Source: Promicromonospora sukumoe (GTDB lineage Bacteria; Actinomycetota; Actinomycetes; Actinomycetales; Cellulomonadaceae). From it: 64,000 nt of DNA. The translations under genes were made by a program, and so were the position numbers. Below the pieces are notes generated by a model that saw only the letters and a program-made list of their open reading frames with translations, made no database searches and was not told the DNA's origin. The stretch is from positions 2,108,001 through 2,172,000 of the forward strand of contig NZ_JACGWV010000001.1 in NCBI RefSeq assembly GCF_014137995.1, written 5' to 3'. This document shows, one piece after another, positions 1-64,000 of the stretch; positions within the stretch are counted from its first letter, which is position 1; every line of letters begins with the position of its first letter.

Positions 1-52
1 ACATCGTCCCAGTTCCTCGGTTCTTCGATCGGTTGTACTCGTACGGGGTTCT

Positions 53-110
53 CATACGGTGTATGACTAATCTACCGCGCAACGCTACAGTTAGCCATAC
101 GCTGTATAGG
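53..110. promoter_or_regulatory. Two dyads upstream of the TMEM175-like gene
   Basis: Two related dyads stand before the first gene: CATAC-ggt-GTATG at 53-65 and CATAC-gct-GTATA at 96-108, 43 bp apart. Such short inverted repeats are typical of TetR-type operators. A regulator could lie divergently just left of the window, but none is visible. A -10-like TATGAC at 62-67 overlaps the first dyad. Confidence 0.45.
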
Positions 111-140
111 AAGTATTTCCACCGAGCCGAGGACGTGTCC

Positions 141-788
141 ATGAGCGAGTCCGCCCCGCCGCTTCGCGCCGACCGCGTGAAGCTGTTCAGCGACGCCGTC
201 GCGGCGATCGCGCTGACGCTGCTGATCCTGCCGCTGGTCGACCTGGTCCCCGAGGCCGTCGAGAGCGGCGAGTCCGCGGGTGAGGTGATCGGCAACAACC
301 TGGTGCCGTTCGGCAGCTTCCTGCTCAGCTTCTTCGTGATCTGGCGGATCTGGACGGTGCACCACCGGCTGTTCGACCGGGTCGAGGTGGTCGACGCGGC
401 CGTGCTCCGGATCAACTCGCTCTGGCTGCTGTGCGTGGTCGTCCTGCCGTTCCCGGCCGAGCTCGTCGGCGCCTACGGCGAGGACCGGGTGGTCATCGCG
501 CTCTACATCGGCGTCCTCCTGGCCTGCAGCCTGACGCTCACGGCGATGGCGATCAGGCTGCGCCGGACGAACCCGCCGGGTGCCGCACCGGACCGGGCGG
601 CGCTGGAGCAGCTGCTCGGCAACGCCGTGTGCCTGGCGCTGGCCCTGCTGCTCGCGGTCACCGTCACCGGGGCGGGCTACTGGCCGTTGCTGCTGCTCCT
701 GGTCGACGGTCCGGTGCTGGCGCTGGTCCGCCGGAGGGCGCGGTCGCGGTCGCGAAGCGCTGCCGGCTCCGGCGGCGCTGCCCGCTGA
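141..788 (+). CDS. TMEM175/DUF1211-family membrane protein, putative K+ channel subunit
   Basis: Predicted 215-residue integral membrane protein. The family signature is near the N terminus: RADRVKLFSDAVAAIALTLL, with the conserved FSD at residues 16-18, followed by hydrophobic segments over most of the length. Bacterial TMEM175 proteins have one six-helix repeat per subunit, and characterised members conduct potassium. The length fits that form. The C terminus is Arg/Ser-rich and cytosolic-looking. ATG 141 is chosen because GAGGA lies 7 nt upstream; the reading frame stays open further upstream but has no signal there. The gene converges on the next one, with only 9 bp between the stops. Channel activity is inferred from the family only. 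Confidence 0.75.
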   Translation: MSESAPPLRADRVKLFSDAVAAIALTLLILPLVDLVPEAVESGESAGEVIGNNLVPFGSFLLSFFVIWRIWTVHHRLFDRVEVVDAAVLRINSLWLLCVVVLPFPAELVGAYGEDRVVIALYIGVLLACSLTLTAMAIRLRRTNPPGAAPDRAALEQLLGNAVCLALALLLAVTVTGAGYWPLLLLLVDGPVLALVRRRARSRSRSAAGSGGAAR

Positions 789-797
789 CGACAGGTC

Positions 798-1979
798 CTA
801 CCCGCTAACGACAGCCAGCGCCAGGGCGGCCAGGCCCACCGTGGGGACCGCGGCGACCAGGCCCCAGGCGGCGAAGCGCCCCCAGGGGACGTCGACGCCG
901 AGCGCGACCACCCGCTGGTGCCACAGCAGCGTCGCCAGCGACGCCCACGGCGTGACCAGCGGGCCCAGGTTCACGCCGATCAGGAGCGCCATCAGCACGA
1001 CGGGGTCGCCCGCGGCGATCGGCTCCAGCACCAGGTAGGCGGGCAGGTTGTTGATGCCGTTGGCGGTCAGGGCGCCGAGCCCCGCGACGCGCAGCAGCTC
1101 GCCCGCGCCCTGGCCGCTGCCGGTCACCGCGCCGAGCAGGCTGGTGAGGCCGTGGGCGTGCGCCGTCTCGACCAGGACGAACAGCGACCCGGCGATCCCG
1201 AGGGCCTGCCACGGCACCAGCGCGGGCCGCAGCGCCTCGCGCCGTCGGGCGAGGAACAGGGCGGTGAGCACGACGGCGGCGGCTGTCGCCGGGATCCACA
1301 CGTGCGGCGTGAGCGCGAGCAGCGGCAGCAGCACGAGGAGCACCAGGCCCGCGCCCCAGAACAGCACGGGGTCCGCGGGCACGCGCTGCGGCGGGACCTC
1401 GTAGGTCGAGAACAGCACGCGCCGGTACCGGACCGTCAGGATCGCGACGGGCACCACGACGCCGACCACGGCCGGCGCCCAGCTCAGCGCGAGGAACGCG
1501 GACGGGTGGTCGCCCATCGCCGGTGCGGCGAGCAGGTTGGTCAGGTTGGAGACCGGCAGCAGCAGCGAGGCCGTGTTCGCCAGCCAGATGGTGGCCAGCG
1601 CGAACGGCAGGGGCGGGACCCGGATGCTCTGCGCGAGCAGCACGACGAGCGGCGTCAGGATGACGGCGGTGGTGTCGAGCGAGAGGAAGACGGTGCTGAC
1701 CACCGCCAGGAGCACCACCCACACCCACAGCACGATCATCCGGCGGCGGCCCCAGCGGCCGAGGAGCTGCGCGAGCACCTCGAACACCGAGGCGTCGCGC
1801 GCGAGCTCGGCGACGATCGTGATGGCGACCACGAAACCGAGCACGGGGACGGTGCGCTCCGCGACGGCGCGGGCGTCCGGGGCGGGCAGCAGTCCGCTCA
1901 GCACGCAGGCGGCCGCGAGGACCACCATCGCCAGGACGACCCACGTGCTCGGTCGCACTCTGTCGCGGATGCCGTTCAC
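798..1979 (-). CDS. ArsB/NhaD-type (ion transporter superfamily) permease
   Basis: Predicted 393-residue polytopic membrane protein with about ten hydrophobic segments. Motifs such as FLSLDTTAVILTPLV, LANTASLLLPVSNLTN and NGINNLPAYLVLEP match the duplicated half-transporter pattern of the ArsB/NhaD/CitM group, where the two NxP/T-type re-entrant loops bind the substrate. The substrate (arsenite, Na+/H+ or an organic anion) cannot be read from sequence; no ars genes adjoin it. The GTG start at 1979 is supported by TATGCT lying 6 nt upstream on the coding strand, a leaderless arrangement repeated in this genome. The HxlR regulator gene lies upstream on the same strand with a 77-bp gap. Confidence 0.7.
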   Translation of the reverse strand: MNGIRDRVRPSTWVVLAMVVLAAACVLSGLLPAPDARAVAERTVPVLGFVVAITIVAELARDASVFEVLAQLLGRWGRRRMIVLWVWVVLLAVVSTVFLSLDTTAVILTPLVVLLAQSIRVPPLPFALATIWLANTASLLLPVSNLTNLLAAPAMGDHPSAFLALSWAPAVVGVVVPVAILTVRYRRVLFSTYEVPPQRVPADPVLFWGAGLVLLVLLPLLALTPHVWIPATAAAVVLTALFLARRREALRPALVPWQALGIAGSLFVLVETAHAHGLTSLLGAVTGSGQGAGELLRVAGLGALTANGINNLPAYLVLEPIAAGDPVVLMALLIGVNLGPLVTPWASLATLLWHQRVVALGVDVPWGRFAAWGLVAAVPTVGLAALALAVVSG

Positions 1980-2056
1980 GCGCTGAGCATACGGACCGCG
2001 CCGGGGCGCTGGCGCCGCACCGGGCGTACCGCATCGGGCACAGCGCTCGCGGGGTC

Positions 2057-2449
2057 CTACCGCGCGCCGGGCCCGTCGAACCCGGTGCGCGCGGCCTCGA
2101 TGTGGTCCATGTTCTGCCGCGTCCACTCGCACATCAGGTCCACGGTCGCCCGGAGCCCGCGGCCGGGCCCGGTGAGCCGGTACTCGACGCGGGGCGGGAC
2201 CACGGGGTGCACGGTGCGTTCGACGAGGCCGTTGCGCTCCATCATCCGGAGGTTCTGCGTCAGCATCTTGTGGCTGATCCCCTCCAGCGCGTCGCGCAGC
2301 TCGCTGAACCGCCGGGTCTCGTCCCCGAGGGTCTCGATGATCAGCAGCGCCCACTTGTTGGCGACGTCGGAGAAGATCTCCCGCGCCAGGGTGCCGGCGC
2401 GCATGATGTCGTCCTGGGTGGCCGGGCTGTCTGCCTGTGCGGTCACCAT
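2057..2449 (-). CDS. HxlR-family transcriptional regulator
   Basis: 130-residue winged-helix regulator. The HxlR pattern is clear: FSDVANKWALLIIETL followed by RRFSELRDALEGISHKMLTQ, then LRMMERNGLVERTVHPVVPPRVEYRLT, which corresponds to helix-turn-helix and wing with the usual N(K)W motif. The N terminus lacks the CP cysteine often seen just before the core in redox- or aldehyde-responsive members. GGAGG lies 6 nt before ATG 2449. It is divergent from the double RidA gene and upstream of the transporter gene, so it may control either. The intergenic region holds two dyads. Confidence 0.88.
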   Translation of the reverse strand: MVTAQADSPATQDDIMRAGTLAREIFSDVANKWALLIIETLGDETRRFSELRDALEGISHKMLTQNLRMMERNGLVERTVHPVVPPRVEYRLTGPGRGLRATVDLMCEWTRQNMDHIEAARTGFDGPGAR

Positions 2450-2465
2450 CTGGTGCCTCCGTTTC

Positions 2466-2530
2466 GAAGAAGTGCGTTCTTCCGCGCCCAGGCTAACTCT
2501 CTTATGGTTCCTGAGTCACTAGAAGTGACT
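2466..2530. promoter_or_regulatory. Two inverted repeats between hxlR-like and ridA-like genes
   Basis: In the 134-bp divergent region there are two perfect dyads: GAAGAA-gtgcg-TTCTTC at 2466-2482 and AGTCACT-aga-AGTGACT at 2514-2530. The second lies where a promoter for the rightward gene would be expected. They are candidate HxlR operators; binding is inferred from position. Confidence 0.5.
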
Positions 2531-2583
2531 TAGTAGACCGGCCGCCGGCCGGCCGGGACCGCCCGACACGAGGGAGCCGCACC

Positions 2584-3444
2584 ATGACCGTCACGCTCAG
2601 CAACCCGCAGGACCTGCCCCAGGTCGACGTCTACCACCAGGTCGCGGTCGCGACCGGCTCCCGCCAGGTCTTCGTCGCCGGCCAGGTGTCCTGGGACGCC
2701 GACGGCGCCACGGTCGGCGTCGGCGACCTCGCGGCCCAGGTCGAGCAGAGCTACGCCAACGTCGCCACGGCGCTCCGGCACGCCGGCGCGAGCACGGACG
2801 ACGTCGTCCGCCTGACCGTCTACGCCGTGGACTGGACGCCGGACAAGATGCCCGCGCTCCTGGACGGCCTGGCCCGCGCCGCGCGGCGTACCGGGTCGAC
2901 GGCGACGCCGCCCGCCACGCTGATCGGGGTCGCGGCCCTGGACGTCCCCGAGCACCTGGTCGAGATCGAGGCGACCGCCGTCGTCGGGCAGCCGGCTTCG
3001 GCGCCGGCTGCCGCCCTCCCGGAAACGCGCCCGGAGTCCCGCCCGGAGTTCTTCGCGACGCCCGGGTACGGCGACCGGCAGCTGGAGCGGATGGGCTACA
3101 GCCAGGCCGTCCGCATCGGGGACCGCGTCGAGATCTCCGGCCAGGGCGGGTGGGACGACGACTTCGTCTTCCCGGCCGACCTGGAGGACGAGATCGTGCG
3201 GGCGTTCGACAACGTGGAGCGAACGCTGGCGACCGCCGGCGCGACGTGGGCCGACGTCGTGCACGTGAACTCGTACCACGTGCCCGAGACGCCCGGCTTC
3301 ATCGGCGAGACCCACAACCGGGTCATGGTCGAGCAGATGCGGGCGCGGATGGACGGTCGCGCGCCGGTCTGGACCGAGACCGGCGTCCCGGCGCTCGGGG
3401 CACCGGGGATGCGCGTGGAGATCCGGGTGACCGCGATCGTGTGA
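2584..3444 (+). CDS. Tandem RidA-domain (YjgF/YER057c/UK114) fusion protein
   Basis: 286 residues containing two RidA-like domains in one chain. The first spans about residues 10-137 (FVAGQVSWDADG, YANVATALRHAGAS, VVRLTVYAVD, PATLIGVAALDVPEHLVEIEATAVV). The second spans about 155-286 (VEISGQGGWDDD, RAFDNVERTLATAGATW, VVHVNSYHV, GAPGMRVEIRVTAIV). RidA proteins are normally about 130-residue subunits that trimerise and hydrolyse reactive enamines and imines. In the first domain the usual substrate Arg position near the end reads PATLIGV rather than RxxV-type; in the second it reads WTETGV. That departs from canonical RidA, so deaminase activity is uncertain. ATG 2584 is preceded by GAGGGAG. Confidence 0.8.
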   Translation: MTVTLSNPQDLPQVDVYHQVAVATGSRQVFVAGQVSWDADGATVGVGDLAAQVEQSYANVATALRHAGASTDDVVRLTVYAVDWTPDKMPALLDGLARAARRTGSTATPPATLIGVAALDVPEHLVEIEATAVVGQPASAPAAALPETRPESRPEFFATPGYGDRQLERMGYSQAVRIGDRVEISGQGGWDDDFVFPADLEDEIVRAFDNVERTLATAGATWADVVHVNSYHVPETPGFIGETHNRVMVEQMRARMDGRAPVWTETGVPALGAPGMRVEIRVTAIV

Positions 3445-3457
3445 TCCGCGGGGAGGG

Positions 3458-4060
3458 TCAGTCGACGAGCGGGTACGCGGCGCGGAGCCGGGCCACGGTC
3501 GCCGTCGCGATGGCGCGGACCTCGGCCTCGCTCAGGGGTGTCGCGCGCAGCGCGGAGCTGAACGACAGGCCCTCGATCAGCGTGAAGAGCTGGTTCGCGT
3601 CCTGGTCGAACGTCTCCTCGTCGATCCGGCGTCCGGCGAGGGCGTCGCGCAGCAGCGACCGCATCACCTCGGTACCGAGCTGGGCCGTGCCGGCGATCTC
3701 GGCCGCGAACTCCGGGTCCGTGCGCGCGAGCACGCGGTACTCCGTGAACGCGATGTGCTCCCGGTGCTGCTTCTCCGTCGTCGGCGCGGCGAAGGTCAGC
3801 ACGTCCGCGACCCGCTCGAGCGGGTCGTCGGACAGCGTGAAGTTCTGGCTCGTCACGCGCTGCGTGAGCATGCCCAGCGTGAAGCGCATGACCTCGCGGA
3901 GGTTGTCGCCGAAGAAGTGCCGGATGCTGCCGATCGACAGGCCCGTACGGGCGGAGATCCGGGCCAGCGTCACCGCACGGAGGCCGTGCTCGACGATCTC
4001 CTCGATCACGGCGTCGGCGACCTGCTCGCGGCGGGCGTCGGGGTCAACTCTCTTGGGCAT
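3458..4060 (-). CDS. TetR-family transcriptional regulator
   Basis: 200 residues with a typical N-terminal TetR helix-turn-helix (residues ~8-55: REQVADAVIEEIVEHGLRAV, then ARTGLSIGSIRHFFGDN). The C-terminal ligand-binding domain is of the TetR_C type (EHIAFTEYRVLARTDPEF and following). It is divergent from the secreted hydrolase gene, with only 47 bp between the two start codons, and that gap carries two matched dyads. Control of the hydrolase gene and autoregulation are therefore likely. The inducer is unknown. Confidence 0.9.
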   Translation of the reverse strand: MPKRVDPDARREQVADAVIEEIVEHGLRAVTLARISARTGLSIGSIRHFFGDNLREVMRFTLGMLTQRVTSQNFTLSDDPLERVADVLTFAAPTTEKQHREHIAFTEYRVLARTDPEFAAEIAGTAQLGTEVMRSLLRDALAGRRIDEETFDQDANQLFTLIEGLSFSSALRATPLSEAEVRAIATATVARLRAAYPLVD

Positions 4061-4079
4061 GCCCTCATCGTAGCGCTTT

Positions 4080-4121
4080 CTGGCATCGCCATGCTAACTT
4101 TGCTGGCATGAGCATGCTAAA
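4080..4121. promoter_or_regulatory. Paired TetR-type operators and leaderless promoter at the hydrolase start
   Basis: Two copies of the pattern TNGCATNNNNATGCNA occur at about 4081-4096 and 4104-4119, exactly 23 bp apart, so they lie on about the same helix face. Between them TAACTT (4095-4100) sits 7 nt before ATG 4108 and would serve as the -10 of a leaderless transcript. The second dyad covers the start codon. A repressor on both sites would block RNA polymerase directly. Confidence 0.6.
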
Positions 4122-5709
4122 TAGATCGACGACCCGACCACGCCCTCTGCGCGCCGTCGCCGCGGCCGCCGCTGCGGCATCGCTCCTCCTCCTGGCCGCG
4201 TGCGGCCCGGGCGGCCCGACGGCGCCCGAGGGGCAGGCCTCGTCCGGCCCTGACCTGAGCGCCTTCCACGACCAGGAACTTGACTGGGGCTCGTGCGAGG
4301 ACGCGGCCACGAACGAGGCGGACGCGGCGCTGTTCGCGAACCCGGACCTCGAGTGCGCGACGGCCGAGGTGCCCATCGACTACACCAAGCCCGACGGCGA
4401 CACCGGCCGCGTCGCGATGCTGCGCCTGCCCGCTTCCGGTGAACGCGAGGGGTCGCTCCTGCTCAACCCGGGTGGCCCGGGCGGTTCGGGGAACAACTTC
4501 GTCGCGGCCCTCGTGGAGATGTGGCAGGCGACCCCGGTCGCCGAGCGCTACGACATCGTCGGCTTCGACCCGCGCGGGGTCGGTGCGACGACGCCGCGCG
4601 CCGAGTGCTTCACGGACCAGGAGCTCGACGAGGGCGACGGCTTCCGCATCGGCGCCGTCTACGACATCACCAGCGCGGACGAGGCCGAGTACGTGGCCGA
4701 GCGGTGCGTCGAGGGGACCGGCGGCGCCGAGGCGCTGACGAGCATCAGCACGATGAACACCGTGCGCGACATGGACGTCATGCGTGCCGCGCTCGGTGAG
4801 GACAAGCTCACCTTCCTGGGCTACAGCTACGGCTCCGAGCTCGGCGAGAAGTACGCGAAGACCTATCCCGAGAACGTGCGGGCCGTCGTGATCGACGGCG
4901 CCATCTCGCCCGACATCACGGCGTCGGAGTTCCGGCTGTCGCAGTACGTCGGCATCCAGGCCGCGTTCGACGACCTGGCCGCGAACTGCGCCGAGTCTCC
5001 CGAGTGCGTGCTCGGACCCGACCCGGACGCGGCGGTCGAGTCCCTGCACTCGCTCCTGGAGCCGCTCGCCGAGACGCCCGCGCCCACCGAGGCCGGGCGC
5101 GAGGTGAGCATCTACGACGCGTACATCGGCATCATCGGTGCGCTGTACGCCGAGTCCAACTGGCCGAACATCCTCACGGCGCTCGACGAGCTGGAGGCCG
5201 GCCGGGCGGACGCCCTGCTGGCGCTGCGCGACACCTACTTCTCGCGCGGCCCCGACGGCGTCTACGGCCTCGACTACGACTCGAACGTCGCCACCCGCTG
5301 CATGGACTGGCCGGTCCTCAGCCCGCAGGAGCAGACCGCCTTCGCGCGGGAGATCGCCGACACCGCGCCGATGTTCGACCTGGACGCCTTCACGCAGGAG
5401 TACCACCACGAGTGCGAGGCGTGGCCGGCCGGGCCGGACGCCGCGTCGTCGGCTGATGCGCCGTCGGCTGATGTGCCGGACGGCGAGATCCCCTCGACGC
5501 TCGTCGTCTCGGTGACCGGCGACCCGGTCACGCCCCACGCGGGCGGCGTCGCCATGGCGCGCGAGCTGGGCGGCAGCCTGCTCACCGTGCACGGCAAGCA
5601 GCACGGCGCCTACCTGCTGGGCGGCAGCGACTGCGTCGACGACGCGGTCGAGGCTTACATCCTTGACCTGGAGACGCCGAAGGCGGGCGCGGAGTGCTCC
5701 CTCCCGTGA
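4108..5709 (+). CDS. Secreted lipoprotein alpha/beta-hydrolase, TAP-like (tripeptidyl aminopeptidase family)
   Basis: 533 residues. The N terminus is a lipoprotein signal: Arg-rich n-region, Ala/Leu core, then LLAAC with Cys32 as the likely lipidation site. The hydrolase fold shows the oxyanion-loop region LLLNPGGPGGSG and the nucleophile elbow GYSYGSELG with Ser240. Asp472 (VTGDPVTPH) and His499 (GKQHGAYL) complete the triad, and a C-terminal TAP-like domain carries conserved Cys residues. The family (Streptomyces Slp/Tap type, peptidase S33) removes N-terminal peptides from extracellular polypeptides. It probably acts on the outer face of the membrane. Expression is probably controlled by the divergent TetR gene. 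Confidence 0.87.
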   Translation: MSMLNRSTTRPRPLRAVAAAAAAASLLLLAACGPGGPTAPEGQASSGPDLSAFHDQELDWGSCEDAATNEADAALFANPDLECATAEVPIDYTKPDGDTGRVAMLRLPASGEREGSLLLNPGGPGGSGNNFVAALVEMWQATPVAERYDIVGFDPRGVGATTPRAECFTDQELDEGDGFRIGAVYDITSADEAEYVAERCVEGTGGAEALTSISTMNTVRDMDVMRAALGEDKLTFLGYSYGSELGEKYAKTYPENVRAVVIDGAISPDITASEFRLSQYVGIQAAFDDLAANCAESPECVLGPDPDAAVESLHSLLEPLAETPAPTEAGREVSIYDAYIGIIGALYAESNWPNILTALDELEAGRADALLALRDTYFSRGPDGVYGLDYDSNVATRCMDWPVLSPQEQTAFAREIADTAPMFDLDAFTQEYHHECEAWPAGPDAASSADAPSADVPDGEIPSTLVVSVTGDPVTPHAGGVAMARELGGSLLTVHGKQHGAYLLGGSDCVDDAVEAYILDLETPKAGAECSLP

Positions 5710-5757
5710 GCCGCGGCGCCGGGTGCCCCGTGTTGGGGGCGACGGCGATCTGAGTGA

Positions 5758-5850
5758 TCGGTAGATGGTCAGGTGATCGGTAGTTCGAACTGCCGACCAC
5801 CTGACCATCTACCGACCGCCTGACCTTCTACCGACCACCGATCACCCGGG
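5758..5850. repeat. Long palindromic repeat, copy A1
   Basis: A 58-nt palindrome (5758-5815) has 26-nt arms with two mismatches around a central TTCGAA (5784-5789). Its right side continues as three tandem 19-nt units beginning TGCCGACC at 5791, TACCGACC at 5810 and TACCGACC at 5829. There is no T tract, so it is not a classic terminator. A second, very similar copy in the same orientation lies at 8894-8980. The two bracket the three-gene segment between them. Confidence 0.85.
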
Positions 5851-5881
5851 ACACCAGGCTTCCTGTGGCAGGATCGCCGCC

Positions 5882-7507
5882 GTGTACGACGGAGAGCTCG
5901 AGATCCATGTCACCGTGAGTTCCTGGCAGGCCGACCAGCTCGACGCGTTTGCCGACAGTCGTGGCCTGAAGGTCTCCCGCATCGAGCTGGACCACGGCAG
6001 GACACCCGTCCAGCCGATGCTCACGCTCACCCTGCGCGGATCGCTGGACGACGCGCGCGCCCGCGTCGCCCAGCTGCGTGCCGAGCTGATGGACGCACGG
6101 ATGCAGCCGGTACGCGTCAAGATCGAGGCCGCACCCTGGAACCCCGACGTCCCCGTCACGGACGACGAGGCGCAGCCGGGGCTGCACTTCGAGCACCACG
6201 TGAAGCTCCGTCTGCCCGCCGACGATCTCGGCCGGCTCCTCGAGGCGTCCCGGCTCGCGCGACGTCACGACGCGCGCACCTCACGCAACGCCCGACGCCG
6301 ACGCGACGACGGCACGACGGAGCGGTTCGTGACCCAGCGGTGCTTCGACGTCGGGCGGACCACGTCACGAGCACGCCTGGACGCCCTGCTGAAGGATCTC
6401 GACGGCCACGACTTCGAGGTGCTCGAGGTCGAGGAGGAGTACGTCGTGCTCGACGACAACATCCGCCTCGACGCGGGCTGGATGGGCCACGCCGAACCGA
6501 TCGCACGGATGAACTTCTCGACGAGCGAGTCACGCGTCCGAGGTCTGGCCGCCGTTGCCGCAGAGGACGACTTCCCGGCGACGTTCCACCTCCCGGACCC
6601 CGCCGAGGGCGTGACGCAGCATCCGGTCTTCGACCCGGCACTCAAGCAGTTCCCGAACGCTTTCAGGACAGCGCCTCCGACGTTCGACGACGCCGGTCAG
6701 GCCCAGGCCTGGCACGCCGCACGGGAACAGGCACTGGCCCACGTGCTGCGTGTGATCGCCCGGTCTCCGTGGGCGGACCACCTCGTCGCCCGCGGCAGCG
6801 TGACCCTCCCGGTGTGGCTGGGCGACGACGCCCGCCGGCCCGGCGACATCGACTTCGTCGTCGTGCCGCACTTCCTCCAGGCCGACAGCGCGGAGGCCCA
6901 TGCTCTGCTCGACGGGATCGTCGGGGCGCTCGCGGCCGACCCCGGCCCCGGCCTGCGTGCGGCCGACGCGACTCGCGAGGGTATCTGGACCTACGAGCGC
7001 GCCGAAGGCCGCCGCATCGTCGTCCCGTTCGACGTCGTCCAGGATGTCGTGCCGGGCGCGCTCCCCTCGGGAGTGGTCCAGATCGACCTCGTCTTCGACG
7101 AGCCGCTGCCGGTCGAGCCAGACCGCGCGGTGCTGCCGCCGTCGGGCGCCGAGCTGTTCGTGGCGCCGCCCGCGCTGCAGCTCGCCTGGAAGGTGCAGTG
7201 GCTCGTCACCGACGGGTACCCGCAGGGCAAGGACCTCTACGACGCCGTCCTCCTGTCCCGGCATGCCGCGCTGCCCTGGCAGATCCTCGTCGACCTTCTG
7301 GCTCCCGAGGTCCGGCAGCCCTCCGGAGCCGTAGCCCTGACGGCCTCGGACATCCTGGCGATCGAACCGGACTGGGACGCCTTCGGCGTCGACCACCCCC
7401 ACATCCGGGGAGACCGCCGTGAGTGGGTCGAGGAGCTGGCGCTTGCCGCGCACCGGTCCGAGCGTGCCGCGCGCGAGACGGAGGAGCCATGGCCCGGCCG
7501 ATCCTGA
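5882..7507 (+). CDS. AbiEii-like nucleotidyltransferase with unknown N-terminal domain
   Basis: 541 residues in two parts. The C-terminal part (about 270-500) resembles the nucleotidyltransferase fold of AbiEii/AbiGii toxins: ARGSVTLPVW (Gly305-Ser306), then RPGDIDFVVV with the paired acidic residues Asp322 and Asp324, and LAWKVQWLVTDG...GKDLYDAVLL with Lys450-Asp451. The N-terminal part (1-230) contains EHHVKLRLP, an Arg-rich RNARRRRDDG stretch and RFVTQRCFDVGR, which I cannot assign to a named family. AbiEii toxins transfer nucleotides onto tRNA; whether this one does is inference. Start GTG 5882 lacks a Shine-Dalgarno sequence but has CAGGAT 7 nt upstream. It overlaps the next gene by 19 nt, so the two are translationally linked. 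Confidence 0.6.
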   Translation: MYDGELEIHVTVSSWQADQLDAFADSRGLKVSRIELDHGRTPVQPMLTLTLRGSLDDARARVAQLRAELMDARMQPVRVKIEAAPWNPDVPVTDDEAQPGLHFEHHVKLRLPADDLGRLLEASRLARRHDARTSRNARRRRDDGTTERFVTQRCFDVGRTTSRARLDALLKDLDGHDFEVLEVEEEYVVLDDNIRLDAGWMGHAEPIARMNFSTSESRVRGLAAVAAEDDFPATFHLPDPAEGVTQHPVFDPALKQFPNAFRTAPPTFDDAGQAQAWHAAREQALAHVLRVIARSPWADHLVARGSVTLPVWLGDDARRPGDIDFVVVPHFLQADSAEAHALLDGIVGALAADPGPGLRAADATREGIWTYERAEGRRIVVPFDVVQDVVPGALPSGVVQIDLVFDEPLPVEPDRAVLPPSGAELFVAPPALQLAWKVQWLVTDGYPQGKDLYDAVLLSRHAALPWQILVDLLAPEVRQPSGAVALTASDILAIEPDWDAFGVDHPHIRGDRREWVEELALAAHRSERAARETEEPWPGRS

Positions 7508-8211
7508 TCGTCCTCACCGACGGGGACACGAAGGCCCAGATCCTCGCCCGGCTCCAGCTGGCGGGGGAGTATGTCACCGAGCCTGTCTTCGACTGGCTCA
7601 CGGTCGACGGCTCGTACTTCGAGGTGGACCCGACCGACACGGTCCTGGTCGAGTACGAGGCCCCCACCCTCCGGGCGCTGTTCCCCCGGAGTGAACCGCA
7701 CACGGTCACGATCGAGTACGGCGCACGCGAAGAGGTCCGGCCCCTCCTGCTGGAGGTGACGCGAGGCCTGGAGGGTGTGCTCGACACGACCACGGGGCCC
7801 TTCCTCAGGCTGAGCGACCTGCCTGCCTCGACGTGGCTGGCCCGTCCGGGCCGCCCCGACAGCACCGAGGACGAACCGCTGGCGTTCTTCGAGGAGCACG
7901 ACCTCCCGCGTGAGCAGAGCTGGCAGCCGGTCCCCGACGACACCGCCGGCAGGCGACGGGCTCGGAGCGTGCTCGCCGAGCTGGAGCGCGAGCTCGTCCG
8001 GGGACATCCGCTCTTCCGCCGGATCGTCGGCGTCGAGGCGTTCGACGGCGCCTCGGACGACGTGCTCGTACGGCTGGACGACGGTTCGTACGCCATCGTC
8101 CACCCGACCTGGACCCGGCGCGCCGAGCGCCCCGGCTACCCGACGTGCGAGCTGCTGGGCACCGGCGCCGAGTCAGCACTGCGGTTCCGGCAGAGCGTGC
8201 AGTGGATGTGA
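7489..8211 (+). CDS. Unknown protein coupled to the AbiEii-like gene
   Basis: 240-residue soluble protein, not recognised. It begins MARPILIVLTDGDTKAQILA, a pattern that suggests a small alpha/beta sensor-like or nucleotide-handling start. The middle is acidic. The end (DDVLVRLDDGSYAIVHPTW) resembles short beta-rich domains seen in many actinobacterial unknowns. ATG 7489 is preceded by GGAGG at 4 nt and lies inside the last codons of the nucleotidyltransferase gene. By position it could be an antitoxin, immunity or accessory subunit, but it shows no AbiEi-type helix-turn-helix domain. Confidence 0.55.
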   Translation: MARPILIVLTDGDTKAQILARLQLAGEYVTEPVFDWLTVDGSYFEVDPTDTVLVEYEAPTLRALFPRSEPHTVTIEYGAREEVRPLLLEVTRGLEGVLDTTTGPFLRLSDLPASTWLARPGRPDSTEDEPLAFFEEHDLPREQSWQPVPDDTAGRRRARSVLAELERELVRGHPLFRRIVGVEAFDGASDDVLVRLDDGSYAIVHPTWTRRAERPGYPTCELLGTGAESALRFRQSVQWM

Positions 8212-8236
8212 GTGTCGACGAGAGGCCGCGCAGGTC

Positions 8237-8833
8237 TCAGCCGGTCGGCAGCGCCTCGCCGGCCGCGGCGTCGGGACCGCCCAACGGCACGAGCTCCGGG
8301 CTGAGCACCCGGGCGCGCAAGGAGCGGCCCGGGTTCAGGTAGACCGTGACGTCGTCGACGCCGTGGAGCATGATCAGCGCTTCCTCGGCGCCGTCCCGTA
8401 GGGCGAGGCCGTGCAGCTCGAACGACGTCGTCACCGGTTCTCCGGCACCGTGCCGCGTGGTGTCGTTCTTCCACCACCAGCTCTGGACGGACGAGATGCG
8501 AGCGGGCCCCTTGCGACGCCAGCGCCGCGAGACGTCCCAGGTGGAACCCGACGTCACGTGCGCGGGGATCAGCGCCTCGGCCCGGACGCCGAGGCCCTGG
8601 TTGGCGTCGCGCTGCTCCCACACGACCGACCGCGTCGAGCCGTCGTCGAGGTCGAGCTCGACCCCGAACGCGACCAGGTCCCGCTCACCCTCGTCCCAGT
8701 ACGGACGGGCCGTCCCGTAGTCGAGATCGATGTATCGGACGCCCCGGATCTGGTGCCCGCCCAACGCCCGCAGCGACTCGTGGACGGCCACGGCGTCGAA
8801 CGCGCTCGGAGCCCATGCCGTCCGCTGAGCCAT
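8237..8833 (-). CDS. Unknown protein at the right end of the repeat-framed segment
   Basis: 198 residues, not recognised. It is rich in Trp and acidic residues, with beta-strand-like runs (RYIDLDYGTARPYW, VAFGVELDLDDGS, SSVQSWWWKN, ALIMLHGVDDVTVYLNP) and no signal peptide or membrane segment. It converges on the preceding gene with 25 bp between stops. ATG 8833 is chosen over an in-frame GTG at 8866 because CAGGAT lies 6 nt before it, matching the leaderless starts elsewhere in the window. Palindromic repeat A2 lies just upstream. Confidence 0.5.
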   Translation of the reverse strand: MAQRTAWAPSAFDAVAVHESLRALGGHQIRGVRYIDLDYGTARPYWDEGERDLVAFGVELDLDDGSTRSVVWEQRDANQGLGVRAEALIPAHVTSGSTWDVSRRWRRKGPARISSVQSWWWKNDTTRHGAGEPVTTSFELHGLALRDGAEEALIMLHGVDDVTVYLNPGRSLRARVLSPELVPLGGPDAAAGEALPTG

Positions 8834-8893
8834 CCCGGCATCCTGGCAGCCCACCTCCGCGCGCACAACGAAGCACTGCTCGGCGCGCTGCGC

Positions 8894-8980
8894 GTGGTCG
8901 GTAGATGGTCAGGTGATCGGTAGTTCGAACTACCGACCACCTGACCATCTACCGACCACCTGACCTTCTGCCGACTACCC
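8894..8980. repeat. Long palindromic repeat, copy A2
   Basis: A 66-nt palindrome (8894-8959) is centred on TTCGAA (8924-8929). Its arms are perfect or nearly so, and 19-nt units continue on the right (beginning 8931, 8950 and 8969). It is the same element as 5758-5850 and in the same orientation. It lies between divergent genes, where a terminator would have no obvious role. Confidence 0.85.
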
Positions 8981-9100
8981 CGAGGCGGCCTGATCTGCAG
9001 GTGCGCTGCTCGGCGCGCTCCGCACGGCCCGGCCTGCGACAGTGGTGGGGCAGGGGCGGTCGACGACGGGCGGTGGCCCTCGGGCGCGGGAGGTACGGGC

Positions 9101-10081
9101 ATGCCGGAGCAGGCAGTCGTGGCCCGCGGCATCGAACGACACTTCGGTGACAAGCGGGCGGTGGCTGGTGTCGACCTCACCGTCGAGGCGGGCGAGGTCT
9201 ACGGGTTCCTCGGCCCCAACGGCGCCGGGAAGTCGACGCTGACCCGGGTGCTCTGCACGCTCCTGGCGCCCACCCGGGGCACGGCACAGGTCGCCGGGCA
9301 CGACGTCGTCGACGACGCCACCGCCGTCCGGCTGCGGATCGGGGTCGCTCTGCAGGAGGCGGCGCTCGACGACAAGCAGACCGGCCTGGAGATGCTCCGC
9401 CTCCAGGGGCGGTTCTACGGGCTGACCACCCGCGAGACCGCGCAGCGGGTCGCGGAGCTGCGCGAGCTGATCGACATCGGCGACGCCCTCGACGACCGCG
9501 TCGCCACCTACTCCGGCGGCATGAAACGCCGCCTCGACGTCGCCCTCGCGCTGGTGCACAACCCGGAGGTCCTGTTCCTCGACGAGCCCACCACCGGGCT
9601 CGACCCGCTCAGCCGCGCCGCCGTCTGGGCGGAGATCCGGCGGCTCAACCGCGACCTCGGCATGACCGTCTTCCTCACCACCCAGTACCTCGAGGAGGCC
9701 GACGCCCTGGCCGGCCGCGTCGGCATCATCAACCGCGGCCTGATCGTCGCCGAGGGCACGCCCGAGGAGCTCAAGCGCACCATCGGGACCGACGTCGTGG
9801 TCGTGGACGTCGCCGACCGGCCCGGGTCGGCGCGCACCGCCCTGGCCGACGTCGGCGGCATCCGCAGCATCGACGTCGACGCCCACCGCCTGATGATCTC
9901 CGTCGAGGACGGCGCCCAGGCCATCAGCCCGGTGGCGCTCGCGCTCGACCGGTCCGGCATCCGGGTCCGGGAGCTCGCCCTGCGGCGCCCCACGCTCGAC
10001 GACGTGTTCTTCCGGGTCACCGGCGAGCGGATCGGCGACGACGACGAGAAGGGCCGGCCGACGAGGGACGAACGGCCATGA
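9101..10081 (+). CDS. ABC transporter ATP-binding protein, DrrA type
   Basis: 326-residue ATPase of the daunorubicin-resistance (DrrA) exporter group. Walker A is GPNGAGKST (residues 38-46), the signature is YSGGMKRRLDVAL (from Tyr137) and Walker B is VLFLDEP (157-163) followed by TTGLDP. The C-terminal extension of about 80 residues contains LALRRPTLDDVFF, the C-motif typical of Drr-type ATPases. It acts with the permease encoded 13 bp downstream. GGGAGG precedes ATG 9101. Likely role: export of a hydrophobic compound or lipid; the substrate is unknown. Confidence 0.9.
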   Translation: MPEQAVVARGIERHFGDKRAVAGVDLTVEAGEVYGFLGPNGAGKSTLTRVLCTLLAPTRGTAQVAGHDVVDDATAVRLRIGVALQEAALDDKQTGLEMLRLQGRFYGLTTRETAQRVAELRELIDIGDALDDRVATYSGGMKRRLDVALALVHNPEVLFLDEPTTGLDPLSRAAVWAEIRRLNRDLGMTVFLTTQYLEEADALAGRVGIINRGLIVAEGTPEELKRTIGTDVVVVDVADRPGSARTALADVGGIRSIDVDAHRLMISVEDGAQAISPVALALDRSGIRVRELALRRPTLDDVFFRVTGERIGDDDEKGRPTRDERP

Positions 10082-10094
10082 GGAAGGAACGGCC

Positions 10095-10910
10095 ATGAGC
10101 ACCGAGCGCACCACGCCCGCCGTCCGGCAGGAGACCGTCCACGGCCGCCCCGCCGGGTTCTGGCGGGACCTCGCGTCCGTCGCGATCCGGGCCCTGCGCC
10201 AGATCCCGCGCGAGCCGGAGGCGATCATCCCCGCGCTCGTCATCCCGCTGTTCTTCTTCGTCGTCAACGTCGGCGCCCTGTCCGACGTCGCCTCCATGGC
10301 CGGGATCGGCGACTTCAAGGCCTTCCAGATCCCGGTCGCGATCGTCTTCGCCGTCACCGGCATCTCCCGGGCCAGCGCCCTGGTCACGGACATCACCGGC
10401 GGCTACTTCGACCGGCTGCTGCTCACGCCGATGCACCGCACCTCGCTGCTCCTGGGCCTGATGGTGGCCGACCTCGTGCTGGTCGTCGCCCTGTCGGTCC
10501 CCGTGCTCGCCCTCGGGTTCGCGCTCGGCGTCGACTTCGCCACGGGTGTGCCCGGCGTGCTCGTCTTCCTGCTGCTGGCCGGGTTCTGGGGCCTCGCCTT
10601 CACCGGGTTCCCCTACGCCATCGCGCTGCGCACCGGGAACCCCGCCGCCGTCAGCTCCAGCTTCCTGCTCTTCTTCCCGTTCGCCTTCCTGACGACGTCC
10701 TTCCTCCCGCTGGACGCGCTGACCGGCTGGCTCGCCACCATCGCCGTCTACAACCCCGTCACGTACCTGCTCGCGGCCCTGCGGTCCCTGATCATGGACG
10801 GCTGGGACGCCACCGCGCTCTGGCAGGGCGTCGCGTCGATCGCCGCGGTCGCGCTGGTCAGCTTCACGGTCGCGTTCCGGGCGCTCGCGGGGCGGACGTC
10901 GCGCAACTGA
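10095..10910 (+). CDS. ABC-2 type permease, DrrB type
   Basis: 271-residue membrane protein of the ABC-2 family with six predicted transmembrane segments after a cytosolic start of about 40 residues. The pattern matches DrrB-type permeases (RQIPREPEAIIPALVIPLFFF, then a long run of paired helices and a final YNPVTYLLAALRSLIMDGWD). It forms the exporter together with the preceding ATPase. GGAAGG lies 6 nt before ATG 10095. The short direct repeat acggccatgagg/acggccatgagc around the ATPase stop and this start may reflect a local duplication of the translation start. Confidence 0.88.
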   Translation: MSTERTTPAVRQETVHGRPAGFWRDLASVAIRALRQIPREPEAIIPALVIPLFFFVVNVGALSDVASMAGIGDFKAFQIPVAIVFAVTGISRASALVTDITGGYFDRLLLTPMHRTSLLLGLMVADLVLVVALSVPVLALGFALGVDFATGVPGVLVFLLLAGFWGLAFTGFPYAIALRTGNPAAVSSSFLLFFPFAFLTTSFLPLDALTGWLATIAVYNPVTYLLAALRSLIMDGWDATALWQGVASIAAVALVSFTVAFRALAGRTSRN

Positions 10911-10958
10911 GCCGGGCCCCTGCCCGCGCATCCGAGCCGCGTGCCCGATGCCGCCGGG

Positions 10959-10972
10959 ATCACCCGGGTGAT
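10959..10972. promoter_or_regulatory. Perfect 14-bp palindrome upstream of the metalloprotease-like gene
   Basis: ATCACCCGGGTGAT is fully self-complementary and lies 86 bp before the start codon. It is a possible operator. A second small hairpin, CGGCCGCG-tc-CGCGGCCG at 11024-11041, ends just before the Shine-Dalgarno GGGAGG and could affect translation. Confidence 0.35.
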
Positions 10973-11058
10973 TGCCGCCCCCGGCGTCATCAACGACCTC
11001 CGGAACCCTCTCTTTCCTGTCAGCGGCCGCGTCCGCGGCCGGGGGAGGGAGACGACCC

Positions 11059-13443
11059 ATGGACCACGACTGCGGCTGCGGCGACGAGGCCCACGCCGCG
11101 CACCATTACTCAGGGCACCACCACGGCGCGCACGATCACACCGGGCACGACGCCGGGTACCACGGCGCCCCCCTCGAGTTCGACGCCGACGGCCGGCTCG
11201 TCGTCGGCCCCGTCGTGCGGCCGGAGCTGCTCACGCGCCCCTGCCCCCTCGGCACCCTGGACGGCTCGTGGCTGCTGGAGCTGGAGCGCCGCACCGTGTT
11301 CGGCCCCGAGGTGCGCGGTGCGATGCGGATCGAGGTCGGCACCTCGTCGCTGCGTGTCTCGGGCGACATGTACTCCCGGCGGGTCCTCCCGCCCGTCGTC
11401 GAGCCGCTGCGCCCGGTCCCGTTCCCGATCCCCGTCCCCGAGCCGGATCCTCTGGCGGGCGCCGTCGTCCGCGAACCCGGCGCCGGCTTGCCCGCCCAGG
11501 ACGCGCACGGCCGCGACCCGCACGCCCACGACACGCACACACAGGACACCGGGATCGACCCCGGGATCCTGGCCGAGATCCCCTCGCTGCGCACGCGCTG
11601 GTACCCCGCCTTCCCCGCCGCGGAGTACTCCTGGTACTTCCGGTCGAACGGCGCGACCTACGCGGGCGGCACCCTGACCGTGCAGATCGTGCGGCACCTG
11701 TGGAACCGCACCACGCAGGAGTTCGTCTCGACCGACACCGGCACGCTCACCCTGAGCTGTCGCCGTCCGCTCGTCGTGACGACGACGTCCGCCGTCCTCG
11801 GCCCGGACCAGGGGATGACGGGCACGCTCTCGATCGGTGGCACGGTCACGAACGTGACGGCGCGCAAGACGTCGCCGATGTACCGCGGCTGCCGCATCGA
11901 GGTCGACGCCATGGTCAACCGCGTCTTCCCGGCGTCCGCCACGATCGGCACCGGCGCGACCGCCACGGTGCGCTCCGTGTACGCGAGCGCGGGCTGGGAC
12001 GTCACGGTCGTCACCGACGAGATCGCCGTGCCGGAGGACGCCGACCTCACCAACGCCGAGCTCGCCACCCTCATGACGGGGCACCGCCAGGCGGTCGCCG
12101 GCGAGGCGTGGCGGCTGTGGCTGTTCGTCGGCTCGTCGCAGGGCGGCCTGTTCGGCATCATGTTCGACGACGACACCGTGCCGCGCGAGGGCGCCGCCGG
12201 GTTCGCCGACGTGGAGCTGGGCAACGACTCCTTCATCGCGGCGGCGGCCCGCGGACGACCGCTCGACGAGGTGCCCGCGGCGTTCCTGCGCACGCTCGTG
12301 CACGAGGCCGGGCACGCCTTCAACCTGTGGCACCCGAAGCACGACGTGCACAACCCGGGCATCGGCATCGAGATCATGAACCAGACCGGCGACGTCATGG
12401 GCTTCGCCACCACCGCCAACCCGTACCCGAACAACGCGGCGTTCGTCTTCTCCGACCACGACCGCACGTCGCTCATCCACTCGCCCGACCCGCAGGTACG
12501 CCCCGGCTGGAAGAACTTCGGCTGGGGCCACGGCGACCTGTCGGCCGGCCTCCCGGCACCCGTGGACGCCGCCGGCCTCGGCGGCGACACCGGCGACGAC
12601 GGGCTCCGGCTCACGGTCGAGATGCCCGCCCAGGCGTTCGTGGGCGAGTACGTCACCGCGGAGGTCGCGCTGACCAACGTCTCGGACCAGCCGCGCACGG
12701 TCACCACGCTGGTCAACCTCTCGGAGGGTGACCTCGTGTTCGTGCACACGCCGCCCGACCACTCGCTGCAGCACCTCGTCGACGTCGCGATCGGCTGCGG
12801 CCCCCGCCCCACGACCGTGCTGCAGCCGGGGGAGTCGCTCCGCAATCACGTCCAGGTGTTCTTCACCAACCAGGGCGTCACCTTCACGGAGCCGGGCCGC
12901 CACACGGTCGCGGCCCAGCTCGAGGTGGACCCGCTGACCACGGTGCGCTCCGCGCCCGTCACGGTCGACGTCCGGGGCCCGGCCACCGACGCCGAGGTCG
13001 ACATCAGCGCCAAGACGCTCACGCCCGGCGTCGGACGCGCCATCGCCCTCGGCGACTTCGCGACCGACACCACGGCCCGGGCGGTGCTCACCGACCTGGC
13101 CGAGCAGCACAGCGACACCGACACCGGCGCGGCGGGGGCCCTCGTCCTGGCGAACGCCCTCAACCGCTCGTTCTCCGACGTCCGCGCCCAGGACGTACGA
13201 GCGGCGGCCCCGGACGACGCCGCGCACTTCCTCGAGCTCGCGCTCGCGGGGCGGACGGCGCAGCGGGCGACCGAGCTCGCGGTCACCGTCGCCAGCCCGA
13301 CCGAGAAGAACGCCCCGGTCGTGGCCGACACGATCGCGGCGCTCGCGGCCCGTGCCAAGGGCGGCGCCCGTTCGGCGGCGGGCAAGGACGTCGCCGCCGC
13401 GAAGCTGGTCGCGGCCGACTTCACCGAGCCGGAGGGACGCTGA
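11059..13443 (+). CDS. His-rich metalloprotease-like protein
   Basis: 794 residues without a recognisable signal peptide. The first 40 residues are very rich in His, with Cys-Gly-Cys near the start (MDHDCGCGDE...), and look metal-binding. A zinc site HEAGHAFNLWH (His415, Glu416, His419, His425) matches the extended HExxHxxxxxH signature of metzincin-like peptidases. After it come an Ig-like region (about 520-640: EYVTAEVALTNVSDQ, FTEPGRHTVAAQLEV) and an Ala-rich helical tail. The gene downstream encodes a homologue of this C-terminal part without the catalytic site. GGGAGG precedes ATG 11059. Substrate and location are unknown. Confidence 0.65.
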   Translation: MDHDCGCGDEAHAAHHYSGHHHGAHDHTGHDAGYHGAPLEFDADGRLVVGPVVRPELLTRPCPLGTLDGSWLLELERRTVFGPEVRGAMRIEVGTSSLRVSGDMYSRRVLPPVVEPLRPVPFPIPVPEPDPLAGAVVREPGAGLPAQDAHGRDPHAHDTHTQDTGIDPGILAEIPSLRTRWYPAFPAAEYSWYFRSNGATYAGGTLTVQIVRHLWNRTTQEFVSTDTGTLTLSCRRPLVVTTTSAVLGPDQGMTGTLSIGGTVTNVTARKTSPMYRGCRIEVDAMVNRVFPASATIGTGATATVRSVYASAGWDVTVVTDEIAVPEDADLTNAELATLMTGHRQAVAGEAWRLWLFVGSSQGGLFGIMFDDDTVPREGAAGFADVELGNDSFIAAAARGRPLDEVPAAFLRTLVHEAGHAFNLWHPKHDVHNPGIGIEIMNQTGDVMGFATTANPYPNNAAFVFSDHDRTSLIHSPDPQVRPGWKNFGWGHGDLSAGLPAPVDAAGLGGDTGDDGLRLTVEMPAQAFVGEYVTAEVALTNVSDQPRTVTTLVNLSEGDLVFVHTPPDHSLQHLVDVAIGCGPRPTTVLQPGESLRNHVQVFFTNQGVTFTEPGRHTVAAQLEVDPLTTVRSAPVTVDVRGPATDAEVDISAKTLTPGVGRAIALGDFATDTTARAVLTDLAEQHSDTDTGAAGALVLANALNRSFSDVRAQDVRAAAPDDAAHFLELALAGRTAQRATELAVTVASPTEKNAPVVADTIAALAARAKGGARSAAGKDVAAAKLVAADFTEPEGR

Positions 13444-13505
13444 CCGGTGAGGCTCCGGGCGCTGACCGGGGGACAGGCCGACGGCAGAGGGGAAGGATCG
13501 ACACC

Positions 13506-14303
13506 GTGACAGCCGCCGAGACCACGGCAGGGGGCGGCGGGCTGGAGCTCTTGCTCCGGCCCGCCGCGGCCTCCGTGCCCCTGGACCGCATCGCGTTCGC
13601 CGACGTCGAGGTCGTCGCGACGGGCGGCGCCGCCAGCGTCAGCGCCCGGCTCAACCTCGTCGAGGGCGACCTCGAGATCGAGGTGGCGGGCCCCGGGAGC
13701 CCGCCCGTGCGGGCCACCTGGCCGTGGCCCGCCGACTCCGCGCCCAGGTCGGTCGACCTCCCCGCGGGCGGCCGCCTGGTCGCCTCGGTGCCGCTTCTGT
13801 CTTCCGGGAGCGCGCCCCTCTTTCGCGCGCCGGGCAGGTACGAGCTGACGGCGCGCTTCGCGGCGCGCCGGGGCGAGAGCATCGCGTCGCGCCCGGTCTC
13901 GCTCGTGCGCACGGCACCCGACGACGCCGCCCTCGCCACCCGGCTCGGCGACCGCGACGTGCTGCAGTCGATCCTCGGCGCCGGTGTGCTCGGTGCCGCT
14001 GCGCCGTCGCTGGAGCTGCTGGCCGCCTCGTCCGACGCCGGCACGGCCGCCGCGGCGAACCTCGCTCTCGGCCGTAGCGATGCTCTCAACGATGTTCTCA
14101 GCGGTGCCCGCACCGATGCCGTGGCCGACCCCGCGGCCCTGCGTGCCGTCGCCGCCCTGCTGCCGCCCGGGGCGACCGGACAGGACGACCGGCGTGACGC
14201 CGTCGTCGCACTCAGCGTCGCGCGTGCCCCCGCCCCGGGGACCGCTGCGGAGGCCGTCGAGCGCGCCGTCGCCGCGCTCACCGGGCGGCCGCTCCTCGGG
14301 TGA
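13506..14303 (+). CDS. Partner protein homologous to the C-terminal half of the upstream protein
   Basis: 265 residues, not assignable to a named family. The order of elements parallels residues ~530-790 of the upstream metalloprotease-like protein: a beta-rich part with SVSARLNLVEGDLEIEV (compare TVTTLVNLSEGDLVFV), then FRAPGRYELTARF (compare FTEPGRHTVAAQL), then an Ala/Leu-rich helical tail. It has no zinc motif and no signal peptide. GTG 13506 is preceded by GGGGAAGGA. The gap to the upstream gene is 62 bp, so co-transcription is likely. It may be a non-catalytic subunit or scaffold of the same complex. Confidence 0.6.
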   Translation: MTAAETTAGGGGLELLLRPAAASVPLDRIAFADVEVVATGGAASVSARLNLVEGDLEIEVAGPGSPPVRATWPWPADSAPRSVDLPAGGRLVASVPLLSSGSAPLFRAPGRYELTARFAARRGESIASRPVSLVRTAPDDAALATRLGDRDVLQSILGAGVLGAAAPSLELLAASSDAGTAAAANLALGRSDALNDVLSGARTDAVADPAALRAVAALLPPGATGQDDRRDAVVALSVARAPAPGTAAEAVERAVAALTGRPLLG

Positions 14304-14455
14304 CGGGGCGGCTGTTCCCGGAGTGGCCAGGGAGTGACAGGGGGCGACCGGGGGAGCGACCAGCCGCGCCGGTGAGACGGGAGTTGTCGGGAGTGTCGGC
14401 CGCCGCTAGGGTCCGCCCTGGACAATTCGCCCATAACAAAATTGGGAGCATGGCG

Positions 14456-15736
14456 ATGACGGCTGACGCGCCGACGGTAGCGCCGACGACAGCGGCGGAG
14501 CCGCCGACCACCCCGGGGGCCACGGCCACGGAGCCGGTCGCAGGGCAGGTCGCAGAGCAGGTTCCCGGGCAGATCACAGAGCAAGCCGCGGCGCAGGCCC
14601 CGCCGCCCACCACGTTCGGCGCACCGTGGATCCGGTCCGCGGGCGAGGTGGCGTGGAAGCTGGTCGGCATCGTGGCGGCAGTGGCCGTCGTGTTCTACGT
14701 GGTGGGCCTGGTCCAGGTCGTGTTCGTCGCCCTGTTCCTCGCCCTGGTCTTCACCACGGTGCTCCTGCCGCTGGGCGACTTCTACGACCGGGTCATGCCG
14801 CGTGGCCTGGCCATGGCGGCGTCGCTGCTGACGGCGGTGCTCGCCGTCGGCGCGCTCGTGACCTACGTGGTCTCGTCCGTGGTGAGCCGGTGGGAGGACC
14901 TCGCCATCGAGTTCGCCACCGGCCTGACCGACCTGGCCGGGCTGCTCACCGGCATCCCGATGCTCGCCGGCCTCGGCGGTCCGGACAAGTGGCTGGAGGA
15001 CGGCGGCGCCTGGCTCCAGTCCCACGCCGGCGACTACGCGGGCACGGCCGCCCAGAGCGCCGGGTCGATCGCCGAGGGCGCGACCGCCGTCGTGCTCGCG
15101 ATCTTCTGCACCGTGTTCTTCCTGACCCAGGGCGGCCGCATGTGGCGCTGGGCGCTGGACTTCGTGCCCGCCGACCGGCACGACCGCTGGGAGGCGGCCG
15201 CCGCCGCGGGCTGGAACTCGTTCTCCGGCTTCACCCGCGGCATGTTCTTCGTCGCGCTCTCCGACGGCGTCCTCGCCGGGATCTTCCTGTCCGTCGTCGG
15301 CGTGCCCCTGGCGCTGCCGCTGTCGGTCGTGGTGTTCCTCGGCGCCTTCATCCCGATGATCGGCCCGGTCGCCGCCATCGTGATCAGCGTGCTCGTCGCG
15401 CTGGCCGCCAAGGGCCCCGTGCTGGCGCTCGTCGTGCTCATCGGCATGGTCGTCGTCGCGCAGCTCGACGCCAACGTGCTCCAGCCGCTCATCACCGGCA
15501 AGCAGGTCTCCCTGCACCCCGTGGTGATGGCGCTCGTCGTGGCCGCGGGCTCGGTGCTGGGCGGCCTGCTCGGCGCCGTCGTCGCCGTCCCGCTCACCGC
15601 GGTGGCCTGGGCGGTGTACTGCACGCTGCGCCGGACGGCGGCGGACGGGACCCCGGTCGCCCCTGACACACCGGCGGTCCAGGACGCACCGGCAGTACAG
15701 AGCACACCAGCGGTAGAGGGCACGACGGCGACCTAG
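14456..15736 (+). CDS. AI-2E (PerM) family transporter, first copy
   Basis: 426 residues. A Thr/Ala/Pro-rich cytosolic N terminus of about 60 residues precedes a polytopic domain with the AI-2E/PerM pattern: paired helices at the start, a soluble central part, then FSGFTRGMFFVALSDGVLAGIFL, GAFIPMIGPVAAI and the C-terminal LQPLITGKQVSLHPVVM. Members include autoinducer-2 exporters and Na+/H+ antiporters, so the substrate is open. GGGAG at 14444-14448 fits ATG 14456 (7 nt) better than the ATG two codons earlier (1 nt). TAGGGT at 14407 may be a -10 element. A paralogue follows. Confidence 0.85.
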   Translation: MTADAPTVAPTTAAEPPTTPGATATEPVAGQVAEQVPGQITEQAAAQAPPPTTFGAPWIRSAGEVAWKLVGIVAAVAVVFYVVGLVQVVFVALFLALVFTTVLLPLGDFYDRVMPRGLAMAASLLTAVLAVGALVTYVVSSVVSRWEDLAIEFATGLTDLAGLLTGIPMLAGLGGPDKWLEDGGAWLQSHAGDYAGTAAQSAGSIAEGATAVVLAIFCTVFFLTQGGRMWRWALDFVPADRHDRWEAAAAAGWNSFSGFTRGMFFVALSDGVLAGIFLSVVGVPLALPLSVVVFLGAFIPMIGPVAAIVISVLVALAAKGPVLALVVLIGMVVVAQLDANVLQPLITGKQVSLHPVVMALVVAAGSVLGGLLGAVVAVPLTAVAWAVYCTLRRTAADGTPVAPDTPAVQDAPAVQSTPAVEGTTAT

Positions 15737-15750
15737 CGGAGCCGACACAG

Positions 15751-15786
15751 GGCGCGGCCGCGGCACAGAGCGCGGCCGCGCCCTTT
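15751..15786 (+). terminator. Intrinsic terminator between the two AI-2E genes
   Basis: Perfect 12-bp stem: GGCGCGGCCGCG (15751-15762), 8-nt loop, CGCGGCCGCGCC (15771-15782), followed by CTTT. It would separate transcription of the two permease paralogues. Confidence 0.7.
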
Positions 15787-15802
15787 GAGGCAAACTGGCT
15801 CG

Positions 15803-17032
15803 GTGCCTGACCCCGCACCACGACCCGCACCACACCCGGCCGAACCGCAGCGTGACCCGGCCCGGCGAGACCTGGACCGGCGCGACTCCGCCCGACCAGA
15901 CTCCGCGCCCCCGCCCTGGCTGCGCACCTCCGCGGGCTGGTCGTGGCGCCTGATCCTCCTGGTCGCGGGGATCGCCCTGGTGTTCTGGGCGGTCACCCGG
16001 GTGCTGATCGTGTTCGTCGCCGTCTTCCTGGCGCTGGTCTTCACCGCGGTGCTGAACCCGCTCACCGACCTGTACGCCCGGGTGATGCCCCGGGCCCTGG
16101 CGACCGCCGCGTCCATCCTCTCCGCCATCCTCGTGGTCGGCGGCCTCGTGACCTACGTGGTCGTGTCGGTCGCCGGCCAGTGGGAACGCCTCGCGGGGGA
16201 GTTCAACACCGGCATCGACCAGATCGTCGGCCTGATCGAGAACAACTCCCTGCCGCTGAACGTCCAGGTCGACACGCGCGACCAGTGGATCGACGACGCC
16301 GCCAGATGGATCCAGGAGAACGCCCAGACCCTCGTCGGCCGCGCGGCCGAGAGCGCCGGCTCGATCGTCGAGGGCATCGCCGTCCTCGCCCTCTCGATCT
16401 TCTGCACCGTCTTCTTCCTGGCCTCCGGCGGCGCCATGTGGCGCTGGTTCATGCAGCAGGTGCCCGCCCGCACCCGCGGCCGGTGGAGCGACGCCGCCGA
16501 CGTCGGCTGGTACACCTTCTCCGGCTACACCCGCGGCACCGTGCTCGTCGCGATCACCAACGGCATCCTCGCCGGGATCTTCCTCTCGATCCTCGGGGTG
16601 CCGCTCTCGGCGCCCCTCGCCGTGCTCGTCTTCATCGGCACGTTCATCCCCCTGATCGGCGCGCCGCTCGCGATGATCATCGCGGCCGTCGTGGCGCTCG
16701 CGGCCGACGGCCTGCTCACGGCCCTGATCGTCACCCTCGGCATCGCGGGGATCGGCCAGCTCGAGGGGCACGTGCTGCAGCCGCTCATCATGGGCAAGCA
16801 GGTCTCGCTGCACCCCGTCGTCGTCGCCCTGGGCGTCACGTGCGGCACGGTGGTGGGCGGCATCCTGGGCGCGATCGTCGCCGTCCCGCTCATCGCGGTG
16901 GCCTGGGCGGTCTACAGCACGCTGCGCAAGCCCGTGGACGCCGGCGCCGACGCCGGCACCGGCCCGGGCGGCACGGGCGACGTCGGGCCGGACAGGGACG
17001 AGCCGGGCGCGGAGGGGGCCGCGAAGGCGTGA
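15803..17032 (+). CDS. AI-2E (PerM) family transporter, second copy
   Basis: 409 residues, paralogous to the preceding gene with the same layout: Pro/Arg-rich cytosolic start, paired membrane helices, soluble middle part, FSGYTRGTVLVAITNGILAGIFL, GTFIPLIGAPLAMI and LQPLIMGKQVSLHPVVV. The C terminus is Gly/Asp-rich. The start GTG 15803 has no Shine-Dalgarno sequence, but CAAACT lies 6 nt upstream. A terminator hairpin stands before it, so this gene probably has its own leaderless promoter. Substrate unknown; the divergence of the two copies rules out a recent duplication. Confidence 0.84.
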   Translation: MPDPAPRPAPHPAEPQRDPARRDLDRRDSARPDSAPPPWLRTSAGWSWRLILLVAGIALVFWAVTRVLIVFVAVFLALVFTAVLNPLTDLYARVMPRALATAASILSAILVVGGLVTYVVVSVAGQWERLAGEFNTGIDQIVGLIENNSLPLNVQVDTRDQWIDDAARWIQENAQTLVGRAAESAGSIVEGIAVLALSIFCTVFFLASGGAMWRWFMQQVPARTRGRWSDAADVGWYTFSGYTRGTVLVAITNGILAGIFLSILGVPLSAPLAVLVFIGTFIPLIGAPLAMIIAAVVALAADGLLTALIVTLGIAGIGQLEGHVLQPLIMGKQVSLHPVVVALGVTCGTVVGGILGAIVAVPLIAVAWAVYSTLRKPVDAGADAGTGPGGTGDVGPDRDEPGAEGAAKA

Positions 17033-17119
17033 CCGACGTCACGCGCCCGGCCCCCGCCGGGTCGGGCTCGAAACGGTAAACCTGCAGGTAGAGGCCTATT
17101 TCTGTGGCACCATCGAGGG

Positions 17120-17755
17120 ATGGAACCGTTCGTCCTGGCCACGGAGCACGTCCGCCTGTCCGTCCCGACCTACTCGGACGTCGACGCCATCGCGACGGCC
17201 TGCCAGGACCCCGCCGTGGCCGAGTGGACGGTGGTGCCCGTGCCCTACGAGCGGCGGCACGCCGAGAGCTTCGTGCGGTACCACGTCGCCGAGGGCTGGG
17301 CCAAGGGCGCGGTCTACACCTGGGCGGTCCGCGCCCCGGGCGACGCCGACGGACCGCTGATCGGCATGGTCGGCCTCACGTGCGAGGGCACCCCGGCGGA
17401 GGAGCGCGCGGGCGAGCTCGGCTTCTGGATGACGGCGGACGCCCGCGGCCAGGGGCTGTGCACCGAGGCGTCCCGCCTGGTGGTCGACTGGGCCCTGGAC
17501 CCCGAGGGGCTGGGGCTCTCCGTGGTGAGCTGGGTCGCCTACGTCGGCAACTGGGCCTCCCGCCGCGTCGCCTGGCGCCTCGGCTTCCAGGTCGAGGCCA
17601 CGCTGCGCCGCCACGGGCTGCAGCGCGGCGTGCGCCGGGACGCCTGGGTCGGCACGATCCTGCCCGAGGACCCGCGCGAGCCCAACGAGCCGTGGCCCGA
17701 CCATGCACCCAACCACGCGCCCGCCCGGCACGAGAGTGTCAGTGAGCATCCGTAG
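17120..17755 (+). CDS. GNAT-family N-acetyltransferase
   Basis: 211 residues of the RimJ/RimL-like group (Acetyltransf_3): LATEHVRLSVPTYSDVDAI at the start, a core with ELGFWMTADARGQGLCTEASRLVVDWAL that holds the acetyl-CoA loop (R-G-Q-G-L), then WVAYVGNWASRRVAWRLGFQVEATLRRHGLQRG. Such enzymes acetylate N-terminal amines of proteins, or amino acids and antibiotics. The target here cannot be deduced. ATG 17120 has CACCAT 6 nt upstream, a leaderless pattern. The stop codon TAG forms part of the -10 element of rarA. Confidence 0.85.
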   Translation: MEPFVLATEHVRLSVPTYSDVDAIATACQDPAVAEWTVVPVPYERRHAESFVRYHVAEGWAKGAVYTWAVRAPGDADGPLIGMVGLTCEGTPAEERAGELGFWMTADARGQGLCTEASRLVVDWALDPEGLGLSVVSWVAYVGNWASRRVAWRLGFQVEATLRRHGLQRGVRRDAWVGTILPEDPREPNEPWPDHAPNHAPARHESVSEHP

Positions 17756-17765
17756 GCTGGGGCGG
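17753..17765 (+). promoter_or_regulatory. Leaderless promoter of rarA
   Basis: TAGGCT (17753-17758) stands 6 nt before GTG 17765, placing the transcription start at or next to the start codon. The stop codon of the acetyltransferase gene is the first half of this hexamer. No good -35 is seen. Confidence 0.5.
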
Positions 17766-19150
17766 TGTTCGACGACCTCTTCAGTACGGTGACGACCGAC
17801 ACCGCGGGTACCCCGACCGCGCGCGCGTCATCACCCCTTGCCGTGCGCATGCGCCCGGCCACGATCGACGAGATAGCGGGGCAGGAGCACCTCCTGGTCC
17901 CCGGGTCGCCCCTGCGGCGGCTCATCGAGCCCGGCGCGGGCGGCCGTGCCGCGCCGTCGTCGGTCATCCTCTGGGGCCCGCCCGGCACCGGCAAGACCAC
18001 CCTCGCCTACCTCGTCGCCACCGTGTCGGGGCGCCGCTTCGTGGAGCTGAGCGCCGTGACCGCGGGCGTCAAGGACGTGCGCCAGGTGGTCGAGGACGCC
18101 CGGCGCCGGCTCGCGACCGGCGGCGACGAGACCGTGCTCTTCGTCGACGAGGTGCACCGCTTCTCCAAGTCGCAGCAGGACGCCCTGCTGCCCAGCGTCG
18201 AGAACCGCTGGGTCACCCTCGTGGCGGCGAGCACCGAGAACCCCAGCTTCTCCGTCAACTCCCCGCTGCTGTCCCGCTCCCTGCTGCTCACGCTCAAGCC
18301 CCTGGAGACCGCGGACGTCCAGGCCCTGATCCAGCGCGCGATCACCGACGAGCGCGGCCTCGGCGGATCGGTCGAGCTCGGCGACGACGCGAGCGAGCAC
18401 CTGCTGCGCCTCGCCGGCGGCGACGCCCGCAAGGCGCTCACGATCCTGGAGGCCGCCGCGGGCGCGGTCCTGTCGGACGACGACCCCGTGACCGGCCAGG
18501 ACGGCACCACCCCGCTCATCGGCCTGGCCGACGTCGAGCGCGCCGTCGACGTCGCCGCTGTCCGCTACGACCGCGACGGCGACCAGCACTACGACGTCAT
18601 CTCCGCGTTCATCAAGTCCATCCGCGGGTCCGACGTCGACGCAGCGCTGCACTACCTCGCCCGCATGGTCGCCGCGGGGGAGGACCCACGCTTCATCGCC
18701 CGCCGCCTGGTCATCTCCGCCGCCGAGGACGTCGGCATGGCCGACCCCTCCGCGCTCCAGACCGCCGTCGCCGCCGCCCAGGCCGTGCAGCTCATCGGCA
18801 TGCCCGAGGGGCGCATCGTGCTCGCCGAGGCCGTCGTCCACCTGGCCACCGCCCCCAAGTCGAACGCCGCCTACCTCGGCGTCGACGCCGCGCTGGCGGA
18901 CGTGCGCGCGGGCAAGGTGGGTACGGTGCCGCCGCACCTGCGCGACGCGCACTACTCCGGCGCCAAGACGATGGGCCACGGCGACGGGTACCGCTACGCG
19001 CACGACTGGCCGCACGGCGTCGCGCCGCAGCAGTACCTGCCGGACGTGCTCGCCGGGTCGCGCTACTACGACCCGAGCGACCGCGGGTACGAGCGGCAGG
19101 TGGCGGAGCGTCTCGAACGCATCCGGGGCATCCTGGGGAGCGACGGGTGA
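17765..19150 (+). CDS. rarA: Replication-associated recombination protein A (MgsA/WRNIP1 family AAA+ ATPase)
   Basis: 461 residues. It acts at stalled replication forks. Domains in order: N-terminal VFDDLFS start, AAA+ core with Walker [10 protein letters not shown] (71-79) and Walker [11 protein letters not shown] (Asp128, Glu129), sensor region [17 protein letters not shown], and the C-terminal MgsA tetramerisation domain ([23 protein letters not shown]...[18 protein letters not shown]). Full length for the family. The neighbours rpsD and alaS are those usual in this order of bacteria. Start GTG 17765 has no Shine-Dalgarno sequence and fits a leaderless transcript. Confidence 0.96.
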
Positions 19151-19204
19151 CTGGTCGCGTGGCCAGGGGTTGCGTGACCAGGCCCACGGCGAGCCGGAAC
19201 GCCG

Positions 19205-19377
19205 ACGTGCGGTAAGATCTTCAGGTTGCCCATGGCAACGCCCTGGGACCTCGGCCCCGCGAGCACGGTGCTCACGCACCCGCTCCATCGGCTGGTCCCG
19301 CACCCGGTGCGGTCCCCCTTCGTGGGGGAGTCGTGTCCGGGTGTGACCTTCAATATCTACAGGACAGGACATTCACA
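19205..19377 (+). promoter_or_regulatory. rpsD promoter and structured 5' leader
   Basis: TAAGAT at 19213-19218 is a good -10 candidate. The remaining 150 nt before rpsD can fold into several hairpins, the clearest being TCCCCC-ttcgt-GGGGGA (19313-19329, five G-C pairs plus closing A-T). Ribosomal protein S4 represses its own synthesis through leader RNA in other bacteria. An equivalent role here is inference. Confidence 0.45.
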
Positions 19378-20004
19378 GTGACTTCTGTGACCCGTGCGCG
19401 CCGTCAGGTGCGCCTGAGCCGCAAGCTGGGCCTCGCGCTCACGCCCAAGGCCGTCAAGCACTTCGAGAAGCGCCCGTACCCGCCCGGTGAGCACGGCCGT
19501 GCGCGCCGCCGCACCGAGTCGGACTACGCGGTGCGTCTCCGTGAGAAGCAGCGTCTGCGTGCGCAGTACATGCTTCGCGAGAAGCAGCTTCTCAAGGTCT
19601 ACGAGAACGCCCGCAAGCAGGCCGGCCTGACCGGTGAGGTCATGGTCGAGGACCTGGAGACCCGTCTGGACTCCGTGGTGCTGCGTGCCGGCTTCGGCCG
19701 CACCATCCTGCAGGCCCGCCAGCACGTGACCCACCGTCACATCCTGGTGGACGGCAAGATCGTGGACCGCCCGTCGTTCCGCGTGAAGCCCGGCCAGACC
19801 ATCCAGGTCAAGCCGAAGAGCCAGACCACGGTGCCGTTCCAGGTCGCCGCCGCGGGCGCGCACCGCGACGTGCTGCCGACGCTCCCGGGCTACCTGGACG
19901 TGCAGCTCGAGAAGCTGACCGCCACGCTGACCCGTGCACCGAAGCGCGCCGAGGTCCCCGTGACCTGCGACGTGCAGATGGTCGTCGAGTTCTACGCTCG
20001 CTGA
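19378..20004 (+). CDS. rpsD: 30S ribosomal protein S4
   Basis: 208 residues, the normal length. S4 is a primary 16S rRNA-binding protein that nucleates assembly of the small-subunit body and helps control decoding accuracy. The sequence shows the S4 N-terminal domain ([30 protein letters not shown]) and the S4 RNA-binding domain ([35 protein letters not shown]). It is the form without zinc-binding cysteines. Start GTG 19378 is preceded by AGGACAGGAC at 7 nt; an upstream in-frame start is less likely. A strong terminator follows, so the gene is monocistronic. Confidence 0.97.
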
Positions 20005-20020
20005 TCGCACCCAGCAGTAC

Positions 20021-20068
20021 CGGACGGCCCCGTCCGCGCCTCGGCGCGGCCGGGGCCGTCCGCGTTTT
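20021..20068 (+). terminator. rpsD intrinsic terminator
   Basis: CGGACGGCCCCG (20021-20032) pairs perfectly with CGGGGCCGTCCG (20051-20062), with further pairing inside the loop, and is followed by CGTTTT. Strong canonical terminator 17 nt after the rpsD stop codon. Confidence 0.9.
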
Positions 20069-20081
20069 GGGGCACCGGCCG

Positions 20082-20139
20082 TCGAACGTAGGTGTGGTCG
20101 CACTCTGAGAGCTCAGAGTGCGACCACACCTACGTTCGA
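20082..20139. repeat. Perfect 28-bp-arm palindrome (element B)
   Basis: Arms 20082-20109 and 20112-20139 are perfectly complementary over 28 bp, with only a 2-nt loop (AG). It lies just behind the rpsD terminator, so a termination role would be redundant. No T tract. Its architecture matches elements at 5758, 8894, 28039, 31326, 32661, 33691 and 38866, although the sequence differs. Confidence 0.9.
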
Positions 20140-20291
20140 TCCCAGGCCCGACGCCCCACCCAGCGGCGGGGGGTGCGGCGGGGCGACGGGCGAGGGGGGC
20201 CGCCAGGGGGATAGGGTGATCGTCGACCCCGGCAGACGTCAGTGAGGCGTCGGTGCCGGACATCCGCGGACCTTCAGGCAGGAGCTTGCGC

Positions 20292-20696
20292 ATGACCCTC
20301 GGCGACCTCGGAGACGTGGCGGGACTGATCGCGGCGATCGCGTTCGTGCTCCTCGTGGGCTTTCTCGCCGTCCCGTTGTGGAAGCTGGGCAAGCTCCTGG
20401 ACGAGGCGCGGCTGAGCGTCCGTGACGTCACCGAGCACTCGGTGCCGATCCTGGACGAGGCCGCGAGCACCGTCGCCTCCGCGAACACGCAGCTCGTCAA
20501 GGTCGACACGATCACCACGTCGGCGGCGTCGGTCAGCGAGAACGTGTCCGCGCTGACGGGCCTGTACGCGGCGACGCTGGGCAAGCCGCTGGTCAAGGTC
20601 GCGGCGTTCTCCTACGGTGTGCGGCAGGCGTTCGGCCAGGCCAAGGGCCGCTCCGGCCGGCACACCGAGCCGGACGCGTCCGGGGCCGAGGCATGA
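20292..20696 (+). CDS. DUF948 membrane protein
   Basis: 134 residues. One N-terminal membrane helix (about residues 8-28: VAGLIAAIAFVLLVGFLAVPLW) is followed by a long amphipathic helical domain (KLGKLLDEARLSVRDVTEHSVPILDEAASTVASANTQL), the typical layout of DUF948 proteins found beside alaS in Actinobacteria. Function unknown; the topology suggests a membrane-anchored coiled-coil protein. ATG 20292 has CAGGAG 7 nt upstream. The stop overlaps the next start (ATGA). Confidence 0.85.
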   Translation: MTLGDLGDVAGLIAAIAFVLLVGFLAVPLWKLGKLLDEARLSVRDVTEHSVPILDEAASTVASANTQLVKVDTITTSAASVSENVSALTGLYAATLGKPLVKVAAFSYGVRQAFGQAKGRSGRHTEPDASGAEA

Positions 20697-20947
20697 TCCG
20701 CCGCCTGTTCTGGGTCGGCGTGGGCGTGGCCGTCACCGTCGTCGTGATCCACAAGGGCCGCCAGGTCGTCGCGCGGTACACGCCCGAGGCCGTGAGCGAG
20801 CGCGCGGCGGCAGCCGTGGACGACGCCGGCGTCCGGCTGAACCAGATGGCGCGCACGTTCCGCTCGGAGTTCACGACGGCGCGCGCCGAGCGCGAGGCGG
20901 AGCTGATGGCGTCCCTGCGCGGCGAGCTGCAGCGCCACCAGCGGTAG
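20693..20947 (+). CDS. Small membrane protein in the DUF948-alaS cluster
   Basis: 84 residues. One N-terminal membrane helix (RRLFWVGVGVAVTVVVI) is followed by a charged helical tail (RTFRSEFTTARAEREAELMASL). Small proteins of this kind are regularly found between the DUF948 gene and alaS in Actinobacteria; function unknown. It overlaps the DUF948 gene by 4 nt, so the two are translationally coupled and may form a complex. Confidence 0.8.
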   Translation: MIRRLFWVGVGVAVTVVVIHKGRQVVARYTPEAVSERAAAAVDDAGVRLNQMARTFRSEFTTARAEREAELMASLRGELQRHQR

Positions 20948-20977
20948 CGGGACCCCGCCGGATCTTTCAGTTTCCGT

Positions 20978-20998
20978 CTGCCGCGCTACCAGCGGCAG
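20978..20998. other. Hairpin upstream of alaS
   Basis: CTGCCGC-gctacca-GCGGCAG, a 7-bp stem 81 nt before the alaS start. It could be a weak terminator of the preceding pair or part of the alaS leader. No T-box-like sequence was seen. Confidence 0.4.
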
Positions 20999-21078
20999 AA
21001 TAGGCACGTGCCCGGACAACCGCGGCGCCAGAATTCGTGCACCCTCCAGTACGACCGAGAAGAAGGACCACTGACCTC

Positions 21079-23772
21079 ATGCGCACCGCCGAGATCCGCA
21101 AGCGTTGGCTCGACTACTTCGAAGCTCAGGGCCACGCGGTGGTGCCGTCGGCGTCGCTGATCTCCCCGGACCCGTCGACGCTGTTCACCATCGCGGGCAT
21201 GGTGCCGTTCATCCCGTACATGACGGCCCAGCAGACCCCGCCGTGGAAGCGCGCCACCAGCGTGCAGAAGTGCGTGCGCACCCTGGACATCGACGACGTC
21301 GGCAAGACGACGCGGCACGGCACGTTCTTCCAGATGAACGGCAACTTCTCGTTCGGCGACTACTTCAAGGCCGACGCCATCCGCATGGCCTGGGACTTCC
21401 TCACGGGCTCGCTGGAGGACGGCAAGCTGGGCATCGACCCCGACAAGCTCTGGGTAACCGTCTACTACGAGGACGACGAGGCCCGCCAGCTCTGGAAGGA
21501 CATCGTCGGCCTGCCCGACGAGCGCATCCAGGGCCTCGGCAAGAAGGACAACTACTGGTCCACGGGCCAGCCCGGCCCGGCCGGCCCCTGCTCGGAGATC
21601 TTCTACGACCGCGGCGCCGCCTACGGGCCCGACGGCGGTCCGCTGGTCGACGAGGGCGGCGACCGTTTCGTCGAGATCTGGAACCTCGTGTTCATGCAGT
21701 ACGCCATCGACGACGTGAAGTCGAAGGAAGAGTTCCGGATCCTCGGGGAACTCGAGAACAAGAACATCGACACCGGCATGGGCCTCGAGCGTGTTGCCTT
21801 CCTGCTCCAGGGCAAGGACAACATGTACGAGATCGACGAGGTCTTCCCCGTCATCGAGGCCGCCGCGAAGCTCAGCGGCAAGACGTACGGCGAGAACCAC
21901 GACGACGACGTGCGCATGCGCGTCGTGGCCGACCACGTGCGCTCGGCCCTGATGATCATCGGCGACGGCGTGCGCCCCTCGAACGAGGGCCGCGGCTACG
22001 TGCTGCGCCGCCTGCTGCGCCGCTCCGTGCGCGCCATGCGCCTGCTGGGCGTGGACGGCGTCGCGCTGACGTCGCTGCTGCCCGTCTCGAAGGACGCCAT
22101 GGCCCCCTCCTACCCGGAGCTGGCCACCAACTTCGAGCAGATCTCGGCCGTCGCCTACGCCGAGGAGGAGGCCTTCCGGCGCACCCTGGTGTCCGGCACC
22201 GGCATCCTCGACAACGCCGTCGCCAACCTGAAGAAGCAGGGCGGCGACCACCTGGTCCTGCCGGGCGACGCCGCCTTCCAGCTCCACGACACCTACGGCT
22301 TCCCGATCGACCTGACCCTCGAGATGGCCGCCGAGCAGGGCGTCCAGGTCGACGAGCAGGCCTTCCGCTCGCTCATGCAGGAGCAGCGCACCCGCGCCCG
22401 CGCCGACGCGCTCGCCAAGCGCACCGGCGGGGCCGACGTCGCCGCCTACGAGTCCCTGGAGAAGGAGCTCACCGCTCCGGTCGAGTTCCTCGGCTACACG
22501 CAGACCGACGCCTCGGTCCGTGTCGCCGGCCTGCTCACCGGCGGCGTGCCGGCCCCGGCCGTCACGGCCCCCGCCGAGATCGAGGTCGTCCTGGACCGGA
22601 CGCCGTTCTACGCCGAGGCCGGCGGCCAGCTCGCCGACCACGGCACGATCGTGCTCGACGGCGGCGCCACCATCGAGGTCGACGACGTGCAGCGCCCCAT
22701 CAAGGGCCTGAGCGTGCACCGCGGCCGCCTGATCGAGGGCACCGTGGCGCTGGGCGACCCGGGCACGGCCCAGATCGACACCTCGCGCCGCAAGGCCATC
22801 AGCCGCGCCCACTCGGCCACGCACATGATCCACAAGGCCCTGCACGAGCTCGTCGGCGAGGACCGCACCCAGGCCGGTTCGGAGAACGCCCCGAGCCGCA
22901 TCCGGTTCGACTTCCGCTCGCCGTCGGCCGTCTCGACCTCGGCGCTGACGGAGATCGAGGAGCGCGTCAACGTGCGCCTCGCCGACAACCTCGAGGTGAC
23001 CGACCAGCTCATGCCGATCGCCCAGGCCCGCGAGGCCGGCGCCATGGCGCTGTTCGGCGAGAAGTACGGCGACGTCGTGCGCGTGGTCTCGATCGGTGAC
23101 GACTGGTCGCGCGAGCTGTGCGCCGGCACCCACGTGAAGCAGACCGGCCAGCTCGGCCGCGTCACGCTGCTCGGCGAGTCCTCGATCGGCTCCGGCGTCC
23201 GCCGCGTCGACGCCCTGGTGGGCGACGGCGCGTACGGGTTCCAGGCCAAGGAGCACGCCCTCGTGGGCCAGCTCACCGGCCTGCTCAACACGCGCGCCGA
23301 GGACCTGCACGAGCGCGTCGGCTCGCTGGTCTCGCGCCTCAAGGAGGCCGAGAAGGAGCTCGCCGCGCTGCGTCAGGGGCAGCTCCTGGCCGCCGCCGGC
23401 AAGCTCGCCGCCGAGGCCCCGCGCGTGGGCGACGTCCGCGTCGTCACGCACGACGCCGGCGAGGCCCAGGCCGACGACCTGCGCGCCCTCGTGCTCGACG
23501 TGCGCGGCCGCCTCGGCGAGGCCGAGCCGGTCGTGGCCGCCGCCGGCGGTGTGTCGGGCGGCCGCCCGGTCGTGGTGGTCGTGACCAACGCCGCGGCCCG
23601 TGCCGCCGGCTACAAGGCCGGCGACCTGGTCCGCACGGCGGCCCAGACCCTCGGCGGCGGTGGCGGCGGCAAGCCGGACATGGCCCAGGGCGGCGGCACC
23701 GACCCGGCCAAGCTCGGCGAGGCCCTCGCGGGCATCGCCGAGGGCGTGCGCCTGGCCGCCGTCGGCGCCTGA
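21079..23772 (+). CDS. alaS: Alanine-tRNA ligase
   Basis: 897 residues. It charges tRNA-Ala with alanine. Class II catalytic core at the N terminus ([43 protein letters not shown]), then the tRNA-recognition region, the editing domain with zinc ligands (AHSATHMIH and [10 protein letters not shown]), and the C-terminal C-Ala domain ending in the Gly-rich [15 protein letters not shown] motif. Complete and of normal length. Start ATG 21079 has AGAAGGA upstream. ruvX follows after 4 nt, an arrangement conserved in this group. Confidence 0.98.
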
Positions 23773-23776
23773 CGTC

Positions 23777-24379
23777 GTGACGGACACCGGCACCGAGCCC
23801 GGGCTCCCGCGGGGAGCCCGGCTCGGGGTCGACGTCGGCATGGCCCGGATCGGGCTTGCCGCGAGCGACCCCGACGGCCTGGTCGCCACCCCCGTGGAGA
23901 CCGTGCCACGGGTGCTCGCGGGCGGCCCGGCCCAGGGCAAGCAGGCGCACGGGAAGCAGCAGGGGAAGCAGTCTCCCCGGAGCGCCGAGGGCACCACCGC
24001 CGACGTCAGCCGGATCGTGGAGGAGGCGGCGGAGCGGTTCGCCGCCGTCGTCTACGTGGGGCTGCCGCGGCACCTGTCCGGCAAGGAGGGCGCGGCCACC
24101 GCCGACGCCCGCCGGTTCGCTGCCCGGCTGACCGTCGCGCTGGCGGCCGCGGGGGAGCCCGCGGAGGTGCGCCTCGTGGACGAGCGGATGACCACGGTCA
24201 CCGCCCACCAGGCCCTCCACGCGGCCGGCCGGAAATCCAAGAAGCACAGGTCCGTGATCGATCAGGCCGCAGCCGTTATCATTCTGCAATCTGCACTCGA
24301 CGCGGAGCGGGCGAAGGGGGAGCGCGCCGGCGAGCTCGTCGGGGTGCAGACCGTGCACGACACGCACGACCGACCGTAG
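23777..24379 (+). CDS. ruvX: Putative pre-16S rRNA nuclease / Holliday junction resolvase-like protein
   Basis: 200 residues, longer than the usual 140-165. RuvX (YqgF) has an RNase H-like fold; in E. coli it matures the 16S rRNA 5' end. The first acidic motif is GVDVGMARIGLAASDPDG. The later motifs are VVYVGLPRHLSGKEG, VDERMTT and SVIDQAAAVIILQSAL with the final Asp. The extra length comes from a low-complexity Gln/Gly/Lys insertion (about residues 53-78, GPAQGKQAHGKQQGKQ) between the first and second strands. Start GTG 23777 directly follows alaS. Confidence 0.93.
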   Translation: MTDTGTEPGLPRGARLGVDVGMARIGLAASDPDGLVATPVETVPRVLAGGPAQGKQAHGKQQGKQSPRSAEGTTADVSRIVEEAAERFAAVVYVGLPRHLSGKEGAATADARRFAARLTVALAAAGEPAEVRLVDERMTTVTAHQALHAAGRKSKKHRSVIDQAAAVIILQSALDAERAKGERAGELVGVQTVHDTHDRP

Positions 24380-24421
24380 CGCCACCACCCACACCCCCCG
24401 ACGAAGGACAGTGAGTCTCCG

Positions 24422-25561
24422 GTGACGGACCTCTTCACGGCGCCCGCGCGCTCCCAGGCAGATCCCTCCCGTTCCGGGCCGAGATCAGGCCGGAGGGCGC
24501 AGCGGCGGCGCCGGCGGAACCGGCGCGGCCGTGCGCTGGTCGTACTGCTGGTCGCCCTCGTGCTGGTCGGCGGGTCCGGCTACGCCATCTGGACCAACCT
24601 CGACACCCTGACCGGCCTGAGCAACCCGCTGGAGTCCAAGGACTTCCCGGGCCCGGGCGGTGACCAGGTCGACGTCGAGATCCCGAACGGCGCCACCGGG
24701 ACGGTCATGGGCCAGGAGCTCTACGACGCCGGCGTGGTCGCGAGCGTGTCGGCGTTCACCGCGGCGTTCGAGGCCAACCCCGACTCCGTGTCGATCCGCC
24801 CGGGCACGCACGCCATGCTCGAGGAGATGCCCGCGCGCGACGCCGTCGCGCTGCTCGTGAAGAACGAGATGGTGGACCTCCAGCTCACCATCCCCGAGGG
24901 CTACACGGTCGCCCAGATCGTGGACCGCGCCGTGCAGGTCACGGGCCTGCCCGCCGAGGACTTCGAGGCCGCGCTGGACGCGCCCAAGGAGATCGGGCTG
25001 CCCAAGCAGGCCGGTGGCGACGTCGAGGGCTGGCTCAACCCCGGCACCTACACGCTCAAGCCCGACAAGGACAGCGCCGTCGGGCTGCTGACGCAGATGG
25101 TCGACCGCACCGAGAAGTCGCTCCGGGACAAGAACATCCCCGGCGGCGACTGGGAGGACGTGCTCACCAAGGCGTCGCTCGTGGAGCGCGAGGGCCTGCA
25201 CCCCGAGGACAAGCCCAAGATCGCCCGCGCGATCGAGAACCGGCTCGAGGACGGCATGATCCTGCAGATCGACGCCGCGGTCGCCTACGGGGCCGGCAAG
25301 CCGGGCACCGAGCTGACCAGGAAGGACCTCAACAACGCGAAGAACCGGTACAACACGTACCAGCACACCGGGCTGCCGCCGGGCCCGATCGCGAGCCCGG
25401 GCGAGACCTCCATCGACGCCGTGCTCAACCCGACCCCGGGCGACTGGAAGTACTGGATCACGGTCAACCTCGACACGGGCGAGACCAAGTTCTCGGAGAC
25501 CTACGAGCAGCACCTCGCCTACCAGCAGGAGCTCCGCGACTGGCAGGCGGCCAACGGCTGA
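24422..25561 (+). CDS. mltG: Endolytic murein transglycosylase MltG, copy 1
   Basis: 379 residues. MltG cleaves nascent peptidoglycan strands at the membrane. It has an Arg-rich cytosolic start, one membrane helix (about residues 38-60, RALVVLLVALVLVGGSGYAIW), a LysM-like region and the YceG catalytic domain. KASLVEREG carries the likely catalytic Glu255; IPEGYTVAQIV, EGWLNPGTYTL and GLPPGPIASPG are conserved. Start GTG 24422 lies 42 nt after ruvX. A second, divergent mltG follows directly, which is unusual. Confidence 0.93.
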   Translation: MTDLFTAPARSQADPSRSGPRSGRRAQRRRRRNRRGRALVVLLVALVLVGGSGYAIWTNLDTLTGLSNPLESKDFPGPGGDQVDVEIPNGATGTVMGQELYDAGVVASVSAFTAAFEANPDSVSIRPGTHAMLEEMPARDAVALLVKNEMVDLQLTIPEGYTVAQIVDRAVQVTGLPAEDFEAALDAPKEIGLPKQAGGDVEGWLNPGTYTLKPDKDSAVGLLTQMVDRTEKSLRDKNIPGGDWEDVLTKASLVEREGLHPEDKPKIARAIENRLEDGMILQIDAAVAYGAGKPGTELTRKDLNNAKNRYNTYQHTGLPPGPIASPGETSIDAVLNPTPGDWKYWITVNLDTGETKFSETYEQHLAYQQELRDWQAANG

Positions 25562-25724
25562 GGTGAAGAATCCCCGGAGTTGGCCTGGAATGTGCAGGTC
25601 GGGGTAGCGTTCGCGGCATCCGGCCCGAGATGTGATCGTGAGACACGGTTGCGGTGTGGTGTTCCCGGTTGGTGACCAGCGCGGATCGTCCAGTGGTCCG
25701 CGCACCGTAGAGGATGGAGCGAGC

Positions 25725-26948
25725 GTGACCCAGGCCCTTCCGGGAGTGAACTATCAGGGGCCACCGAGGCACGCGAGCGGCTCGCGCGGACGCCGGGGGG
25801 ACCGCGACGGGCACCACCGCGGCGGACGCCGCAGCAACGGGGGACGCAGCAGCGGAGGACGCCGTGGGGGCCGGGGCGGCGGTCAGGGCGGATCGAAGCG
25901 CACGGTGATCATCATCGTCGTCGCGGCGCTGGTGGTCGTTCTCGGCCTGGGTGCGTGGACCGTGAAGAACGACGGCTACCTCTTCGGCATCGCGACGCCG
26001 CTCGCGGCCGAGGACTACGAGGGCACCGGCGGCGAGGCGGTCAGCGTCGACGTCCCGGAGCAGGCCAACGGCTACTCGATCGGCGCGCAGCTCGAGGAGC
26101 TCGACGTGGTCGCCAGCGCCGACGCCTTCGTGCGTGCGTTCAACGCAAACCCGGACGCCGGGGGCATCCAGCCGGGCACCCACGAGATGAAGCTTCAGAT
26201 GAGCGCGGACTCGGCCGTGGCGCTGCTCGCGGAGAACAACATCAACCGGGCCGGGTTCACCGTGCCCGAGGGCTACACGGTCGACCAGATCCGGGCGAGC
26301 ATGATCGACAAGGGCTGGCCCAAGGAGGACGTGAACGCGACCTTCAAGGACATCGCGTCGCTCCTGCCGCCCGAGGCGGGCGGCAAGGCCGAGGGCTGGC
26401 TGTTCCCGAGCTCCTACGAGGTCAAGCCGGACACGACCCCGGCCGCCGACGTCGTCCAGGAGATGGTCGCGCAGGCCATCGCGGTGCTGGACCAGCTCGA
26501 CGTGCCCGCCGACCAGCGCGAGACGGTCCTGATCAAGGCGTCCCTCATCGAGCGCGAGGCGCGGCTGGCGCCGGACCGCCCCATCATGGCGGCCGCCATC
26601 GAGAACCGCCTGGCGGCCAACGAGTGGCTCGGCATCGACGCGTCGCTCCTGTACGGCCTGGGCCGCACCAGCGGTGGCCTGACGAGCGCGGAGCTCGCGG
26701 ACGGCTCCAACCCGTACAACCTGAGCGTGCGCGGCAACAAGGGCCTGCCGCCCACGCCGATCGCGGCGCCGAGCCGCGCCTCGATCGAGGCGGTGATGAG
26801 CCCGGCCGACGACCCGGACGTGTTCTTCTGGTGCACCGTGAACCTGGAGACCGGTGAGACGAAGTTCGCGGACACCCAGGCCGAGCACGACCAGAACATC
26901 GCGGAGCTGCACGCCTGGATGGACGCCAACCCGGGCTGGAACGGGTAG
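25725..26948 (+). CDS. mltG: Endolytic murein transglycosylase MltG, copy 2
   Basis: 407 residues. Same layout as the previous gene: a long Gly/Arg-rich cytosolic tail (about residues 15-60), one membrane helix (TVIIIVVAALVVVLGLGAWTV) and the YceG domain with KASLIEREA (Glu276), VPEGYTVDQIR, AEGWLFPSSYEV and GLPPTPIAAPS. Catalytic and structural motifs are intact, so it is probably active. It differs widely from copy 1, so the duplication is old. GTG 25725 has GGAG 5 nt upstream; the reading frame stays open further up without a good start. The 163-bp gap to copy 1 may hold a separate promoter. Confidence 0.9.
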   Translation: MTQALPGVNYQGPPRHASGSRGRRGDRDGHHRGGRRSNGGRSSGGRRGGRGGGQGGSKRTVIIIVVAALVVVLGLGAWTVKNDGYLFGIATPLAAEDYEGTGGEAVSVDVPEQANGYSIGAQLEELDVVASADAFVRAFNANPDAGGIQPGTHEMKLQMSADSAVALLAENNINRAGFTVPEGYTVDQIRASMIDKGWPKEDVNATFKDIASLLPPEAGGKAEGWLFPSSYEVKPDTTPAADVVQEMVAQAIAVLDQLDVPADQRETVLIKASLIEREARLAPDRPIMAAAIENRLAANEWLGIDASLLYGLGRTSGGLTSAELADGSNPYNLSVRGNKGLPPTPIAAPSRASIEAVMSPADDPDVFFWCTVNLETGETKFADTQAEHDQNIAELHAWMDANPGWNG

Positions 26949-26999
26949 GCGTCTGGAACGGCTGGGCGTGAAGCGCGGTCCGTGCTGCATGATCTCGGT

Positions 27000-27992
27000 A
27001 TGAACGTCGCTCCGCGCCGCGCCGCCGTGCTCGGCCACCCCGTCGCGCACTCCCTGTCCCCGGTGCTGCACACCGCCGCCTACCGGGCCCTCGGCCTGGA
27101 GGGCTGGGACTACGCCGTGCACGACGTCACCGAGGAGACCCTCGCGGGCTTCCTCGGTGACATCGAGCGCGCGCCGGGCCGGGACTGGGCGGGCCTGAGC
27201 CTGACCATGCCGCTCAAGCAGGCGGTCATCCCGCTGCTCGACCACGTCGAGCCGCTCGCCGCGGCGGTCGGCGCCGTGAACACGGTGCTGTTCGCGGCGG
27301 TGGGCGGCGTCGTCACGACCACGGGCACGAACACCGACGTGCACGGCATCGTCGCGGCCCTCCGCGAGGGACTGGGGACGGGCCCGGGCGAGCGCCCGGT
27401 CGCCGAGGCCGTCGTGCTGGGCGGGGGAGCGACCGCGGCCTCCGCCCTGGCCGCCCTGGCGGAGCTCGGCTGCCCGTCGGCGCGCGTCTTCGTCCGCTCC
27501 CTCGACCGGATCGGCCCGCTCCGCGAGGCCGTCGCCCGGATGGGCGTCAGCCCGTCGTTCGAGGTGTTCGACGACGCCGCGACGACGGCCGCCCTGGTCC
27601 GCGCGGACGCCGTCGTCTCGACGACGCCGAAGTACGCCGCCGACGTCTGGGCCAAGCTGCTGACCGACGGGGCTGTGCTGGCCGACGGTGCTCTGCTGAC
27701 CGACGGGGTCGCGGTGCCGGAGGGCTCTGTGCCGCCCGACGGTTCTGCCGTGCCGGACGGCACTGCGACGTCGTCGGACGTGCCCCACGGCGTGCTGCTC
27801 GACGTCGTCTACGACCCCCGGCCCACCGCCCTGCAGTCCGCGTGGACCGCGCTCGGGGCGCCGGCCGTCGGCGGCGAGCGGATGCTGCTGCACCAGGCCG
27901 CCGAGCAGGTTCGCCTGATGACGGGCCGCGCGGCGCCGCTGGAGGCCATGGACCAGGCGCTCCGCGCGGCGCTGCTGACGCCGGCCCGCTGA
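27000..27992 (+). CDS. aroE: Shikimate dehydrogenase
   Basis: 330 residues. NADPH-dependent reduction of 3-dehydroshikimate. The N-terminal substrate domain has GHPVAHSLSPVLH and LSLTMPLKQAVIPLLD (catalytic Lys); the cofactor domain has VLGGGATAASALAAL and VVSTTP; the C terminus has LLDVVYDPRPTAL and the final Gln region LLHQAAEQVRLMTG. Residues 221-256 are an unusual insertion of six 6-residue units (TDGAV/LADGAL type) encoded by an 18-nt repeat. ATG 27000 has no Shine-Dalgarno sequence but CATGAT 6 nt upstream. It is separated from aroC by a long palindrome. Confidence 0.94.
   Translation: MNVAPRRAAVLGHPVAHSLSPVLHTAAYRALGLEGWDYAVHDVTEETLAGFLGDIERAPGRDWAGLSLTMPLKQAVIPLLDHVEPLAAAVGAVNTVLFAAVGGVVTTTGTNTDVHGIVAALREGLGTGPGERPVAEAVVLGGGATAASALAALAELGCPSARVFVRSLDRIGPLREAVARMGVSPSFEVFDDAATTAALVRADAVVSTTPKYAADVWAKLLTDGAVLADGALLTDGVAVPEGSVPPDGSAVPDGTATSSDVPHGVLLDVVYDPRPTALQSAWTALGAPAVGGERMLLHQAAEQVRLMTGRAAPLEAMDQALRAALLTPAR
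27660..27767 (+). repeat. In-frame 18-nt repeat array inside aroE
   Basis: Six degenerate 18-nt units (108 nt) encode L/V-T/A/P-D/E-G-x-x repeats (LTDGAV, LADGAL, LTDGVA, VPEGSV, PPDGSA, VPDGTA). They lie in a surface loop of the cofactor domain between VWAKL and the DVPHGVLLDVVYDP strand, so the fold is probably kept. Confidence 0.8.
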
Positions 27993-28038
27993 ACTCGGCG
28001 AGATAGCTGCACCCGGAGGGGTCCCACTCCGAGGCGCC

Positions 28039-28127
28039 CGGGGAGAACCTTCGCCAGCGGGGTGTGTTGCGCAGAGTCGACATTGTCTACGCAGCGCAAC
28101 ACACCCCGCGCGCGGAGGTTCTCCCCG
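28039..28127. repeat. Two-tier palindrome between aroE and aroC (element C)
   Basis: Outer arms CGGGGAGAACCT (28039-28050) and AGGTTCTCCCCG (28116-28127) are perfect over 12 bp. Inner arms of 16 bp (28057-28072 and 28094-28109, GCGGGGTGTGTTGCGC and its complement) are also perfect. A 6-nt internal loop on each side separates the tiers, and 21 nt form the apex. No T tract. It lies 47 nt after aroE and 94 nt before aroC. Confidence 0.85.
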
Positions 28128-28221
28128 CGGCGACACGCCGACGTCGGGCCGCACGTGCCGTCGGTGTGTCGCCCACCGGACCGGTGCGCCGACCTCGTCA
28201 CGCGCGTGAAACAATCCAGGC

Positions 28222-29451
28222 ATGCTGCGTTGGTTGACATCGGGTGAGTCGCACGGTCCTGCTCTCGTGGGCGTGATGGAGGGTCTGCCCGCGGGGGTGG
28301 AGCTGACGACGTCGGACATCCAGGGCGCGCTCGCGCGCCGCCGCCTCGGCTACGGCCGCGGCGCCCGGATGAAGTTCGAGCAGGACCAGGTGCGCGTGCT
28401 CGGCGGGCTGCGCCACGGGATCTCGCAGGGCGGGCCGCTCGCGATCGAGATCGCCAACACGGAGTGGCCCAAGTGGACCGACGTGATGTCGGCCGACCCG
28501 GTGGACGCCGAGGCGCTGCTGGTCGACGCCGGCACCGGCGACGAGCGCGAGGTGGCCCGCAACCGGCCGCTGACGCGGCCGCGTCCGGGCCACGCCGACC
28601 TGATCGGCATGCGCAAGTACGGCTTCGAGGACGCGCGGCCTGTGCTGGAGCGCGCGTCGGCCCGCGAGACCGCGGCCCGCGTGGCGCTCGGCGTGGCCGC
28701 CGCGAAGTTCCTCGAGCAGGCGCTCGGCATCCGCCTCGTGTCGCACGTCGTCGCCATCGGCGAGGCCGAGGCCCCCGACGACGCCGCGCTGCCGACCCCC
28801 GCCGACGTCGCCGCGCTCGACGCCGACCCCGTGCGCTGCTTCGACGCGGCGTCCTCCAAGCTCATGGTCGAGGAGATCGACCTCGCCAAGAAGGACGGCG
28901 ACACGCTCGGCGGCGTCGTCGAGGTGCTTGCGTACGGCGTGCCGTCCGGCCTGGGCACCTACGTGCAGGGCGACCGCCGTCTCGACGCGCGCCTGGCCGC
29001 GGCCCTCATGGGCATCCAGGCGATCAAGGGCGTCGAGGTCGGCGACGGCTTCCGCACCGCCCGCCGCCGCGGCAGCGCCGCGCACGACGAGATCGTCCGC
29101 GGCACCGCACCCGACGGCCGCCCCGGCATCGAGCGCACCACCAACCGCGCCGGCGGCATCGAGGGCGGCATGTCGAACGGCGAGACCGTGCGCGTGCGCG
29201 CCGCGATGAAGCCCATCTCGACCGTGCCCCGCGCGCTGCCGACCGTCGACACCGCCACCGGTGAGCCCGTCACCGCGCACCACCAGCGCTCGGACGTGTG
29301 CGCGGTCCCGCCCGCCGCCGTCGTCGCCGAGGCGATGGTCGCGCTCACGCTGGCCGAGGCCGCCGTCGAGAAGTTCGGCGGCGACTCCGTGGCAGAGGTG
29401 CGGCGCAACCTGGAGTCCTACGTCGCGGCCATCCCGGAGCTGCTGCAGTGA
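28222..29451 (+). CDS. aroC: Chorismate synthase
   Basis: 409 residues. It converts EPSP to chorismate using reduced FMN, the last step of the shikimate pathway. Family signatures: [72 protein letters not shown] and the C-terminal [13 protein letters not shown] and [19 protein letters not shown]. Complete. ATG 28222 begins an aroC-aroK-aroB unit whose genes overlap by 4 nt each (GTGA). Confidence 0.97.
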
Positions 29452-30062
29452 CGGCCACGACCCGCCCGGTCGCCGTCATGATCGGGCCGCCCGGCTCCGG
29501 CAAGTCGAAGGTGGGCCGCACGCTCGCCGCCGGCCTCGGTGTGACCGTTCGGGACACCGACGCGGACATCGAGGAACGGGCCGGCAAGCCCGTCAGCGAG
29601 ATCTTCGTGGACGACGGCGAGCCGCACTTCCGCGAGCTGGAGTCCGCCGCGGTGCTCGCCGCGCTCACCGAGCACGACGGCGTGCTGTCGCTGGGCGGCG
29701 GCGCCGTCATGAGCCTCGCGACCCAGGCGGCCCTGACGCGCTACGTGGCCGACGGCGGGCACGTCGTCTTCCTCGACGTGCCCCTGGCGATCGCCGCTCA
29801 GCGGGTCGGCATGAACCAGGCACGGCCCCTGCTGCTGGGCAACCCGCGCGCGCAGTGGCAGAAGCTGATGACCGAGCGCCGCCCCACCTACGAGCGCCTG
29901 GCGACCCTGACGGTCGTGTCGAGCGAGCGGCCCGGCGAGCAGGTCGCGGCCGAGATCATCGAGGCCCTCGGGCTGGAGCTGCGGGTCCCCGAGCTCGTGG
30001 ACCCGAAGCGCGCCGAGGAACACGGCGCGGCGGAGAACAACGCGGAGGAGAACGTCACGTGA
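29448..30062 (+). CDS. aroK: Shikimate kinase
   Basis: 204 residues. It phosphorylates shikimate at the 3-hydroxyl using ATP. The P-loop is [11 protein letters not shown]; the shikimate site shows [11 protein letters not shown] and FRELE, then LSLGGGAVM and the lid region [16 protein letters not shown]. It is somewhat longer than typical (about 170-180) owing to a charged C-terminal tail ending [19 protein letters not shown] 29448 overlaps aroC and its stop overlaps aroB, so the three are translationally coupled. Confidence 0.95.
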
Positions 30063-31216
30063 GCACGGACAGCGCCCCCACCCGGATCACGGTCCGGGGA
30101 GAGGCCCCCTACGACGTCGTCATCGGCCGGCACCTCCTGGCCGAGCTGCCGGGGCTGGTGGGCAAGGCCGCCAAGGTCATGGTGATCCACCCGGCCGCGC
30201 TGTCGGCGACGGCGGACACGATCGCCGAGGACCTCAAGGCGTCGGGCTACGAGGCCTTCGTGGCCGAGGTGCCGGACGCCGAGTCGGCCAAGACGCCGCA
30301 GGTGGCCGCCTTCCTCTGGGGGCTGCTGGGCCAGCTCGACTTCACGCGGTCGGACGCGATCGTCGGCGTCGGCGGGGGAGCCACCACGGACCTCGCGGGC
30401 TTCGTCGCCGCGACCTGGCTGCGCGGCATCCGCGTGGTGCACGTGCCGACCACGCTGCTCGCGATGGTCGACGCCGCCGTGGGCGGCAAGACCGGCATCA
30501 ACACCTCCGAGGGCAAGAACCTGGTGGGCGCGTTCCACCCGCCGGCGGGTGTGCTGTGCGACCTGGCCGCACTGGGCTCGCTGGACAAGTGGGATCTCGT
30601 GGCGGGCCTGGCCGAGGTGGTCAAGACGGGCTTCATCGCCGACCCGGTGATCCTCGACCTGGTCGAGGCGCACGTCGACGAGCTGCGGAACTGGGCGGGC
30701 GCGCAGGCCACGGACGAGACCTGGGCCGTGGTGGCCGAGCTCGTCGAGCGGTCGGTCCGGGTCAAGGCCGACGTCGTCGGCGAAGACCTCAAGGAGGCGG
30801 GCCTGCGCGAGATCCTCAACTACGGGCACACCCTCGGGCACGCGATCGAGCTGGTCGAGCGCTACCAGTGGCGCCACGGCGCCGCCGTCAGCGTCGGCAT
30901 GATCTTCGCGGCGGAGCTCGCGCGCATGGCCGGCAAGCTGCCCGACGACGTCGCCGACCGGCACCGCTCGATCCTCGACTCCCTGGGCCTGCCCGTGCAC
31001 TACCGGGGCGACCGCTGGGACCAGCTCCTGGCCGCGATGCGCCGCGACAAGAAGGCGCGCGGCGACCTGCTGCGGTTCGTCGTGCTGGACGACGTCGCCA
31101 GGCCCGTCCGCCTGGAGGGCCCCGACCCGACGCTGCTGGCCGCGGCGTACGCCGAGGTGTCCAAGGAGCCGCCGACCAAGGGCCCGGGCACCCCGGTCAC
31201 CCTGACCCTGGGCTGA
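30059..31216 (+). CDS. aroB: 3-dehydroquinate synthase
   Basis: 385 residues. NAD- and metal-dependent cyclisation of DAHP to 3-dehydroquinate, the second step of the shikimate pathway. Motifs: the NAD-binding [21 protein letters not shown], then [33 protein letters not shown] and [17 protein letters not shown] with metal-ligand His residues. Complete. It ends the aroCKB unit; a 70-nt near-perfect palindrome follows. In related genomes aroQ and efp come next, but here an 18-kb block intervenes. Confidence 0.96.
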
Positions 31217-31231
31217 CCCCGGCTGCTGCTG

Positions 31232-31259
31232 CAGCTTGCTGAACCCAGCTTGCTGAACC
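31232..31259. repeat. 14-nt direct repeat pair downstream of aroB
   Basis: CAGCTTGCTGAACC occurs twice back to back (31232-31245 and 31246-31259), followed by degenerate ggctgacc-like units. Non-coding. Confidence 0.6.
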
Positions 31260-31325
31260 CGGCCGGCTGACCCCGGAGGGCTGGCCCGGTCGGCTGAGCC
31301 GGTCGGTCGCCTCCCGTGGTCGCAA

Positions 31326-31395
31326 TCTCCTTCGAGACCTAAGCTTTTTCGCTTTGGGGCGCCCCAGAGCGAAGAAACTTAGGTCTCGAAGGAGA
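31326..31395. repeat. 70-nt near-perfect palindrome after aroB (element D)
   Basis: The two 35-nt halves pair with one mismatch and two G-U pairs and no loop. The outer 18 bp (TCTCCTTCGAGACCTAAG at 31326-31343 and its complement at 31378-31395) are perfect; the centre is GGGGCGCCCC. It lies 109 nt after the aroB stop and 45 nt before the next gene. It could terminate the aro operon, although no T tract follows the right arm. Confidence 0.88.
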
Positions 31396-31440
31396 GCCAG
31401 ATTCGGGGCGCGGGAGCGAAACGGACATTAGCCTCGGAGC

Positions 31441-32475
31441 ATGAACTCCGATCCTGGCTTCCGGGCCGCACGCAAGGCCGGGGCACGCGGCACGTTCGGG
31501 ATGGTCTTCCCGCTGCTGTTCCTCGGCTTCCTGGTCTTCTTCGCCGGCTCGTTCGCGTCCGACGACGGTTCCGGCGCGCCGACGGCGTACGTCGTCGTCG
31601 CCTGGGTCGCGGCCGTGATCGTGCTGCTGATCTTCGTCCGGGGTGCCCGGCGCTGGGCGCGCAACCGTGCCGCCTGGTCCCGGGCCGCGCGCGGGGCGGT
31701 GTCCCTGACGCTGCGCGGTGAGGCGGTGGCTGCGGAGCGGACGGTGTCAGGACGGCCGATGCGGACGGTCGTGGTCGAGCACCGCGGCAAGCGCCAGTAC
31801 CTGCACCTGTTGTTCGCGCCGGGCGCGAAGGCGAAGATCCCGGGCCCCGGGTGGGTGACGGTCGAGTTCTTCGCCGGGGACGACGCCGAGGGCCCGGCGC
31901 GGCTGACCCTGGCCGACGGCCGCACGCTGTGGGCGTTCTCCAGCAGCCTCGGGGCGGCCGTCGCCCAGCCGCGGTCCCGCGCGCGGCGCTCCACCGACGC
32001 GACGCCGGTCGGCGCCGACGACGGCGGCCTCATGGTCCCGGCGGCCGTGGTCCCCGGCCTCGACGACGACCACGGGCGCGGTGACGACCGGCCCGGCGAC
32101 CCGGACCCGTCGCCGTCCCCGACGGAGAACGGCGGGTCGTCGAACACCGGGTCGTCGAACACCGGGTCGTCGGACACTGGATCGTCGAGCTCTGGTTCCT
32201 CGAGCGCCGGGTCGTCGAGTGCGGGGGCGTCCACTGCGGCGGCGTCCGGCGCTGCGGCGTCGAGCGCGGTGTGGGCCGGCGGCGACGGCTGGACCGGCGG
32301 CAGCTCCTGGGGCGGCGACCCGACCTGGTCCGGTTCGGACGGCGGCAGCGGAGGGGGCGGCGCCGGCGGGAGCGACGGCGGTGGTGGCGGCTGGTTCAGC
32401 GGCGGTGGCGACTCGGGCGGCTGGGGCGGCGGAGACTCCGGCGGCGGTGGCGGCGACTCGGGCGGCGGCTCCTGA
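31441..32475 (+). CDS. Membrane protein with a long Gly/Ser-rich tail
   Basis: 344 residues, family not recognised. Two membrane helices (about 20-40 FGMVFPLLFLGFLVFFAGS and 48-67 AYVVVAWVAAVIVLLIFV) are followed by a soluble beta-like domain (about 80-180, TVVVEHRGKRQYLHLLFAPGAKAKI). The last 130 residues are low complexity: six SSNTG-like 5-residue repeats, then Gly/Ser/Trp-rich sequence (GGGGGWFSGGGDSGGWGGGDSG). Such tails occur in surface or secretion-linked proteins. ATG 31441 has TAGCCT 6 nt upstream (leaderless type). First gene of the accessory block after aroB. Confidence 0.6.
   Translation: MNSDPGFRAARKAGARGTFGMVFPLLFLGFLVFFAGSFASDDGSGAPTAYVVVAWVAAVIVLLIFVRGARRWARNRAAWSRAARGAVSLTLRGEAVAAERTVSGRPMRTVVVEHRGKRQYLHLLFAPGAKAKIPGPGWVTVEFFAGDDAEGPARLTLADGRTLWAFSSSLGAAVAQPRSRARRSTDATPVGADDGGLMVPAAVVPGLDDDHGRGDDRPGDPDPSPSPTENGGSSNTGSSNTGSSDTGSSSSGSSSAGSSSAGASTAAASGAAASSAVWAGGDGWTGGSSWGGDPTWSGSDGGSGGGGAGGSDGGGGGWFSGGGDSGGWGGGDSGGGGGDSGGGS
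32134..32223 (+). repeat. In-frame 15-nt repeat array in the Gly/Ser-rich gene
   Basis: Six 15-nt units, starting GGGTCGTCGAACACC, encode the (G)SSNT-type repeats of the preceding protein. They become more degenerate towards the 3' end. Confidence 0.75.
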
Positions 32476-32530
32476 CACAGGCCCTGCCGTGGCACCGACG
32501 GCGCGGGGATGCCGACCCTGCCGTGGCACC

Positions 32531-32581
32531 GACCCCGCGGGGCCACTGACCCCGCGGGGCCACTGACCCCGCGGGGCCACT
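32531..32581. repeat. Three perfect 17-nt tandem repeats
   Basis: GACCCCGCGGGGCCACT is repeated exactly three times (32531, 32548, 32565). Each unit contains the palindrome CCCCGCGGGG, so the array can form three small hairpins. Non-coding. Confidence 0.9.
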
Positions 32582-32660
32582 GACCTCACCGTGAGACCGA
32601 CGGCACCATGACCGGCCTGACCGGCAGGCGTGGCAGCGGGGTCGGCACTCTGCATCGAGA

Positions 32661-32718
32661 TCGGCAGTCTGTATCGAGATCGGCACAGCGCTGGGCCGAT
32701 CTCGATACAGACTGCCGA
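32661..32718. repeat. Palindrome E1, left of the Excalibur gene
   Basis: 23-bp perfect arms (32661-32683 and 32696-32718) surround a 12-nt apex containing CAGCGCTG. A further direct copy of the half-unit TCGAGATCGGCA lies just to the left. A related palindrome (E2) lies at 33691-33748, after the gene. The shared core is TCGGCAGTC...ATCGAGATCGG. Confidence 0.88.
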
Positions 32719-32910
32719 ACTGGCTCCCAGGGGCCGGGCGAACTGGCTGCCGGCGGCCGAGCGAACCGGTCGGCAGCGGCCGAGCCGCCGAAACCTGGGT
32801 GATCTTGTCCTAGTTTCTGTGCAATGCGGGAGTCTGTCGGCCTACGGTCGACGAGCGGGGGCAGGCAGCGCGCGCGGAGTGGCCGCGTGCCGACCGAAAG
32901 GTGCCCCGAC

Positions 32911-33654
32911 ATGCGCAGGGTCTACAACCTCCCGCCCGGCTGGCCGGTCCCGCCCGCGGGCTGGAAACCCGATCCCGAGTGGCAGCCCGACCCCGAGTGG
33001 TCGCCGCCGCCCGGCTGGCGGCTGTGGGTCGACGTCCCGGACGAGGAAGCGGCCTCGTCCAGAAGGAGCGGGCGCTGGCGGGTGGTCGGCTGGGCCGGGG
33101 CGGCAGTCCTGACCTTCTTCGTCGGCCTGGGCATCGGTGGGGGACAGTCCGACCCCGCGGTCGCCGAGGCAGAGGCGTCGGCGTCGGCCTCCGCCGCTGC
33201 GGCGGTGGCAGCCGCGGACGACGCGCGTGCCGAGCTCGCGAGCGAGCAGGAGGCACTCGCCGAGGCCCAGGCGACGCTGAAGAGCGACGAAGCCGCGCTG
33301 GCCGACGACCAGCAGGGCCTGAAGAAGCGCACCGACGCCGTCGCGAAGCAGGAGAAGAAGCTCCGGACGCGCGAGGACAAGGTCGAGACCGCAGCCGCCA
33401 AGGTGGACTCGCGCGAGTCGGATGTGGCCGAACGCGAGGCCGCGGTCGAGCAGGCGGAGGCAGCGGAGGTCGTGGGCGGCGGTGCCTCGGGCGGCGGGTC
33501 GGACGGCGGCTCAGATGCCGGGTCGGACGGCGGTGCGGCGTACTACGAGAACTGCGACGCGGCACGGGCCGCGGGCGCCGCACCCGTGTACCGCGGTGAT
33601 CCGGGCTACGCCTCGCACCTGGACCGCGACGGCGACGGCGTCGGCTGCGAGTAA
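32911..33654 (+). CDS. Membrane-anchored Excalibur calcium-binding domain protein
   Basis: 247 residues in four parts: an N-terminal Pro/Trp-rich segment with repeated PPGW/PDPEW motifs (about 1-40), one membrane helix (about 55-78, VVGWAGAAVLTFFVGLGIGG), a long charged coiled coil (about 85-185, ELASEQEALAEAQATLKSDEAAL...), and a C-terminal Excalibur domain (AYYENCDAARAAGAAPVY...DRDGDGVGCE) with the Ca2+-loop DRDGDGVGC and two Cys. Such proteins sit at the cell surface. The start is ATG 32911 with AAAGGTG upstream; the upstream in-frame ATG (32824) has none. It is framed by palindromes E1 and E2. Confidence 0.82.
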   Translation: MRRVYNLPPGWPVPPAGWKPDPEWQPDPEWSPPPGWRLWVDVPDEEAASSRRSGRWRVVGWAGAAVLTFFVGLGIGGGQSDPAVAEAEASASASAAAAVAAADDARAELASEQEALAEAQATLKSDEAALADDQQGLKKRTDAVAKQEKKLRTREDKVETAAAKVDSRESDVAEREAAVEQAEAAEVVGGGASGGGSDGGSDAGSDGGAAYYENCDAARAAGAAPVYRGDPGYASHLDRDGDGVGCE

Positions 33655-33690
33655 CACGAGGCCCGCCCAGGCCGGCAGTACGCAGCGAGA

Positions 33691-33748
33691 TCGGCAGTCG
33701 GCATCGAGATCGGTCCACCGCTGGACCGATCTCGATGCCGACTGCCGA
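33691..33748. repeat. Palindrome E2, right of the Excalibur gene
   Basis: 27-bp perfect arms (33691-33717 and 33722-33748) with a 4-nt loop. It lies between convergent genes (stops at 33654 and 33775) and could serve as a bidirectional terminator. It shares its core with E1 in the same orientation. Confidence 0.9.
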
Positions 33749-33774
33749 ACTGACATCTCCGCTGCCGACCAGCC

Positions 33775-34548
33775 CTACTCCCAGAGCCCCCGCTCGATCA
33801 GCACGTCCTTGAGCAGGTCGGCGCGGTCCGTGATCAGCCCGTCGACGCCGACGTCGATGAGCTGCCGCATCTCGTCCGGGTCGTCGATCGTCCAGACGTG
33901 CACCTTCTTGCCGAGCGCGTGGGCCGCCTCGACGGTGGCCGGGTCCACGACGGTGATCGAGTTCTCGCGGACCGGCACCTGCAGCGCGTCGACGTCGCGC
34001 AGCGCGCGCCGGGCCAGCGCCGGCACGTGGATGCGCACCCCGGTCAGGAACCGCGCGATCTCCTTGCGCCCCGCCGACGTCGCCACCGGGCGGGACAGCT
34101 TGGTCAGGGTGGCGCGCCGTCGGGCCACCTCGAAGGAGGTGACGCACACGCGGTCCCACGACGACGTCCGCTCGATCGCGCGGGCGACCGGCCCGACGCT
34201 GGAGCCGTGCTTGACGTCGATGTTCACGCGCAGGTCGGGCCACCCGGCCAGCAGGTCCTCCAGCAGCGGCACCGGCTCGACGCCGCCGATCCGCGCCTCG
34301 CTCACCTCGGACCACGGCAGCTCCGCGACCAGGCCGGTCCCGTCCGTGGTGCGGTCGAGCGACTCGTCGTGCAGCGCGACGGCGACGCCGTCGACGGTCC
34401 CGTGCGCGTCCGTCTCCACGTAGCGGTAGCCGAGGTCGACGGCGGCGCCGAACGCCGCCAGCGAGTTCTCCAGCCCCTCCGTACCGGCCGAGGCGTGCGC
34501 GAAACCGCGGTGGGCGAGGGCCTGGAAGGGCCCCTCGAAATAGGTCAC
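33775..34548 (-). CDS. Glycerophosphodiester phosphodiesterase
   Basis: 257 residues. Hydrolyses glycerophosphodiesters to glycerol-3-phosphate and an alcohol. GDPD signatures: AHRGFAH...ENSLAAF, YVETDAHGTVDGVAVALHDESLDRTTDG (metal and catalytic residues), INIDVKHG, HVWTIDDPDEMRQLIDVGVDGLITDRADLL. No signal peptide, so cytosolic. Start GTG 34548 has GAGGGA upstream. The hydrolase gene lies 25 bp upstream on the same strand, so they probably form an operon linked to lipid-derived substrates. Confidence 0.92.
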   Translation of the reverse strand: MTYFEGPFQALAHRGFAHASAGTEGLENSLAAFGAAVDLGYRYVETDAHGTVDGVAVALHDESLDRTTDGTGLVAELPWSEVSEARIGGVEPVPLLEDLLAGWPDLRVNIDVKHGSSVGPVARAIERTSSWDRVCVTSFEVARRRATLTKLSRPVATSAGRKEIARFLTGVRIHVPALARRALRDVDALQVPVRENSITVVDPATVEAAHALGKKVHVWTIDDPDEMRQLIDVGVDGLITDRADLLKDVLIERGLWE

Positions 34549-34573
34549 TGGCTGTCCCTCATCAAGTCGAACC

Positions 34574-35590
34574 TCACGTGTCGATGCTGCTCTGGGTCCA
34601 TTTCAACATGCCGTCGAGGTACGCCTCGCGCGGCCCCCCCGCCGACAGCGACAGGTCGTGCACGCCGCCCGGCACGACGAGCTCCGTGACGTCCTGCCCC
34701 AGGCCGGGGGCGAGCGCCGCCATCTGCCGGACGTCGAGCACCGTGTCCTGCGCGTCGAGCATCGGGTTCTCCAGCGTGTCCGGGCCCGAGGAGTCGGACC
34801 GGGCCAGCAGCACGGGGCACGCGATCTCCAGACCTGCGGCGACGCGCGCCTGCCCGCGGCGGACGGCGACGAACCACCCGACCCGGCCGGGCACGCCCTC
34901 GGGACGCTTGAGCGTGGTGTCGAACTCCCACCGCCCGCCGTTGGCGGCCAGCAGGTGCTCGGCGTAGCGCGACGGGCCGTCGCTGATGATCGCCGTCGAC
35001 GCGAGGCGCCCGACCGTGTCCAGCACGCGCGTGCCGACGGTGCGCTGCCAGTGCGGCGCCCGCAGGTCCAGGAACGGCGAGTTCAGCACCAGGACGTCGG
35101 GCCCGGCGTCGGCCCCCGCCGCGTTGCGGTGCGCGTGCGCCCACAGCGAGGCGGTGAGCCCGCCTGTGGAGTGGGCGTGCACCACGAGGGGCAGCCCGGG
35201 CTCCAGGCGGCGCACCGCGCGGGCGGCGGCCGCGATGTCGGTCGCCTGCTCGCGCAGGTCGAGCACGAAGTGCGGGATCTGGTCGGGCTGGAGCGACCGC
35301 CCGGCGGCCCGGAGGTCGACGGCGTAGAAGGCGTATCCCGCCGCGGTGAAGGTACGGGCCAGGTGCTCCTGGAAGAAGTAGTCGTTGTACCCGTGCACGT
35401 GGATCACGGCGGCCCGCGGCGGCTCGCGGTCGGCCGGGTACGGGTAGCGCACCAGTGTGGCGGGCCCGAGCCGCGCCTCCTGGAACGGCTCGCCGAGCAG
35501 GTGGTCGGTGCGCCAGCCGAGCGCGTCGTCCGGGGAGCTGTCTTTCATCGAACCGTCGTCCAGAGAGCTGTCTTCGAAAGAACCAGGCAC
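34574..35590 (-). CDS. Alpha/beta hydrolase (serine aminopeptidase S33 / lysophospholipase-like)
   Basis: 338 residues. Fold motifs: VIHVHGYNDYFFQEHLARTF, YAVDLRAAGRS, nucleophile elbow HAHSTGG, acid PVLLARSDSSGPD and final His in VPGGVHDLSLS. Related enzymes hydrolyse monoacylglycerols or lysophospholipids, which would suit the GDPD gene downstream; this link is inference. The frame is open up to 35794, overlapping the TetR gene. The true start is probably GTG 35590, because TACGAT lies 6 nt upstream; ATG 35548 is the alternative. Confidence 0.8.
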   Translation of the reverse strand: MPGSFEDSSLDDGSMKDSSPDDALGWRTDHLLGEPFQEARLGPATLVRYPYPADREPPRAAVIHVHGYNDYFFQEHLARTFTAAGYAFYAVDLRAAGRSLQPDQIPHFVLDLREQATDIAAAARAVRRLEPGLPLVVHAHSTGGLTASLWAHAHRNAAGADAGPDVLVLNSPFLDLRAPHWQRTVGTRVLDTVGRLASTAIISDGPSRYAEHLLAANGGRWEFDTTLKRPEGVPGRVGWFVAVRRGQARVAAGLEIACPVLLARSDSSGPDTLENPMLDAQDTVLDVRQMAALAPGLGQDVTELVVPGGVHDLSLSAGGPREAYLDGMLKWTQSSIDT

Positions 35591-35703
35591 CTGGGGATCG
35601 TATGCCGTGGAGGTGAACGGTCGCAGTTCGCGTGGCCCTGAGCTCGCGTGATCCAGGGCTCGCGGGACTGGGCTCACAGAACTGGGCGCGGCGTGCGGCG
35701 CCG

Positions 35704-36243
35704 TCAGACGGGTCGCAGCCCCGCCAGCAGGATCTCCAGGTACGGCTCGCGGTCGGACGACGCCCCCAGCCGCACCGCGTGCTCCATCCCGCACACCAGG
35801 TGCTCCACCTGCGCGGTGGTCAGGTCCGGCCGGATGACGCCGGCGGCGCGCGCGGCGACCAGGATCTGGTCGAACCCCGTGAGGATCTCCTGCTTGGCCG
35901 TGTGCACCTCGTCGGACTCGTCCTCGGCGGACAGGAGCACGGGCTGCAGGCCGCCCTCCTCGAGCTGGAGGTCGAGGGCGGCGCGCAGGAGGTTCGCGAT
36001 CGCCGTGGCCGGCTCCGGCTCGGCGACGGCCTCACGGACCAGGACGCGCAGCCGCTCGAGCGTGTCGAGGGTCAGGGCCTCGACGAGCGCGTGGGTGGTG
36101 GGGAAGTGGCGGTAGACGGTGCCGACCCCCACGCCGGCCTCCCGGGCGAGGTCGTTGAACCGCAGGGCGCCGGGGTCGTGGCGTCGGGCCACGTCGAGGA
36201 TGCGTGCGCGGCTGCGGGCGGCGTCGGACCGGAGGGCGGGCAT
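35704..36243 (-). CDS. TetR-family transcriptional regulator
   Basis: 179 residues. The TetR helix-turn-helix is at the N terminus (about residues 10-55: RARILDVARRH, FNDLAREAGVGVGTVYRHFPTTHALVEAL), followed by a ligand domain of the SBP-like/TetR_C type (RAALDLQLEEGGLQPVLL...HLVCGMEHAVRLG). It is divergent from the SDR gene, with two matched dyads between them, so it probably represses the SDR gene and itself. Confidence 0.9.
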   Translation of the reverse strand: MPALRSDAARSRARILDVARRHDPGALRFNDLAREAGVGVGTVYRHFPTTHALVEALTLDTLERLRVLVREAVAEPEPATAIANLLRAALDLQLEEGGLQPVLLSAEDESDEVHTAKQEILTGFDQILVAARAAGVIRPDLTTAQVEHLVCGMEHAVRLGASSDREPYLEILLAGLRPV

Positions 36244-36264
36244 GGGGTGAGCCTACCGCAGAAC

Positions 36265-36314
36265 CGGATGGAAGATCCGTTTCGGGTGCTACGCTCAAAC
36301 GGATAGATCATCCG
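36265..36314. promoter_or_regulatory. Two CGGAT-n5-ATCCG operators between tetR-like and SDR genes
   Basis: CGGAT-ggaag-ATCCG (36265-36279) and CGGAT-agatc-ATCCG (36300-36314) lie 35 bp apart in the 99-bp divergent region. Flanking TTT/AAA makes each site part of a longer AAACGGAT half. Good candidates for binding by the adjacent TetR protein. Confidence 0.65.
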
Positions 36315-36342
36315 GATAGTGTCGACAGAACCGAGGACCGCC

Positions 36343-37410
36343 ATGAGCACCCACCGAACCGCAGGCCAGAACCAGCACCCGGCTGCTACTCCGACAGACC
36401 ACCCGGGCTGGGACCCCGCCCGTCTGCCCGACCAGACCGGTCGCACCCACGTCGTGACCGGCGCCACCGCCGGCATCGGCTACTTCGCCGCCGAGCAGCT
36501 CGCCGCCGCCGGGGCGCACGTCGTGCTCGCGTCACGCTCGGCGGCCAAGCTCGCCACGGCCGTCGCCTCCATCGAGCGGGAGGTGCCGGGCGCGCGCCTC
36601 GACACCGTCGTCGTCGACCTCGCCTCCCTCGCTTCCGTGGCCGACGCCGCCGAGCGGATCTCCGCGCTGCCCCGCCTCGACGGGCTGCTGCTCAACGGCG
36701 CCTCCATGTCCATGAAGCGCCGCGCGACGACGTCCGACGGGCTGCCCCTGCTGCTCGGCACCCACGTGGCGGCCAACGCCGCCCTCCTGGCGGGCACGCT
36801 CCCGGCGCTCGCGGACAGCGGGCGTCGGCACGGGACGGCGCGCGTGGTGCACACCTCCACGGGCTTCGTCGAGCAGTTCCCGATGTCCGTCGACGACGTC
36901 CGGCGCACCCCCGCCACGGCCATCGCCGCCTACGTCAAGGCCAAGACGGTGACCGAGGTGCTCGCCTTCGAGGTCGCGCGCCGCCTGGAGGCCGCCGACG
37001 TCCCGGTCGCCTCCCTGGTCACCCGGCCCGGCGTCGGCGTCGACGCCCGGACGCCGCACCGCGCGGGCATCCGCGACAGAAGCACCACCTACCGGCCCAA
37101 CCCGTACACGCCGTGGGCCCAAGGCAAGGACGGCGCCGCGTGGTCGGCCGTGCGCGCCCTGACCGACCCGGAGGCGCGCAACGGCCAGTACTACGCCCCG
37201 GCCGGGCGCCTGCGCGGCGCACCGGTGCGTGTCGAGCCGACCGCCCGGACCGCGAACCCCGACGGCGACCTCGCGGCGCGCGTGTGGGCCCAGGTCGAGG
37301 AGCTCGCGGGGACTGCGCTCACGATCCCGGCGGCTACGATCCCGACGCCTACGATCCCGACGCCGTCGGGCACGGCGAAGGTGTCGGCGGCGGTCCCGGT
37401 CCAGGAGTAG
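36343..37410 (+). CDS. Short-chain dehydrogenase/reductase
   Basis: 355 residues. NAD(P)-binding Rossmann motif TGATAGIGYFAAEQLAAAGAHVVLASRS, a serine in VHTSTGF and the catalytic YVKAK (YxxxK). The order of motifs and the extra C-terminal region resemble the retinol-dehydrogenase/WW-oxidoreductase-like SDR group. The C terminus carries three short TIP(A/T)(A/P)T repeats. Substrate unknown. ATG 36343 is preceded by GAGGA at 6 nt, preferred to GTG 36319. Probably repressed by the divergent TetR. Confidence 0.87.
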   Translation: MSTHRTAGQNQHPAATPTDHPGWDPARLPDQTGRTHVVTGATAGIGYFAAEQLAAAGAHVVLASRSAAKLATAVASIEREVPGARLDTVVVDLASLASVADAAERISALPRLDGLLLNGASMSMKRRATTSDGLPLLLGTHVAANAALLAGTLPALADSGRRHGTARVVHTSTGFVEQFPMSVDDVRRTPATAIAAYVKAKTVTEVLAFEVARRLEAADVPVASLVTRPGVGVDARTPHRAGIRDRSTTYRPNPYTPWAQGKDGAAWSAVRALTDPEARNGQYYAPAGRLRGAPVRVEPTARTANPDGDLAARVWAQVEELAGTALTIPAATIPTPTIPTPSGTAKVSAAVPVQE

Positions 37411-37461
37411 CCCGTCGACGACGCCGTTGCAGCCGGACGGCGCCGTGGCAGGATGTCCGAC

Positions 37462-38820
37462 ATGCCGACAAATGGTGGGATCAACATCGGCCGGACGGTG
37501 CAGTCCGCGATCTACCGCGACGGCGTCTACGGCCACCGCCCGGTGGTGCCCACCAGCCCCGACGCGCTCGCCGACGCCGCCCGACGACGCATGACCCGCA
37601 CCGGCTGGTCCTACGTGTCCGGCGGCGCCGGCGCGCAGCGCACCGTGGCCGCCAACCGGGAGGCGTTCAGCCGGTACCGCACGGTGCCGCGCCAGATGGT
37701 CGACGTCGGCGAACGCTCCCTGGCGACCACGCTGTTGGGCCGCGAGCTGCCCGCCCCGGTGCTGTTCGGCCCGGTCGGCGCGCTGGAGCTGGCCGTGCAG
37801 CACCAGCGCGGCGGACGCGCCGCCGCCCCGCGCAACGCCGAGCCCGCGCTTGCCCGCGCCGCCCGCGACCTCGGGCTGCCCGTCGTCATCTCCTCCCAGG
37901 CGTCCACGCCCATGGAGCAGACCGCCGCCCAGCTCGGGGACAGCCCTCGCTGGTTCCAGCTCTACTGGTCGTCCGACGACGCCCTCGTCGAGTCCTTCGT
38001 CTCCCGCGCCGAGGCCAGCGGCTGCGAGGCGATCGTCGTCACGCTCGACACGCACGTGCTCGGCTGGCGCACCGCCGACCTCGACCTCGGCTACCTGCCG
38101 TTCGCCCGCGCCGAGGGCATCGCCCAGTACCTCAGCGACCCCCGGTTCCGTGAGCTCGTCGAGGCCCGGGTCCAGGAGGCTGCGTCGTCGGGAACGGAAG
38201 GGGAGGCGGCGACGTCGAACCGGCCCACGCCCGCCGCCGTCCGCTCCCTGCTCTCGATGGCGCGCCACCATCCCGGCCCCACCCTGCGCAACCTGGCCCA
38301 GCCCCACGCCCGCGCCGCCGTCGAGACGTTCCTGGGGGTCTTCTCCCGCTCGACGCTGACCTGGACCGACCTCGCCTGGCTGCGCGAACGCACCAGCCTC
38401 CCGATCCTGGTCAAGGGCATCCAGCACCCCGACGACGCCCGCGCCGCCCTCGACCACGGCGCCGACGGCATCATCGTGTCCAACCACGGGGGACGGCAGA
38501 TCGACAACGCCGTCGCCTCGATCGACGCCCTCGCCCCCGTGGTCGACGCCGTCCGGGCGCAGTCCGGTGGGGGCTCGGGGCGCACGGTCCCCGTCCTGTT
38601 CGACTCCGGTATCCGCAGCGGCGCCGACGTCTTCACCGCGCTCGCCCTCGGCGCCGACGCCGTGCTCCTGGGCCGCCCCTGGGTCTACGGCCTCGCCCTC
38701 GCGGGCGCCGACGGCGTGCGCGCCGTCGCCGAGCACGTCCTGGCCGAGCTCGACCTCACCATGGCGCTCGCGGGTGTCTTCGCGACGGACCAGATCGGCC
38801 GCCACAACCTAGCCCTCTGA
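37462..38820 (+). CDS. FMN-dependent alpha-hydroxy-acid oxidase (lactate 2-monooxygenase type)
   Basis: 452 residues, a flavoprotein of the lactate/glycolate oxidase family that oxidises L-2-hydroxy acids. Motifs: YVSGGAGAQRTVAANREAF, FGPVGALEL, VISSQAST, WFQLYWSSDD, ILVKGIQHPDDARAALDHGADGIIVSNHGGRQID (catalytic His and Arg), and the phosphate site VPVLFDSGIRSGADVFTALALGADAVLLGRP. Length and a 60-residue active-site loop insertion favour the lactate-monooxygenase subgroup. ATG 37462 is preferred over ATG 37453 because CAGGAT lies 7 nt before it. Confidence 0.88.
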   Translation: MPTNGGINIGRTVQSAIYRDGVYGHRPVVPTSPDALADAARRRMTRTGWSYVSGGAGAQRTVAANREAFSRYRTVPRQMVDVGERSLATTLLGRELPAPVLFGPVGALELAVQHQRGGRAAAPRNAEPALARAARDLGLPVVISSQASTPMEQTAAQLGDSPRWFQLYWSSDDALVESFVSRAEASGCEAIVVTLDTHVLGWRTADLDLGYLPFARAEGIAQYLSDPRFRELVEARVQEAASSGTEGEAATSNRPTPAAVRSLLSMARHHPGPTLRNLAQPHARAAVETFLGVFSRSTLTWTDLAWLRERTSLPILVKGIQHPDDARAALDHGADGIIVSNHGGRQIDNAVASIDALAPVVDAVRAQSGGGSGRTVPVLFDSGIRSGADVFTALALGADAVLLGRPWVYGLALAGADGVRAVAEHVLAELDLTMALAGVFATDQIGRHNLAL

Positions 38821-38835
38821 CCGAGCACTCTGACT

Positions 38836-38915
38836 GTGCCCGTCGGGCACCGGCCATCCGCCCCTCACGTGTCAGACGTACAGGTCACCCCCGTGACCTG
38901 TACGTCTGACACGTG
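38836..38915. repeat. Hairpin and perfect 23-bp palindrome (element F)
   Basis: A small hairpin GTGCCC-gtc-GGGCAC (38836-38850) is followed by a palindrome with perfect 23-bp arms (38866-38888 and 38893-38915) and a CCCC loop. No T tract follows. It lies between two rightward genes and is a possible terminator for the oxidase gene. Confidence 0.88.
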
Positions 38916-38979
38916 TGTCGGTATGAGATCGTGACCGCTCCAGCACCCACGATTCATGCGACCCGGGCAGACTGCGGCC

Positions 38980-40440
38980 ATGACCGACGCCGTTCCCGGA
39001 CCCGACTCGCAGGCGCCCGCTGCCCGTGAGACACCGACGCCCCCGAAGATGGGCCTCGAGCTGCAGGAGGGGGTGCGGGTCCCGCGCCGCCAGGTGATCT
39101 CCTGGGCGCTGTGGGACTGGGGCACCCAGCCGTTCAACACGGTGATCCTCACGTTCGTCTTCACCGCGCTGTACCTGACGACGGACGCGTTCCTGGACCC
39201 GGCCATCGCGGCCCTGAGCGAGGACGACCCCGCCTACCAGCACGGCCTTGCCGAGCTGAGCAGCGGGGTGGGTCTGTGGAACACCCTCGCGGGTCTGCTC
39301 ATCCTCGTGCTCGCCCCCGTGCTCGGGCAGCGCGCCGACGCCAGCGGCCGGCGCAAGGCGTGGCTCGCCGGCGGCACGGTCGGCATGGTGCTGTGCATGC
39401 TCGCGCTCTGGTTCGTCGAGGCCGACCCGGCGTACTTCGTGCTCGGCGCCGCGCTGATCGGCCTCGGCAGCGTGCTCAACGAGATCGCCGGCGTGAACTA
39501 CAACGCCATGATGGTGTCCGTCGCCACGCCGAAGACGGTCGGCAAGGTGTCCGGGCTCGGCTGGGGCCTCGGTTACGTCGGCGGCATCCTGGCGTTGCTG
39601 TTCGTGGTCATCGCCAACGGTGCGGACTGGTGGGGCATGCCCACCGACAACGGCCTCGCCTACCGTGTGATCGCCGTCGGCTGCGCGATCTGGGCGATCG
39701 CGTTCGCCTGGCCCATCCTGGCCTTCGTGCCGGAGCTGCCCCCCACCAAGGGCCGCGCCACGGTCGGCTTCTTCGCCAGCTACGTGGTGCTGTACCGCGA
39801 CATCAAGGGCCTGTGGCACACCTCGCGCCGCACCTTCTGGTTCCTGCTGGCCAGCGCCGTGTTCCGCGACGGGCTGAGCGGCGTCTTCGCGTTCGGCGCG
39901 ATCATCGGCAGCGTCAGCTTCGGGTTCTCCTCCGAAGAGGTGATCATCTTCGGGATCGCCGCCAACCTCGTGGCCGGCATCAGCACCGTCCTCGTGGGCA
40001 TCGCCGACGACCGCTTCGGCCCGCGCTCCGTCATCCTCAGCACGCTCAGCATCATCGTCGTCGCGGGGCTGGGTGTCGTGTTCCTGCGCGACCTGGGGCC
40101 CATCGTCTACTGGGTGGGCGGGCTGACGCTCTCCGCGTGCGTGGGCCCGGCCCAGGCGGCGTCCAGGTCCTACCTCGCCCGCGTGACGCCGGCGGGCAAG
40201 GAGTCCGAGATCTTCGGCCTCTACGCCACCACCGGGCGCGCCTCGTCCTGGATGTCGAGCCTCCTGTGGACCGTCACCATCGCCGCGACGGGCGCGACCA
40301 TCTGGGGCACGCTCGGGATCGTCGCCGTCGTGCTCTTCGGCCTCGTGCTGATGTGGTTCGTGCGGGAGGCGCCCCTGGCCGACGCCGGCACGACGGCCGG
40401 GCCGACGGCGGAACCGACGGGCGACCGTTCTGCGGTCTGA
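38980..40440 (+). CDS. MFS transporter, UMF1/ATG22-like
   Basis: 486 residues with 12 predicted membrane helices. The pattern ISWALWDWGTQPFNTVILTFVFTALYL, LAPVLGQRADASGRRKAWL, NEIAGVNYNAMMVSVATP, GKVSGLGWGLGYVGG and GPAQAASRSYLARVTPAGKESEIFGLYATTGRASSW fits the UMF1 (ATG22/Vps-type) subgroup of major facilitators, thought to export amino acids in yeast vacuoles. The bacterial substrate is unknown. CAGACT lies 6 nt before ATG 38980, supporting that start over ATG 38956. Confidence 0.85.
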   Translation: MTDAVPGPDSQAPAARETPTPPKMGLELQEGVRVPRRQVISWALWDWGTQPFNTVILTFVFTALYLTTDAFLDPAIAALSEDDPAYQHGLAELSSGVGLWNTLAGLLILVLAPVLGQRADASGRRKAWLAGGTVGMVLCMLALWFVEADPAYFVLGAALIGLGSVLNEIAGVNYNAMMVSVATPKTVGKVSGLGWGLGYVGGILALLFVVIANGADWWGMPTDNGLAYRVIAVGCAIWAIAFAWPILAFVPELPPTKGRATVGFFASYVVLYRDIKGLWHTSRRTFWFLLASAVFRDGLSGVFAFGAIIGSVSFGFSSEEVIIFGIAANLVAGISTVLVGIADDRFGPRSVILSTLSIIVVAGLGVVFLRDLGPIVYWVGGLTLSACVGPAQAASRSYLARVTPAGKESEIFGLYATTGRASSWMSSLLWTVTIAATGATIWGTLGIVAVVLFGLVLMWFVREAPLADAGTTAGPTAEPTGDRSAV

Positions 40441-40466
40441 CGCTCGGGCGGCTGGCTCGTGGTCGG

Positions 40467-41735
40467 CTAGCTGTCTGACGGCTGGTCATCGGCCCGGTGC
40501 GCTGCGGCGCGCCGGGCCGCCGTGCGCTCCTCCAGCTCGCGCCGCAGGGCTGCCTGCAACCGGTCGAGGTCCGCGAGCGGCCCCAGGTGCCCGAGCTTGC
40601 GGGGGTTGATCACACCGCGGATGCCCGACAGCAGTCCGTCCGACACCTCGAACGACCAGGTGCCGATCAGGCCGCCGCCGACGGCGTCGTCGGCCACGAT
40701 GAGCAGTCCCGGCTCGCCGCCCACGAGCGCCCGCTCGAAGTGGAGCGGCGCGCCCCGGCTGATGAACGTGGCCAGCATGCGGGCGACCGTCACCCGCCCG
40801 GCGACCGGCCGGACGATCGACATGCCCTGCGGCACGTTCCCGCCGCCGTCGCCCGTGAGCACGACGTCCTCGGTCAGCAGCTCCAGGAACGAGTCGACCG
40901 CGCCGTCCTCGCACGCGGCCAGGAAGCGGGACACGAGCTGCTCGGCGCGCGCCCGGTCGGCCGCGCTGCGTGGCCGGGTGCTCCGTGCCGGGGCGGGGGT
41001 GTCGGCGTGCGTCTGCGCCGGTGGCTGGGCCTGTGCTGGGGGCTGTGCCTGTGCGCGGGGGTGTGCCGGGGTCGAGTTCTCGCTGGAGTTCGACGCCGGG
41101 GCCTGAGCCGTCGTGCTCGCCGCGATCCGACGTCGGGCACGCGAGGCGAGCTGCCGCGCCGCGACCTCGCTCGTGCCGATCACGTCGGCGGCCTGGCTGT
41201 GCGGGAAGCCGAGCACGTCGTGCAGCAGGAACGCGGCCCGCTCGGTGGGGGTCAGGGTCTCCAGCAGCACCAGGAACGCCGTGGAGAGGTCGTCGGCGAG
41301 CTCGGCGTGCCGCGCGACGTCGGGCGACGGCGTGGCCATCGCCACCGGGAGCGACGGGAAGGGGCCGACGAGCGGCTCCGGGAGCCACTCACCCACGTAC
41401 GACTCCCGCCGCACCCGGGCAGAACGCAGCACGTCGATGGCGATCCGCGTCGTGACCGTGGTGACGAACGCGTCCGGGTTGCGCACGTCGGGCGTCTGCG
41501 AGACGCGCGTGAGCGCCTCCTGCACCACGTCCTCCGCCTCGGCGACGCTGCCGAGCATCCGGTAGGCCACTGTGAACGACAGTGGCCGCAGCCGCCCGAG
41601 CGCGGCATCGTCCAGGAAGGTGCCAGGGCGCTGCGCCGTGCCGGTGTCTCCTGGGTTCCTTGCGGTGCCCGACGGCGAGGTCAGGGGCTCCATCGACTCC
41701 GTCGGCTCCGTCATACGGACATCGTCTCGCGTCAT
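40467..41735 (-). CDS. SigJ-like ECF sigma factor with SnoaL-like C-terminal domain
   Basis: 422 residues. Sigma region 2 (FTVAYRMLGSVAEAEDVVQEALTRV) and region 4 (LTPTERAAFLLHDVLGFPHSQAADVIGTSEVAARQLASRARRRI) are followed by a C-terminal SnoaL_2-type domain (about 300-400: FLAACEDGAVDSFLELLTEDVVLTGDGGG). This is the ECF41/SigJ layout, in which the C-terminal domain replaces an anti-sigma factor. A Gln/Ala/Pro-rich linker (QAQPPAQAQPPAQTHADTP) separates the two halves and is longer than usual. ATG 41735 is close to GAGGGGG; ATG 41714 is the alternative. Confidence 0.88.
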   Translation of the reverse strand: MTRDDVRMTEPTESMEPLTSPSGTARNPGDTGTAQRPGTFLDDAALGRLRPLSFTVAYRMLGSVAEAEDVVQEALTRVSQTPDVRNPDAFVTTVTTRIAIDVLRSARVRRESYVGEWLPEPLVGPFPSLPVAMATPSPDVARHAELADDLSTAFLVLLETLTPTERAAFLLHDVLGFPHSQAADVIGTSEVAARQLASRARRRIAASTTAQAPASNSSENSTPAHPRAQAQPPAQAQPPAQTHADTPAPARSTRPRSAADRARAEQLVSRFLAACEDGAVDSFLELLTEDVVLTGDGGGNVPQGMSIVRPVAGRVTVARMLATFISRGAPLHFERALVGGEPGLLIVADDAVGGGLIGTWSFEVSDGLLSGIRGVINPRKLGHLGPLADLDRLQAALRRELEERTAARRAAAHRADDQPSDS

Positions 41736-41939
41736 ACCCCCTCGACGGGACAGGGGTCCGAGACGTGACAGGAGCCCGAGACGTGACAGCCGCAACGGAG
41801 ACATCGGCACGAGGGACGGGGGAGTGGAGCTCGGCCGCGGTCGGTAGTGGTGTGTCGTCGGACAGGTCGCGTTGTCGTGCGGGGTGCGCCGTCGGACGTG
41901 CCTGCCGTCGGACGACGCATGCTGAGTACCCTTGCGCTC

Positions 41940-42308
41940 GTGCGAACAACTGCTCTCGTCGTGCGTTTCCTCCTCGAGCTCGGCCTCGCCGCGGCCGCGG
42001 GCTACGCCGCCTGGAATCTCGCCGACGGCGGATGGCGCATCGCCGCCGTCGTGCTCGCGCCGATCGTCGTCATCGCACTCTGGGCGACGTTCCTTTCGCC
42101 GAAGGCCCCCGTGGTGATCCCGCCCTGGGTCAAGCTCGTGCTGGAGGCGGCCCTCTTCGGCGTCGTCGGATACCTGTGCTGGCGCGCCGGAGCCCCCGTC
42201 GCCGGGGCGGCGCTCGCGGCCGTGTGGCTGGTCGACCGGCTGGTGCTGTGGTTGACGCGCGGCACGCGCAGCGTCTTCGAGCCGGAGGCTGATACCGGGC
42301 CTCGGTGA
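41940..42308 (+). CDS. DUF2568 (YrdB-like) small membrane protein
   Basis: 122 residues with four hydrophobic segments: FLLELGLAAAAGYAAWNL, AAVVLAPIVVIALWATFLSPKAPV, VKLVLEAALFGVVGYLCWRAG and GAALAAVWLVDRLVLWLTRG. The motif WATFLSPKAPV is typical of DUF2568. Function unknown. GTG 41940 has TACCCT 7 nt upstream (leaderless type); ATG 41919 is an alternative. It converges on the DUF1801 gene. Confidence 0.78.
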   Translation: MRTTALVVRFLLELGLAAAAGYAAWNLADGGWRIAAVVLAPIVVIALWATFLSPKAPVVIPPWVKLVLEAALFGVVGYLCWRAGAPVAGAALAAVWLVDRLVLWLTRGTRSVFEPEADTGPR

Positions 42309-42351
42309 GCGTTCGGGTGAGTCTCGCGGTGGGTCGTCGTCCTCGGGCGGA

Positions 42352-42708
42352 TCACCGTGACCGCATGGCGTCGATCTCGTCGCGACGAAACAGGACGAGG
42401 CGGTCCAGGACGTCGTCGGGCAGCGGCCGCTCGGGCGTGAACCGCACGGTGCCCTTCGACGTGGAGTAGCCGGCGAGGTCCGGTGCGAGCGCGTCGATCG
42501 CGGACGGGCTGAACGGGTACAGCCCGATGTGCTTGGCCGTGGCCCGCGCCGAGACGAGCGGGCTGCCGCGGTAGCGCAGGGCGGCCATGCCGTAGCTCAT
42601 GCCCTCCTCGGCGTCGGGCACGAGCTTCAGCGCGCGGGTCCGCACGTGTTCGACGGCGTCCTTGGCCGGTCCGTCCAGGCCGGCGATGTACTCGGTGAAC
42701 TCGTCCAT
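42352..42708 (-). CDS. DUF1801 (YdhG/iron-chaperone-like) protein
   Basis: 118-residue soluble protein. EYIAGLDGPAKDAVEHVRTRALKLVPDAEEGMSYGMAALRY, KHIGLYPFSPSAIDALAPDL and STSKGTVRFTPERPLPDDVLDRLV are the DUF1801 pattern, a frataxin-like fold suggested to act in iron handling. The role is unproven. ATG 42708 is preceded by GAGG at 8 nt and is preferred to GTG 42714. Confidence 0.88.
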   Translation of the reverse strand: MDEFTEYIAGLDGPAKDAVEHVRTRALKLVPDAEEGMSYGMAALRYRGSPLVSARATAKHIGLYPFSPSAIDALAPDLAGYSTSKGTVRFTPERPLPDDVLDRLVLFRRDEIDAMRSR

Positions 42709-42873
42709 GAGCACAGCCTCGCCAGGTCGGCCGGGGACCGCGAGGGCAGGTAGCGCTGGCGCCTCCTTGCCCGGTGCGAAGGGTTATCCACAGATTTCAA
42801 ATGTGCCTCGCGATGCGTATAAATGTTCGAGACAATGGTGTCAGGCGAACAGCGAGGACAGGGGGTGGCATCG

Positions 42874-44742
42874 ATGGAGTCGAACAACGGGACGGGACCA
42901 GGAGGCGTGCCCCCGGCTGGTGCGGGCAACGGCGGTGCTGGTGCTTCTGACGCCGCTAGCGCTGCCGGCGGTGCCGGTGCCGGTGCCGGTGCCGGTGCTG
43001 GTGGCGGTGCTGGTGGCGGTGCCGTGGGTGTGGGTTCGTTGGAGGGTGTGCTGGCCCGGATCGAAACCGCAGTTGGTGAGCTGGCAGGCCTGCTCACCCC
43101 GGAGGTGCTCCGGGGGTGGGAGGCCCCGTCGGTGGGCCGTCTAATGGACGCGCACGCCCGGATCCGTCGGGTCGCGGGCCGGCTGGACGGGGTGCGGTTG
43201 ACGGTGCTGCCGCGGATCGAGGACGACGGTTCCTGGCGGTCGGGCGGCATGGCCCGCACGTTCGCGTCCTGGCTCCGGCTGCGTGAGGGCGTCTCGGCGT
43301 CCACGGCCCGTAAGGACGTGACCACAGCCCGCCGCCTGGCGACCGCACTGCCCGCCACGCGGGAGCGCCTGGTGAATGGCACCGTGGGGGTGGATCACGC
43401 CCGGGTGATGACGGAGGTAGCGCCCACGAGCGAGACGCGCGAGGACGCCCTGGCGTGGTTGATCGATACCCGCACCGGTGAGCCGACGACCCCGGAGGCG
43501 TTCGTGCACACGGTCGCGGTGGACCTGCCGGACCCGCAGGACGACCCGGACGGCACCCGAACCCGCGACCGGATCACGCAGGTGCTGCAGACCGCGGTCA
43601 GCGAGGGCACGTTGGTCACGGGTGAGGGCCTGGTGCTACACGAGGCGGGGGTGTTGAACGCGGACCAGTTCCGGATCGTGGCCCGCCGGTTCGCGACGGT
43701 CACCGACCCCGACACCGACGACCTCGACGACGACAAGGCCGCCGCGGGTGAGTTCCTGGACGTGTCCAAGACGCTGGGCGGTTACCACGTGGCCGGGTTC
43801 CTCACCGACGAGCACGGCCTGCTGGTCACGACGGCGATCACCTCGCTCCTGGGCGCCCCGGCAGCGGGCGACGACAGGGGACCGGGTCAGCGTCGGGCGC
43901 AGGGCCTGGCGGATCTCGCGCGTCTGGTCCTGGACACCAACCAGGTCTCTCCGGGTGCGTCGATCCCGCCGCATCTGAATGTGACGGTGTCCTGGTCGGA
44001 GCTGGTTACCCAGGTCACCCGCACCCGCGACGGTTCCTGCCTGACCTGCGGCCAGACCGCCCCCGGCCAATCGCGCCGGGGGAGCGGCCGACGACCCGGG
44101 ACGGGACTGACTGGCGGCGTCGCGGGTGCAGCAGACCCGGCGGTCCCAGCAGGACCCGCGGAGACCGCAGGATCGCCTGGTGCTGGTGCTGGTGCTGGTG
44201 CTGGTGCTGGTCCGGGGTTGTTGTCATCGGGTGGTGGGGTGTTTTCGGAGTCGGGTGGTCGGGTGCCGCGGGGGTTGTTGCGGCGGTTGGCGTGTGACAG
44301 TGCGGTCACCCGGGTGGTGTTCGGTCCGGATGGTGCGGTGGTGGATGTGGGTCGGGCGCAGCGGACGGTCTCGGGGCAGATGCGTCGTGCGGTGATCGCA
44401 CGGGACGGGCATTGTGTGTTCCCGGGGTGTGATCAGCCGCCGTCGCGGTGCGAGGTGCATCACGCGGTCACGCACTGGGCCCAGGGTGGTGCCACGTCTG
44501 TGAGCAACAGTGCGTTGTTGTGCTGGTTCCATCACCAGCTCGTCGATACCCGGGGTATCGCCATGGCCTGGGCCGGCAAGCCCACCACGACCAGCACCAC
44601 GGTGGGTGTGCTGGTGGAGACGGGGTGGGCGTTCACCGACGCGCGTGGTCACCGTATCCGCCTGCCCGAAGCGATCGAGCCTGCACCGGACAGCGGCGGG
44701 TCCGACGATCAGGCCGGCACGCCGCCGGCTGTGGCTGCATGA
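42874..44742 (+). CDS. DUF222/HNH endonuclease-domain protein (13E12 repeat family)
   Basis: 622 residues. A Gly/Ala-rich N terminus is followed by DUF222 (about 60-330) and a C-terminal HNH nuclease domain: CVFPGCDQPPSRCEVHHAVTHWAQGGATSVSNSALLCWFHH (Cys514, Cys519, His529, His530). These genes are abundant and repeated in Actinobacteria and behave like mobile or selfish units; function unknown. Two GAGAGAGAG runs come from GGTGCT-type microsatellites at 42954-43020 and 44178-44215. ATG 42874 lies behind GGGGGTGG; several in-frame starts exist upstream. Confidence 0.85.
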   Translation: MESNNGTGPGGVPPAGAGNGGAGASDAASAAGGAGAGAGAGAGGGAGGGAVGVGSLEGVLARIETAVGELAGLLTPEVLRGWEAPSVGRLMDAHARIRRVAGRLDGVRLTVLPRIEDDGSWRSGGMARTFASWLRLREGVSASTARKDVTTARRLATALPATRERLVNGTVGVDHARVMTEVAPTSETREDALAWLIDTRTGEPTTPEAFVHTVAVDLPDPQDDPDGTRTRDRITQVLQTAVSEGTLVTGEGLVLHEAGVLNADQFRIVARRFATVTDPDTDDLDDDKAAAGEFLDVSKTLGGYHVAGFLTDEHGLLVTTAITSLLGAPAAGDDRGPGQRRAQGLADLARLVLDTNQVSPGASIPPHLNVTVSWSELVTQVTRTRDGSCLTCGQTAPGQSRRGSGRRPGTGLTGGVAGAADPAVPAGPAETAGSPGAGAGAGAGAGPGLLSSGGGVFSESGGRVPRGLLRRLACDSAVTRVVFGPDGAVVDVGRAQRTVSGQMRRAVIARDGHCVFPGCDQPPSRCEVHHAVTHWAQGGATSVSNSALLCWFHHQLVDTRGIAMAWAGKPTTTSTTVGVLVETGWAFTDARGHRIRLPEAIEPAPDSGGSDDQAGTPPAVAA

Positions 44743-45197
44743 CCGCCACGGCCGGACGGGGGTGTTGCAAGCCGAGCGCGGGTTCGGACCGAACCCTGCT
44801 GAGCCCGACGACCCGACCGGCACACCACATGCGGCGGCCGCATGACCAACACCTCCGGCGTCGGGCGGGCGAACACCACGCCCGCCCGACTGTGGCAACA
44901 CGACCACGACCGCAGGACCGGTGCCAGCATCCCCTGTCTCTGTCGCGCCCGCTGTCACGGCCCGTCCGTGACCCGCCGCTGGATGCCCGAACCCCCCGGG
45001 GGTCTCAACCTGCCCAGGGGTCTCAACCGCGGGGCGAGGCGCACGACCACGCCGAGCAGGCCGCACCGTCCGGGTCAGCGCCCTCGATGCCGTGGGGTCT
45101 CAATCTGTCCTAAGTCTTAACCTGCCCTGGGCCTTCACCAGCCCTCAGGTCGGTGCCGTGCGCTGTCCCCGCCCTGCGTCGGAACAGCGCACGGGGC
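44743..45197. other. 455-bp gene-free region after the DUF222 gene
   Basis: No convincing gene. It holds a hairpin GTCGGGCGGGC-n9-GCCCGCCCGAC (44860-44890, 11-bp perfect stem, no T tract). Three GGTCTCAA words and related GTCTTAAC sequences occur at 45000-45125. Short sequences similar to the end of the DUF222 gene (gcatgacc) recur at 44740 and 44842, which suggests an eroded duplication. Confidence 0.55.
44860..44890. terminator. Possible terminator hairpin downstream of the DUF222 gene
   Basis: 11-bp perfect GC-rich stem with a 9-nt loop, 117 nt after the stop codon. No T tract, so termination is only possible. Confidence 0.4.
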
Positions 45198-46778
45198 TCA
45201 GGACGCAGGGACCGAGCCCACGACCCGGGTCCGCCCCGCGAGCAGGACCGCCGTCGCCGCCAGCAGCCCCGTCAGGCCCAGGACGACGGCGTAGGCGGGC
45301 AGCCCGGCGACGTCGTACAGGGTCCAGAGCAGCGCGCCGGTCGCGGAGGACGCGATCGCCGCTGCGACGGCGTCGGCGACCTGGAGTGCGGACGAGGCCG
45401 AGCCCTGCTCGTGCGGCGGTGCCAGCTCGAGGGTGAGCACGGAAAGCGTCGGGTATACCAGGCCCATCCCGCTGCCCGAGAGCACCCAGAACGCCATCCC
45501 GACGCCGGCTGGCACGCCCGGGAGCACCAGCAGCGCCGCGCCGACCGTCCCGAGGGCGAGCAGGCCACCACCCAGCCGCACGTACCCGGCGTGGCTCAGG
45601 TGGAGCAGGTTGCGTCCCCGCACCCACGACGCTCCGGACCAGCCGAGAGCGCCCACCGTCAGGATCAGCCCGGCGCCACCGGGGCTCAGGTGCCGTTCGT
45701 GCACGAGCAGCAGCGGGAGCAGCACCTCGGCGCCCGTGAAGGCCCCCGATACCAGGGCCCGCACCGACACGACGGCCGGCAGCCCGCGTCCCGCACGCAG
45801 CACGGACAGGGCCAGACGCAGCGCCTGTACCACGGGCCGTTCGGGCTGAGCATCCGCGCGGTCGTCAGCACCGGTCCTGGGTGCGTCGCTCGCGACGCCG
45901 TGACTCGCGGCGGCAACCCGCGCGTCCGCCCGGTCGCCGACGAGGCCTCCGACGGGAACGGGGCGCGTGCCGCCGTCCGTATCGACCATTCGACCGGTTC
46001 CGGCTTCGGCTTCGGGACCGGCATCTGTGTCGCGTCCGCCGTTGCTCTCGCCGTCAAGCACCGCGCCGTCCAAACCCGTGCCGTCCAGGCCCACCCTGTC
46101 CGAAACCACCCCGTCCGACACGACACCCTCGGCCGACACCCGCCCCTCACCCCGCGCCGCCGTGAGCCCAGGGCGCATCAGGATCGCCGCCGGGACGGTG
46201 AGCACCGCGGCGCCGAGGAATACCCAGCGCCAGCCCAGGTGGTCCACGACGAGACCGGCCAGACCCGGCCCGACGATCGCCGGCACCACCCACGCCGCGG
46301 CGAACGCGGAGAACACCGCCGGACGACGTTCCGCGACGAACACGCGCGCCACCAGCACGTACAGCGCGACGCCGAACAGCCCGCTGCCGACACCCTGGAC
46401 GGCGCGTCCGGCGATCAGGGCGCCCATGCCGGTCGCGGTCCCGGCGACCACGAGCCCGACCACGAAGAGGGCCACGCCGGTCCACATCGCCGGCGTCGGC
46501 CCCGTGCGGTCGCACCAGCGCCCGGCGGTGAGCATGCCGACCACGCTCGTCGCGAAGACCACCGCGAAGGCGAACGTGTAATGCCGCAGCCCGTCCAGGT
46601 CGACGGCGATCGTGGGCATCGCCGTCGCCACGGCGAGGGCCTCGAAGGCCCCGAGCGAGCAGAGCGCGATCATCCCGATCAGGACGAGGCGCTGCCCACC
46701 GGGGCTCAGAGAGCCGGGGCCCGCATCGATCTGCGCGTTCGTCCGCGCGCGAGAGGCGGGAGAGACGGTCGCGGTCAC
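45198..46778 (-). CDS. MFS drug-efflux-type transporter
   Basis: 526 residues with 12-14 predicted helices. The motif GRWCDRTGPTPAMWTGVALFVVGLVVAG and GRAVQGVGSGLFGVALYVLVARVF are those of DHA2/EmrB-like efflux pumps. A cytosolic loop of about 110 residues between the helix bundles contains 5-residue GVVSD/GLDGT-like repeats encoded by six 15-nt units (46051-46140). GTG 46778 overlaps the stop of the quinone-oxidoreductase gene, so both are in one operon under the SoxR-like box. Together they suggest detoxification of redox-active compounds. Confidence 0.86.
   Translation of the reverse strand: MTATVSPASRARTNAQIDAGPGSLSPGGQRLVLIGMIALCSLGAFEALAVATAMPTIAVDLDGLRHYTFAFAVVFATSVVGMLTAGRWCDRTGPTPAMWTGVALFVVGLVVAGTATGMGALIAGRAVQGVGSGLFGVALYVLVARVFVAERRPAVFSAFAAAWVVPAIVGPGLAGLVVDHLGWRWVFLGAAVLTVPAAILMRPGLTAARGEGRVSAEGVVSDGVVSDRVGLDGTGLDGAVLDGESNGGRDTDAGPEAEAGTGRMVDTDGGTRPVPVGGLVGDRADARVAAASHGVASDAPRTGADDRADAQPERPVVQALRLALSVLRAGRGLPAVVSVRALVSGAFTGAEVLLPLLLVHERHLSPGGAGLILTVGALGWSGASWVRGRNLLHLSHAGYVRLGGGLLALGTVGAALLVLPGVPAGVGMAFWVLSGSGMGLVYPTLSVLTLELAPPHEQGSASSALQVADAVAAAIASSATGALLWTLYDVAGLPAYAVVLGLTGLLAATAVLLAGRTRVVGSVPAS
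46051..46140 (-). repeat. In-frame 15-nt repeat array in the MFS gene
   Basis: Six degenerate 15-nt units, the first CCGTCAAGCACCGCG on the plus strand, encode the Asp/Gly/Val-rich repeats in the central loop of the transporter. Confidence 0.75.
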
Positions 46779-47875
46779 ACCAGCACCACCTTGCCGGTCG
46801 TCCGACGCTCCTCGAGCTCGCGGTGCGCGCGGGCCGCCTCCGCGAACGGCACGCGGTGCTTCGCCACCCGCCACCGGCCCGACGCCGCCAGCGCCAGCGC
46901 GCGCTCCTGGCACGGCCGCTGGTCGGACATCGGAGGCGCCTGCGGCCCGACGGCGTAGCGCACCTCGACCGGCGACTCGATCTGGTCGTCCTCGGCCCAG
47001 GCGGTGTAGCGGTTCGGAGTCCCGGAGGCCCAGCCGTACGCGACGAGTCGGCCAGTCCCGTCGTCGCCAGTCTCGTCGCCGTCAGCCCCACCGCGATCAG
47101 CCGCACCGCCGTCGGCCCCGCGCAGCAGGCTCGTGGCGGCCGTGCCGAGGTCCCCGCCCACGCCGTCGAGCACGAGCGTCGCCGGGGAACCACGGAGCGC
47201 CGCTCGGGCCGTGTCCAGCCAGCCGTCGGCGGAGTAGTCGACCAGGGCCAGCCGGTCCGTGCCGGGCGTGTCGCCCCGCACGAGGTCGCCCAGGAGGTCC
47301 TGCAGCACCCGCAGCTTGGCGGGTCCGCCGGCGAGCGCGACGACGCGCGCGCCGGAGCGCAGCGCCTCCTGGACGAACAGGGTGCCGAGCCCGCCCGCGG
47401 CGCCCGTCACGACGACGACGTCGTCCGCCGTCACCGCGGCGATTTCGAGGGTGTAGACGGCCATCCGGCCGGTGCCGATCATCGTGATCGCGTCGGCGGG
47501 GTCCAGGGGAGCGCCGTCGGGCCCGTCCGGCAGGGCGTGCAGCTTCTCGGCGCCGACGACGACGCGCCGGGCGTACCCGCCGCCGTCGGGCACCGCGCCG
47601 AGGTGGGCCGCCACGGGCCGCCCGGCCCACGCGCTGTCGACCCCGGGGCCGACGGCGGCGACGGTGCCCGCGATCTCGCGGCCCGGCACGGTCGGGAGGC
47701 TGGGCAGGGGGAGCGGCGGGCCTGCCTCGCCGCGCCGGAGGCTCGTGTCCAGCAGGTGCACCCCGTGCGCGACGGCGTCGACGAGCACCTCGCCAGGTCC
47801 GGGAACGGGGTCCGGGACCTGCTCGAGCACGAGGACCTCCGGCGGTCCGAAGGAGTGGTGTCTGATCGCGTCCAT
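46775..47875 (-). CDS. Zinc-independent MDR family oxidoreductase (quinone reductase-like)
   Basis: 366 residues. Medium-chain dehydrogenase pattern: MDAIRHHSFGPPEVLVLEQVPDPVPGPGEVLV, VPGREIAGTVAAVGPGVD and the nucleotide site VVVVTGAAGGLGTLFVQEAL (GAAGGLG type), which favours NADPH:quinone reductase. The catalytic-zinc Cys is absent. An Asp/Gly-rich insertion (ADGGAADRGGADGDETGDD) lies in the second domain. The promoter contains a SoxR-like box, and the regulator gene is divergent. The MFS gene overlaps its 3' end. Confidence 0.88.
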   Translation of the reverse strand: MDAIRHHSFGPPEVLVLEQVPDPVPGPGEVLVDAVAHGVHLLDTSLRRGEAGPPLPLPSLPTVPGREIAGTVAAVGPGVDSAWAGRPVAAHLGAVPDGGGYARRVVVGAEKLHALPDGPDGAPLDPADAITMIGTGRMAVYTLEIAAVTADDVVVVTGAAGGLGTLFVQEALRSGARVVALAGGPAKLRVLQDLLGDLVRGDTPGTDRLALVDYSADGWLDTARAALRGSPATLVLDGVGGDLGTAATSLLRGADGGAADRGGADGDETGDDGTGRLVAYGWASGTPNRYTAWAEDDQIESPVEVRYAVGPQAPPMSDQRPCQERALALAASGRWRVAKHRVPFAEAARAHRELEERRTTGKVVLV

Positions 47876-47883
47876 GCGGCCAT

Positions 47884-47912
47884 CCTTTAACCTGAACCAA
47901 AGTTGAGGTCAA
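47884..47912 (-). promoter_or_regulatory. SoxR-like box inside the oxidoreductase promoter
   Basis: ACCTGAAC-caaa-GTTGAGGT (47890-47909) is a dyad with one mismatch. On the minus strand it lies exactly between TTGACC (-35, 47912-47907) and TAAAGG (-10, 47889-47884), with a 17-nt spacer. MerR-family activators bind between these elements, and CCTnAA...TTnAGG is the SoxR-box pattern. Confidence 0.75.
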
Positions 47913-47985
47913 CACCAGAGATCAGCACCGCGAGCCAGCACGCACACCAGCACCGATTCTTGTGAGCCCTAGGAGGCCACCACGC

Positions 47986-48474
47986 ATGGAAGCGCCCAAC
48001 CCCGCCGTCCCCTGGGACCGTGACGAGCTTACTGTCGGCGACCTCGCCGCGCGGAGCGGTGTGGCGGTGTCCGCCCTGCACTTCTACGAGCGCAAGGGGC
48101 TGATCACGAGCCGGCGCACGTCGGGCAACCAGCGGCGCTACCGGCGCGAGACGCTCCGCCGGGTCGCGTTCATCCGGGTGTCCCAGCGGGTCGGCATCCC
48201 GCTCGCCGACATCGGCGCGGCGCTCGACACCCTGCCCGGCGACCGGACGCCGACGGCGAAGGACTGGCGCCGCATCTCGCAGGCCTGGCACGACGACCTC
48301 GACGCGCGGATCGAGCAGCTGTCCCGCCTGCGCGACCACCTCACGGACTGCATCGGCTGCGGCTGCCTCTCGCTGCGCCGGTGCGCGCTGACCAACCCCC
48401 ACGACGCCCTCGCCGAGGCCGGCCCCGGCCCGCGCACGCTGCTCGTGGAGGGGCTGGAGCCGGACGGGGCGTAG
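47986..48474 (+). CDS. soxR: Redox-sensitive MerR-family regulator SoxR
   Basis: 162 residues. The N-terminal MerR helix-turn-helix ([40 protein letters not shown]) is followed by a dimerisation helix and the [2Fe-2S] cluster motif [12 protein letters not shown] (Cys122, Cys125, Cys127, Cys133), the spacing that defines SoxR. In Actinobacteria SoxR responds to redox-active metabolites and controls a few oxidoreductase and efflux genes, which fits the divergent operon. AGGAGG lies 9 nt before ATG 47986. Confidence 0.94.
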
Positions 48475-48656
48475 CGCGGGTTGGGCGCATGTCCGGGCTG
48501 GCCTGCGTGTCGGTGTCCCCGGGTAGCGTTCGCGGGGCCGGACGACGACGCCGGCAACGACGACGTCGGCGACGACAGCACCGAGATGAAAGCGCCGACA
48601 CGAGAGCGTCAGGACGGCCGACCGGGTGTGGGCCGAGCCTGAGCCGAGGGGGAGTA

Positions 48657-49274
48657 GTGGGTACGTACTTCGAGTGGGTCGCCGACCTGGACGCGACCGA
48701 GGCCGACGCGCCGGAGCTGGGCCGACGTGTCGTGGACACGCTCGTCGCGCGCGGGGTGCTGCTGCGGGAGATGTCCCCGGACGCGGCGCTCGGCGGCGTC
48801 GGCCACCTGCCCGGCCCCGCGTGGGCGGACACGATCGCAGGTTCAGGTTCAGGTTCAGACTCAGGATTGGGCACTGTCTCGGGCGAGACGCCGTGGGGCA
48901 TGTCGGTCACGGTCGGCCGCGAGGTCTACGACGGCGGGCAGGGCGGCGTCGAGGCGGTGACCTGCCCCCGGTGCTCGGTGCGGAGGTCGTTCTTCGGGCC
49001 GCCCGAGGAGTTCGGCCCCACGTGCTCCGACGAGCACGGGCTGCGCTGGTTCTACGACGCGGCGGCGACCTGGCGCGACGGGGGCGCGGCCGACCTGGAG
49101 TGCCGCGCGTGCGGCGTCGCGGCGCCGGTCGCCGAGTGGTCGGCCGACGACGCCGCGCTGGCCTGCCTGGGCCTCACCTTCTGGGGCTGGGACGAGCTGC
49201 GCCCCGAGGCGATCGGCTGGATCGCCGAGGCGACGGGCGGGCACCGGATCGTGCGCGGCAGCGGCAAGGTCTGA
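48657..49274 (+). CDS. Unknown protein with two CxxC zinc-ribbon-like motifs
   Basis: 205-residue soluble protein, not recognised. It contains CPRCSVRRSFF and CRACGVAAPVAEW, about 50 residues apart, each followed by a beta-like stretch, which suggests a zinc-binding module. A further Cys (PTCSDEH) lies between. A short GSGSGSDSG run (6-nt repeat, 48838-48868) interrupts the N-terminal part. It begins VGTYFEWVADLDATEADAPELGRRV. Start GTG 48657 follows a purine-rich GAGGGGGAG. It lies next to soxR and upstream of aroQ, at the right edge of the accessory block. Confidence 0.65.
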   Translation: MGTYFEWVADLDATEADAPELGRRVVDTLVARGVLLREMSPDAALGGVGHLPGPAWADTIAGSGSGSDSGLGTVSGETPWGMSVTVGREVYDGGQGGVEAVTCPRCSVRRSFFGPPEEFGPTCSDEHGLRWFYDAAATWRDGGAADLECRACGVAAPVAEWSADDAALACLGLTFWGWDELRPEAIGWIAEATGGHRIVRGSGKV

Positions 49275-49304
49275 GATACGGCGGCGTCCCCACCCGCTGA
49301 CCAC

Positions 49305-49318
49305 TAGGCTCGCGGCCA
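49305..49318 (+). promoter_or_regulatory. Leaderless promoter of aroQ
   Basis: TAGGCT (49305-49310) is 7 nt before ATG 49318, with no Shine-Dalgarno sequence. No convincing -35 is present at the 17-nt distance. Confidence 0.45.
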
Positions 49319-49791
49319 TGGCTTCTGCACTGCCCTCGTCTGCACTGCCCAGCGTCCTGGTGCTCAACGGTCCCAACCTCGGCCGGCTCGGTGTCCGCGA
49401 GCCCGAGATCTACGGGCACGCGTCGATGGCGGACCTCGAGGTGGCCGCCGCGAAGTGGGGCGAGGACCTGGGCCTCGCGATCGAGGTGCGGCAGACCGAC
49501 AACGAGTCGGAGATCGTCGGCTGGCTGCACGAGGCCGTCGACGCGGGTGCGCACGTGGTGCTCAACCCGGCGGCGTTCACGCACTACTCGTACGCGCTGC
49601 GCGACGCCGCCGCGCAGGTGACGACCGCGGGCCTGCTGCTGGTCGAGGTGCACCTCTCGAACCCGGCGACGCGGGAGTCGTTCCGGCACTACTCGGTCGT
49701 CGCCGGCATCGCGACCGGGACCGTCGCCGGTTTCGGGTTCGACTCCTACCGGCTGGCGCTGTCGGCGATCGCGGAGCGCTTGGCGGGCTAG
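49318..49791 (+). CDS. aroQ: Type II 3-dehydroquinate dehydratase
   Basis: 157 residues, typical length. It converts 3-dehydroquinate to 3-dehydroshikimate, the third step of the shikimate pathway. Motifs: VLNGPNLGRLGVREPEIYG (catalytic Tyr loop), NPAAFTHYSYALRDA and VEVHLSNPATRESFRHYSVVAGIATGTVAGFG. ATG 49318 has TAGGCT 7 nt upstream, a leaderless signature. In many relatives this gene closely follows aroB; here it lies 18 kb away. Confidence 0.95.
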   Translation: MASALPSSALPSVLVLNGPNLGRLGVREPEIYGHASMADLEVAAAKWGEDLGLAIEVRQTDNESEIVGWLHEAVDAGAHVVLNPAAFTHYSYALRDAAAQVTTAGLLLVEVHLSNPATRESFRHYSVVAGIATGTVAGFGFDSYRLALSAIAERLAG

Positions 49792-49885
49792 CCGGTGCGA
49801 AGGGCTGACCGGAGCGACCGGCTCAACTGCTGCGGAGAGATGCTGCGGAGTGATCAGGCAGCCTCAGCCGACCTTGAGCAGGACC

Positions 49886-49965
49886 CATCAAGACCCAAGG
49901 CTTGATGTGTACCACTCAAGCCAAGAACCTTGAGATGATCCTGTAAAGCCTTTAGGCTTGAGCGA
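49886..49965 (+). promoter_or_regulatory. Operator cluster and strong leaderless promoter of the SatD-like gene
   Basis: TTGAGA (-35, 49930-49935), a 17-nt spacer and TAGGCT (-10, 49953-49958) stand 6 nt before ATG 49965. Two dyads cover this promoter: CATCAAG-n8-CTTGATG (49886-49907) and CTCAAG-n8-CTTGAG (49915-49934, overlapping the -35). A further GGCTTGAG half-site (49955-49962) overlaps the -10, next to AAGCC-ttta-GGCTT. The spacing and repeated CAAG/CTTG words suggest cooperative autoregulation. Confidence 0.7.
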
Positions 49966-50765
49966 TGATCGTCCTGACCGTCGACCAGCGCGGCTCCACC
50001 TACGCCGCCGACCGCGTTCCCGAGGTCCTCGCTGAGCTCGCGGAGCTGACGCGCGGCCGCGACGGCGTCGTCGTGCCGTTCGAGCGCACGGTCGGCGACG
50101 AGGTGCAGGGCATCCTGGCGGCAGGCCGGGCGGGCGCAGGGCTCGCCGTCGACCTGTCCCTCCATCTGCTGCGGGACCAGGGCTGGAGCATCGGCATCGG
50201 CGTGGGATCGGTCGAGGGCCCGCTGCCGAGCGTCTCCCGGGAGGCGCGCGGGTACGCGTTCTACCGTGCCCGCGACGCCGTCGAGCGGGCCAAGACGCGC
50301 GGCCGGGGCACGTCGATCGCGGTCGAAGGCCCGCCCCCGGGCGCGCCGGACCTGAGGGCGGCAGGCAACACCGAGTCCGGCAACACCGAGCCCCGCAGCA
50401 CAGAACCCGACACCACCGCGTCCGATACCGAGCCGCCGGACCTGGCCGCCGAGGTGGAGGCGCTGCTGCGGCTGCTCGCCGCGATTCGCGCGCGCCGTAC
50501 CCCCCACGGGTGGGAGGTCGCCGATACGCTCGCCTCGCTGGCGGACAAACCGGGACGACAGAGGATCGTCGCCCAGTCCTTGCAGGTCAGCGAGCAGGCG
50601 GTGAGCCAGCGGGTCCGTGCGGCCCTCTGGCAGGAGGAGGAAGCGGTGCGCCCGGTCGTGGTGCGGCTGCTGGCCGAGCTGAGCGGCTCGGTCGGCCCGG
50701 ACCTGGTCGACGCGCCCGGGTCCGCCGACCAGCCGGCTGCCCGTCCGGCCGACGGCCCTGCCTGA
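49965..50765 (+). CDS. SatD-like DNA-binding protein
   Basis: 266 residues. N-terminal domain (MIVLTVDQRGSTYAADRVPEVLAEL, RTVGDEVQGILA, WSIGIGVGSVEGPLP, AFYRARDAVERAK) resembles the SatD family; the domain organisation recalls nucleotide-cyclase-like folds. A Thr/Glu/Pro linker (GNTESGNTEPRSTEPDTT) leads to a helix-turn-helix (RQRIVAQSLQVSEQAVSQRVRAAL). Gene and membrane partner form a pair common in Actinobacteria; function unknown. The promoter carries dyads that the protein itself may bind. Confidence 0.75.
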   Translation: MIVLTVDQRGSTYAADRVPEVLAELAELTRGRDGVVVPFERTVGDEVQGILAAGRAGAGLAVDLSLHLLRDQGWSIGIGVGSVEGPLPSVSREARGYAFYRARDAVERAKTRGRGTSIAVEGPPPGAPDLRAAGNTESGNTEPRSTEPDTTASDTEPPDLAAEVEALLRLLAAIRARRTPHGWEVADTLASLADKPGRQRIVAQSLQVSEQAVSQRVRAALWQEEEAVRPVVVRLLAELSGSVGPDLVDAPGSADQPAARPADGPA

Positions 50766-50844
50766 TCTGCACCACCAGCCCGTCCGAGCACCACGAAGAA
50801 GCGCGCCAAGAGCTGACGCGACAAGCTGAGGGGAACGTCACGCC

Positions 50845-51435
50845 GTGACCTGGGAGACCTTGAACTACCTCGACGGATGGCAGTGGGTCGCTGCTGCCGC
50901 GACCTGGCTGGTCACGCTGGCGCTCAGCGTGATCGTGGGCTCGTGGGTCGTGCCCTGGGTGCTGCGACGCGCGGGGCGGGGAGACCTGCCGTGGGCGCGG
51001 TACAAGCCGCCCGTCTACCCGCAGGCCGTGGAGCCGGGCGAGGCCGCATCGGGTGAGGGCGCCTCGGGCAAGGCCGCCGAAGGCACCGAGGCCGAGCCTG
51101 CCAAGGGCGAGAAGAACGAGAAGGGCTCGGGCGGCCTCGTGCCCGACGGCGAGGAGTCGCCGACCGGAACGATGCACCCGGACGCCGTCGCGATCCTGCG
51201 GGGCGGCGCGTGGCTCGGGGTGCTGGAGCGCCTGGCGATCACGGGCTCGCTGCTGGCCGGCTACCCGTACGGCATCGCGATCGTGATCGCGATCAAGGGC
51301 CTGGGCCGCTATGCCGAGCTGCGTGACCAGCCCGTCGCGTCCGAGCGGTTCGTCGTGGGTACGCTCGCGTCGCTGATCTGGTCGGTCGCGACCGGTCTGC
51401 TCGGGCTCATCGTGCTCAATGCGCTCGTGCTCTGA
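50845..51435 (+). CDS. Membrane protein paired with the SatD-like gene
   Basis: 196 residues. An N-terminal membrane helix (WVAAAATWLVTLALSVIVGSWVVPWVLRR) is followed by a charged Glu/Lys/Gly-rich loop of about 60 residues (GEGASGKAAEGTEAEPAKGEKNEKG). The C-terminal half has two or three more helices (GVLERLAITGSLLAGYPYGIAIVIAIKGLGRYAEL, ASLIWSVATGLLGLIVLNALVL). The ALVL end and GRYAELRD motif are typical of proteins beside SatD-like regulators. GTG 50845 has GAGGGGAA upstream. Function unknown. Confidence 0.75.
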   Translation: MTWETLNYLDGWQWVAAAATWLVTLALSVIVGSWVVPWVLRRAGRGDLPWARYKPPVYPQAVEPGEAASGEGASGKAAEGTEAEPAKGEKNEKGSGGLVPDGEESPTGTMHPDAVAILRGGAWLGVLERLAITGSLLAGYPYGIAIVIAIKGLGRYAELRDQPVASERFVVGTLASLIWSVATGLLGLIVLNALVL

Positions 51436-51444
51436 CCGGTCCGT

Positions 51445-51450
51445 TAGACT
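51445..51450 (+). promoter_or_regulatory. Possible efp -10 element
   Basis: TAGACT lies about 100 nt before efp; no clear -35 is present. A leader of about 90 nt would follow. Confidence 0.35.
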
Positions 51451-51549
51451 TGACCGCTGCTGCTTGACACATCGCTTGATCACCCCAGCCGTCGGCCTCT
51501 TGTCGGCGTGCCCCGGGGTACACCCTTCACCCGACACAGGAAGACGAAC

Positions 51550-52113
51550 GTGGCTACCTCCAACGACATCAAGAACGGCACTGTGCTCCGCATCGACGGC
51601 AACCTCTGGTCGGTCATCGAGTTCCAGCATGTCAAGCCGGGCAAGGGTGGAGCGTTCGTCCGGACGAAGATGAAGAACGTCCTCTCCGGCAAGGTCGTCG
51701 ACAAGACGTTCAACGCGGGCATCAAGGTCGAGACGGCCAACGTGGACCGTCGCGACTTCCAGTACCTGTACATGGACGGCGAGGACTTCGTCTTCATGGA
51801 CAACGACACGTACGACCAGATCAACGTGTCGGCAGCGACCGTGGGCGACGCGAAGGACTACATGCTCGAGGGCATGAGCGTCATGCTCGCGTCGAACGAC
51901 GGCACCCCGCTCTACATCGAGCTGCCGGCGTCCGTCGTCCTGGAGATCACCTACACCGAGCCGGGCCTGCAGGGCGACCGCTCCACGGGTGGCACCAAGC
52001 CGGCGACCCTCGAGACGGGCGCGGAGATCCAGGTCCCGCTGTTCCTCGAGCAGGGCGTCAAGGTCAAGGTCGACACCCGCACGGGCGACTACCTCGGTCG
52101 CGTCTCCGACTGA
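51550..52113 (+). CDS. efp: Elongation factor P
   Basis: 187 residues, normal length. It binds ribosomes stalled at polyproline stretches and promotes peptide bond formation. The three beta-barrel domains are complete; the loop that reaches the peptidyl-transferase centre reads [12 protein letters not shown] with Lys32 at its tip. The C terminus [19 protein letters not shown] is conserved. No modification genes (epmA, earP) are in the window. GTG 51550 is preceded by AGGAAG. nusB follows, as usual in Actinobacteria. Confidence 0.97.
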
Positions 52114-52151
52114 TCCACTCGCGGCGGGCCCGTCCCGGGTCCGCCGCACCG

Positions 52152-52219
52152 CAGTTCAGCAGCTGAGCCAGTTCAGTGGTCGTGCCAGTTCGGCAGCCGA
52201 GCCGGTTCAGCAGTCGAGT
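52152..52219. repeat. Four 17-nt tandem repeats between efp and nusB
   Basis: Degenerate units beginning CAGTTCAGCAGCTGAGC at 52152, 52169, 52186 and 52203. The fourth ends just before the nusB ribosome-binding region. Non-coding; each unit can form a small CAGC/GCTG hairpin. Confidence 0.8.
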
Positions 52220-52238
52220 TTCGTAGCAGAGAGAGACC

Positions 52239-52655
52239 ATGGGCGCACGCACCAAGGCGCGCAAGCGCGCCGCCGACATCCTCTTCGAGGCGGAGCAGCG
52301 CGGCATCGACCCGCTGAAGCTCCTCGCCGACCGTGTGGCCGTGCCGCACACCGAGGCCGCCGTGCCGCAGTACACGGTCGACATCGTGGAGGGCGTGGTC
52401 GCGCACCGCGACCGCATCGACGAGGTGCTGGAGACGTACTCCCAGGGCTGGACCCTGGACCGCATGCCCGCCGTCGACCGCGCGCTGCTGCGGATCGGCT
52501 CCTGGGAGGTCCTCTTCAACGACGACGTGCCCGACGCCGTCGCGCTCGACGAGGCGGTCGACCTCGCGGGCGACCTGTCGACGGACGACTCCCCGGCCTT
52601 CGTGAACGGCCTCCTCGGCCGGGTCAAGGACCTGAAGCCGACTCTGCTTGCGTGA
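52239..52655 (+). CDS. nusB: Transcription antitermination factor NusB
   Basis: 138 residues, normal length. With NusE (S10), NusB binds boxA RNA and prevents premature termination in rRNA operons. Motifs: RTKARKRAADILFEAEQRG (Arg-rich RNA-binding helix), TLDRMPAVDRALLRIGSWEVLF and DEAVDLAGDLSTDDSPAFVNGLLGRV. ATG 52239 has AGAGAGAG upstream. The 19-nt direct repeat at 52647-52684 overlaps its stop codon. Confidence 0.96.
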   Translation: MGARTKARKRAADILFEAEQRGIDPLKLLADRVAVPHTEAAVPQYTVDIVEGVVAHRDRIDEVLETYSQGWTLDRMPAVDRALLRIGSWEVLFNDDVPDAVALDEAVDLAGDLSTDDSPAFVNGLLGRVKDLKPTLLA

Positions 52656-52684
52656 CACGGCTGGGCTTGCGTGACACGGCTGGC
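52647..52684. repeat. 19-nt direct repeat pair at the nusB 3' end
   Basis: CTTGCGTGACACGGCTGGG is repeated (52647-52665 and 52666-52684, last base differs). The first copy contains the nusB stop codon. Confidence 0.75.
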
Positions 52685-52748
52685 GTGACGCACGCGGACG
52701 CGTCAGCGCGAGCGAACGCATGACAGCCGGCGCAACCCGGCACGCACT

Positions 52749-53966
52749 GTGAGCACCGGTCCCGGCGCCCGACGGTTCGACGAGCGACGTCTGCTCGTCG
52801 CCCTGTTCGGCGCCGGGACCGCTGCGTTCGCGCAGCTCTACTCGCCGCAGTCCGTCCTGCCCGACGCCGCCCGCGAGCTCGCGACGTCGGCGTCCGCCAC
52901 GTCGCTCCTGGTCTCCGCCGCGACCCTGGGCCTGGCGGTCGGCGTGGTGCCCTGGGCCTGGGTGGCCGACCGCGTCGGCCGGGTGCGCGCGATGACCGTG
53001 GCGATGCTCGGCGCCACCGCCGTCGGGCTCGCGGTGCCGTTCGCGCCGTCGTTCGAGCTGCTCGTTGCAGGGCGCGCCGTCGAGGGGCTGTTCGTCGCGG
53101 GCGTGCCCGCCGTCGCGATGGCGTACCTGACGGAGATGCTGATCGACGCGGGCGCCACGGCGATGGTGCCGCGCGCCGCCGGGACGTACGTGGCCGGGAC
53201 GTCGATGGGCGGGCTGCTGGGCCGGCTGGTCTCGGGCGGTGTCGCCGAGCTGTTCGGCTGGCGCGCCGGCGTGGGCGCCGTCGCGGCGGCGTGTTTGATC
53301 GCGACCGCGGTGTTCGTCTGGCTGGCGCCCCGGGACCGCGGGCCGCGTCCCGGCGCGACGGGTCACCCCGACACGTCGGGCGCCGCGCCAGGCCGTGCCG
53401 GACGGCTCCGCGCGCTGCTCAGCCCGCGCCTGCTCGTGCTGGACGCCCAGGGGCTGCTGCTCATGGGCGGCTTCGTCGCGATCTACAACTACCTGGGCTT
53501 CCGCCTGACCGACGCCCCCGTCGGCCTCTCGTCCGGCGTGGTGAGCCTCGTGTTCCTCGCCTACCTCGCCGGGACGTGGTCGTCGGCCCGGACGGGGCGG
53601 CTCGTGGTGCGCCACGGGCGCCGCCGGGTGCTGATCGTCTCGGCGGGTGTGATGGCGCTGGGCGTGGTGGCCACGCTGTCGGCCTGGCTCCCGCTCGTGC
53701 TCGCGGGGCTGGTCGTGCTGACCGCCGGGTTCTTCGGCGCGCACGCCGTGGCCAGCGGGTGGACGCCGGTCGCCGCGCCCCAGGCGCGGACCCAGGCGGC
53801 GGCCGTCTACAACCTGGCCTACTACGCGGGGTCGAGCCTGTTCGGCTGGCTCGGCGGGGTCGCGTTCGCCCTGGCGGGCTGGCCGGGGACGGTCGCGATG
53901 GTGCTCGCCCTGGTCGTGGTCGCGGCGGGCCTGGCGGCAGCGGTGCTGCGGGACCAGCGGGCCTAG
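52749..53966 (+). CDS. MFS transporter
   Basis: 405 residues with 12 predicted helices. The start YSPQSVLPDAARELATSASATSLLVSAATLGLAVG, WVADRVGRVRAMTVAML and GRAVEGLFVAGVPAVAMAYLTEM resemble YnfM/AraJ-like efflux permeases. Substrate unknown. Start GTG 52749 has no Shine-Dalgarno sequence. It lies between nusB and an ArsR/SRPBCC pair and interrupts the usual nusB-pyrR order. Confidence 0.85.
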   Translation: MSTGPGARRFDERRLLVALFGAGTAAFAQLYSPQSVLPDAARELATSASATSLLVSAATLGLAVGVVPWAWVADRVGRVRAMTVAMLGATAVGLAVPFAPSFELLVAGRAVEGLFVAGVPAVAMAYLTEMLIDAGATAMVPRAAGTYVAGTSMGGLLGRLVSGGVAELFGWRAGVGAVAAACLIATAVFVWLAPRDRGPRPGATGHPDTSGAAPGRAGRLRALLSPRLLVLDAQGLLLMGGFVAIYNYLGFRLTDAPVGLSSGVVSLVFLAYLAGTWSSARTGRLVVRHGRRRVLIVSAGVMALGVVATLSAWLPLVLAGLVVLTAGFFGAHAVASGWTPVAAPQARTQAAAVYNLAYYAGSSLFGWLGGVAFALAGWPGTVAMVLALVVVAAGLAAAVLRDQRA

Positions 53967-53976
53967 CGAAACTTAC

Positions 53977-54039
53977 GCAACCGAAGGGTTGCACATCGAG
54001 CGTCACGGGTGCATCGTGGATGTGCAACCAAAAGGTTGC
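53977..54039. promoter_or_regulatory. Twin GCAACC-n4-GGTTGC operators
   Basis: GCAACC-gaag-GGTTGC (53977-53992) and GCAACC-aaaa-GGTTGC (54024-54039) are perfect dyads 47 bp apart, just upstream of the SRPBCC/ArsR pair. They are strong candidates for the ArsR-type regulator encoded in the pair. Confidence 0.7.
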
Positions 54040-54067
54040 GCTTGTCGGTCCCAACCCGGAGGACACC

Positions 54068-54541
54068 ATGACCACCACCCAGCCCCGCGCCAGCGTCGAC
54101 CTCGACGCGCGCTCGGTCACGCGCACCGTGCGGGTCGCCGCCGGAGCGAACGCCGTCTGGCGCGCACTGTCCGAGCCCGAGCACGTCGCCGGCTGGTTCG
54201 GCGACGGCTGCGAGACCGACGACGGCGGCCCGCTCGCCGCCGGCACGCGGGGCCGGCTGCACTTCGAGGGCTACGGCTGGTTCGCCTTCGAGGTCACCCG
54301 GGCGGAGCCTGGCCGCGTGCTCGCGTACCGCTGGGGCCAGTCCGCGGAGGAGCCGGAGCGCATGACCGAGGCCACCTTCACCCTGGAGCCCGACGGCGAC
54401 GGCACCTACCTCACCGTCCACGAGACCGGCTTCACCGGCGACACCGACGACGCCGTTCGCGCCGCCCTGGAGGGCAACCGCGAGGGTTGGGACGGCGAGC
54501 TGGACGAGCTCGTCGAGTACGTCGAGTCGCGCGCGTGGTGA
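54068..54541 (+). CDS. SRPBCC (AHSA1-like) domain protein
   Basis: 157 residues. START/Bet v1-like fold with an AHSA1 pattern: VTRTVRVAAGANAVWRALSEPEHVAGWFGDG, GRLHFEGYGWFAFEVTRAEPGRVLAYRWG, TFTLEPDGDGTYLTVHETGF and GWDGELDELVEYVESRAW. These proteins bind hydrophobic ligands. Function unknown. GGAGG precedes ATG 54068. The stop overlaps the ArsR start by 4 nt (GTGA), an arrangement common in Actinobacteria. Confidence 0.9.
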   Translation: MTTTQPRASVDLDARSVTRTVRVAAGANAVWRALSEPEHVAGWFGDGCETDDGGPLAAGTRGRLHFEGYGWFAFEVTRAEPGRVLAYRWGQSAEEPERMTEATFTLEPDGDGTYLTVHETGFTGDTDDAVRAALEGNREGWDGELDELVEYVESRAW

Positions 54542-54945
54542 CGTCGCCCTCCCCGGTCGCCGCGTTCGCCGCGCTCGGCGACGAGACCCGCTGGGCCGTG
54601 CTCGAGGCGCTGGCGGGCACGGACCTCGCCGGCAGCACAGCCCCCGCCGGCAGCACAGCCCCCACCGGCAGCACAGCCCTCGCGGACGGCAACGACAGAG
54701 CCGGCCTCACCGCCTCCGCCCTCGCCGCGCGCCTGCCCGTGACGCGGCAGGCGATCGCCAAGCACCTCGCCTTGCTGGAGGCCGCGGGGCTCGTCGAGTC
54801 GTGGGTCGTGGGCCGGGAGCGGCGGTACCGCGCGCTCGGCGCGGAGCTGACGGCACTGGGCCGCCGGCTGGAGCGGATCGGGGACGCGTGGGAGGCGCGC
54901 CTGGGCCGCATCGCCGGCATCGCGGAGCGCCTGGAGCGCGGCTGA
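54538..54945 (+). CDS. ArsR-family transcriptional regulator
   Basis: 135 residues. Winged helix with FAALGDETRWAVLEALA, LTASALAARLPVTRQAIAKHLALLEAAGLVESWVVGRERRYRAL. The metal-binding Cys motif ELCVC is absent, so it is not a metal sensor. Between the first two helices there is a 25-residue insertion (AGSTAP repeated three times, then ADGNDRAG), which enlarges a normally short loop. It is translationally coupled to the SRPBCC gene and probably controls the pair through the twin GCAACC dyads. Confidence 0.88.
   Translation: MTSPSPVAAFAALGDETRWAVLEALAGTDLAGSTAPAGSTAPTGSTALADGNDRAGLTASALAARLPVTRQAIAKHLALLEAAGLVESWVVGRERRYRALGAELTALGRRLERIGDAWEARLGRIAGIAERLERG
54628..54681 (+). repeat. In-frame 18-nt repeat array in the ArsR gene
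   Basis: Three units of GCCGGCAGCACAGCCCCC (54628, 54646, 54664; last unit degenerate) encode AGSTAP repeats. Confidence 0.8.
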
Positions 54946-55121
54946 CACTCGGCCGGCTCGGGCTGGCGACGGGGCCGACGACGGGCTCACCTGCGTGGTC
55001 CGCGCCGGACCACCGCCCCCGCCGCCGGGACGGACGCGCACACGTCGGACGACCGACGCCGATGTGAGCAACGCCCCTTCCGGCGGCGGTGGCCTCGGCG
55101 TCGGGCGCAGGTACGGCGCGT
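54946..55121. other. Region between the ArsR gene and pyr promoter
   Basis: 176 bp without a convincing gene or structure. It is GC-rich with CGGCCGG-type words. Confidence 0.4.
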
Positions 55122-55127
55122 TAAGGT
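55122..55127 (+). promoter_or_regulatory. pyr operon -10 element
   Basis: TAAGGT is a fair -10 hexamer 58 nt before pyrR. Transcription from about 55134 would include the whole PyrR-binding hairpin. The -35 is weak. Confidence 0.45.
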
Positions 55128-55131
55128 GGTG

Positions 55132-56868
<1,737 letters not shown>

Positions 56869-56872
<4 letters not shown>

Positions 56873-58230
56873 GCACCCCTTCAACCACGACCTACGTCCT
56901 GCGTGGGGTGCGTCCCTACGGCACGGACCCGGTCGACGTCGTGCTCGCGGACGGCGTGGTCGCCGCGATCGGCGCGCCGGGGACGGTCGAGGTGCCCGAC
57001 GGCGCGCACGAGGTCGGTGGCGACAGCGGTAGCGACGAGGGCCTGGTGCTGCTGCCCGGCCTCGTCGACCTGCACACCCACCTGCGCGAGCCGGGCCGCG
57101 AGGACGCCGAGACGGTGTTCTCCGGCACCCGGGCCGCCGCCGCGGGCGGGTTCACGGCCGTGCACGCGATGGCCAACACGACGCCGACGCAGGACACCGC
57201 GGGCGTCGTCGAGCAGGTGCACCGGCTGGGCGAGCAGGCCGGCTGGGTGGACGTGCACCCCGTCGGCGCCGTCACGGTGGGCCTGGGCGGCGAGAAGCTC
57301 GCCGAGCTGGGCGCGATGGCCGACTCCGCCGCCCGCGTTCGGGTCTTCTCCGACGACGGCAAGTGCGTGCACGACCCGGTGCTCATGCGCCGCGCGCTGG
57401 AGTACGTCAAGGCGTTCGACGGCGTCGTCGCGCAGCACGCGCAGGAGCCGCGCCTGACCGAGGGCGCGCAGATGAACGAGGGCGTCGTCTCCGCGCAGAT
57501 CGGCCTGACGGGCTGGCCCGCCGTGGCCGAGGAGTCGATCATCGCCCGCGACGTGCTGCTGGCCGAGCACGTCGGCTCGCGCCTGCACGTCTGCCACCTG
57601 TCCACCGCCGGCTCGGTGGAGATCATCCGCTGGGCCAAGGGCCGCGGCATCGACGTCACCGCCGAGGTCACGCCCCACCACCTGGTGCTCACGGACGAGC
57701 TGGCCCGCGAGTACGACCCGGTGTTCAAGGTGAACCCGCCGCTGCGCACCGCCAAGGACGTCGAGGCGGTCCGCGAGGGCCTGGCCGACGGCACCATCGA
57801 CATCGTCGCCACCGACCACGCCCCGCACCCGGTCGAGGACAAGGACTGCGAGTGGTCCTCGGCCGCGTTCGGCATGACCGGCCTGGAGACGGCGCTGTCC
57901 GTCGTGCAGCAGACCATGGTCGACACCGGCCGTCTGACCTGGGCCGACGTCGCCCGCGTGCTCTCGGAGAACCCCGCGCGCATCGGCCGGATCAGTGCCA
58001 CGCAGGGCCGGCCGATCGCCGTCGGCGAGCCCGCCAACCTGACCCTCGTCGACCCGGCCGCCACGCGCGCGGTCGACGGCGCCGCCCAGGTCACCGCCAG
58101 CGCCAACACCCCGTTCCAGGGCATGGAGCTGCCGGGCCGCGTGGTCGCGACGTTCCTCCGGGGCCGGGCGACCGTCCTGGACGGCGCGCCCGTCGACAGC
58201 ACCTCCACCCTCGAAGGAGCCACCCGATGA
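56869..58230 (+). CDS. pyrC: Dihydroorotase
   Basis: 453 residues, type I dihydroorotase. It cyclises carbamoyl aspartate to dihydroorotate. Metal motif [22 protein letters not shown], then [47 protein letters not shown] and [17 protein letters not shown]-terminal beta part ([20 protein letters not shown]) is complete. GTG 56869 overlaps pyrB by 4 nt. Confidence 0.96.
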
Positions 58231-58811
58231 AGATCCTCTCCATCGCCCTGCTGGTCGTCCTGGCGGTCTTCCTCGTGCTGTTCGTGACCCTCATCGGCCG
58301 ACGGCGGCTCGCGCAGCGCACCACCACGGTCGTGCCGGTGCCGCCGCTGCCCACCCAGACTCCCGGCGACGTGCGCTTCGGCCCCGTCGAGGCCGTCTAC
58401 GTCTCGACGACGCTGCACGGCGACTGGCTCGCCCGCGTCGGCGCGCACGGCCTGGGCGACCGCTCGCACGCGGCCGTCACCGTTCATGACAGCGGCGTCC
58501 TGATCGAGCGCGACGGCGCCGACGACCTCTGGGTCCCCGTCGAGACGATCCGCAGCGCCGGCCTCGCGCCGGGCATGGCCGGCAAGTACGTCGGCACGGA
58601 CGGGCTCGTAGTCCTCACGTGGGCCGTCCCGGAGGCCGACGGCGTCGCGCCCGCCCTGGTCGACACCGGCCTGCGCACCCGGCGGGCGGAGGACCGCGGC
58701 GCCCTCGTCGACGCCGTCCACCACCTGCTCGCCGCGACCCAGCAGACCCAGCAGCACCCCGAACAGCAGTACCCGCACCAGCAGTACCCGCACCAGCAGG
58801 AGGCCCGGTGA
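58227..58811 (+). CDS. Membrane-anchored PH-like protein of the pyr operon
   Basis: 194 residues. One N-terminal membrane helix (about 3-25, [22 protein letters not shown]) is followed by a PH-like soluble domain ([56 protein letters not shown]). Such genes are regularly found between pyrC and carA in Actinobacteria; function unknown. The C terminus has [12 protein letters not shown], encoded by two 15-nt repeats. ATGA overlap with pyrC and GTGA overlap with carA, so it is translated with both. Confidence 0.8.
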
Positions 58812-60159
58812 CCATCCCGATGACGTCCGCAGACACGTCCGCCCCGACGTCCGCCCCTACGTCGCCCCAGACGTCCACCCGATCCGCAGCGCTGGTCCTC
58901 GAGGACGGCACCACGTTCCGCGGCCGCGCGTACGGCGCCGCGGGCACGACGTTCGGCGAGATCGTGTTCTCCACCGGCATGACCGGGTACCAGGAGACGC
59001 TGACCGACCCGTCGTACCACCGGCAGATCGTCGTCATGACGGCGCCCCACGTCGGCAACACCGGCGTGAACGACGAAGACCCCGAGTCGGGCCGCATCTG
59101 GGTCTCGGGCTACGTGGTGCGCGACCCCGCGCGCCGGGTCTCGAACTGGCGCGCGCAGCGCTCCCTCGGCGAGGAGCTCGCCGCGCAGGGCGTCGTCGGC
59201 ATCTCCGACATCGACACCCGCGCCCTGACTCGCCGCCTGCGCGAGGAGGGCACGATGCGCGCCGGGATCTTCTCCGGCGACGACCTGGAGCGCGGCGGCT
59301 ACCCGCGTCCCGTCGAGGAGCTCGTGGCCGAGGTGCAGGCGTCCCCGCAGATGAAGGGCGCGAACCTCGCCGGCGAGGTCTCCACGAAGGAGGCCTACAC
59401 GGTCGAGCCGTCCGGCGAGTGGCTGGAGAACAACCCCGGGCAGACCCCGGTCGCGACGGTCGTCGCGGTGGACCTGGGCATCAAGGCGATGACGCCGGCG
59501 CGGCTGGCCGAGCGCGGCGTGCGCGTCGTCGTCGTGCCGCAGTCCTCGACGATCGACGACGTGCTGGCCGCCTTCGCGGACCTGCCCGACGACGCCCCCC
59601 GCGGCGTCTTCTTCTCCAACGGCCCGGGGGACCCGGGCGCCGCCGGCCACGAGGTCGAGCTGCTGCGCGCGGTCCTGGACCGCGGCATCCCGTTCTTCGG
59701 CATCTGCTTCGGCAACCAGCTCCTCGGCCGGGCCCTCGGCTACGGCACGTACAAGCTCGGCTACGGCCACCGCGGCATCAACCAGCCCGTGCTCGACCGC
59801 ACGACCGGCAAGGTCGAGGTCACCGCGCACAACCACGGCTTCGCGGTCGACGCGCCCGTGTTCGCCGAGGACGGCTCGCCCGCGATCTCCGACGCCCCGC
59901 ACGACGGCGGCCGCTACGGCCGCGTCGTCGTGTCCCACGTGGGCCTGAACGACCAGGTCGTCGAGGGGCTGACCTGCCTCGACGTCCCCGCCTTCTCGGT
60001 GCAGTACCACCCTGAGGCGGCCGCCGGCCCGCACGACGCCGCGTACCTGTTCGACCGCTTCGTCGGCCTCCTGACGAACCCGGCGGCCTGGCCGCCGGCC
60101 CTGAAGGCGCACAGCACGACCCAGAACACGACCCAGAACGACACCGAGGAGAACCACTG

Positions 60160-60160
<1 letters not shown>
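58808..60160 (+). CDS. carA: Carbamoyl-phosphate synthase small chain
   Basis: 450 residues, longer than the usual 375-400. It supplies ammonia from glutamine to CarB. A Ser/Thr/Ala/Pro-rich N-terminal extension ([20 protein letters not shown]) precedes the CPSase small-chain domain ([33 protein letters not shown]). The amidotransferase has [16 protein letters not shown] with Cys300, HNHGFAVD and the His-Glu of [11 protein letters not shown]. The C-terminal tail [14 protein letters not shown] has a 12-nt repeat. GTG 58808 overlaps the upstream gene by 4 nt; the stop overlaps carB by 1 nt (TGATG). Confidence 0.96.
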
Positions 60161-63554
<3,394 letters not shown>

Positions 63555-63558
<4 letters not shown>

Positions 63559-64000
63559 CCGCGACTCCTGGTGGCGGTGTCACGCCGTTCGGCGCCCGGC
63601 TGGCCGCCGCCATGGACGAGCACGGGCCGCTGTGCGTGGGCATCGACCCGCACGCGTCGCTCCTGCACGCCTGGGGCCTGTCCGACGACGTCGCCGGCCT
63701 GCGGGAGTTCTCCCTGCGGGTCGTGGACGCGCTCGGGGGGAAGGTCGCGGCGTTCAAGCCGCAGGCCGCGTTCTTCGAACGGCACGGCTCGCGCGGTCTC
63801 GGGGTGCTGGAGGAGGTGATCGCGGCTGCGCGGGCGACCGGCTCCGGCGGCTCGGGCACGCTGACGATCGTCGACGCCAAGCGCGGCGACATCGGCTCCA
63901 CCATGGGCGCCTACGCCGAGGCGTTCCTGGCGGACGGCTCGCCCCTGGCCGGGGACGCCCTGACGGTGTCGCCGTACCTCGGGTTCGGCTCGCTGGACCC
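63555..64000 (+). CDS. pyrF: Orotidine 5'-phosphate decarboxylase (partial, runs off the window)
   Basis: At least 148 residues are present without a stop codon before the window ends. Type II OMP decarboxylase: [60 protein letters not shown] (catalytic Asp-Lys-Asp) and [18 protein letters not shown] 63555 overlaps carB by 4 nt, so it belongs to the same operon. Confidence 0.95.

Follow-up and report, generated by a model that had tools for sequence, protein, structure and literature searches.

MITEs are short, dispersed, non-autonomous inverted-repeat elements. Rickettsia palindromic elements (RPEs) are described as dispersed palindromes, some of which lie in frame in unrelated genes and encode a shared peptide (PMC10969869, PMC1950309). 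According to PMC3733652, most REPs follow coding regions, in the gaps of tandem and convergent gene pairs, and some copies are intragenic; the words 'actinobacter', 'Cellulomonas' and 'Xylanimonas' are absent from its main text. Among the closest known systems, REPINs (PMC3116915) are grouped with REPs. Quasipalindrome-associated template switching, which by the account in PMC7202029 perfects imperfect inverted repeats or brings them closer to perfection, is a mutational process and not an element family. Here, we analyzed a 64-kb window of the Promicromonospora sukumoe genome in which two copies of a long palindrome, A1 and A2, frame three genes. As a whole, the two repeats probably belong to a dispersed Promicromonospora family of REP/RPE-like, 68-nt palindromes, which we read as a new, actinobacterial type.

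The repeats and the genes between them

A1 and A2 form a direct repeat of 95 nt (5745-5839 and 8885-8979) with 91% identity, confirming the shared TTCGAA-centred palindrome and right-hand 19-nt units described in the first-pass annotation. Both consist of a near-perfect 68-nt palindrome followed on the right by a partial extra 19-nt unit. The A1 core (5753-5820, no strand assigned; C1:2113753-2113820 in the source genome, G000) begins 43 nt past the stop of a TAP-like alpha/beta hydrolase gene (4108-5709, plus strand) and has TTCGAA-centred arms of 29 nt that are 93% matched. The A2 core (8893-8960, no strand assigned; C1:2116893-2116960), likewise centred on TTCGAA, has arms of 33 nt that are 97% matched and lies, as had been stated for one copy, between divergent genes. 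The tails at 5821-5839 and 8961-8979, both on the plus strand, are partial third units common to A1 and A2 and absent from copy L054. The right-hand unit, CTRCCGAYCACCTGACC, stands at +0 and +19 in both repeats and has 6 matches in the 64-kb window against 0.30 expected and a maximum of 3 in 100 shuffles. Across the family, each arm carries two RTCGGYAG motifs 19 nt apart. RNA folding z-scores for A1 and A2 range from -8.7 to -10.8 on either strand. The window had no gathering-score match to a known RNA family; the only RNA family matches were sub-gathering microRNA hits, which we take to reflect the fit of a long hairpin. The combination of ATG/CAT with TTCGAA is confined to 3 of 86 compared copies, namely A1, A2 and the copy at C2:943680, suggesting that A1 and A2 may be a recent pair, one of the three probably having been copied from another.

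The first-pass annotation had counted three genes of unknown role between the repeats; the count stood, whereas the role of gene 1 can now be proposed. Gene 1 (5882-7507, plus strand, 541 aa) joins an AbiEi-like N-terminal part (residues 6-202, PADLOC 6e-67) to an AbiEii nucleotidyltransferase (PADLOC 4.5e-96; Pfam PF08843, 3.8e-15) and is, as judged from these profile matches, a predicted AbiE-type defence fusion. Gene 2 (7489-8211, plus strand, 240 aa) and gene 3 (8237-8866, minus strand, at most 209 aa, with a start at 8866 or 8833) match no Pfam or PADLOC profile. To the right lies a gene for a DrrA-type ABC ATPase (9101-10081, plus strand). Gene 1 gave no match in the other 12 genomes of the genus. 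Partial relatives were found for gene 2 (G005 C6) and for gene 3 (G010 C17 and G004 C13), and on G010 C17 about 77 kb separates this relative from the closest of the palindrome copies listed for the contig.

A dispersed family at gene ends

The first-pass annotation had also considered that the repeat could be a genome-wide element, and this reading is the one that prevailed: a whole-genome search returned dozens of scattered copies, the outcome that the annotation itself had named as speaking against its cassette proposal, at 43 places in the source genome and 46 in its nearest relative, G010. The family was found in all 13 Promicromonospora genomes searched. Of 24 further genera sampled within the bacterial family, 7 showed it strongly. 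Copy number within the genus varies from at least 4 rows, or about two places, in G007 up to at least 43; these counts are lower bounds in which at most 87 candidates were scored per genome, as is a further count with at most 20 candidates and stricter filters. A half copy (C3:363066) was excluded from the copy alignment and from the set of 42, the later-found copies at C3:57172 and C2:1352649 are not in the alignment, and 2 of the 46 G010 places (C10:58643 and C6:299) are not among the sequences compared; the samples from G002 (20 copies) and G012 (23 copies) cover most of the score-ranked copies listed for these genomes, which hold more. Several versions can occur in one genome, at least two in G014 and, in the source genome, an additional family B. 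Ten pairs of copies lie at most 3.2 kb apart, compared with 0.90 expected and a maximum of 7 in 5000 simulations, and many copy sites are common to different species. There were no matches among 72,556 plasmid records, none for the one exact pattern searched in viral contigs, and none for an exact 20-mer in a genome contig collection, where the query was variant-specific and our own records may have been left out.

Among 129 copies from four genomes, a set in which sites common to several genomes are counted more than once and so lack independence, 60 lie between convergent genes, 52 between tandem genes, 10 between divergent genes and 7 inside called genes. The median distance to gene 3′ ends is 14-38 nt, depending on the genome. 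In tandem gaps, copies sit at a median of 31 nt (G000) or 33 nt (G010) past the upstream stop, which is the nearer one for 13 of 15 and 19 of 20 copies, respectively. Convergent gaps are enriched in each of the four genomes taken separately (p = 1e-5, 2e-9, 1e-9 and 0.018). Divergent gaps are depleted in G010 (3 of 42 copies versus 40%, p = 2e-6), and their scarcity is weak in G000 taken alone (5 of 39 versus 25%, p = 0.05). With its position in a divergent gap, A2 is an exception to the placement of the family. At least five other palindrome families in these genomes, comprising 48 palindromes, are placed similarly, with only one divergent and one inside a gene.

Three source-genome genes, with Pfam matches to ABC_tran, PIG-L and LUD_dom, contain in-frame copies, all in the same frame, and by the gene calls the predicted peptides resemble RSAEGQVVGSSDYRSPDILPT. 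Gene calls were used here in place of open-frame length, which is a poor mark of coding copies in a genome whose GC content makes long open frames frequent. Seven of the 13 genus genomes have the lutC copy, which is lacking in G010, G006, G011 and G007. At the same place, the lutC loop of Isoptericola has a different peptide, LSGP...PDNS. This peptide could be encoded by another such palindrome, in which case unrelated palindromes would have independently entered the same lutC loop.

Matched arms and competing explanations

The two arms change together. Of 366 two-sided departures from the consensus, 316 preserve Watson-Crick pairing, compared with 218 expected if the arms were independent, and at 18 conserved positions all 8 two-sided departures are Watson-Crick (0.95 expected). 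At 32 sites shared by G000 and G010, compared in BLAST orientations, 50 of 79 two-sided differences are fully compensated, whereas independent change at one common rate would by arithmetic give about 24. Because mismatches on the sense strand of the 52 tandem copies are G.U and A.C with equal frequency (80 versus 81), matching of the arms is probably maintained at the DNA level, and selection on a transcript hairpin is unsupported. Arm-from-arm copying during replication, as in quasipalindrome template switching, would explain the matched changes and perhaps the copies that seem inverted in place; they could alternatively stem from selection for a palindrome that binds protein or forms a cruciform in DNA. 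A faster evolution of the elements than of their flanks was discarded as an idea: mean identity over 24 site pairs is 87.0% for the element and 87.2% for the flanks, which restricts rapid replacement to some of the pairs.

A (bidirectional) transcription terminator or mRNA 3′-end stabilizer, kept through selection on its transcript hairpin, would account for the short distance past upstream stops, the enrichment in convergent gaps, the very stable folds of A1 and A2 and the like placement of the other families, and so marked a preference for gene ends is what a functional element might show as well. Such a device is nonetheless unlikely. An intrinsic terminator combines a GC-rich hairpin with a U-tract and retains pairing in the transcript, whereas the palindromes lack a U-tract (TTTT within 12 nt at 3 of 258 copy ends) and show no preference for G.U; copies inside open reading frames are still palindromic with compensated changes, and 10 of the 129 copies lie between divergent genes. 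Maintenance at the DNA level would also be expected of a fourfold RTCGGYAG site for a chromosome-organizing or other sequence-specific protein. Eight sequences (the genus consensus, one copy from each of six other genera and one from G011) retain the 68-nt shape and the pair of motifs with its 19-nt spacing, and lineage-specific letters recur in both motifs of an arm, with 8-9 of 11 equal. We nevertheless consider a binding site very improbable, given the range from at least about two places to at least 43 within one genus, the absence of copies from certain genomes at shared sites, lutC among them, the coexistence of several versions in single genomes, and a placement that tracks gene ends.

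The first-pass annotation had proposed excision or cassette exchange, in which recombination between direct A copies adds or removes gene blocks, A1-A2 being one such cassette. The near identity of the two repeats and the confinement of gene 1 to the source genome among the 13 of the genus are in keeping with this proposal, as is an M20 peptidase locus at which the source genome has the gene between two copies (L059, 6397-7863) and G010, G012 and G002 have one copy and no gene. However, when G000 was compared with G010, leaving out gaps with neither flank mapped, 7 of 30 gaps with a copy showed a break in gene order, as did 20 of 85 other gaps of at least 80 bp (8 of 78 shorter gaps). Copies are thus no richer in breaks than long gaps without one, which leaves a cassette role unsupported in general and a recombination hot spot rejected as a general rule. 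The M20 gene is also present in G006 and G009, where copies are decayed or undetected, and these relics weaken the case that it arrived as a clean cassette. AbiE homologues of other genera have no copy in their 1.5-kb flanks, the partial relatives of genes 2 and 3 sit elsewhere, and no single-copy empty site could be shown for the A1-A2 block; G010 has no close left-side counterpart among those listed, its synteny beginning at 9087, about 107 bp right of A2. As a general account, cassette borders are thus quite unlikely, although cassette-type events may happen occasionally, since the M20 locus resembles the predicted pattern. Because A1 and A2 belong to a scattered family of about 43 members, what flanks the three genes is probably a pair of adjacent members of a selfish-looking repeat family and not the two ends of a mobile cassette. 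Most simply, an accessory AbiE-type block was framed by chance and local copying, and its loss through recombination between A1 and A2 is possible.

Spread of the family and comparison with known systems

If A1 and A2 are members of a dispersed REP/RPE-like family, its copies would have spread through a trans-acting enzyme reading the fourfold motif. Insertions would survive mainly where they are harmless, just past stop codons, and may be tolerated within proteins if they are read in the single frame that is commonly open, while the arms would be kept matched by template switching and not by RNA hairpin selection. A Y1/RAYT partner was rejected: the IS200/IS605-type Y1 transposase (PF01797), the only transposase family searched, had no match in the 13 genus genomes and was found in 5 of 14 control genomes. 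Three comparisons of insertion with absence, in which the flanks have diverged, gave no clean target-site duplication. That the palindrome is a mobile element of a new actinobacterial class, read by a putative lineage-specific enzyme other than Y1/RAYT and spreading in frame into protein-coding genes, is a tentative proposal that we regard as possible though doubtful. With the usual transposase lacking, what spreads such repeats becomes directly testable. The 129 copies and the 32 two-species site comparisons provide a natural data set, and the comparison of G.U with A.C can separate arm-to-arm correction of palindromes from RNA selection.

In being short, non-autonomous, dispersed and built on inverted repeats, the family resembles MITEs; it differs in that neither a clear target-site duplication (in the three comparisons with diverged flanks) nor a parent transposon (in the PF01797 search) was seen. 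With REPs as described in PMC3733652, the family shares many extragenic copies at gene ends, the predominance of tandem and convergent, gene-downstream sites, and some copies within genes. REPs in that account are 20-40 bp long with a GTAG or CGTC end tag, whereas the palindromes here are 68 nt and have no terminal tag, the consensus ending GGTG...CACC with G(T/C)AG only inside the arms; GTAG REPs are often accompanied by a RAYT, in contrast to the 0 of 13 genomes here. Compared by their published descriptions, RPEs are about 150 bp long and belong to an intracellular alphaproteobacterium, with nearly half of those in R. conorii in called genes, whereas the family here has 68-nt palindromes with arms of 19-nt units in an actinobacterium, and only 7 of its 129 copies fall within called genes. 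Both are dispersed palindromes, and the likeness to RPEs extends, at the sequence level, to in-frame copies of the same element that give unrelated genes a common predicted peptide. If our reading is correct, REP/RPE-like repeats, including in-frame protein-coding ones, would extend to a high-GC actinobacterium.

Two members of a dispersed palindrome family

The two direct repeats proposed in the first-pass annotation, A1 (core 5753..5820) and A2 (core 8893..8960), are real: they match at 91% identity across 95 nt in the same orientation, and each is a near-perfect palindrome centred on TTCGAA with a stable fold. Arms throughout the 68-nt family to which they belong, family A, are built from 19-nt units (CTRCCGAYCACCTGACNNN); the tandem units described to the right of the two copies are present in both, but only as one partial additional unit. 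The suggestion that the repeat might be a genome-wide element was borne out. BLAST, together with a covariance model trained on 40 copies, places the family at 43 sites in the 6.5-Mb source genome (G000), including one half copy, and 46 places were found in the nearest relative (G010).

The palindrome was matched at E ≤ 0.01 in 25 of 59 genomes (the source genome and others of the genus, family and order). These comprise all 13 Promicromonospora genomes (from 4 to at least 87 rows each, both strands counted), 11 of 24 from other genera of the family (E below 1e-12 in seven) and, outside the family, 1 of 22 (E 4e-8). With few candidates scored per genome, 246 genomes sampled across the class gave a 1e-6 match only for G000 and G269. 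G269, from another family of the class, has a 58-nt palindrome family of related appearance (L305-L307). In six other genera the best copy still forms a palindrome of 68 nt, with 31-34 of 34 pairs matched, and retains both motifs 19 nt apart, but differs in the stretch between the motifs; a seventh genus (G025), whose copy is of odd length, was left out of this in-register comparison. More than one copy was seen in only two genomes of other genera: G032, whose copies have a common middle, and G014, with at least two versions of the palindrome.

At least five further palindrome families with arms of about 30 nt (B to F, our own motif-based grouping) are present in the four genomes sampled from the genus, where non-A palindromes occupy 48 places, mostly 3′ of genes, five of them outside the five motifs. 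Families B, C, D and E have members in the window. Each arm of the two B copies (centres 32689 and 33719) has two ATCGGCAG-like motifs spaced by 19 nt, an architecture identical to that of A in a different sequence. Family C (GAGACCTAAGTTTCTTCGCTTTG-like; centre 31360) is found at 14 places in the four genomes, 12 of them convergent or tandem; E (CGAACGTAGG) is centred at 20110 and D (ACGTGTCAGACGTACAGGTCACC) at 38890.

Placement beside and within genes

Gene contexts were assigned with a purpose-written simple codon-usage gene caller. The 42 copies in G000 comprised 19 convergent, 15 tandem, 5 divergent and 3 inside genes; the corresponding numbers were 19, 20, 3 and 2 for 44 copies in G010, 11, 7, 1 and 1 for 20 in G002, and 11, 10, 1 and 1 for 23 in G012. 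Against length-weighted convergent-gap backgrounds of 18, 10, 6 and 27% at the same loci (genomes in this order), convergent placement is enriched with binomial p = 1e-5, 2e-9, 1e-9 and 0.018, and the median distance from a gene 3′ end to the copy is 38, 30.5, 14 and 18 nt. Divergent copies number 5/39 versus a 25% background in G000 (p = 0.05) and 3/42 versus 40% in G010 (p = 2e-6). A2, which bears out the earlier remark that one copy lies between divergent genes, is among the 10 divergent exceptions in the four genomes. At one locus (L045 versus L153), G000 and G010 carry a one-gene segment of roughly 1.1 kb in opposite orientations, and the A copy has switched sides with it.

The three called G000 genes that hold a copy use one common frame and encode peptides resembling RSAEGQVVGSSDYRSPDILPT. 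They specify a PIG-L-type deacetylase, a lutC-type LUD protein with the copy within its LUD domain, and an ABC transporter protein, presumably cydC-like (L050), whose palindrome peptide forms residues 523-545 within the nucleotide-binding ABC_tran domain (residues 472-651). Of 80 copy-orientations, 54 leave this frame open, 24 a second one and none the third. Scored in 11 of the 13 genus genomes (all but G003 and G005), lutC carries the copy in G000, G001, G002, G004, G008, G009 and G012 and lacks it in G006, G007, G010 and G011. Among the best 120 of 7262 lutC homologues, the A peptide occurs in 45 by a lax pattern and 40 by a strict one, and 25 others, several from Isoptericola, have an unrelated LSGP...PDNS peptide in the same place. 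This peptide (P0090-P0116, lutC of Isoptericola and similar), a tandem double in some, occupies the same LutC loop. Judged from codons alone (GAGTTGTCGGGCCC...GGGCCCGACAACTC), it could be encoded by another palindrome; the expected codon pattern had no match in the DNA sequences searched.

The block between A1 and A2

The pair A1 and A2 is probably recent, because their variant is limited to 3 of 86 G000 and G010 copies (A1, A2 and C2:943680). Close pairs are frequent, with 10 within 3.2 kb versus 0.90 expected. Local duplication of about 200 bp including the A copy is seen in one close pair, perhaps two: clear at L043 (copies at 3980 and 4173, 90/100 upstream letters equal) and partial at L042 (3912 and 4135, 54/100), with none at L048 (37/100).

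Exactly three genes lie between the copies, as claimed. Their supposed unknown role holds for gene 2 (7489..8211, +) and gene 3 (8237 to 8833 or 8866, -), which have no family match, and fails for gene 1 (5882..7507, +), in which AbiEi-like and AbiEii-like parts are fused in a single protein. Gene 1 had no match in the remaining 12 genus genomes; matches were found in 5 further genomes among 150 of the family and at 4 Streptomyces loci. Such fusions are scattered within the family and Streptomyces. No A copy lay within the 1.5 kb examined around the family loci, and no relatives of gene 2 or 3 occurred at the gene 1 loci examined in the family and Streptomyces. Partial DNA relatives are found elsewhere, for gene 2 in G005 (C6; 173 bp, 73%) and for gene 3 in G010 (C17; 224 bp, 73%) and G004 (C13; 141 bp, 77%).

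The proposal that A copies drive excision or exchange of the block finds a parallel at one similar locus, where G000 has an M20 gene between two A copies and G010, G012 and G002 have a single copy and lack the gene at that site. Against it, G006 and G009 keep the gene, the former with a decayed left copy and the latter with a decayed right copy and no left copy detected, and G000/G010 gene-order breaks fall in 7/30 copy-bearing gaps versus 20/85 other gaps of at least 80 bp (8/78 for shorter gaps), where only gaps mapped on one or both sides are counted (6, 22 and 27 with neither flank mapped excluded). On a small unrooted glycosyltransferase tree, rooting on G012/G002 would fit, as one of several possible histories, gain of M20 before the G000/G006/G009/G010 split and later loss in G010.

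Matched arms and known repeats

Across 129 copies, 316 of 366 both-sided departures from consensus are Watson-Crick pairs versus 218 expected, and at 18 conserved positions there are 8 such departures, all Watson-Crick, versus 0.95 expected; both counts include copies at shared sites, which are not independent of one another. In 32 same-site G000/G010 comparisons, some of which use one G010 copy more than once, 164 differences are one-sided and 79 two-sided, with full compensation in 50 of the two-sided ones. Some site pairs are no closer than random copies (50-53/68 versus a mean of 54) with matching flanks, and others are near-identical (66/68). Reversing the element in place improves the match by at least 4 letters in two site pairs (L056/L159, 63 versus 55; L046/L151, 60 versus 56). 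Mean conservation over 24 site pairs is 87.0% for the element and 87.2% for the flanks.

If a transcript helix were under selection, G.U mismatches should be favoured; sense-strand mismatches in 52 tandem copies are G.U in 80 cases and A.C in 81. The in-gene copy L050/L148 also has compensated arms, with two such pairs. We therefore favour the inference that arm copying at the DNA level, by quasipalindrome template switching (PMC7202029), would keep the arms matched.

Titles and abstract openings, in a search with subscription journals mostly outside its coverage, yielded no account of such repeats in Promicromonospora, Isoptericola, Cellulomonas or Actinobacteria. Published accounts describe REP-type repeats downstream of genes and also within them (PMC3733652), and RPEs in frame within genes (PMC10969869, PMC1950309).
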